IMG/VR virus record: IMGVR_UViG_3300032242_001183
Coordinates: 1-22,882 of that record
Source of the DNA: a virus
DNA: 22,882 nucleotides
Direction: 5' to 3' (one strand)
Below are positions 1 to 22,882 of this stretch, piece by piece. How positions within the stretch are numbered: position 1 is the stretch's first letter; each line of letters starts with the position of its first letter. The notes beneath the pieces were generated by a model. It made no database searches. It saw nothing but the letters and a program-made list of their open reading frames with translations, and was not told the DNA's origin. Position numbers and translations under genes: made by a program.

Positions 1-149
1 CGCGAGACAACTCCGATAGGCCGCAAGGACTGAGCATCCAAAGCGGACTGGAGTTGAAGATATAGTCCGATCTAACGCGATGACAAAGCGTTAGACCGCA
101 GCAGAAATGACTGCGGGGCCGCACTCAAGTGCGGTGCTAACAGCATGCG
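1..149 (+). ncRNA. Group I intron, 3' part (in capsid gene)
   Basis: The 3' catalytic core of a group I intron is visible. AAGATATAGTCC (57-68) matches the conserved S element. Its TAGTCC (63-68) can pair with GGACTG (27-32) to form P7, and TCCA (37-40) with TGGA (49-52) to form P8. Three peripheral hairpins of the P9 kind follow: TCTAACGC/GCGTTAGA (71-78/88-95), CCGCAG/CTGCGG (96-101/111-116) and CCGCAC/GTGCGG (119-124/129-134). Capsid-like coding sequence begins just after them, around 149, so the splice site should lie at a G between about 143 and 152. The exact terminal G is not resolved. The 5' part of the intron, and any homing endonuclease in it, lie outside the window. Motif and pairings are seen; self-splicing is inferred. 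Confidence 0.85.
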
Positions 150-808
150 TGGAGCAATCTCCTCTTGCCGGTGGCTTGGATCGCATGATCTTCACCGACC
201 TTCTTGCCAGCTACAACTACCGCTTGAACGCTGCCGTCATCAACGGCGTCGGCACCGCAGGCGACTTCACCGGCCTCCTCAACACGGTTGGCATCGGCAC
301 CGTCACCTACACGGCCGGCACGCCGACCGCGCAGGGCATCATCACGGCCATCGCTCAGGGTCTTAGCACTGTTGCTAAGAACCGCTACATGGGCGCCGAG
401 GCAATCACCATGCACCCGTCGATCTGGTACATGCTGGTTGGCTCTGTGGATTCTTCCAACCGTCCGTTGGTTGTGCCCAGCGTTGCTGGACCGACGAACG
501 CTGGCGGCGTCATCGACGTTCCCGGTCAGGCTCAGGGCCTCGTGGGCACCATCCACGGCGTCCCGGTCTACCTCGACGCTGCGATCCCCACGACGCTGTC
601 GAGCACGCAGTCGGCCATCATCGTGTCGACGTTCTCTGACACTTTCCTCATGGAGTCGGGCGCTAAGACTCGGGTGCTCCCCGATGTCGGCAGTTCGACC
701 TTGACAGTTCGTTTCCAGCTCTATGGATATGCGGCCATCGCAGCCCGCTACCCCGCGGGTATCGCCAAGATCGTTGGCACCGGCCTCGTACCGCAGACCG
801 GCTACTAA
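149..808 (+). CDS. Major capsid protein, HK97 fold, 3' exon (partial)
   Basis: About 220 residues of an HK97-fold major capsid protein, the subunit of the icosahedral head. The exon opens with VEQSPLAGGLD, followed by a segment with the family's 'D..A..Y...LN.AVINGVGTAGDFTGLL' pattern, a mid-region that ends in HPSIWYMLVG, and the typical C-terminal part with GTIHGVPVYLDAAIPTT and RFQLYGYAAIAARYPAGIAK. The N-terminal half is missing because it lies in an upstream exon beyond the window. The open frame runs back to an ATG at 107, but that ATG sits in an intron hairpin and is not a real start. The start given is the approximate splice point kept in frame. A perfect inverted repeat follows the stop codon. 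The family call is by recognition of the pattern; the exon boundary is approximate. Confidence 0.88.
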   Translation: MEQSPLAGGLDRMIFTDLLASYNYRLNAAVINGVGTAGDFTGLLNTVGIGTVTYTAGTPTAQGIITAIAQGLSTVAKNRYMGAEAITMHPSIWYMLVGSVDSSNRPLVVPSVAGPTNAGGVIDVPGQAQGLVGTIHGVPVYLDAAIPTTLSSTQSAIIVSTFSDTFLMESGAKTRVLPDVGSSTLTVRFQLYGYAAIAARYPAGIAKIVGTGLVPQTGY

Positions 809-816
809 GCCAGCCA

Positions 817-851
817 GCAGCAGGGCCGTCGTAATCCGGCGGCCCTGCTGC
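817..851 (+). terminator. Stem-loop after capsid gene
   Basis: A perfect 11-bp inverted repeat (GCAGCAGGGCC at 817-827, GGCCCTGCTGC at 841-851) with a 13-nt loop begins 9 nt after the capsid stop codon. No T-run follows, so it is either a weak terminator or an RNA end that stabilises or limits read-through after the highly expressed capsid gene. Confidence 0.55.
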
Positions 852-873
852 ACTCCTGCCGAAAGTTGGCGAC

Positions 874-1026
874 ATGACGGACCAAGAACAGTTGCGCGCC
901 CTGCACGCGCAGCTCGACACCGAGACAGACCCCAGACGCCGCGAGGCTTTGCTGTCTGCGCTCGGGTATCTCACCGACCATGCCGTCAGGCGCGCTCGCA
1001 GCGTGCCCGACGTCGAGCGTCGCTGA
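874..1026 (+). CDS. Small hypothetical protein, charged, 50 aa
   Basis: A 50-residue ORF starting MTDQEQLRALHAQLDTE. It is rich in Arg, Asp, Glu and Leu, with no cysteine, no membrane segment and a predicted mostly helical content. The start is ATG with only a weak GAAAG element ahead of it. It occupies the space between two strong hairpins (817-851 and 1036-1069), directly after the capsid gene, where a small head-completion or decoration protein can be found in related phages. No family is recognised. The codon use resembles its neighbours, which favours a real gene, but its short length and poor ribosome site keep the call modest. Confidence 0.45.
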   Translation: MTDQEQLRALHAQLDTETDPRRREALLSALGYLTDHAVRRARSVPDVERR

Positions 1027-1035
1027 TTCCAGACC

Positions 1036-1069
1036 GCTCACCGGCCGAGGGCAGGCTCGGCCGGTGAGC
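1036..1069 (+). terminator. Perfect 14-bp stem-loop before glycosyltransferase
   Basis: GCTCACCGGCCGAG (1036-1049) and CTCGGCCGGTGAGC (1056-1069) form a perfect 14-bp stem with a 6-nt loop. It stands just upstream of the ribosome site (AAGGA) of the gene at 1089. No T-run follows. It may separate capsid transcription from the glycosyltransferase genes or act as an RNA processing or attenuation point. Confidence 0.55.
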
Positions 1070-1088
1070 ACCTTCTAAGGATGAGCAC

Positions 1089-2264
1089 ATGGCCCTGACC
1101 GCCACTTTTCATTCGAACGCCCCCTGGACTTATACGGGCTATGGATCTCAGACCAAGCAGCTCGTGCGGCGTATGCACGCCGACGGTCATCGCATGGCGA
1201 TCGGTGCGAACTACGGCATCGAGCAGATGATCACCGAATGGGAAGGCATCACCGTCTTTCCGCGTGGCCTCGATGCCTATAACAACGACATCGTCGGGCC
1301 GTACTTCGACGACTGGACGTCTCGGCATCCCGGCACCAAGGCGTGCCAGTTCACTCTGTTCGACGTCTGGGTGCTGAACTCCCCGCGCTTCGATGACATA
1401 CCGACAGTCTCGTGGGTGCCGATCGACCACGTCCCGGCACCTCCGGCCGTCGTGGAGTTCCTACGCAAGCCGACCGTGCGCCCGATCGCCATGAGCAAGT
1501 TCGGCCAAGAGATGCTCGCCCACGACAAGGTGGACTCGACGTTCATCCCGCACGGCATTGAGACAAAGATCTTCAAGCCCACGGCGCGAGTATCGGTCGG
1601 CGGCAAGATGATGACCGGCCGCGAGATCATGGGAATCGACGAGGACCGCTTCGTCGTCGGCTGCATCAATGCAAATAAGGGCATCAACCCAAGCCGCAAG
1701 TCTTGGGGCGAGAACCTCCTAGCCTTTTCACTGTTCGCGCAGCAGCACGACGACGCAGTCATCTACTTACACACCGAGCGCGATGGCGCGATGGGTGGTG
1801 TCAAGCTGACCGAGATCATCAAGTCGCTCGGCCTGCGCGAGGACCAATACCGCTTCGTGAACCAGTACGCCTACCGCATGGGCATCCCCGATGAGGGACT
1901 CGCGGCGATCTACACCGCCTGCGATGTCGGCCTCATGGTCAGCATGGGCGAGGGCTTCGGCCTAACAGCCGCCGAGATGCAAGCCTGCGAGCGCCCGGTC
2001 ATCGTGTCCGACTTCTCCGCGCAGCCCGAGCTACTGGGCGATGGCTGGCTGGTCGCCGGTCAGCCGTGGTGGGACGCCGCGCAGCATGGCTGGTTCAATC
2101 AGCCGATCGTCGGCAACATCGTCGAGGCACTCGAGGCTGCTTATGCTCGCGGCCGTGGGATGAGTGCCAAGGCTCGCAAGCACATCGTCGATAACTACGA
2201 CGCCGATCTGGTCTATCAGACCAAGTGGCGTCCCTTCCTGGCTGATCTCGAGGCGTCCCTGTGA
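1089..2264 (+). CDS. GT4-like (GT-B fold) glycosyltransferase
   Basis: A 391-residue retaining-type glycosyltransferase of the GT1/GT4 superfamily, expected to move a sugar from a nucleotide-sugar donor to an acceptor in the cytoplasm. The N-terminal half has the glycine-rich opening WTYTGYGSQTKQLVRRM. The C-terminal half carries the GT-B E-x7-E signature: E288 and E296 in GEGFGLTAAEMQACERPVI. Full length for the family. The start at 1089 has AAGGA ahead of it (1078-1082). The stop overlaps the GTG start of the next gene, so the three sugar-transfer genes are translationally coupled. Because they sit between the capsid and connector genes, the likely acceptor is a virion protein, but host-surface modification cannot be excluded. 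Donor and acceptor are not visible. Confidence 0.85.
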   Translation: MALTATFHSNAPWTYTGYGSQTKQLVRRMHADGHRMAIGANYGIEQMITEWEGITVFPRGLDAYNNDIVGPYFDDWTSRHPGTKACQFTLFDVWVLNSPRFDDIPTVSWVPIDHVPAPPAVVEFLRKPTVRPIAMSKFGQEMLAHDKVDSTFIPHGIETKIFKPTARVSVGGKMMTGREIMGIDEDRFVVGCINANKGINPSRKSWGENLLAFSLFAQQHDDAVIYLHTERDGAMGGVKLTEIIKSLGLREDQYRFVNQYAYRMGIPDEGLAAIYTACDVGLMVSMGEGFGLTAAEMQACERPVIVSDFSAQPELLGDGWLVAGQPWWDAAQHGWFNQPIVGNIVEALEAAYARGRGMSAKARKHIVDNYDADLVYQTKWRPFLADLEASL

Positions 2265-2911
2265 TCCCGGTGATGATCGTCCCGGTGTTGGCTCGCCCCG
2301 AGCTCCTGTACCGGATGATCGACAGCATCGACCATGCGATCGCGCAGCTCGTCATCATCGACAACGGCCGCGTGGTGGATCCGCAGCAGGTGCTCACGCC
2401 TTACGCGCTGACCACGCACCTGCTGCCTATGCCAGCCAACTTCGGCGTGGCTGGCTCATGGAATCTCGGCATAAAGTCCACGCCCTTCGCCCAGTGGTGG
2501 CTCATCGCCAACTTTGACGTGGTCTGGCCTGCCGGCAGTCTCGAGCGCCTCGCGCAGGCGAGCAGCTCTCAGGCATTGACCTTGACCGCCTGTCAGCCCG
2601 CGTGGTCGGCCTTCACGATCGGCGATCGAATCATCGACGCCGTGGGACTGTTCGACGAGGCCTTTCACCCGGCCTACTTTGAGGACAACGACTACCTGCG
2701 CCGTTGTGAGAAGGCTGGCGTGCATATCGAGCGCACCGAGATCCCGGTGCGCCACGACAACTCCAGCACCCTCGCCGCCGGCGGCTTCGCTGCCCGCAAC
2801 GGTCACACCTTCCCGGCTAATGCCGAGCATTTCCACGACAAGGTCGAGGCCGGTGACTACTCCGAGGGCCGCTGGACGTTAGCCAGGCGCAGGAGGTTGT
2901 CGTGGGATTGA
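2261..2911 (+). CDS. GT2-like (GT-A fold) glycosyltransferase
   Basis: A 216-residue protein with GT-A features: N-terminal beta-strand IPVMIVPVLARPELL, a DNG motif at about 34-36, NFDVVW (84-89) in the place of the metal-binding DXD region, and FEDNDYLRR with E141-D142 as the usual ED acceptor-site motif. These suit an inverting GT2-type transferase acting in the cytoplasm. The GTG start overlaps the preceding stop (GTGA), and its own stop lies inside the next gene, so it is the middle member of a coupled three-gene set. It is shorter than many GT2 enzymes but both motif regions are present. The sugar and acceptor cannot be told from sequence. Confidence 0.8.
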   Translation: MIPVMIVPVLARPELLYRMIDSIDHAIAQLVIIDNGRVVDPQQVLTPYALTTHLLPMPANFGVAGSWNLGIKSTPFAQWWLIANFDVVWPAGSLERLAQASSSQALTLTACQPAWSAFTIGDRIIDAVGLFDEAFHPAYFEDNDYLRRCEKAGVHIERTEIPVRHDNSSTLAAGGFAARNGHTFPANAEHFHDKVEAGDYSEGRWTLARRRRLSWD

Positions 2912-3564
2912 CCCTGCCGAGTGACCCGCACGAGTTCAAGGATTCACGCAAGGGCGAGACCGCCTACGTCATCGCGTCCGGCTCCAGTGTTGACCACGTC
3001 CCGCGCTGGTTCTTCGCTGACAAGCTCTGCGTGGCCGTGAACTTTGTCGGCGTTCGCCTGCAGTTGCCCGAGTTCTACACCGTGACGCACTACTGGACCG
3101 ACGCGAATCAGATCGCCGCGGCGCGACCCGATCTCCCGGTGATCGCTCCGATGGTTGATCAAGGCGGCCCGGCCGCGATCAGCACACCACCGGCCGCATC
3201 TAACGTCTACCGATTCAAGACCAACGCGCAGGCCTACAGTCAGTTTGACTGCGCGGAGTTGTGGCCCAAAGAGCCGCACGCGCTCATCGCTGGACCCACC
3301 AGCCTGCACATGACCATGCACTTCGCTGCCTACCTCGGCGCCCGCCACATCATCCTCGTGGGCGCTGACTGTGGCCTGCTGGACGGTCGTGCCAACTTTG
3401 ACGGATACGCACGAGGCGATAACCCGATGCCGGTGTGGGCTGAGCATTTGCCCAAGGTCGCCAACCAGCTGCGCGCTGAGGGCATCTCGGTGATGTCGCT
3501 CAATCCGTTCGTCAACTTCGCGCTCGAGGGCCATCGCTATGACGGCCCCTGCACTATCAACTAG
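2902..3564 (+). CDS. DUF115/MAF-like glycosyltransferase-related protein
   Basis: A 220-residue protein resembling the core of DUF115 (motility-associated factor, sialyltransferase-like) proteins. An N-terminal nucleotide-binding type motif AYVIASGSSVD (21-31) precedes a strand-rich region, then AGPTSLHMTMHFAAYLGA (130-147) followed by IILVGADCG (150-158), the family's typical 'G..S...A...A.YLG...I.LVG.D' pattern. MAF proteins transfer nonulosonic acids to proteins in flagellated bacteria, and phage relatives often stand next to glycosyltransferases. The GTG start has an excellent AGGAGG at 2891-2896 and lies inside the previous gene. Role inferred: the third enzyme of a protein-glycosylation cassette. 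The family call is by motif, and the substrate is unknown. Confidence 0.7.
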   Translation: MGLTLPSDPHEFKDSRKGETAYVIASGSSVDHVPRWFFADKLCVAVNFVGVRLQLPEFYTVTHYWTDANQIAAARPDLPVIAPMVDQGGPAAISTPPAASNVYRFKTNAQAYSQFDCAELWPKEPHALIAGPTSLHMTMHFAAYLGARHIILVGADCGLLDGRANFDGYARGDNPMPVWAEHLPKVANQLRAEGISVMSLNPFVNFALEGHRYDGPCTIN

Positions 3565-3572
3565 GAGCCCCC

Positions 3573-4154
3573 GTGACGTATGCCTCTCTGAGTCAAGTGA
3601 AGGCCGCTCTCAGGCTCACAGATTCCGTGGACGACTCGATGCTCACTCTCGCGCTGTCGAGCGCTGACGAGGCCATAAACGCCTACTGTGGGCGCACCTT
3701 TGGCACCGCTGCTGCTGACTCCACGCGCACTTACGCTGCCGGCAAGCCTGACGCCGTCGAGGTCGATGACCTGTCCAGCATTACCACGGTCGAGTTCTCT
3801 ACCGATGGAGTCAACTGGACGACCACGACCTCTTACCAAGCCGAGCCGCTGAACAGTTTTACCGACGGGCTCTCCTGGCCGACCACGCGCCTGCGTGCCA
3901 CCGCCACTAACTTCTCGTGGCCGGTGAATATGGGAATCCAGACCGTGCGCGTCACCGGTAAGTTCGCGTTCGGATCGACCCCGAGCTCTGTCACGCAGGC
4001 CGCCGTCATGCAGTCCTCGCGATTCTTCGCCCGCCTATCCACCCCTCTGGGCGTGACGATGGGTGAGTTCGGCGCTGTCCGGCTGCTGTCTCGCGTCGAT
4101 CCTGACGTCGAGGTGCTGCTCCAGCCCTACCGCCGCCTGCGAGCAGCCCTGTGA
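3573..4154 (+). CDS. Head-tail connector (gp6/gp15-like adaptor)
   Basis: A 193-residue protein of the phage QLRG/gp6-like adaptor type, which docks under the portal and bridges the head to the tail. The N-terminus has the typical form: YASLSQVKAALRL, then DDSMLTLALSSADEAINAYCGRTF, a helical pair that packs around the portal. A beta-rich middle follows, and a C-terminal helical segment (AAVMQSSRFFARLSTPLGV) with a VDPDVEVLLQPYRR ending. The start is GTG with AGGAG at 3564-3568. It is the first virion gene after the glycosyltransferase insertion and overlaps the next gene by 4 nt (GTGA), as is usual in head-tail joining operons. Confidence 0.82.
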   Translation: MTYASLSQVKAALRLTDSVDDSMLTLALSSADEAINAYCGRTFGTAAADSTRTYAAGKPDAVEVDDLSSITTVEFSTDGVNWTTTTSYQAEPLNSFTDGLSWPTTRLRATATNFSWPVNMGIQTVRVTGKFAFGSTPSSVTQAAVMQSSRFFARLSTPLGVTMGEFGAVRLLSRVDPDVEVLLQPYRRLRAAL

Positions 4155-4558
4155 GCATCGCCGCGATCCGTGAAGGATTGGCCACACGCCTCGGCACGAT
4201 CTCCGGCCTGCGCTCCTCGAGCTTCGTGCCCGACAACCCCACGCCGCCGATCGCGGTCGTCGTGCCTGAGCGCGTGGACTTCGACACCGCGATGCGTCGC
4301 GGCCTTGACACTCTCGCCTTCAACATTGTCGTCATCGCGCAACGCGCCAGTGAGCGCGGCGCACAGGCCGTCCTTGACGGCTACTGCTCCTCGACCGGAT
4401 CAGGATCTATCAAGGCCGCCGTCGAGGGCGACAGAACTCTCGGCGGTGCTGCACAGGACTGCCGGGTCACAGCGATGTCCAATTATGGGCCGCTGCTCAT
4501 CGGTGAAACGACCTATCTCGCGGCGACTTTCCAAGTCTCCGTTCTCGCCAACACATAA
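4151..4558 (+). CDS. Probable tail terminator / tail completion protein
   Basis: A 135-residue protein beginning with a helix (IAAIREGLATRLGTI) and ending with beta strands in the pattern YLAATFQVSVLANT, which resembles small phage tail terminator proteins that cap the tail tube and join it to the connector. Its position just before the tail tube gene supports this. The GTG start overlaps the connector stop. There is no separate head-closure gene visible between connector and terminator, so an alternative reading as a head-closure/stopper protein is possible. The family call rests on size, position and the C-terminal strand pattern. Confidence 0.62.
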   Translation: MSIAAIREGLATRLGTISGLRSSSFVPDNPTPPIAVVVPERVDFDTAMRRGLDTLAFNIVVIAQRASERGAQAVLDGYCSSTGSGSIKAAVEGDRTLGGAAQDCRVTAMSNYGPLLIGETTYLAATFQVSVLANT

Positions 4559-4573
4559 CAAAGGAGCACCATC

Positions 4574-4981
4574 GTGGCAAAGTTCGCCGCAACCGACTTC
4601 ACCGTGACCATCAACGGCACGGCGCTGTCCACCTCGCTTTCCTCCGTTGACCTCACCATCTCTGCCGACGACAAGGACGTTTCGACGTTCGGTGTCACCT
4701 ACCGTCAGCACGTTGGAGGTCTCAAGCAGGGTCAGCTCAAGCTGAACTTCCTGCAGGACTTCGCCGCCAGCTCGGTCGAGTCCACGCTCTACCCGCTGCT
4801 GGGCACCATCGCCACCGTGGTTATCACGCCGACCTCGGGCACTGTGTCCGCGACTAACCCGTCCTACACCGTGCCGTGCTTGGTCACTCAGGTGCAGCCG
4901 CTGTCTGCCTCAGTCGGCGACGTACCGACCCAGCAGGTGACGTGGATGTCCTCGGGCACCATCACCAAGGCCACGTCCTGA
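4574..4981 (+). CDS. Major tail tube protein
   Basis: A 135-residue beta-rich protein with short repeated strands: FTVTINGTALSTSLSSVDLT, DDKDVSTFGVTYRQHVGGLK, GQLKLNFLQDFAASSVES and a C-terminal QQVTWMSSGTITKAT. Size and composition suit a small tail tube protein, the hexameric ring subunit of a long flexible tail. It lies directly ahead of the tail assembly chaperone pair, the standard position. The GTG start has a strong AAGGAG at 4561-4566 and the gene stands with its own spacer on both sides, consistent with high expression. Confidence 0.75.
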   Translation: MAKFAATDFTVTINGTALSTSLSSVDLTISADDKDVSTFGVTYRQHVGGLKQGQLKLNFLQDFAASSVESTLYPLLGTIATVVITPTSGTVSATNPSYTVPCLVTQVQPLSASVGDVPTQQVTWMSSGTITKATS

Positions 4982-5008
4982 CCCTTCGACATCTAGGAGC
5001 CTGCAGCC

Positions 5009-5299
5009 ATGATGCGTATCCCTCTCGTCGTCACCTACGAGGACGGCCGGACAGAACAGGTGAAGGTCGGCGCGTCCGACCTCATCGCGTTTGAACGGAC
5101 ATACGACAAGCCGACAAGCGCGATTTCGTCCGGCCGCATCGAGTACCTGTGGTGGAGTGCCTGGCACGCCGCCAAGCGGACCAAGGCCACGGGGCTTGAC
5201 TTCGATGACTGGGTCAACACTGTTGACGCAGTGCAGGACGACTCTGACTCCACCTCGGAGCTCGTCCCTTTGGAGAGTCCAGCGCTCACTGGGTCATAG
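5009..5299 (+). CDS. Tail assembly chaperone, short (G-like) product
   Basis: A 96-residue product read in the zero frame. Tail assembly chaperones bind the tape measure protein during tail building and do not remain in the virion. The sequence MMRIPLVVTYEDGRTEQVK, then SDLIAFERTYDKP and EYLWWSAWHAAKR, is the usual small-chaperone pattern. The position between tail tube and tape measure genes fits. The frame closes at a TAG (5297-5299), but a slippery heptamer at 5266-5272 allows a fraction of ribosomes to enter the -1 frame and make the longer product. Confidence 0.85.
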   Translation: MMRIPLVVTYEDGRTEQVKVGASDLIAFERTYDKPTSAISSGRIEYLWWSAWHAAKRTKATGLDFDDWVNTVDAVQDDSDSTSELVPLESPALTGS

Positions 5300-5415
5300 T
5301 CCACTTGGCCTATGAGTTCGGTCTGGCGCCCAACGTGGTCGCCGAACAAGGCGACCGCATGATCGTCACGATGCTGCGCTATCTGCGCTGGCGGGCACAG
5401 GAGGCCAAGGCATGA
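5009..5415 (+). CDS. Tail assembly chaperone, -1 frameshift (GT-like) product
   Basis: The frameshifted product joins 88 residues read up to the slippery site with 47 residues in the -1 frame (to the TGA at 5413-5415), giving about 135 residues. The added part begins GESSAHWVIVHLAYEFGLAP and ends MLRYLRWRAQEAKA, the familiar T-domain pattern that recruits tail tube protein to the tape measure. The extension has no start codon of its own near the join and only makes sense as a fusion. Its stop overlaps the next ATG (ATGA). Frame arithmetic was done by hand and is consistent. Confidence 0.85.
5266..5272 (+). other. -1 ribosomal slippery site CCCTTTG
   Basis: The heptamer C CCT TTG has the X XXY YYZ form and is in the correct phase: the zero-frame codons are GTC CCT TTG, and slipping back one base gives CCC TTT. 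It lies 25 nt before the zero-frame stop codon, as usual in tail chaperone genes. No strong downstream stem-loop was noticed. Confidence 0.85.
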
Positions 5416-5975
5416 CGGTCAAGTTCACGATCGAGGGCATAGAGCACGTCACCGCAACCTTGGGCAAGACAGGTCAGATAGTTGCCGAGGACTTGCACAA
5501 AGGCTTCGATCAAGTTGCCCGCATGATGGAGCGCGTCGCCGTGTCTGAAGTCCCGGCTGCTCCCTTGTCTAACTGGGGAGTGTGGCACGCAGCCAGCGGC
5601 CGCAAGTTGAACATTACGCGAGGAACCGAGAAACGCACCTATCGGGATCTTGCCTTCAACGCCGGCGACGTCAAATCCAAGTTGCCGATCTTCGTCACCA
5701 TAAAGAAGAAGGCGCCGCAGGTCGTAACTTTGGGTGCGTATGTGGGCGATCAAAGCGCGGCCGGATCTATCTATGAGAAGGCTGGCAAGAACCCTGATGG
5801 CAAATCTGGTCGTGGAACAACATTCAAGGCAAACTTGAATAGGAAACAGGGCACTAAATATCCACGCATCCTTGGGCCTGCGGGAGCCAAGGGCCAATCG
5901 TGGGGAGTTCCCTATTTGGAGCGCGTCCTCGCTGACAGCGTTCGCAGAGTTCAAGCAATGATGGACGGGAGATAG
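5412..5975 (+). CDS. HK97 gp10-like putative tail component
   Basis: A 187-residue basic protein. The N-terminal FTIEGIEHVTATLGKTGQI and the helix with VAEDLHKGFDQVARMMERV resemble the start of HK97 gp10-like proteins. The middle has AFNAGDVKSKLPIFVTIKKK and the end has PYLERVLADSVRRVQAMM. Gp10-like proteins usually sit upstream of the tail tube gene; here the gene stands between the chaperone pair and the tape measure, coupled to the former by an ATGA overlap. Base composition looks a little more AT-rich than its neighbours (for example around 5820-5860). It could also be an unrelated minor tail protein; the family call is tentative. Confidence 0.5.
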   Translation: MTVKFTIEGIEHVTATLGKTGQIVAEDLHKGFDQVARMMERVAVSEVPAAPLSNWGVWHAASGRKLNITRGTEKRTYRDLAFNAGDVKSKLPIFVTIKKKAPQVVTLGAYVGDQSAAGSIYEKAGKNPDGKSGRGTTFKANLNRKQGTKYPRILGPAGAKGQSWGVPYLERVLADSVRRVQAMMDGR

Positions 5976-5977
5976 GC

Positions 5978-8431
5978 ATGAATAAGTCCCAAGTCATCAT
6001 TGGTGTCGGCGCTGACGTCAAACTGCAAGACCTCGACAGAGGCATCGCCAAACTTCAGCAGCTGCGGGCAGAGGTAAATCACGGCAGTCCTGCCTTCAAG
6101 GTTCTGGGCGAAAATGTCGACGGCTTCACGTCCAAAATCAGCCATAACTTCACCGAGGCACTCAGTGGCGTAGGTGTAGCCCTCGCCGCAACCTTCTCCG
6201 TTGAGAAGGTTGGCGAGTTCTTCAAGTCCACCATCGAGGCCGCGATGGAGGACGAGAAGGCACTGCGCTCGCTGGCTATAACCATGCGCAATGTCGGCGA
6301 CTCAACCCCCATCAAGGAAGTCACCGAGTTTGTTGACAAGTTGGCCGAGCAGACAGGCGTGGCCAAGGAGCAACTGATCCCGGCCTATCAGAAGCTGGAG
6401 ACTGTTTTAGGGGATGGTGCCAAGGCTCAAACCAACCTCAAGTTGGCCATGGATATCTCGGCCGGCACGGGCCGCGATTTGGAAACCGTCACCCTCGCAC
6501 TCTCGAGAGGTTTTGCAGGATCCACGACGGCTTTGAGCCGTCTGGGTGCCGGCATCGACAAGTCGGTGCTGGCCACCGGCGACATGACTCAGATCACGCA
6601 GGTGCTGGCCGACAAGTTTCAGGGCCAAGCAGCTGCAGCAGCGGACACCTTCTCTGGTCGCCTGAACCGCATCTCGGTCGCTACCAATCAAGCCAAAGAG
6701 GACATCGGCTACGCCCTGCTCAACTCGATTGACCAACTCAGCCAGGCATTTGGCGGCGCTGACGGAATCACCGGGCAAATAGACCTCTTTGGCAAATCAG
6801 TCGCGAACACGATAAATGGCGTCAACTTTCTGACGAAATACGTCACCACGTTGGGAACAAGCGCCACAAATGCTTCCGGCGGAATTGGCTTCTTTACTGA
6901 GAAGCTCAAGACTCTCGCAGACTTACTCAAGGGAACTGTCAACGGACTGCAGACCTTGGGCAACATCATGCAAGTGTTGCAGCTGTTCGGGGCGGCAAAC
7001 GCGGCTAAGACACAGATGCAGGCAGACGAATATCACGGTGCCTACACAGCCATCTCGGCATACAACAAGGGCGCTAACGCTGCTATTGGAACAGTGGATG
7101 GGCTGACGAACGCCCTCGACGACAACAGCGCAGCAGCAGCAAACAATGCCGCCTCACTCGCTGCGGCCAATGCTCAAGCGTTCGCTCGTTTCGCCGATCG
7201 AGGGTCGCCTACCGCTATCGAACACTCCATGGCGTCTTTCGCTCTCACTCCGGCTGAACTGAAAGCTGCGAATGATCGAGACGCTGCTCTCGCCGCATCT
7301 TTGGCTAGGGTCAAGGGCGGCGGTTCATCGACTAAGGCTGCCTCAGATGTCGTCAAACTGGTCGCCATCGACTACGCCAAGGCCGCTGCAGATATCAACA
7401 AGTCTCTAAACGGCCTCTCGGTCTCCATCTCTGGCGGCGGCGGCAAGGTTACGCAGGCGCTGGCCGATGAGTTCAAGGCCCGCACAGACACCTTCAAGGC
7501 TGCCATTACCGAACAGCAGAACATCATCAAGGGCGCTCAGGACGCTATCGCGTCGTACTCAGATCAGGTCTCCAGCACTGTCTTTGGATCGCTGGCTAAG
7601 TCCTTCAAAGACTCCTTCTCGGCAACGGTGAAGGATGCCGCCGGGAATGACGTCAACGCTGGCCCCGAGGCGATCGTGAAGCTCATGTTGGGCGACCTCG
7701 CTGCGCAGCAGAAGGCCGTTTCGCGCGTCTCCGCGATCGCTCTGAAACTCCCCGGCGCTCTCACCCAGCAGATCCTGAGCCTTGACCCCGGTCCCGCGTT
7801 CGCTCTGGCTGATTACCTCGCCAACAATCCTGACCTCACTCAGCGATTGACGGATAACTACAACTCGCTGGCCGATCAGACCAAGACCCTGCTGGGCGAT
7901 CCGATGGCTAACGCCTTCGCCACCGTAGGCGGCCAGTCTGCAGTGGCTCTGATCGCGGGCGCTAAGTCTGCTATCGCTTCGATCTCTAGTGAGTTCCAAG
8001 CATGGGCCGCGAACGCGCTGCATGTCACGATCACGATGGACACGACTGGCGTATCTGACACCGCCGTCACGGCCGCGAACACCGCACTCGACGCCGCTCT
8101 CGCAGCGATCGCTCCCGGCTTGGGTGGCCTCGCTGCTGCCGGCGGGTTCATGGGCCTCGTCAACCCACTCGCGGGCCGGGCAAGTGGTGGCTCGGTCACC
8201 GGCGGCACGCCCTACATGGTGGGCGAGAACGGCCCCGAAATATTCGTGCCAGGCATTGACGGGACGATCATCCCGAACGGCGGCATGGCTGGTGGCTCGG
8301 CCGGCTCGGGCAACACTTACGCGATCACCGTGAATTCAGGCGTCGGGGATCCGCGCCAGATCGGTCAGGACATCGTGCAATACATCCGCACCTTTGAGAT
8401 GTCCTCCGGCCGCGTTTTCGCTAAGGCATAA
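5978..8431 (+). CDS. Tail tape measure protein
   Basis: The longest gene of the tail block, 817 residues, sets tail length and enters the cell envelope during DNA injection. The N-terminal 140 residues are helical and charged, the middle is rich in Ala, Gly, Ser and Thr (for example the Ala/Asn-rich stretch near residues 380-400), and a second helical part follows. Near residue 740-768 is the hallmark tape-measure ending ASGGSVTGGTPYMVGENGPE with FVPGIDGTIIPNGG. The start ATG has GGGAGA ahead of it and is 2 nt from the previous stop. No frameshift or truncation is seen. A short gene of this size suggests a fairly short tail. Confidence 0.93.
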   Translation: MNKSQVIIGVGADVKLQDLDRGIAKLQQLRAEVNHGSPAFKVLGENVDGFTSKISHNFTEALSGVGVALAATFSVEKVGEFFKSTIEAAMEDEKALRSLAITMRNVGDSTPIKEVTEFVDKLAEQTGVAKEQLIPAYQKLETVLGDGAKAQTNLKLAMDISAGTGRDLETVTLALSRGFAGSTTALSRLGAGIDKSVLATGDMTQITQVLADKFQGQAAAAADTFSGRLNRISVATNQAKEDIGYALLNSIDQLSQAFGGADGITGQIDLFGKSVANTINGVNFLTKYVTTLGTSATNASGGIGFFTEKLKTLADLLKGTVNGLQTLGNIMQVLQLFGAANAAKTQMQADEYHGAYTAISAYNKGANAAIGTVDGLTNALDDNSAAAANNAASLAAANAQAFARFADRGSPTAIEHSMASFALTPAELKAANDRDAALAASLARVKGGGSSTKAASDVVKLVAIDYAKAAADINKSLNGLSVSISGGGGKVTQALADEFKARTDTFKAAITEQQNIIKGAQDAIASYSDQVSSTVFGSLAKSFKDSFSATVKDAAGNDVNAGPEAIVKLMLGDLAAQQKAVSRVSAIALKLPGALTQQILSLDPGPAFALADYLANNPDLTQRLTDNYNSLADQTKTLLGDPMANAFATVGGQSAVALIAGAKSAIASISSEFQAWAANALHVTITMDTTGVSDTAVTAANTALDAALAAIAPGLGGLAAAGGFMGLVNPLAGRASGGSVTGGTPYMVGENGPEIFVPGIDGTIIPNGGMAGGSAGSGNTYAITVNSGVGDPRQIGQDIVQYIRTFEMSSGRVFAKA

Positions 8432-8434
8432 GCG

Positions 8435-9628
8435 ATGCAGGCAACCATCGCCATGAGCCTGTACGCCAACGGCATCGGCAACTACTTCACCCTCGACGAC
8501 ACGACCAAGGGCGTCCTCGACAACACCACCTATGTGCTCGCGGGCGACGTCGCGGTCGATGTGACCAGCGACCTGCGAACCGTGCAGATCAAGCGCGGAC
8601 GCTCGAGGCAGTTGTCCAAGTACGTCGCCGGCACCGGCAACATGTTGCTCACCAACTCGGCCCGAAAGTACGACCCGACCTATGCAGCCGGGCCGTACTA
8701 CGGCTCCATCGTGCCGGGCAAGGAAGTGGTCATCAGTCACGCTGGGGTCACGCTCGCGACCCTCAACGTGGCTGACTGGAATCTGGCCTACGATCTGGGA
8801 TCCGATGACACTGCCAGCGTTGCCTGCGTGGATGGCTTCCAGCAGCTCGCGCAAAAGACGACGACCCCTGGCACCGCGACCGCTCAGCTGACGGGCGCTC
8901 GGATCAACGCCTACCTGAACGACGCTGGCTGGCCTTCGGGTGCTAGGGCGATCTCTGCCGGTCAAGCAACGCTCGGCGCTGACGTTGTCACGTCCACGCA
9001 GAACACGCTCGCCTACCTTCAGAAGGTCGAGGCCAGCGAGCCGGGTGCGTTTTTCATTTCCAAGAACGGCCTCGCGGTATTCAAGGACCGCGCCGACCTG
9101 CAGGCGTTCACCTCGAATGTCACGATCGGCACCGGAGGCATCGGCTTCACAGACATTCAGGTGGTTTACGGCATCGAGGAGCTGTATACCTCGATCACCG
9201 TGAACTACAGCGGAGGCGGCGTCACTGTCTCGGACGCGACCGCGCAAACCAACTATGGCCCTCTGGGCTTGACCGTGGATTCCCTGCTGACTTCTGTCAA
9301 CGATGCCACCGACCTCGCCAACTGGCTGCTGAGCAAGTACAAGGACCCCACCTACCGGATCTCGTCGGTGACGTTCAACATGGACGGCGTCACGAGCGCG
9401 CAGGTGGGGCAACTTCTCAGCCTCGAGCTGGGCGACATGGTGCTGGTGACGTTCACGCCAGCGAACCTTGGCGCAGCGTTGTCGCAGTACGTCAGCGTTG
9501 AGGGCATCCAGCATGACGCGACGCCCGCGAACTACACGATGACCTTGTCGCTGGGCGAGACGTTCGCAGCCTTCCAGCTCGACTCCACCACTTTCGGCGT
9601 CCTCGACGTCAACGCGCTCGGATTCTAA
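8435..9628 (+). CDS. Minor tail protein (distal tail / hub-like)
   Basis: A 397-residue beta-rich protein directly after the tape measure. Visible blocks include SDLRTVQIKRGRSRQLSKYV, GTGNMLLTNSARKYDPTYA and GPYYGSIVPGKEVVIS, the pattern of actinophage minor tail proteins that form the tail tip. The C-terminal DSTTFGVLDVNALGF is a repeated ending in such proteins, echoed inside the N-terminus by LDDTTKGVLDN. Predicted role: baseplate hub or tail tip. No catalytic domain is seen. The ribosome site is weak (AAGG in the tail of the previous gene), so translation is probably coupled to the tape measure gene. Confidence 0.75.
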   Translation: MQATIAMSLYANGIGNYFTLDDTTKGVLDNTTYVLAGDVAVDVTSDLRTVQIKRGRSRQLSKYVAGTGNMLLTNSARKYDPTYAAGPYYGSIVPGKEVVISHAGVTLATLNVADWNLAYDLGSDDTASVACVDGFQQLAQKTTTPGTATAQLTGARINAYLNDAGWPSGARAISAGQATLGADVVTSTQNTLAYLQKVEASEPGAFFISKNGLAVFKDRADLQAFTSNVTIGTGGIGFTDIQVVYGIEELYTSITVNYSGGGVTVSDATAQTNYGPLGLTVDSLLTSVNDATDLANWLLSKYKDPTYRISSVTFNMDGVTSAQVGQLLSLELGDMVLVTFTPANLGAALSQYVSVEGIQHDATPANYTMTLSLGETFAAFQLDSTTFGVLDVNALGF

Positions 9629-9640
9629 GAAGGGGAAACC

Positions 9641-10528
9641 ATGGCACAGTTTGTTACCGGCAGCGTTCTAACTGCTGCGAGTCTGAACTCTCAGTTCAAC
9701 ACGCAAACCATCGCCACCGCTACAAGTAACTACACGCTCGGCAGCGCGAACGCCGGCGAGCTCGTCCTGCTCACTTCAGCGAGCGCTGGCACGGTGACGA
9801 TCCCTCTGGACGCGACGTACAACTTCGCCACGGGAACGATCATTGAGATGTATAACTCGGGCGCTGGCTCGTGGAGTATTGCCACCGCCGGCACCGCCTC
9901 AACTGTTGCGGGAACCTCAACAACCCTGAGCCAGTATCAAGCATCGAGACTCATCAAGACTGCCCCATCAACATGGTTCGTGGATGGTGGCGCTTCGACC
10001 GTAACGACGCCCGGCCTGTCATTGATCACCCCCACCACGATCGCCAACTCTGGCGGCACCGCCTCATTGTCTGGCGGCGCGGTAACACTGTCCGGTGTCT
10101 CCAGCGTGAGCTTGAATGGCGTTTTCTCCGCTTCCTATGCCCAGTACGTCGTCAAGTTCTATGGAACAACCAGTGCCACAAACACCACGGTGAACTTCCG
10201 TTTGCGGGCGTCTGGTACGGACGCAACCGGATCAAACTACAACTACCAAAACTGGTATTTTCAAGGCGCTAGTGGTAACGGTGGAGCTGGAAGCAATACC
10301 AGCATGCGCATATCTACGAGTTCAACCACGGACGGCATCGTCCAACTTGAACTCGCCAACCCTTTCGCGACGGCGGTCACCAACTTGTTTGGCACGGGTG
10401 GCTATTACGGCGGCGTGGATATGAACGCCGGCTATCACACACTTTCCACGTCCTACGACGGCTGCACACTATTCCCCGGCTCCGGCACTTTCAGCGGAAC
10501 TATTCGCGTTTTCGGATACAAGGCATAA
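9641..10528 (+). CDS. Tail fibre / receptor-binding minor tail protein
   Basis: A 295-residue protein rich in Ser, Thr, Gly, Ala and Asn and almost without charged residues, as in phage adhesins. The N-terminal MAQFVTGSVLTAASLNSQFN resembles the virion-attachment end of actinophage tail proteins. Residues 55-125 form a strand-rich segment (TIIEMYNSGAGSWSIAT). The C-terminal half, from about SVSLNGVFSASYAQYVVKF through LRASGTDATGSNYNYQNWYF to GTIRVFGYKA, is a jelly-roll-like sandwich repeated in many phage tail proteins. Strong AAGGGGAAA ribosome site. It is the last large virion gene, so it probably meets the receptor, but this is inferred from position and composition. Confidence 0.68.
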   Translation: MAQFVTGSVLTAASLNSQFNTQTIATATSNYTLGSANAGELVLLTSASAGTVTIPLDATYNFATGTIIEMYNSGAGSWSIATAGTASTVAGTSTTLSQYQASRLIKTAPSTWFVDGGASTVTTPGLSLITPTTIANSGGTASLSGGAVTLSGVSSVSLNGVFSASYAQYVVKFYGTTSATNTTVNFRLRASGTDATGSNYNYQNWYFQGASGNGGAGSNTSMRISTSSTTDGIVQLELANPFATAVTNLFGTGGYYGGVDMNAGYHTLSTSYDGCTLFPGSGTFSGTIRVFGYKA

Positions 10529-10536
10529 GGATCATC

Positions 10537-10749
10537 ATGGCTGACGTTATCGAGACCGACTACACCACAGACCCGCCCACCGTCACTGAGCGCGACTTCA
10601 CGCCAGAGGAAAAGGCCCAGCGAGTCGCCGACGAGAAGGTCGTTGCTGATGCAGTGAAGGCCGCTGCTGAACGAGCGAAAGAACGCTCCGCGCTGCTCAC
10701 CAGACTGGGACTCACTGAGGAAGAAGTCGAGCTCCTGCTCGCGCGCTAA
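10537..10749 (+). CDS. Small tail-associated protein
   Basis: A 70-residue acidic and highly helical protein with the ending RSALLTRLGLTEEEVELLLA. Small proteins with this 'LLxRLGLTxEExxLLL' tail frequently follow tail fibre genes in actinophages and may be fibre chaperones or structural accessories. It has AAGGA 8-9 nt ahead of the ATG and is 8 nt after the tail fibre stop. No catalytic motif. Family name not certain. Confidence 0.6.
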   Translation: MADVIETDYTTDPPTVTERDFTPEEKAQRVADEKVVADAVKAAAERAKERSALLTRLGLTEEEVELLLAR

Positions 10750-10782
10750 ACCTTTCACCGTCACGCCGAGCAAAGGCTGTCC

Positions 10783-11073
10783 ATGCTTGCTGCATCATTC
10801 TTCGATCCCAACTCAAACGGCTGGGACATCACCGACCTCGCCTCAATCCTCGGCCTGCTGGTCGCGATCTGCGCGGTGGTGGCAAGTATCTGGAAACTGT
10901 TCCAACTCGCGGCCGAGAAGTTCGCCCGTGAGGTTCGCGAGATCGTCAAGGACGAGATCGCCACGGCCACCCTTCCTATTCAGCCTGGCTACCGCAACGG
11001 TGGCGAGAGTCTCGCGGATCTCGCGCACGCAGTGAAAGCGATCGCCGCCAAGCAAGGTGTGAGCCTCGACTAA
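10783..11073 (+). CDS. Single-pass membrane protein (lysis cassette)
   Basis: A 96-residue protein with one clear hydrophobic segment (about residues 18-41, LASILGLLVAICAVVASIWK) and a long soluble tail beginning LFQLAAEKFAREVREIVKDE. Topology suggests N-terminal anchor with cytoplasmic or periplasmic tail. Small membrane proteins of this sort (DUF2746-type) lie between tail and lysis genes in actinophages and may be a second holin, antiholin or lysis regulator. AAAGG stands 7 nt before the ATG. A hairpin terminator follows, so it is probably transcribed with the tail genes. Confidence 0.62.
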   Translation: MLAASFFDPNSNGWDITDLASILGLLVAICAVVASIWKLFQLAAEKFAREVREIVKDEIATATLPIQPGYRNGGESLADLAHAVKAIAAKQGVSLD

Positions 11074-11090
11074 TCCAGCACCACACATCA

Positions 11091-11124
11091 GCCCTCGACC
11101 ACGACGGTCGGGGGCTTCACTTTT
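11091..11124 (+). terminator. Rho-independent-like terminator
   Basis: GCCCTCGACC (11091-11100) and GGTCGGGGGC (11106-11115) form a 10-bp stem with one G-T pair and a 5-nt loop, followed by TTCACTTTT. It separates the membrane protein gene from the holin gene, so the holin may have its own promoter or depend on read-through. Confidence 0.7.
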
Positions 11125-11136
11125 AGGGGAGACATC

Positions 11137-11361
11137 ATGGGCAACTTTCTTGCCAACACACCTTTGGGTACTGCACTCAAGACTTTTGTCGCTGTCCTGC
11201 TGTCGGCCGTCATCGGCTCTTGGGCCACCGACGGGGCGATCAGTTTCGAAAAGTGGCAGACGTGGGTGATCGCTGCCTGCGTGAGCGCTTTGCCGGTCAT
11301 CGTCAACTGGCTAAACCCGGCCGACAATCGGTATGGCAACGGCGCGGACGCGCACAACTGA
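11137..11361 (+). CDS. Holin, r1t-like
   Basis: A 74-residue protein with two membrane segments (about residues 11-29 TALKTFVAVLLSAVIGSWA and 42-57 WVIAACVSALPVIVNW) joined by a short charged turn, and a hydrophilic end LNPADNRYGNGADAHN. The 'NP.D.RYG' after the second segment is the r1t-type holin signature. Holins oligomerise in the inner membrane and let endolysin reach the wall. GGGGA stands about 8 nt before the ATG. The stop TGA shares bases with the endolysin ATG (TGATG), a lysis cassette arrangement. Confidence 0.82.
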   Translation: MGNFLANTPLGTALKTFVAVLLSAVIGSWATDGAISFEKWQTWVIAACVSALPVIVNWLNPADNRYGNGADAHN

Positions 11362-11900
11362 TGGCCACGAGCCTCAACGGCTGGCCGGTCATCACGCCAG
11401 CACTCGCACCCCTGCAGCTGCGCAGCACCACGATCCCCGGCACCAAGCGCGCGCTGAGGATCGCGAAGCCTGCAGCCCCGCTGCTGGCCGCGTTCGCTGC
11501 CGACTGGCATCGACTGATGCCGGCACGCCTGAAGCTCGACACCGGGCCGGTGGCCTGCTGGTGCTATCGCCAAGCGAGAGCCGCCAACGGCTTTTCGGAC
11601 CATGCATCAGCGACAGCTCTAGATCTTCGCTGGGATGTGCTCAAGGCCGACAACAAACGACACATGACCGACGAGGAACTCGTCACGCTGCGGGCGATCC
11701 TCGGTAAGTACGTCACGGTCGATGGCCATCATGTCCTCGCATCCGGTGCTTTCTGGAGCAAGGACACCGACGAGATGCACACAGAACTTTCGCAGGCTTG
11801 GGATCGTGCGAACGGTGCCAAGCGCACCACCACCCTGAAAGACGTCGAGCAAGTCATCGAGCGACTACACATCGCGCCTGACGGGACGAGGCCGATCTGA
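11361..11900 (+). CDS. Endolysin, M15 family peptidase
   Basis: A 179-residue peptidoglycan peptidase of the M15 (VanY/L-Ala-D-Glu or D-Ala-D-Ala peptidase) type. The zinc ligands are visible: H81 and D88 in SDHASATALDLRW and H140 in DTDEMHTEL. These match the S-x-H-x6-D and E-x-x-H arrangement of the family. No signal peptide, so release by the neighbouring holin is expected. The longer frame back to 11220 overlaps the holin in another frame and is not used; the ATG at 11361 overlaps the holin stop. A C-terminal helix-rich segment of about 35 residues follows the domain, and no recognisable cell-wall binding domain is present. Confidence 0.85.
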   Translation: MATSLNGWPVITPALAPLQLRSTTIPGTKRALRIAKPAAPLLAAFAADWHRLMPARLKLDTGPVACWCYRQARAANGFSDHASATALDLRWDVLKADNKRHMTDEELVTLRAILGKYVTVDGHHVLASGAFWSKDTDEMHTELSQAWDRANGAKRTTTLKDVEQVIERLHIAPDGTRPI

Positions 11901-12157
11901 TGGCACTGGCCGACGCCCTGCAGGCGGCCAAGTCAGGACTGCCCAAGGGTCCGAAATGCTCGGTGTGCCTGCTGCTGCTCACACTGCCCGAGGATGACTC
12001 CAAGGCTTTCGCTGCCGCACTCGATGACGTCGGCTACCCGCTGACCGCCATCGTGCGCGCAATGGAAGCCGAGAACCTGCCACGCATCGGTCAGCACTCG
12101 CTGCGACGACATCGACGACGGGAGTGCCTGCGTGACACTCAGCGATCGACTGGCTGA
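11900..12157 (+). CDS. Small HTH-like, Cys-containing protein
   Basis: An 85-residue protein with a CxxC pair (PKCSVCLLL) and a C-terminal segment (YPLTAIVRAMEAENLPRIGQ then HSLRRHRRREC) that resembles the helix-turn-helix of small DNA-binding proteins common in actinophages. Such proteins often precede a metallophosphoesterase gene, as here. The ATG overlaps the endolysin stop (TGATG) and the 3' end overlaps the next gene by 26 nt in another frame. Whether it binds DNA is not shown; a small terminase relative is an alternative. Confidence 0.58.
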   Translation: MALADALQAAKSGLPKGPKCSVCLLLLTLPEDDSKAFAAALDDVGYPLTAIVRAMEAENLPRIGQHSLRRHRRRECLRDTQRSTG

Positions 12158-13319
12158 ACTCGCCGACGCGGGATCCACGCTGCCACAGGTAGATCGCGCA
12201 CCGAACGGCTGGGAGGCCGGCATCCGTTACGAGCCGGATGGCTCGCGGATCGTCACCCTGCCACCGTCCCCGGCGCTCGCCGATGAAGCCTCGTGGGCTG
12301 CAGCTGTGCGATCGCTGGGCACCGACGTGCCTGACGGCTATCGCGTCCGGCTGGTGGAGGCCAAGTACGACCCGGCCGCCTGGCATCGAGATGCTGAAGG
12401 TGAGGACGCGGTCACTCGACCGATCTGGCGCTACCGCTTCGTCGTCGAGGTCGCCCCGGCGCGCATTGACGTCGAGGATTTGCTGGCCGCGATCAAGCCT
12501 CGCAAGGCTGACCCCAAGCCCACGGAACCCGCGCCGACCTTTGTGTTCGCGGTCGGCGATCTGCAGCTCGGCAAACCTGACGGCGACGGCACTGCCGGTA
12601 CCGTGCAGCGTTTCGCGGACTCCCTCGACCGCGCTGTCACGCGCTACAAGTCGCTGCGCAAGGCTGGCAAGGCGGGCGCGGTCTTCTTGCCGTGGCTAGG
12701 TGACTGCATCGAGGGCTACAGCAGCCAAGGCGGCGCGATGATCTCGCGGCTTGACTTGACTGTGACCGAGATGGTGCGCGTCTATCGCCGACTGATGGCC
12801 GAGCAGGTGAGCGCGTTCTCTGATCTCACCGATGAGCTGACGGTGGCTGTCGTGCCCGGCAATCACGACGAGGCGATCCGCGTGGCTAATGCGTCCGGCG
12901 TCACGCGCTACGACGATTCGTGGGCGATCGACGGCGCCAGCGCCGTGGCCGACATCATGGCTGCCAAGGGTCGCCACGTTGACTGGATCTTCCCCGGCCA
13001 TGACGGCATGCACCTGACGGTCGATGTTGCCGGCACGCGCATCGGGATGCTGCACGGGCATCAGACCAAGGGCAAGATGCAGACGTGGCTGGCCAATAAG
13101 GCGATGGATCGCGACGCGATCGGCACCGCCGACGTGGTGCTGTCCGGTCACTTTCACACCCTGCGCCTTGAGCAGCTCGGGCCGACGACGTGGCTGCAGA
13201 CCGGCGCGATGGACGGCGGCTCAGTGTGGTGGAACCACCGCGGCGGGCTGTCTAATCCCCCGGCCTCGCTGACGTTTCTGGCATCGCAGGGCAACTGGCA
13301 CGGGCTGGAGGTTGTGTGA
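12132..13319 (+). CDS. Calcineurin-like metallophosphoesterase
   Basis: A 395-residue protein with a phosphoesterase domain from about residue 137: GDLQ with D143 (motif I), LGDCIEG with D191 (motif II), PGNHDE with N244-H245-D246 (motif III), LHGHQ near 312 and SGHFH with H340 and H342. These residues bind the two metals of the family (Mre11/calcineurin fold). The first 130 residues are a separate, phage-specific region. Possible activities are nuclease or phosphatase on DNA ends or nucleotides; substrate not visible. GTG start with GGGAG (12119-12123). Such proteins are common in actinophages next to lysis genes, without an agreed function. Confidence 0.85.
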   Translation: MTLSDRLAELADAGSTLPQVDRAPNGWEAGIRYEPDGSRIVTLPPSPALADEASWAAAVRSLGTDVPDGYRVRLVEAKYDPAAWHRDAEGEDAVTRPIWRYRFVVEVAPARIDVEDLLAAIKPRKADPKPTEPAPTFVFAVGDLQLGKPDGDGTAGTVQRFADSLDRAVTRYKSLRKAGKAGAVFLPWLGDCIEGYSSQGGAMISRLDLTVTEMVRVYRRLMAEQVSAFSDLTDELTVAVVPGNHDEAIRVANASGVTRYDDSWAIDGASAVADIMAAKGRHVDWIFPGHDGMHLTVDVAGTRIGMLHGHQTKGKMQTWLANKAMDRDAIGTADVVLSGHFHTLRLEQLGPTTWLQTGAMDGGSVWWNHRGGLSNPPASLTFLASQGNWHGLEVV

Positions 13320-13546
13320 GCATCATCGACGAGCGAGCCGAGCATTACGGCGACCCCGCGCCCAACATGGAACGCACCGCTGATCTCTGGACTGCTTACC
13401 TTGGCCTGCCGGTGAGTGCTCACGATGTGGCCATCTGCATGATGCTGGTGAAGATTTCGCGCAGCGCGGTCACGCATCACTCAGACAACTACACCGACAT
13501 GCGTGGGTATTCGGTGATCGCCGAGGCACTGTCCAAGGACCGCTAG
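13316..13546 (+). CDS. DUF6378 family protein
   Basis: A 76-residue protein matching the phage DUF6378 pattern: IDERAEHYGDPAPNMERTA, then LWTAYLGLPVSAHDVAICMM and LVKISRSAV plus DNYTDMRGYSVIAEAL. The family is of unknown function and is usually found in phage DNA-metabolism regions. The GTG start overlaps the phosphoesterase stop (GTGA). Small and all helical, with no catalytic residues identified. The call is by pattern recognition. Confidence 0.72.
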   Translation: MSIIDERAEHYGDPAPNMERTADLWTAYLGLPVSAHDVAICMMLVKISRSAVTHHSDNYTDMRGYSVIAEALSKDR

Positions 13547-13768
13547 ATGCCTCGCGTGAAGATCGTCGCGGGTTCTGTCGAGCTGACCGTTGATGGCATC
13601 GACTACACGCGCCGACAGGTGGCCGCACTTCTGCAGCAGGTGGCCGCCTTGGCCGCGCTCATGGATGCGCAAGAGGAACCCTCGACTAATCCCATCGGCT
13701 TCTCCGCGCACCTTGAGCGCGCCCCCGAGTCCTTAGATACGTCGCTCCCCTACGACGACGAGGACTAG
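13547..13768 (+). CDS. Hypothetical protein, 73 aa
   Basis: A 73-residue protein, VKIVAGSVELTVDGIDYTRR followed by a heptad-like helix QVAALLQQVAALAALMDAQ and an acidic tail ending YDDED. The helix suggests oligomerisation. ATG follows the previous TAG directly; AAGGA lies 6-8 nt before it. It is the last gene of the rightward block and is closed by the terminator at 13796-13833. No family recognised. Confidence 0.55.
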   Translation: MPRVKIVAGSVELTVDGIDYTRRQVAALLQQVAALAALMDAQEEPSTNPIGFSAHLERAPESLDTSLPYDDED

Positions 13769-13795
13769 GCCCTGCGCGTTGCTGCGCCCAAGGCC

Positions 13796-13833
13796 AAAAG
13801 ACCCCCGACCTGTAACAGGGTCGGGGGTCTTTT
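13796..13833. terminator. Strong bidirectional terminator
   Basis: A perfect 15-bp stem (AAAAGACCCCCGACC at 13796-13810, GGTCGGGGGTCTTTT at 13819-13833) with an 8-nt loop and A/T-runs on both sides. It stops the rightward virion/lysis operon and the leftward integrase gene, which converge here. This is the best terminator of the window. Confidence 0.95.
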
Positions 13834-13841
13834 CGGCTTAT

Positions 13842-14618
13842 CTAGGCGACAGCCATCACCGCCGCCGTCATCGCGTCATCTCCGACCAACGTGTAACGCG
13901 CCGTGGTCTCCGGCCGAGCATGACCGAGCAACTGCTGCACGGCGCGCAAATCTTTTGTTGCGTTGTACGCAGCAGTCGCAAACCGATGGCGCAGCGAGTG
14001 CGCGGTCCATCCATCGGGCAGGCACTTTTCTAGTCGGTCGGCCACATAGTCGGCCGTCACATGTTTGCCAGGGCGAGCGGTCGATGGGAACGCCCAGCCG
14101 GTGAGATCTCCGAGCGCCTCGCGCAGCACTGGATGGATCGGCACGCGACGCACCTTGTCACCCTTACCCAGCACTATCAACGCGTTGCCTTGCACGTCGT
14201 GCGCGTGGACGGCAGCGATCTCGGCTCGACGCAGCCCGGCATAAGCACCCAAGCGCAGCATGAGGGTCTGCTCGGCGTCGGCCTTGATGAGGGCCTCGCG
14301 CAGCTCACGCTCGGGGATCGGATGCGGGACACCCTGCGGAGCCTTTACCGTTCGCAGGCCAAGGCTGGGATCGCCGGCGATCAGTCCACGCTGGAGCGCC
14401 CAGCGGTAGAACGAATGGACGCTGGCTTGGAAGGACTTGCGGGACTCGGCGCGCAGTTGGGTCTGCGCGGCCATGAAGGCGACGAGGTCGTCCTGCGTGG
14501 CCTCGAGCAGTGGCACCGCGACCGCGAGGCGGGTCAAGTGGGAGCGCCGCAGGCGGACGGTGCCGGACGCGGCACCGCTGGCGGAGTACCACGCCAGCCA
14601 GTCCGCGATCAGGTTCAC
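13842..14618 (-). CDS. int: Tyrosine integrase (site-specific recombinase)
   Basis: A 258-residue tyrosine recombinase that joins the phage attP to the host attB. The N-terminal SAM-like core-binding domain spans about residues 1-95 and the catalytic domain 100-258. Catalytic residues: R130 (AYAGLRRAEI), K154/K155 region (GKGDKVRRV), H207 and R210 (HSLRHRFAT), H233 (LLGHARPET) and nucleophile Y242 (ARYTLVG). The start is GTG at 14616-14618 with GGGAG 7 nt ahead (CTCCC on the plus strand, 14626-14630). A longer open frame to 14804 would cross the poly-C run and the tRNA-like attP, so it is not chosen. The protein is short, without an arm-binding N-terminal domain of the lambda type clearly visible. 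Confidence 0.93.
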   Translation of the reverse strand: MNLIADWLAWYSASGAASGTVRLRRSHLTRLAVAVPLLEATQDDLVAFMAAQTQLRAESRKSFQASVHSFYRWALQRGLIAGDPSLGLRTVKAPQGVPHPIPERELREALIKADAEQTLMLRLGAYAGLRRAEIAAVHAHDVQGNALIVLGKGDKVRRVPIHPVLREALGDLTGWAFPSTARPGKHVTADYVADRLEKCLPDGWTAHSLRHRFATAAYNATKDLRAVQQLLGHARPETTARYTLVGDDAMTAAVMAVA

Positions 14619-14645
14619 TTCAGTTCTCCCACCCGTTTCGGGGAT

Positions 14646-14686
14646 CTTTCGATAGGGGGGGGGGGGGGCTTGTTCTATCGTGAAAG
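14646..14686. promoter_or_regulatory. Inverted repeat around G-tract, integrase leader
   Basis: CTTTCGATAG (14646-14655) is mirrored by CTATCGTGAAAG (14675-14686), with a TG insertion in the right arm. The run of G lies between the arms. The dyad lies 28-68 nt upstream of the integrase start, where a regulator or integrase could bind, or where an RNA hairpin could form in the leader. Confidence 0.5.
14655..14668. repeat. Homopolymer run of 14 G
   Basis: Fourteen consecutive G on the plus strand (14 C in the integrase mRNA sense). Runs of this length slip in replication and sequencing. If the longer integrase frame were used, length changes would switch it on or off; with the GTG start at 14618 the tract is only in the leader. 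Confidence 0.9.
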
Positions 14687-14774
14687 CGTGACCAACTTGT
14701 GACACAGGTTCCTCCGGCTGCGACACGCCGGAAAGGTGCGTCATGTGACGAAGATCACAGCCTGTGGATAAAGC

Positions 14775-14815
14775 TGGCTCCTCCTGATGGACTCGAACCA
14801 TCAACCCTGCGGTTA
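14775..14815 (-). other. attP core, copy of tRNA-Asn 3' half
   Basis: On the minus strand this reads as the 3' half of a tRNA-Asn gene: TAACCGCAGGG (anticodon 3' side), then the T-arm GATGG-TTCGAGT-CCATC, acceptor strand AGGAGGA, discriminator G and CCA. The TCCTCCT 5' acceptor strand and D-arm are absent, so it is not a tRNA gene. A short tRNA 3' identity segment beside an integrase is the normal form of attP: integration restores the host tRNA. It lies about 155 nt upstream of the integrase start. The left limit is the CCA end (14775); the other limit, near the anticodon loop, is approximate. The tRNA identity (Asn) rests on the U1-type acceptor (TCCTCCT/AGGAGGA) and similarity to known tRNA-Asn 3' ends. 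Confidence 0.82.
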
Positions 14816-15104
14816 CTGGTTGGAGAGGGCAAGCACTCCACAGCCTGAAAGTCCCTGCACTGCAACACTTTCCGACTGACCGCTGATGCGGCTCCGTTCA
14901 CCATAACGCACCTTCGACGGTGCTCTTGACCATTGTCTGGTCACACTTCAAACCTGTGCATAAGTGAGTACAAGCCGATGCGCGATGCGCTGGCACTTTT
15001 TTTTGACTGATTTTCCTGCGCTCATTCTGCAAAAGTCCGCCTCGTCCAAAGCCTCCTGAAAATGCAATGGACGCGCCCCTCCGGGCGACTAACTGAATAA
15101 CCCA

Positions 15105-15145
15105 CCGGACGGCGGCGTTACCTGACCACTGGCGTCGCCGTCCGG
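15105..15145 (+). promoter_or_regulatory. Leader hairpin 1
   Basis: CCGGACGGCG (15105-15114) pairs perfectly with CGCCGTCCGG (15136-15145) and extends inward by three pairs, one of them G-T. The loop is 15 nt. Its arms are nearly the same sequence as those of hairpin 2. Confidence 0.7.
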
Positions 15146-15151
15146 CACCAA

Positions 15152-15184
15152 CCGGATGGCGGCTCGACGGGGGCCGCCATCCGG
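15152..15184 (+). promoter_or_regulatory. Leader hairpin 2
   Basis: CCGGATGGCGGC (15152-15163) pairs perfectly over 12 bp with GCCGCCATCCGG (15173-15184), loop 9 nt. It ends 13 nt before the GGAGG ribosome site of the first early gene (15210). No T-run follows, so it is not a standard terminator. Confidence 0.7.
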
Positions 15185-15209
15185 AACAACTCAGACCGGA
15201 GGCACCACC

Positions 15210-15434
15210 GTGAACGGACTCACCCTTTTGGCCATGATCGGCGCTATCTGCTCGATCTGGATCATCCGCAGTTATCAGATCGACCTGGCTGATGCGCGCC
15301 GGCGTCATCGCCGCCTCGAGCACACCGTCACCAAACTGCGTGCCGAGCGCGAGGAGCTGCTCGACGAACTCGACGCGCACGTCGAGGCACTCACCGCCAA
15401 GCATCCCTCCCGCGGCCTGACATGCGTCAAATGA
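15210..15434 (+). CDS. Small membrane protein with coiled-coil tail
   Basis: A 74-residue protein: membrane segment at residues 4-22 (LTLLAMIGAICSIWIIRSY) and a charged helix of about 35 residues (RRRHRRLEHTVTKLRAEREE) with heptad-like spacing. GTG start with GGAGG (15198-15202) 7 nt ahead. It is the first gene of the early operon, right after the two leader hairpins. Small single-pass proteins at this place could act in superinfection exclusion or host takeover, but no family is recognised. Confidence 0.62.
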   Translation: MNGLTLLAMIGAICSIWIIRSYQIDLADARRRHRRLEHTVTKLRAEREELLDELDAHVEALTAKHPSRGLTCVK

Positions 15435-15616
15435 ACAGCGCCATAGCAGGACTTGCTATCGCCCTCGGCATGGGACTGGGCATCTTCGCCGTCAGTCTCC
15501 TGCAGCGCCAGCGCTACGCCCGCGAGCACCAGCAGCAGCTGCGGCGCATGGCGCACCTTCGCAAACTTGCCAACCCGCCAACCCCGAGCCAACGCGACCG
15601 CGTCGGCTACCTATGA
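15422..15616 (+). CDS. Small membrane protein, 64 aa
   Basis: Hydrophobic segment at about residues 7-26 (AIAGLAIALGMGLGIFAVSL) followed by a basic tail (QRQRYAREHQQQLRRM). The start could be the ATG at 15422 or the second ATG at 15431, which overlaps the previous stop (ATGA) and has the more typical coupling. Second of two consecutive single-pass membrane proteins; function unknown. No good independent ribosome site is seen, so expression probably depends on the upstream gene. Confidence 0.58.
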   Translation: MRQMNSAIAGLAIALGMGLGIFAVSLLQRQRYAREHQQQLRRMAHLRKLANPPTPSQRDRVGYL

Positions 15617-15660
15617 GAGAGGCGCATCCCATGTCCCCTAGAGAAATGTCGGCCGAGTGA
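15613..15660 (+). CDS. 15-codon linking mini-ORF
   Basis: ATG at 15613 overlaps the stop of the previous gene (ATGA) and its TGA (15658-15660) shares a base with the ATG of the next gene (TGATG). It encodes MREAHPMSPREMSAE. It may be only a translational bridge, or chance. No family or structure can be assigned. Confidence 0.3.
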   Translation: MREAHPMSPREMSAE

Positions 15661-16103
15661 TGGCCGCCGCCGCAATCGCGGCGCTTATGGCGCTCACTCC
15701 TGTGCAGAGTGCTTCACCCATGACCCATGCGGCCGAGATCCCTGCCAGCCAGCAGGCGTTCGCGGCCTGCGTATCCCACCGCGAATCCCACGGCAACTAT
15801 CGCGCCAGCCGCAACGAGGCTGGATCTTCAGCCGCAGGCCGCTGGCAGTTCCTCGACAAGCAATGGCGCCACGGCCTGTCCTTCATGGTTGCCGAGCGTC
15901 TGCGCGAGTTCGGCATGAGCGCCAAGGCTGCTGACAAGGTGCGTCGAGAACTGCAGGCTAAGCCGATCAGCCAATGGGCTCCCAAGTATCAAGACGCTGC
16001 CTTCCTTGCCGCGCTCAATGCTCGCGGGCCATGGTCCGGCTGGCGGCATTGGTATCTGGCCGGAAGCAAGTGCAACGCGCTCGTGCCCGTAGGTGCGCGA
16101 TGA
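15660..16103 (+). CDS. Secreted Rpf/transglycosylase-like protein
   Basis: A 147-residue protein with a signal-peptide-like N-terminus (MAAAAIAALMALTPVQSASP) and a lysozyme-like domain similar to actinobacterial resuscitation-promoting factors: ACVSHRESHGNYRA with catalytic E42 (Glu of the 'R-E-S-G-N' block), then SSAAGRWQFLDKQW, and a C-terminal WSGWRHWYLAGSKCN. C37 and C138 could form the disulfide usual in the family. Rpf-like domains cleave peptidoglycan glycan strands. It is not in the lysis cassette but in the early operon, and has its own export signal, so an early or lysogenic action on the cell wall is likelier than lysis. The ATG at 15660 follows TGA directly; GTG at 15657 is an alternative start. 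Confidence 0.74.
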   Translation: MAAAAIAALMALTPVQSASPMTHAAEIPASQQAFAACVSHRESHGNYRASRNEAGSSAAGRWQFLDKQWRHGLSFMVAERLREFGMSAKAADKVRRELQAKPISQWAPKYQDAAFLAALNARGPWSGWRHWYLAGSKCNALVPVGAR

Positions 16104-16261
16104 GCACGGCGCTGGACATGGATGCAGCCGGTGACGAGCGCGAGCTGATCTGTCGCTTCCTGCGGATTCTTGCGGAGTCTGAGAACGCCGAGCAGCGCGA
16201 CTTCTTCCTCTTTGCCACGCAACTGATCCAAGAGGGAGCGCACCATGTCAGTGACCTCTGA
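16100..16261 (+). CDS. Hypothetical acidic protein, 53 aa
   Basis: A 53-residue protein, MSTALDMDAAGDERELICRF and a helix-rich remainder. The ATG overlaps the previous TGA (ATGA), which fixes this start over the longer open frame upstream. One cysteine, no membrane segment, no motif recognised. It ends 17 nt inside the following gene. Early-operon accessory gene of unknown role. Confidence 0.55.
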   Translation: MSTALDMDAAGDERELICRFLRILAESENAEQRDFFLFATQLIQEGAHHVSDL

Positions 16262-16451
16262 GCAGCGCACCTATCACGCGATGCACGAGGTCCTCGAGGA
16301 CTTCGAGTTCACCCGCGAATATCACCGTGGCGATCTCGGCATCGCTGCATGGCGTCTGCAGATGAGCGAGGACGCCCTCGAACAGGCGCTCTACCGTGCG
16401 CGGCGCAAAGGTTACGAGGTCGGACCCTTCCATCGGAGCAACGATGTCTAG
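16245..16451 (+). CDS. Hypothetical protein, HTH-like helix pattern
   Basis: A 68-residue protein with AMHEVLEDFEFTREYHRGD then LGIAAWRLQMSEDALEQALY and RARRKGYEVGP, which gives a helix-turn-helix-like spacing ('G..A.RL.MS..AL..AL.R') seen in small phage regulators. GGGAG lies 8 nt before the ATG. DNA binding is a guess from this pattern. It could be a candidate Cro/Xis-like factor because a recognisable repressor or excisionase is otherwise missing. Confidence 0.52.
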   Translation: MSVTSEQRTYHAMHEVLEDFEFTREYHRGDLGIAAWRLQMSEDALEQALYRARRKGYEVGPFHRSNDV

Positions 16452-16644
16452 AGGTCACGACGCTCTATGCCCAATGGCAAAGTTGACGATGCTGAAGTCG
16501 GGCTGCCCGCAGTGCGATCTGATTGACAAGGCTCGTCAATCGACGCTCAAGTCCGCGCTGGCTTCCATCCGCTACGAGTTCCCTAAGCCGACGCTCGGAA
16601 TCAAGAAAGTCATGGCCATCATCGAGGCCGACATACATGACTGA
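16444..16644 (+). CDS. Small Cys-rich, possible zinc-binding protein
   Basis: A 66-residue protein with C9, C21 and C24 (DALCPMAKLTMLKSGCPQCD), a C-x11-C-x2-C arrangement often seen in small actinophage proteins and probably metal binding together with H5. The C-terminal half is helical and basic. ATG at 16444 with GGAG before it; the longer frame back to 16396 is not used because it lies inside the previous gene without a ribosome site. Function unknown. Confidence 0.55.
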   Translation: MSRGHDALCPMAKLTMLKSGCPQCDLIDKARQSTLKSALASIRYEFPKPTLGIKKVMAIIEADIHD

Positions 16645-16978
16645 CCACCGAAAGCATCGTGGCTACGCCTCGCAACGCATCGTCGCTGACTTCCTGCGCG
16701 TGAACGGCTGGCCGTATGCCGAGCCGGTGGGCGCTGGTCGGGACGGCTCAGACATCACCGGACTACTGGATATCGACGTCGAGGTGAAGGCCCGTCGGGG
16801 CTTTGACCCTTTGGCGGCGATGCGTCAGCAGGCCGAGCGCACTAAGCCCGGCGTCCTGTCCTTCGCGGTGCTGCGCATGGACGGTCAGGGCGAGAAGTCG
16901 ATCGAGGACTGGCCGACGGTGATCGCGTTCGGTGCGTTCGTGCAGCTGCTGCGCGAGGCCGGATATGGGGCCGCATGA
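16637..16978 (+). CDS. PD-(D/E)XK nuclease, Holliday-junction-resolvase-like
   Basis: A 113-residue protein with the small resolvase pattern: helix RGYASQRIVADFLRVNGW, then GRDGSDITG with D39, DIDVEVKARRG with E49 and K51 (E-x-K), and a terminal helix. This matches archaeal-type Holliday junction resolvase or related PD-(D/E)XK nucleases that cut branched DNA during replication and packaging. ATG at 16637 overlaps the previous gene; ATGA overlap with the WhiB gene follows. The length agrees with the family, and catalytic D, E and K are present. Which branched or damaged substrate it cuts is not known. Confidence 0.75.
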   Translation: MTDHRKHRGYASQRIVADFLRVNGWPYAEPVGAGRDGSDITGLLDIDVEVKARRGFDPLAAMRQQAERTKPGVLSFAVLRMDGQGEKSIEDWPTVIAFGAFVQLLREAGYGAA

Positions 16979-17211
16979 ACGACGACTGGATCGAGCGCGC
17001 TGCCTGCCGAGCCGACGGCATTGATCCTGACGAATGGTTCCCGGTCAGCGGTCACCCCGATGACTCCATCGCTGCGGTGCGGATCTGCAAGACGTGCCCG
17101 GTGCAAGCCGAATGCCTGGCCTACGCGATCCGCGTCAAGCCCACCGCCGGCATCTGGGCCGACATCAGTGCCCACCAAGTTGACCACCTGCGACGAAAGG
17201 CCAACGCATGA
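16975..17211 (+). CDS. WhiB-family iron-sulfur regulator
   Basis: A 78-residue WhiB-like protein. The four [4Fe-4S] ligands are in order: C11, C38, C41 and C47 (RICKTCPVQAEC, spacing CxxC-x5-C). The usual G-[VI]-W-G-G turn reads GIWADIS, so the second and third residues differ from the consensus. The basic C-terminal helix HQVDHLRRKA is kept. In actinobacteria WhiB proteins act with sigma factor A to set gene expression; phage-encoded ones, as in mycobacteriophage TM4, can interfere with the host's WhiB2 and cell division. Start overlaps the previous stop (ATGA) and the next gene starts on its stop, so it is in one translational unit with the two nucleases. Confidence 0.87.
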   Translation: MNDDWIERAACRADGIDPDEWFPVSGHPDDSIAAVRICKTCPVQAECLAYAIRVKPTAGIWADISAHQVDHLRRKANA

Positions 17212-18008
17212 CAATCGAGTTCACCTATCCCACCGTGGAGATCCCCCGCGACCGCTGGGGCCGACCACTCATCGTCCCCATCAACGGCGGCAAGCCCATC
17301 GGCTATACCCGCGTCAGCACCCTCGCGAAGGCACTAGACGACAAGACCGCGCTCACTAAGTGGAAGCAGCGACAGGTGGTCATCGGGCTCGGTGCCCGAC
17401 CGGACCTTGTCGCTGTTGCGAGCGCCGTCAAGAATGACGACCGCAAACTCGACGAGATCGTTGAGACCGCGATGACGGCCGCGGAGTCCGAGCGGGCCGC
17501 GAATATCGGAACCGCGCTGCACGCCCTGAGCGAGCAAGTGGACGCCGACTGCGCCATCGACTCCCTTCCGATGGAGTTCCGCGGAGACCTGACCGCCTAC
17601 CGACAGGCCATGAGCTCGATCGACATCGTGGCCACCGAAATGTTCGTGGTCACCGACGAGGTGCAAGCCGCCGGAACGTTCGATCGGCTCGTGCGCCTGC
17701 CTGACGGCCGCGTGATGATCGCCGACATCAAGACCGGCAAGCATGAGCCGAACTATCCGCACGGCGCCGCGACCCAGATGGCCGTCTATTCACGCGGAAA
17801 CCTGTATGACCCTGAGGCTGGCCGTCGAGGACACCTCCCGACGCTTGGCGTGGATCAAGCTCACGGGCTACTGATCCATCTGCCCGCCGGAACCTCCACC
17901 TGCCAGCTGTATCTGCTCGACCTTCACGTCGGCTGGTCACTCGCGCAGACCTCGGTCGCTGTCCGCAATGCCTTCAAGTCCAAGCCGATTACACCCCTGC
18001 CTGTCTGA
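17208..18008 (+). CDS. RecB/Cas4-like PD-(D/E)XK nuclease
   Basis: A 266-residue nuclease. Motif GTALHALSE holds H105; E144, D159 (AGTFDRLV), D173 and K175 (MIADIKTGK) and Q190 with Y194 (TQMAVY) follow, the motif order of RecB/Cas4/AddB nucleases. It is probably the phage exonuclease of a recombination pair or a replication nuclease. N-terminal 95 residues are a specific helical region. The ATG overlaps the WhiB stop, with AAAGG 7 nt before. A gene for a probable single-strand binding protein follows after a 47-nt gap with its own strong ribosome site. No FeS-cluster cysteine set of Cas4 is seen: only two cysteines are in the protein. Confidence 0.83.
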   Translation: MTIEFTYPTVEIPRDRWGRPLIVPINGGKPIGYTRVSTLAKALDDKTALTKWKQRQVVIGLGARPDLVAVASAVKNDDRKLDEIVETAMTAAESERAANIGTALHALSEQVDADCAIDSLPMEFRGDLTAYRQAMSSIDIVATEMFVVTDEVQAAGTFDRLVRLPDGRVMIADIKTGKHEPNYPHGAATQMAVYSRGNLYDPEAGRRGHLPTLGVDQAHGLLIHLPAGTSTCQLYLLDLHVGWSLAQTSVAVRNAFKSKPITPLPV

Positions 18009-18055
18009 CGCTGCGGCGCCAGTCAACCCAACCCAACAAAAGAAAGGCACCTGCC

Positions 18056-18523
18056 ATGTCCATGTTCGTCAGCCCCAGCGCCGCAAACGGCGACACCATC
18101 AAGCCCGCCGACGTCGAGGGGCACCTCCTCGTCGTCGAGCCCATCGAATACATCGCCAGCATGGCGACGTCGTTCGGTGACACCGATGCGGTGCGCATCA
18201 ACGTCCACGACATCAACGCACAAGCCACCTACGAGTCGGTGCTGTGGTTCTCCGGCGGCCTCGTCGGATCCCTCAAGGGCCGCGTCGGCCAGAAAGTCCT
18301 CGGCACGATGGGCAAAGGCACCGCTAAGCCCGGCATGTCAGCGCCGTGGATCCTGCAGGACGCCAGCGGCAACGACAAGGCAGTCGCCGCCGCCACCACC
18401 TACCTCACCGGACAGGTTGCCGCGCAGCTCACCGAACCAGCTGCACCGGCGCCCAGCGCCAAGCCCACCATGTCGGCCCTCGACGCAGCGCTCGCCAACC
18501 TTGAGGCGTCAGCCATCCGTTAG
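18056..18523 (+). CDS. Probable ssDNA-binding / recombination protein
   Basis: A 155-residue protein of a small actinophage family: LLVVEPIEYIASMATSFGDT, DAVRINVHDI, VLWFSGGLVGSLKGRVGQKV and LGTMGKGTAKPGMSAPWIL, then a Pro/Ala-rich linker and a short end. Such proteins follow RecB-like nucleases and are commonly taken as single-strand DNA-binding proteins with an OB-like fold, though direct proof is limited. It has a strong AAAGAAAGG ribosome site, consistent with high expression. The Ala/Pro-rich tail with a helical end fits a partner-binding C-terminus. Confidence 0.6.
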   Translation: MSMFVSPSAANGDTIKPADVEGHLLVVEPIEYIASMATSFGDTDAVRINVHDINAQATYESVLWFSGGLVGSLKGRVGQKVLGTMGKGTAKPGMSAPWILQDASGNDKAVAAATTYLTGQVAAQLTEPAAPAPSAKPTMSALDAALANLEASAIR

Positions 18524-18564
18524 CACCATCACCTCCTGCCGCGACATAGGTCGTCACCGCTGTC

Positions 18565-20601
18565 ATGGGCGAGCAGGAGGACGTGACCTCCCAACCTGCC
18601 GAGCATGAACTGCTCGCCGCTGCCCGCGCCTGGTATGACGCAGGCTTCGCCGTGATTCCCTGCCACGAGGACGGCTCCAAGCGCCCCTTCGGGCCGTGGC
18701 GCCAATACCAACTCAAGCGACCCGACTGGCACACCGTGCGCGAATGGCTGGAGTCCGGCCGCTTCACTGGCATCGGGGCGCTCATGGGAGAAGCCAGCCG
18801 CAACACCGAGATGATCGAGCTGGAGGGACCGCTCGACGCCGCCATCCAGCGCCTCGAGCGCGTCATGGAGCGCGCCCGCCAGCAGGGCTTCGCCGACCTC
18901 AACATGGCCGACCTCCTGGCACGCATCGCCCGAGGCTGCAGCGAGCAATCCGCAGGCGGTGGACTGCACCTCTTTATACGGGTCACTGACGGCCCCGCCA
19001 AGGCGAACACGAAACTGGCCCACGCCGGCCAAGGCCCCGACCGCAAGGTGATCGCCGAAACCCGAGGGGAGGGAGGCTTCGTGGTCGTTGCCCCCACCAC
19101 TGCCCGCAATGGGCATGAGCCGGGCACCGCCTACCTGTTCCTGCGCGGATCCTCCCCGGCCGGCGTCGTGGACGTCACCAGCGAGGAGCGCGACCTCATC
19201 CACCTGCTGATCACCCTCGCCCTCGATGAGCCCGATACGGCTTCGCGTATCACCAGCACGAGCACCGGGGCCAGCAGCTCTGAACCCGGCGCGTTCGACG
19301 AATACCGTCAGCGCACCACATGGCGGGACATCCTCGCCCCAGCTGGCTGGCGTGAAGGATTCACCGACGCTGACGGCCGCACCCACTGGACGCGGCCCGG
19401 CGGTCAGTCATTCGAAGGAACCAGCGCCACCACCCTCGAGGATGGGCCGCTGTATGTGTTCTCCACCAACGCCGGGCTACCCACCGAGCAAGGACTATCC
19501 AAGGCCACCGTGTACGCGCTGCTGCACCATGACGGGGACTTGAGTGCTGCAGGCAAGGCACTCGTCAAGGAATACTTCGGCCAGGCATCCACGGTCCTTC
19601 CACCATGGGAAGCATCGCTCGACCCTGACGCCACCGACGACGAGCGCGAGGAAGCCAAGACCTCCTACATCCGCGAGCGCCTGCCCATCCTTGACTGGCA
19701 AGCCCTGTGGGCCGACACCACCGAGGAAGAATGGATCGTTGAGCCACTGCTGGCCAAGCGACGCCTCGTGGCCCTGTATTCCGCGCCCAAGATCGGCAAG
19801 TCCCTGCTCATGCTCGAGCTCGCGGCAGGAATCGCCAGCGGACGCCCCGTGCTGGGAAACAGCGCCACGCATCCGTTGGCCGTGCTCTATGTGGACTTCG
19901 AGAACGATCCGCGAGGCGACATTCGCACGCGCCTCGAGGCGATGGGCTATGCACCCAGTGACCTAGGAAACCTGTGCTACCTGTCCTTCCCCACGCTCGC
20001 CAAGTTAGACACTAAGCAAGGAGCCGACGAGCTGCTGGCGGCGATCGCCGAGTACGCCTGCGAGGTAGTAGTCATCGACACCATCAGTCGATCCGTGGCC
20101 GGGGATGAGAACGAGAACGACACCTGGCTGAACTTCTACCGACACACCGGGCTAAGGCTCAAGCAAGCAGAGGTGGCCATGATCCGGCTGGACCACTCGG
20201 GCAAGGACGAAAGCAAAGGCCAGCGAGGTGGGTCGGCAAAGTCCGGCGACGTCGACGCCGTGTGGCGGCTATCCAAGTTAGGTGACGACACCTTCCGGCT
20301 GTCCTGCGAGGCCCACCGATTCCCGATCACCGAGCAAGTCGTGGACCTGCAGCGGGTCGAGGATCCACACCTGCGGCACAAGAGAGACATGGATGCCAGG
20401 GCGAAAGCCACCGACGAAATCATCGGCAAACTAGCCAAGGCAGGCGTGCCGAGGGACGGATCCGTAAAAGTCAGAGAAGCCCGCAGGATGCTCACAGCGG
20501 TCGGCATTTCATTCGCCAACGGATCAGTGAAAGCCGATGTGCTGGCCGAATACTGCCGACGTTTGCCCGTATTCGAGACCCCCGAAATGGGCACAGAATG
20601 A
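18565..20601 (+). CDS. Primase-polymerase / RepA-like helicase
   Basis: A 678-residue two-part replication protein. Residues 1-210 have the bifunctional primase/polymerase N-terminal pattern (HELLAAARAWYDAGFAVIP, then CHEDGSKRPFGPW, GIGALMGEAS, GGGLHLFIRV). Residues 385-600 form a RecA-type ATPase like plasmid RepA and AAA_25: Walker A SAPKIGKS (406-413), Walker B VVVID with D505, and a DHSGK turn. It likely primes and unwinds phage DNA at the adjacent candidate origin. The C-terminus has two helical segments and ends in an ATGA overlap with the next gene. ATG at 18565 has a weak ribosome site; GTG at 18583 follows AGGAGG too closely to prefer. No separate DNA polymerase gene is in the window. 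Confidence 0.87.
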   Translation: MGEQEDVTSQPAEHELLAAARAWYDAGFAVIPCHEDGSKRPFGPWRQYQLKRPDWHTVREWLESGRFTGIGALMGEASRNTEMIELEGPLDAAIQRLERVMERARQQGFADLNMADLLARIARGCSEQSAGGGLHLFIRVTDGPAKANTKLAHAGQGPDRKVIAETRGEGGFVVVAPTTARNGHEPGTAYLFLRGSSPAGVVDVTSEERDLIHLLITLALDEPDTASRITSTSTGASSSEPGAFDEYRQRTTWRDILAPAGWREGFTDADGRTHWTRPGGQSFEGTSATTLEDGPLYVFSTNAGLPTEQGLSKATVYALLHHDGDLSAAGKALVKEYFGQASTVLPPWEASLDPDATDDEREEAKTSYIRERLPILDWQALWADTTEEEWIVEPLLAKRRLVALYSAPKIGKSLLMLELAAGIASGRPVLGNSATHPLAVLYVDFENDPRGDIRTRLEAMGYAPSDLGNLCYLSFPTLAKLDTKQGADELLAAIAEYACEVVVIDTISRSVAGDENENDTWLNFYRHTGLRLKQAEVAMIRLDHSGKDESKGQRGGSAKSGDVDAVWRLSKLGDDTFRLSCEAHRFPITEQVVDLQRVEDPHLRHKRDMDARAKATDEIIGKLAKAGVPRDGSVKVREARRMLTAVGISFANGSVKADVLAEYCRRLPVFETPEMGTE

Positions 20602-21125
20602 CCGCGCAGGTGTGCCGCGAAACTGACGGCACACCCCTGTTTGATGTGCCGGGGTGTGCCGAGTGTGCCGTGGGTGTGCCGTCGCTATTTCCCTCACAAA
20701 ACGGCGCGTGCCGTGGGTGTGCCGTATCCATTGGTGAAGTGTGCCGCCGCTCTCTCTCTAGGAGAGCGGCACACCCGGTCCGCAACCTACGCAGGACCAT
20801 TCAGATCCATGTCTGCTTTGACTGCCAGACCGCTGTCTTGTCGGGCCTCGACGCCGACCGAGCAGCCCTACCCGTCACCGTCACCGCCCACGCCCTGACC
20901 GCCTCAGGTGAAGCATGGGCGCTGCAGTCGGGACTAGCCACCTACCAACTCACAGGCCGACAGCTCTACCCGCGCGACCGTTGGAACATCCCCGGCAAGC
21001 CACCCAGCGCCGACCGCACTGTGCTCGCGGCACATGACTGCGACCTCGTCATTCCGGCCGAGCACCGCCGGCCACTACCCCCGCCGGCCCCACCACGACC
21101 CGCCACCACCGGCATCGGATTCTGA
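20598..21125 (+). CDS. Conserved phage protein, Cys-pair; N-terminus uncertain
   Basis: The C-terminal 105 residues are a recognisable actinophage conserved protein: HVCFDCQTAVLSGLDADRAA, then VTAHALTASGEAWALQSGLA, TYQLTGRQLYPRDRWNI and a Pro-rich ending. CFDC may bind metal. The ATG at 20598 overlaps the helicase stop (ATGA). However, the first 60 codons run through the GTGTGCCG repeat array and read as Cys/Val/Pro/Ala-rich, low-quality sequence. The true start may be further downstream, for example GTG at 20739. Function unknown, probably linked to replication through its place between the helicase and the HTH protein. Confidence 0.58.
   Translation: MTAQVCRETDGTPLFDVPGCAECAVGVPSLFPSQNGACRGCAVSIGEVCRRSLSRRAAHPVRNLRRTIQIHVCFDCQTAVLSGLDADRAALPVTVTAHALTASGEAWALQSGLATYQLTGRQLYPRDRWNIPGKPPSADRTVLAAHDCDLVIPAEHRRPLPPPAPPRPATTGIGF
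20609..20775. repeat. Iteron-like array, candidate replication origin
   Basis: Ten copies of GTGTGCCG in 167 bases: eight exact (starting at 20610, 20654, 20663, 20674, 20717 and 20739 in direct orientation, and reversed at 20627-20635 and 20767-20775) and two with one mismatch (20644, 20706). Direct copies are spaced 34, 10, 9, 11, 32, 11 and 22 nt, close to multiples of a helical turn. Copies at both ends are inverted, GGTGTGCCG/CGGCACACC. Copy 9 and the last reversed copy also form a longer hairpin with GCTCTC/GAGAGC around TCTCTAG. Such clusters bind replication initiators or repressors. The nearby AT-rich stretch is short (20686-20703). Confidence 0.8.
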
Positions 21126-21135
21126 GGAGGACCAG

Positions 21136-21291
21136 ATGGGCAAGATGAAAGAGCTGATGGCCGACGAATGGGATCGAGCCTACGCCGAGGGATATCGCAA
21201 AGGCTACCTAACCGCCATGCGCTGGGCTTTTGAGTCCTGTGAGGCCTTGCAAACCGAACAGCAGACGTCAGAAATGCAGGGCAAGCCATGA
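21136..21291 (+). CDS. Hypothetical protein, 51 aa
   Basis: A 51-residue protein beginning MGKMKELMADEWDRAYAEGY, then KGYLTAMRWAFESCEALQTE. Mixed charge, probably helical. GAGGAGG (21124-21130) 5 nt before the ATG is a strong ribosome site and fixes this start. The stop overlaps the next ATG (ATGA). No family recognised. Confidence 0.6.
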   Translation: MGKMKELMADEWDRAYAEGYRKGYLTAMRWAFESCEALQTEQQTSEMQGKP

Positions 21292-21467
21292 CCCACGACC
21301 AGACTGAATCACTTTGCCAGTTTGTAACGAAGGCTGAGTACTACTACCAAGCCAATAACGGGTTCTACCCTCCCCCCGATTGTCAGTGCGAACTCATCGC
21401 CAAGGTGCGCCACGACGAGCGCCAGAAACTGAAAGAACATATCAACTTGCCCAAGGAGCCAGCATGA
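21288..21467 (+). CDS. Hypothetical protein, 59 aa
   Basis: A 59-residue ORF, MTHDQTESLCQFVTKAEYYY then QANNGFYPPPDCQCELIAKV, with CxC near the middle and a charged helical end. It overlaps the stop of the previous gene (ATGA) and its own stop overlaps the ATG of the next gene, with AAGGAG (21453-21458) in its last codons as that gene's ribosome site. The tight packing supports a real gene; function unknown. Confidence 0.58.
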   Translation: MTHDQTESLCQFVTKAEYYYQANNGFYPPPDCQCELIAKVRHDERQKLKEHINLPKEPA

Positions 21468-22306
21468 CTTGCATCCTGTGCGCGGCCCGAGGCCGCACCA
21501 CCGAGACCGACGGCCACTGCTGCACTAAATGCCGCACACGCCTCGACCAATCACTCGGCGACATCCTGCGCCTAGCCTCACAGGCCGCCGCCTATCAGCC
21601 GCCGACCTCGAGCGGCAGCAGCAGGCCCACGCCCGGCAGCAGGCCACCGATGTCCCTCGACGGACTGGACCCCGAGTTGACGCTTGTGCAGCTCGTACCA
21701 GGAGACAGGTCGAGCGCTGTGCCGATCCTTGAGTGCCTTGAGTCATGGGAGCGAGCCATACGCGAGGACCGTGAGCTCTTGGCTTTCGGACCCGCGACCG
21801 CCTATCGGCTGACGTTGATCGCCAAGCAGGGACCAGTGACCACCGGCGCCTACCTGACGGGCACGGTGAACTTCCTGCGCGCCCATATCGGCTGGATCAC
21901 CACCGAGCCGACGTTCGGGCTTGAGGACTTCGCCGGCCACGTCTACGCGTCGGTGCGCGCCCTGCGCCGCTTCGATCGAGACAACCAGCCGACCGGTACC
22001 GTCATCGCCTGCCCGACGGTAAGCGAGCGCGGTGAGTGTGGGTATCGCCTGCGCTACGACGACCTCGGCGATCAAGTGACGTGCCCGCGATGCAAGGCGA
22101 CACGCGACGCCGCAACGCTGGCCACAATCGCCATGAGTGATGGCCGGCAAGTGTGGCTGGATCCCGAGGCAGCAGCTGCACACCTTGGCATCGACGAGCG
22201 CACACTGCGACGTCGAGCGATGCGAGGAGAGATCAAGCGATCGCACGGTCGCTACCTCATCACCGCAACATTGACAACACGAGCCGCGTCCGTCACAATG
22301 ATCTAG
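21464..22306 (+). CDS. Zinc-ribbon / HTH DNA-binding protein
   Basis: A 280-residue protein. N-terminal zinc-ribbon C3-x2-C6 with C20-x2-C23 (TCILCAARG, HCCTKC), a Pro/Ser-rich linker (about 45-65), a helical middle domain (LESWERAIREDRELL and onwards), a second ribbon near residue 195-220 (ECGYRLRY, VTCPRCKATRD) and a C-terminal helix-turn-helix of the MerR/HTH_17 type (LDPEAAAAHLGIDERTLRRR, AMRGEIKRSHGRYLI). ATG at 21464 has AAGGAG (21453-21458) 5 nt ahead. Conserved in many actinophages; function is unproven. By placement it is a candidate to bind the repeat array 0.7 kb upstream or to regulate the early operon. Confidence 0.66.
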   Translation: MTCILCAARGRTTETDGHCCTKCRTRLDQSLGDILRLASQAAAYQPPTSSGSSRPTPGSRPPMSLDGLDPELTLVQLVPGDRSSAVPILECLESWERAIREDRELLAFGPATAYRLTLIAKQGPVTTGAYLTGTVNFLRAHIGWITTEPTFGLEDFAGHVYASVRALRRFDRDNQPTGTVIACPTVSERGECGYRLRYDDLGDQVTCPRCKATRDAATLATIAMSDGRQVWLDPEAAAAHLGIDERTLRRRAMRGEIKRSHGRYLITATLTTRAASVTMI

Positions 22307-22343
22307 GCTGCGCGATCCACAACTAACAAGCGCAGTCACCTAC

Positions 22344-22370
22344 GCCCCGAGCCATTAGGCCGGGGCCTTC
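22344..22370 (+). terminator. Terminator-like hairpin
   Basis: GCCCCG (22344-22349) pairs with CGGGGC (22361-22366), and an inner GCC/GGC pair (22351-22353, 22358-22360) closes an ATTA loop with a single bulged A. A short CTTC tail follows. It closes the early operon 37 nt after the HTH gene. Confidence 0.6.
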
Positions 22371-22388
22371 TCACTTCCGAGGCCACCC

Positions 22389-22565
22389 ATGCTTACCGTC
22401 GCCGAGGTCGACGAGGCACTCGGGCACGCCAGCCGCGTACCTTGGTCGGCACGCACCCCGCAATACTTTGACTTCGTAGATCGACTGCTCGACATCCGCG
22501 CCCTCCTTGAGGAGCGCGACAAAATGTTTACGACCATCGTCGCTGAGGCTTTCGCTCAGGCATGA
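22389..22565 (+). CDS. Hypothetical protein, 58 aa
   Basis: A 58-residue ORF, MLTVAEVDEALGHASRVPWS followed by FVDRLLDIRALLEERDKMFT, mostly helical and acidic. No strong ribosome site is seen. The stop overlaps the HNH gene start (ATGA), which supports translation of both as a pair. It could be the partner or regulator of the HNH protein, or a small head-to-terminase accessory; nothing is recognised. Confidence 0.5.
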   Translation: MLTVAEVDEALGHASRVPWSARTPQYFDFVDRLLDIRALLEERDKMFTTIVAEAFAQA

Positions 22566-22840
22566 CCGCCAAGTGGGCAGGCCGTAGGGCTACCAACGCT
22601 AAGGCATGGTGCGTCGCTAACCTCGGCAACATCTGCTGGCTGTGTGGCCGTCCGATCGAGTCCGAGGCCGACTACTCAGTGGATCACGTCATCCCGAGAT
22701 CAGTCGATCCGACCCTGACATGGGATCCCGGCAACTGGCGCCCCGCACATCTTCGCCGTCATGACGCGATCGGCTGTCCCGGTAACTCGGGCCGCGGCGC
22801 TCGACCGATCGCGCCGCGAGTCAACTCGCGCCGATGGTGA
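22562..22840 (+). CDS. HNH endonuclease, packaging-type
   Basis: A 92-residue HNH nuclease. C25-x2-C28 (CWLCGRPI), VDHVIPRS with D41 and H42, N58 and H63 (DPGNWRPAHLR) and C72 (GCPGN) give the HNH core and a structural zinc. Single-domain HNH proteins of this length stand directly before the terminase genes in many cos-type phages, where they help cut the concatemer. The remaining 42 bases to the window end carry no gene. The gene overlaps the previous stop. An intron-homing role is the alternative, given the group I intron in the capsid gene, but position favours packaging. Confidence 0.8.
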   Translation: MTAKWAGRRATNAKAWCVANLGNICWLCGRPIESEADYSVDHVIPRSVDPTLTWDPGNWRPAHLRRHDAIGCPGNSGRGARPIAPRVNSRRW

Positions 22841-22882
22841 CGCGCTAACGTTCCGATTTTTCCACAGCGGCGCCGGTGTTAC

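Follow-up and report, generated by a model that had tools for sequence, protein, structure and literature searches.

Introduction

In 2013, RT-PCR demonstrated group I introns in two genes of cluster J mycobacteriophages, one for a capsid protein and one for a tail protein; the study also mentions a capsid intron in the lactococcal phage Tuc2009 (PMC3706429). Bastillevirinae introns lie mostly in the DNA polymerase gene (PMC11878797), and phage group I introns are usually reported from genes of nucleotide metabolism and DNA replication, a preference that has been called mysterious (PMC12350094). The major capsid gene of phage LittleE carries an 819-bp intron, in which an endonuclease ORF runs on the opposite strand, and its splicing was established by RT-PCR and protein sequencing. 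The intron of the BAKA minor tail gene, likewise RT-PCR-proven, measures 265 nt and contains no ORF (PMC3706429). A single gene can also carry several such introns, with possible exon skipping, as in the three-intron gene of phage Twort, as far as that work (Landthaler and Shub 1999) is recounted in PMC11878797.

Here we describe an intron at the edge of a phage contig of 22,882 bases. This stretch (the window) is an entire IMG/VR record, which begins at base 1 inside the intron. As in LittleE, a group I intron is found in an HK97-type capsid gene. The two capsid proteins are about 36-40% identical, the 5' part of the LittleE intron is homologous to the intron family of the window, and a glycosyltransferase gene lies downstream in both phages. 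However, the LittleE intron is inserted at about residue 138, whereas the one in the window interrupts the gene at about residue 220 (site B). The BAKA intron has the P3-P9.1 architecture and the UAACA-NNNN-G end of the window family, and its core is 77% identical over 78 nt (blastn), although it resides in a minor tail gene. Multiple introns per gene are also found in the window family, where the genes concerned are capsid genes; Twort, going by the same account, belongs to another phage group. Capsid introns as such are already known from LittleE; new are the insertion at site B, which is undescribed, and an intron family that resides mostly in phage capsid genes.

Results

Gene content of the window

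Downstream of the capsid exon, the window holds glycosyltransferase-like genes, a head-tail connector, a tail region, an integrase, a primase-polymerase and an HNH gene. Mycobacteriophages, including members of the Omegavirus group, encode the nearest relatives of the capsid protein, with at most 40% identity, and the primase has matches in phages of Arthrobacter and Mycobacterium. Consequently, an actinobacterial host is plausible for this uncultured tailed phage. The glycosyltransferase-like genes (PF13692, PF00535 and a weak MptE-like match; 1089-3561) directly follow the capsid gene, a placement also seen in LittleE, and glycosylation of the virion is possible. The HNH gene is a small endonuclease ORF at the far contig end (22562-22837), and nothing ties it to the intron.

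The window starts within a group I intron

A first-pass annotation, made from the letters of the window, had proposed that the contig starts inside a group I intron of the capsid gene. This proposal was borne out. We regard it as nearly certain that a group I intron interrupts the major capsid gene and that positions 1-147 hold its 3' part, which runs from P3 (3' strand) to the terminal G. A conserved core, covariation in 35 relatives, an exact splice junction, alleles that lack the intron, two sister contigs and a homologue with experimentally proven splicing all point to it. The intron and exon features given below lie on the plus strand of the window.

When the window alone was compared with the Rfam group I model (RF00028), a match at 1-94 with 15 bits (E 0.2) was obtained, its 5' end cut by the contig start. 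This is below the gathering cutoff, since the fragment comprises neither the 5' strand of P3 nor P4-P6 nor the 5' strand of P7. The sister contig L003, which holds 236 bases of intron and is itself cut at the 5' end, reached 33.8 bits (E 3.4e-7) in a match that aligns the two P7 strands, and the complete homologue in contig L064 scored 51.9 bits against a gathering cutoff of 50. Weak Rfam matches to v-snoRNA-1, MIR2907 and P15 in the window were taken as chance.

For comparative analysis, 87 viral stretches were gathered by a pattern for the P4-P5 core, and 35 sequences were aligned. In a structure comprising P3, P4, P5, P6, P7, P8, P8a, P8b, P9 and P9.1, 92% of the cells were paired across the 35 sequences. 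Both sides change in 30 pairs, with 202 double-change cells compared to 58.7 +/- 6.1 in shuffles (0 of 500), and sliding the partners dropped pairing to less than 43%. A P3-P8 core with compensatory changes was found across the relatives. In the window, the 3' strand of P3 (GCGAGA) occupies positions 2-7; its partner UCACGC is off the contig and lies at 13-18 of L003. For this helix 94% of cells are paired, and four of six pairs show double changes. P8 (9-14/50-55) with P8a (21-24/43-46) and P8b (27-29/37-39) spans 9-55 and is indicated by alignment, covariation and fold; P8a is weakly backed across the family, with 48% of cells paired in the alignment used. This region includes the GGACTG motifs that had been read as the P7 partner. 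Alignment and covariation reject that assignment: the motif belongs to P8 (P8a/P8b) and is not conserved, and the true 5' strand of P7 lies upstream of the window.

J8/7 and the 3' strand of P7 were located at 58-69 by alignment, covariation and the Rfam match of L003, and the S element AAGATATAGTCC noted there in the first-pass annotation was confirmed. P7 is formed by window 64-68 and GAGACT at L003 83-88; window base 1 corresponds to L003 92, so this strand falls just outside. The pairing is kept in all 33 sequences with letters on both sides, including a G-C to C-G double change. The P7 guanosine site with its bulged base is present in L003 and 32 other relatives, and the window, which has the 3' strand only, is identical to L003 in that strand.

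Three further hairpins follow. P9 (71-95; 71-78/88-95) is 96% paired with double changes in five pairs, and P9.1 (96-116; 96-101/111-116), which carries the conserved loop CAGAAAUGA, is 100% paired with double changes in all six. P9.2 (119-134; about 119-124/129-134) was found in the fold, and L003 and BAKA have a hairpin of other sequence in the same place. Thus, P8 and three P9-type hairpins, as anticipated, could be confirmed: the fold of 1-147 has z = -4.4, with none of 200 shuffles equally stable, and a profile of the 3' half matches 1-113 with E 5e-22, a value somewhat flattered because the window is among the 35 sequences from which the profile was built. The intron ends with UAACA-GCAU-G (138-147), compared to UAACA-GUUU-G in L003 and UAACA-AACC-G at the RT-PCR-proven end in BAKA. 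Its terminal base is G (G147), as expected of a group I intron, in the same end pattern as BAKA.

The splice junction lies within a leucine codon of the capsid gene

The intron is followed by the 3' exon of the major capsid protein (148-808, stop codon included), assigned by alignments and identified as HK97 type by PF05065 (E 2e-12) and phrog_2263 (E 1.6e-28), in agreement with the earlier reading of an in-frame capsid exon. Alignments of the window to L002, L003, L004 and L013, which have no intron at site B, begin exactly at base 148. The intron extent of 1-149 given before was therefore two bases too long: G147 is the last intron base and C148 the first of the exon. The uninterrupted site in L002, L004 and L013 reads CAGCT/CGTCGAGCAG, which places the junction after the second base of the Leu codon (CU|C) in QLVEQSP. 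Joining exon 1 of a second sister contig, L097, to exon 2 of L003 yields an uninterrupted capsid protein of 440 aa, and the model with the site-B junction likewise has an open reading frame. The prohead protease gene upstream of the capsid gene (L004:2481-4217; L097:3607-5190) has additional N-terminal coding regions: that of L004 contains a ferritin-like domain (PF00210, E 7e-10) fused to Peptidase_S78, and L097 differs in sequence there.

That the junction is an assembly chimera, or a dead intron fragment joined by chance to a capsid exon, we consider extremely improbable. The site-B junction was found in one contig only and lies 147 nt from the contig end, as such an artefact might. However, the exon begins exactly after the terminal G with the reading frame kept, the helices that are present are all intact, the G is preceded by GCAU where the site-A copy in L003 has GUUU, and the changes in the exon flank cluster at the junction.

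The first-pass annotation had also warned that a gene call starting at the ATG at 107 would give a wrong capsid N-terminus, and this is correct. The ATG (107-109) sits in the P9.1 loop and is not the capsid start. Its ORF is in frame with the exon, and since it starts in this loop, its first 13 to 14 residues are intronic. A tie of capsid output to splicing, as raised in the first-pass annotation, could work through unspliced RNA that gives no capsid protein or a short form from this ATG, with splicing efficiency setting the amount. Stops in the intron frames and an ATG in frame with the exon would fit this idea. Nevertheless, the ATG belongs to a loop that is conserved in the whole family regardless of frame or host gene, and splicing of the LittleE capsid intron was presumed to be extremely efficient by its discoverers (PMC3706429). 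No sign of regulation was found, and we regard such control of capsid output as highly improbable.

Related introns occupy two sites in the same capsid gene

The two sister contigs carry the intron at a different position (site A), after residue 172-173 and about 145 nt upstream of site B in the same gene. L097 (IMGVR_UViG_3300032242_002003) contains capsid exon 1, ending GACTCGGU (in a longer reading ...GACTCGGT), and then 159 bases of the intron 5' half up to the contig end. This half has a P1 of CGGU/GCCG, in which the guide GCCG fits its own exon end CGGU, and an in-frame stop. L003 (IMGVR_UViG_3300032247_000221) starts within the intron, runs from P3 to the 3' end and continues CAACATTCCCC, the other side of site A. 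L003 holds by far the closest intron to that of the window, with 92% identity over 143 bases; for the 3' domain the value is 89%, the next being 74%. The phages carrying the intron at the two sites are 93% identical over 5.3 kb. Judged from these contigs, a closely related intron has occupied two sites in one capsid gene of closely related phages.

The intron 5' half and upstream capsid exon of the window genome are off the record. The L097 5' part and the window 3' part add up to 265 bases, the length of the BAKA intron, and leave no room for an ORF. At site B, the predicted guide pairing is that of CAGCU with GGCUG. No second contig with the site-B junction was obtained with the intron pattern in viral contigs, which gave only L003 and L015, and the wider core pattern recovered L097 and no site-B 5' half. 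Likewise, blastn of window 1-810 against phages and a search of the L003 intron against plasmids gave no match.

These contigs also allow for a reading in which one capsid gene holds two near-identical introns, at sites A and B, with about 145 nt of exon between them. Such a repeat would explain why contigs break in the intron, and the middle exon could be skipped; it would extend, rather than replace, the interpretation given above. Consistent with it, the last 41 nt of L097, which lie in the site-A intron, are identical to window 1-41, whereas L003 differs there at five positions. In addition, all three contigs stop inside the intron, and several other capsid genes of the family have two to five introns. 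On the other hand, L003 has intron A without intron B, so coexistence is not required, and no contig of this capsid type shows both. Two introns in the gene are hence possible, and we give this reading rather less than an even chance.

Sequence changes flanking the intron

Intron-plus alleles are represented by the window (site B) and by L003 and L097 (site A), and intron-minus alleles by L002, L004 and L013. At sites conserved in four relatives, the window has 19 private substitutions in the 658-base exon, of which 11 fall within 75 bases of the intron. In terms of conserved sites, 11 of 68 are changed in this 75-nt span, compared to 19 of 524 in the whole exon. The 75-base span was chosen after seeing the data; a permutation over all 60-base stretches, which allows for that choice, gave P = 0.001 for the best stretch with its 10 private changes. 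The first 60 exon bases encode the same residues as in L003. A cluster just 3' of the intron is as expected from co-conversion during homing, and we designate 148-237 a candidate co-conversion tract. A strong tract at site A was rejected, the signal there being only marginal.

Neither the window part of the intron nor the L097 5' half contains an ORF, and no endonuclease gene was found in them. In larger members of the family, HNH endonuclease ORFs directly follow the intron core (L081:605-1081, L102:291-914) and are candidate mobility genes.

The assigned host genes of the intron family are virion genes

Host genes of the intron family in phage contigs were assigned by the 3' exon (PHROGs), counting distinct contigs (L022 and L068 are one) and leaving aside those with short or missing 3' exons. 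The family set was defined by one DNA pattern, the P4-P5 core. All 38 assigned genes encode virion structure: 33 major head, three major tail, one minor tail (BAKA) and one portal protein. The major head genes span several capsid families (phrogs 1357, 10, 2263, 752 and 29). In other capsid relatives of the window type (e.g., L032, L036, L042, L064 and L098), the intron lies at about residue 138, the site of LittleE. In bacterial genome contigs, mostly Patescibacteria MAGs, the P4-P5 core pattern was likewise present in 69 stretches (L104-L172); two of the three that were checked are recognised by Rfam.

Some capsid genes of the family carry two to five introns. In L071, L066, L095, L074 and L048, three or more group I introns lie close together, mostly in capsid genes, and some exons between introns are very short (about 40 nt in L020). 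The 3' domains of the L020 intron pair are nearly identical (98%). Intragenic duplication was rejected as a general origin of multi-intron capsid genes, for pairs that are mutually closest were seen only in L020/L053, L068 and partly L074; most copies therefore arrived independently.

Discussion

If its 5' half is like the one in L097, the intron in the window would be short, about 265 nt, and ORF-less. The ribozyme core (P3-P8), in which the guanosine sits in P7, would excise it from the transcript in two transesterifications, and joining of the exons ...CAGCU and CGUGGAGCAAUC would restore the capsid reading frame. The DNA itself shows the structure, where the intron is inserted, the restored frame and the second site; self-splicing of the window copy and homing are what we infer. 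The intron would be a mobile element that most likely arrived by double-strand-break (homing) repair, because near-identical copies exist at the other site and the exon flank looks co-converted. The homing endonuclease may have been supplied in trans or since lost.

We tentatively propose, as a view that falls only a little short of probable, that this intron lineage is concentrated in virion genes, mainly the major capsid genes of several unrelated capsid families, where it uses several sites with up to five introns per gene, moves between sites and may allow exon skipping. Beyond the cluster J study (PMC3706429), no capsid-specialised introns were found in the open-access literature, and to our knowledge the concentration of an intron family in capsid genes has not been described there before.

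Automatic gene calling yields wrong capsid N-termini at such loci and assemblies break inside such introns; therefore, mis-annotation may be frequent among the capsid genes of uncultured phages. A family that resides almost only in virion genes, changes its site and bears apparent marks of co-conversion would provide a natural comparison for how introns choose their host genes.

Follow-up and report, generated by a model that had tools for sequence, protein, structure and literature searches.

A candidate iteron origin beside a phage Prim-Pol/RepA-like primase-helicase gene, with repeat units that change in concert among relatives

Introduction

In SaPI/PICI elements the initiator helicase, Rep, recognises short iterons just downstream of its own gene through its C-terminal domain (PMC7581432); two iteron sets flank an A+T-rich region, and primase and Rep are sometimes fused (PMC6092414). 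The helicase Cch2 of SCCmec binds repeats downstream of its own gene at a putative origin, its C-terminal domain binding a direct repeat, with priming near the site (PMC7581432). The iterons bound in phages lambda, P22 and L seem to differ from one phage to the next, and they lie within the initiator gene (PMC8022706). In PLE, RepA co-varies with the origin, the modules are exchanged, and RepA and origin must be a cognate pair (PMC8263062). We found no description of an iteron origin in actinobacterial phages in the open-access papers searched, and a study of mycobacterial prophages saw no recurring motif in the regions it took as candidates (PMC7157519).

The locus considered here lies in a 22,882-nucleotide stretch of viral DNA (positions 1 to 22,882 of IMG/VR record IMGVR_UViG_3300032242_001183; hereafter the window). 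As in SaPI/PICI elements, short iterons in two sets lie immediately 3' of a helicase gene, and a C-terminal domain (CTD) of the helicase is the proposed reader. Unlike the SaPI-type initiator helicase, the motor has an AAA_25/RecA fold with RSF1010 RepA as its best match and is fused to a Prim-Pol domain; a terminal hairpin is present, and virion genes, which the satellites lack, are carried in what are seemingly actinobacterial phages. Since the motor family differs and virion genes are present, we do not regard the module as a member of the SaPI/PICI group, though it would work alike. SCCmec Cch2 differs in having three 5-nt iterons and a separate A-family polymerase-primase. With lambda O and the lambdoid phages the family appears to share iterons that differ among phages and match the initiator of each, and in Streptomyces phage mu1/6 the array likewise lies in the helicase gene; lambda O, however, is neither helicase nor primase, and its iterons, of about 11-20 bp, are longer than the 7-8 bp units considered here. 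PLE RepA is a RepA_N initiator without a helicase, paired with three iterons of about 30 bp. The closest solved fold of the window's motor domain is RSF1010 RepA. RSF1010 leaves iteron binding to a separate protein, RepC, whereas the reader proposed for the window is fused to the helicase.

Results

Genes for major head, tail terminator and minor tail proteins lie in the window together with an integrase gene, which suggests that it is a portion of a temperate phage. Its host is likely actinobacterial, because related prophages occur in Flaviflexus, Arthrobacter, Agrococcus and Isoptericola and mu1/6 encodes a related helicase; a more distant prophage is found in Bifidobacterium. A prophage survey of one bacterial order gave a low yield (6 of 396 genomes). 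Among the virion genes are two glycosyltransferase-like genes (1089-2911; phrog_2170 and phrog_29879), a WhiB-like transcription factor gene (16975-17211) sits within the replication region, and an HNH endonuclease-like gene occupies the right end (22562-22840).

The proposed initiator is a primase-helicase of 678 aa encoded on the plus strand at 18565-20601, with Pfam matches to Prim-Pol (2.9e-13) and AAA_25 (6.8e-29). The RecA-fold helicase core is of the RSF1010 RepA type by sequence (7.9e-9) and by structure: a model of residues 371-678 (mean pLDDT 91.5) has RSF1010 RepA as its closest solved structure, with Z 22.7. The RepA-like primase-helicase that the earlier note had recognised beside the array is thus borne out. 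Its CTD (20395-20559, plus strand) has three predicted helices at residues 611-625, 636-645 and 657-665. A Pfam search with the window's CTD gave no match, and the best hit to known DNA-binding folds in a structure search was unconvincing (Z 4.8), the model of the CTD alone being of modest quality (pLDDT 76).

Starting 8 bases past the helicase stop, ten copies of the 8-bp unit GTGTGCCG lie within 20610-20774, eight of them exact and two with one mismatch, in agreement with the earlier count. The left half-array opens with an exact copy on the plus strand (20610-20617) that pairs with an exact inverted copy on the minus strand (20627-20634). Four plus-strand copies follow: one at 20644-20651 with a mismatch (ATGTGCCG, A at position 1) and exact ones at 20654-20661, 20663-20670 and 20674-20681, where the half-array ends. 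A central spacer, TCGCTATTTCCCTCACAAAACGGC (20682-20705), contains TTTCCCTCACAAAA and is a candidate melting element. The right half-array consists of a plus-strand copy with one mismatch at 20706-20713 (GCGTGCCG, C at position 2), exact plus-strand copies at 20717-20724 and 20739-20746, and an exact inverted copy on the minus strand at 20767-20774; the last two form the left and right arms of a terminal hairpin with the core GCCGCTCTCTCTCTAGGAGAGCGGC (20746-20770). Inverted copies at both ends and a hairpin in the last pair had been noted before; both end pairs fold into hairpins, with z of -4.9 and -4.1 (the latter for the terminal one with its flanks). The window thus has the multiple short repeats, tightly linked to a proposed initiator gene, that are expected of an iteron origin. 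GC skew showed no clear switch, but tells little on a fragment such as this one of 22.9 kb.

Exact matches to GTGTGCCG throughout the 22,882-base record number six forward and two reverse, every one inside the array, against one forward and none reverse for the reversed-pattern control. With one mismatch permitted the word shows no excess over the whole window (39 observed, 41 by chance), so the signal lies in the clustering and not in the word itself. The top 6-mer count per 300 bp is 10, compared with a mean of 3.3 and a maximum of 5 in Markov shuffles. Direct copies are spaced by 34, 10, 9, 11, 32, 11 and 22 bases, and the near-multiples of 10-11 nt that had been remarked upon are confirmed as helical phasing, the cosine coherence of the seven spacings being 0.76 at 10.5 bp and 0.85 at 11 bp. 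When spacings from relatives are pooled, the maxima fall at 9-12 and 20-24 bp, and a lesser rise appears near 31-35.

The earlier note had also held that the array is not built for coding, and this stands in part: the spacings are not multiples of three, yet an open reading frame spans the array. The frame (20598-21125, plus strand) encodes a CxxC protein of 175 aa whose match to phrog_16156 begins at residue 70; the array overlaps the 5' part of the frame, whose start is uncertain, and the protein is not the proposed reader. Within 20598-20780 no obvious start codon is seen between the array and the conserved part. The frame is open through the array in the window and in L009 (relatives are given by locus handle where one is needed) but interrupted by stops in L012, and in L010, L017 and L018 a separate start past the array serves the next gene; the array is therefore not translated in general. 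A coding repeat was rejected, as the spacings are out of frame and the frame is closed or unused in several relatives. A structured RNA was likewise rejected, the sole match being a chance one to an animal microRNA family (E 0.34).

Arrays recur at the same place in relatives. With an array called at a maximum 6-mer count of at least 7, searched from -700 to +1800 of the helicase stop, 45 of 57 non-redundant relatives have one, compared with 5 of 109 control segments taken from those loci, which answers the earlier suggestion to look for conserved repeats in relatives. Among 84 further, held-out relatives 44 reach the threshold and 40, many of them distant, miss it. The spelling of the unit varies among phages: GTGTCCCG in L009, TGATTCCC in L012 and L013, GTGCCCC in L014, GATCCG in L016, CTGTCCC in L017, CTGTCCG in L018 and CCTGCCC in mu1/6, with others besides. 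Most units can be read as a GG core with variable bases before and after it, although some near-palindromic units allow more than one orientation and register, and the L009 unit takes a different register under the last-GG rule than in the homologous alignment.

The layout, by comparison, is kept: two half-arrays surround a spacer and are followed by a hairpin between inverted copies. L017, L045 and L036 share the strand order -+-++-++-+ and spacings of about 15, 23, 15, (10-24), 39-51, 16, 10 and 22, with a spacer of roughly 33-54 bp between their half-arrays, and L094, L097 and L099 show spacings of 12, 25-27, 12 ... 12, 10, 24. With automatic spacer picking, the A+T content of the spacer exceeds that of its own locus in 35 of 41 arrays, by a mean of 9 points; the enrichment of the window's spacer is modest. 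The TTTCCCTCACAAAA element also occurs in L009 and L025, with near-matches in L010 and L015. Conserved non-repeat elements of this kind, TTTCCCTCACAAAA in the window's group and GCAGGTCAGA in other groups, were seen in the central spacers of L028, L032, L035, L038, L105 and L048 besides the window. A hairpin with a TA-type centre, like that of the window, lies near the right end of most arrays; L014 and L016 have it in identical form in spite of their different units. The hairpin centres CTATAG, CTAAAG and CTAG are kept while units change, and might mark a strand-specific site, for priming or another purpose.

The arrays of some phages, mu1/6, L028 and L089 among them, fall wholly or in part within the helicase reading frame. 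That of mu1/6 (L048; DQ372923.1) consists of CCTGCCC units at about 5900-6090, within the 3'-terminal part of the annotated helicase gene gp21; it is unannotated in the record, and the papers searched contained nothing on mu1/6 replication. In L037 a GIY-YIG nuclease-like gene (5981-6500) separates helicase from array; the array is kept, begins about 520 bases past the helicase stop and runs to about 6660. The origin-directed GIY-YIG nuclease Odn of ICP1 offers a comparison for this insert (PMC8263062).

The closest relative, L009, has a helicase about 90% identical to that of the window, and its array carries the same single-base substitution in all ten copies, the core being otherwise unchanged; outside the units 19 of 95 bases differ. 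The densest difference between the two helicases falls in the CTD, where 22 of 28 aligned residues differ at 633-660 (20461-20544) between identical flanks, the last 19 residues of the protein among them. Smaller clusters of differences lie at residues about 76-125 and 201-250.

These changes bear on the alternative raised in the earlier note, that the array is an operator for the downstream zinc/HTH protein; we considered it together with the CxxC protein as a possible controller, the target being early transcription. Both genes lie directly downstream, and the zinc/HTH protein (308 aa; 21380-22306, plus strand) has an HTH_17 match of 25.3 bits, just below the Pfam cutoff. Both proteins, however, have hardly changed in L009 despite its altered unit: the zinc/HTH protein is 95% identical and its HTH motif is the same, although every unit copy differs, and the operator reading is disfavoured for that reason. 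Most array-bearing loci, moreover, gave no match to either protein in the flanks examined, and the L037 array has been retained despite the gene inserted between it and the helicase. No promoter-like or terminator-like site was found within 20400-21000, which also led us to reject a promoter or terminator as the nature of the array. We give an operator only a slim chance.

Beyond this pair of phages, unit similarity follows the CTD. In 15 pairs with motor identity of at least 0.80 it correlates with CTD identity at rho 0.94 (label permutation p 0.0002), against rho -0.26 with motor identity in the same pairs; for nine disjoint pairs rho with CTD identity is 0.79 (p 0.012). Over all 990 pairs the partial correlation of unit and CTD is weak (0.14, p 0.011), as would be expected if distant pairs were saturated, and this limits the claim. 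Here and in the tests below, relatedness was corrected, where it was, by clustering and by the use of sister pairs only.

A scan of 1344 associations between residue class and base left two residues, 636 and 651, beyond the permutation threshold. Residue 651 (Ala in the window; codon 20515-20517, plus strand) is a candidate specificity residue located, in the model, in the loop preceding the third CTD helix. Arginine or lysine at 651 is associated with a G immediately 5' to the GG core, and other residues mostly with C or T; the sister pairs L017/L018, L083/L085, L097/L089, L078/L105 and L014/L016 fit this rule. As the rule was noticed after the data had been seen, it was tested on phages unused before. 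G accompanied R/K651 in 20 of 22 held-out phages, compared with 2 of 19 with other residues (one-sided Fisher 1.6e-7, relatedness uncorrected). With one entry per CTD cluster the counts are 9/11 and 2/12 (p 0.003), and without four poorly aligned CTDs 7/8 and 1/11 (p 0.001). One CTD cluster, that of L162 with L176 and L168, is mixed in the direction that the rule predicts. The association at residue 636 (R/K with C at unit column 4) was the strongest in the discovery scan; the held-out set contains only three R/K cases, and we rejected it as likely confounded by clade.

Could the co-variation arise from neighbour hitchhiking, with recombination swapping the helicase 3' end together with the array and no contact between protein and DNA? 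The CTD adjoins the array, so that some joint exchange is possible, and phage genomes often have mosaic boundaries near their replication genes. Against this, the last 19 helicase residues are identical between the window and L009 and the spacers largely conserved, yet all ten units change at the same base; the residue-base rule, furthermore, recurs in sister pairs of separate lineages and in held-out phages. Hitchhiking thus appears slimmer still as a prospect than an operator, and the comparisons suggest instead that the helical CTD of the Prim-Pol/RepA-like helicase probably reads the units of the array.

Discussion

What could be the role of an array that a primase-helicase probably reads? 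Its position in most relatives, the conserved geometry, the concerted change of units and their co-variation with the helicase CTD all point, at the level of sequence, to an iteron replication origin directly after the initiator gene. We consider this reading, put forward in the earlier note, highly probable.

The same CTD might instead read the array as an autoregulatory or segregation site. The co-variation in itself attests only to the linkage of CTD and unit, and in some phages the array extends into the helicase frame. The half-arrays, the A+T-enriched spacer and the hairpin nevertheless fit an origin, the proposed reader is a primase-helicase, and the precedents in SaPI and SCCmec serve, or are presumed to serve, as origins (PMC7581432, PMC6092414), all of which makes such a site unlikely. 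Least credible of all is a partition (parS-like) or packaging site: extrachromosomal mycobacterial prophages do have repeats of this kind, for instance parS immediately downstream of repA (PMC7157519), but the unit here co-varies with the helicase CTD and the window carries an integrase gene.

If the array is an origin, the CTD would bind units of both half-arrays along a single helical face, and this binding would load the helicase. The A+T-richer central spacer would then melt, and the Prim-Pol domain would prime, perhaps on the terminal hairpin. A CTD variant would need matching iterons, giving each phage a private origin spelling. What drives the turnover of units is a matter for speculation. 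Decoy origins are able to arrest phage lambda (PMC4488673), and PLE origins are targeted by an origin-directed nuclease (PMC8263062); a similar pressure could explain it.

On a broader view, to which we give even chances, these phages would represent a large primase-helicase family with a fast-evolving DNA-reading tail and a simple residue-to-base code. The tail and ten origin words would change their spelling jointly, with decoys or origin-directed nucleases as a possible source of pressure, and natural sister phages would be a ready-made set of orthogonal replicons. The array offers a concrete candidate origin, together with a possible reader domain and a single rule linking residue to base. 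With about ten sites rewritten in concert among close relatives whose motors are 95% identical, the family may provide matched natural pairs for the study of how initiator and origin change specificity.
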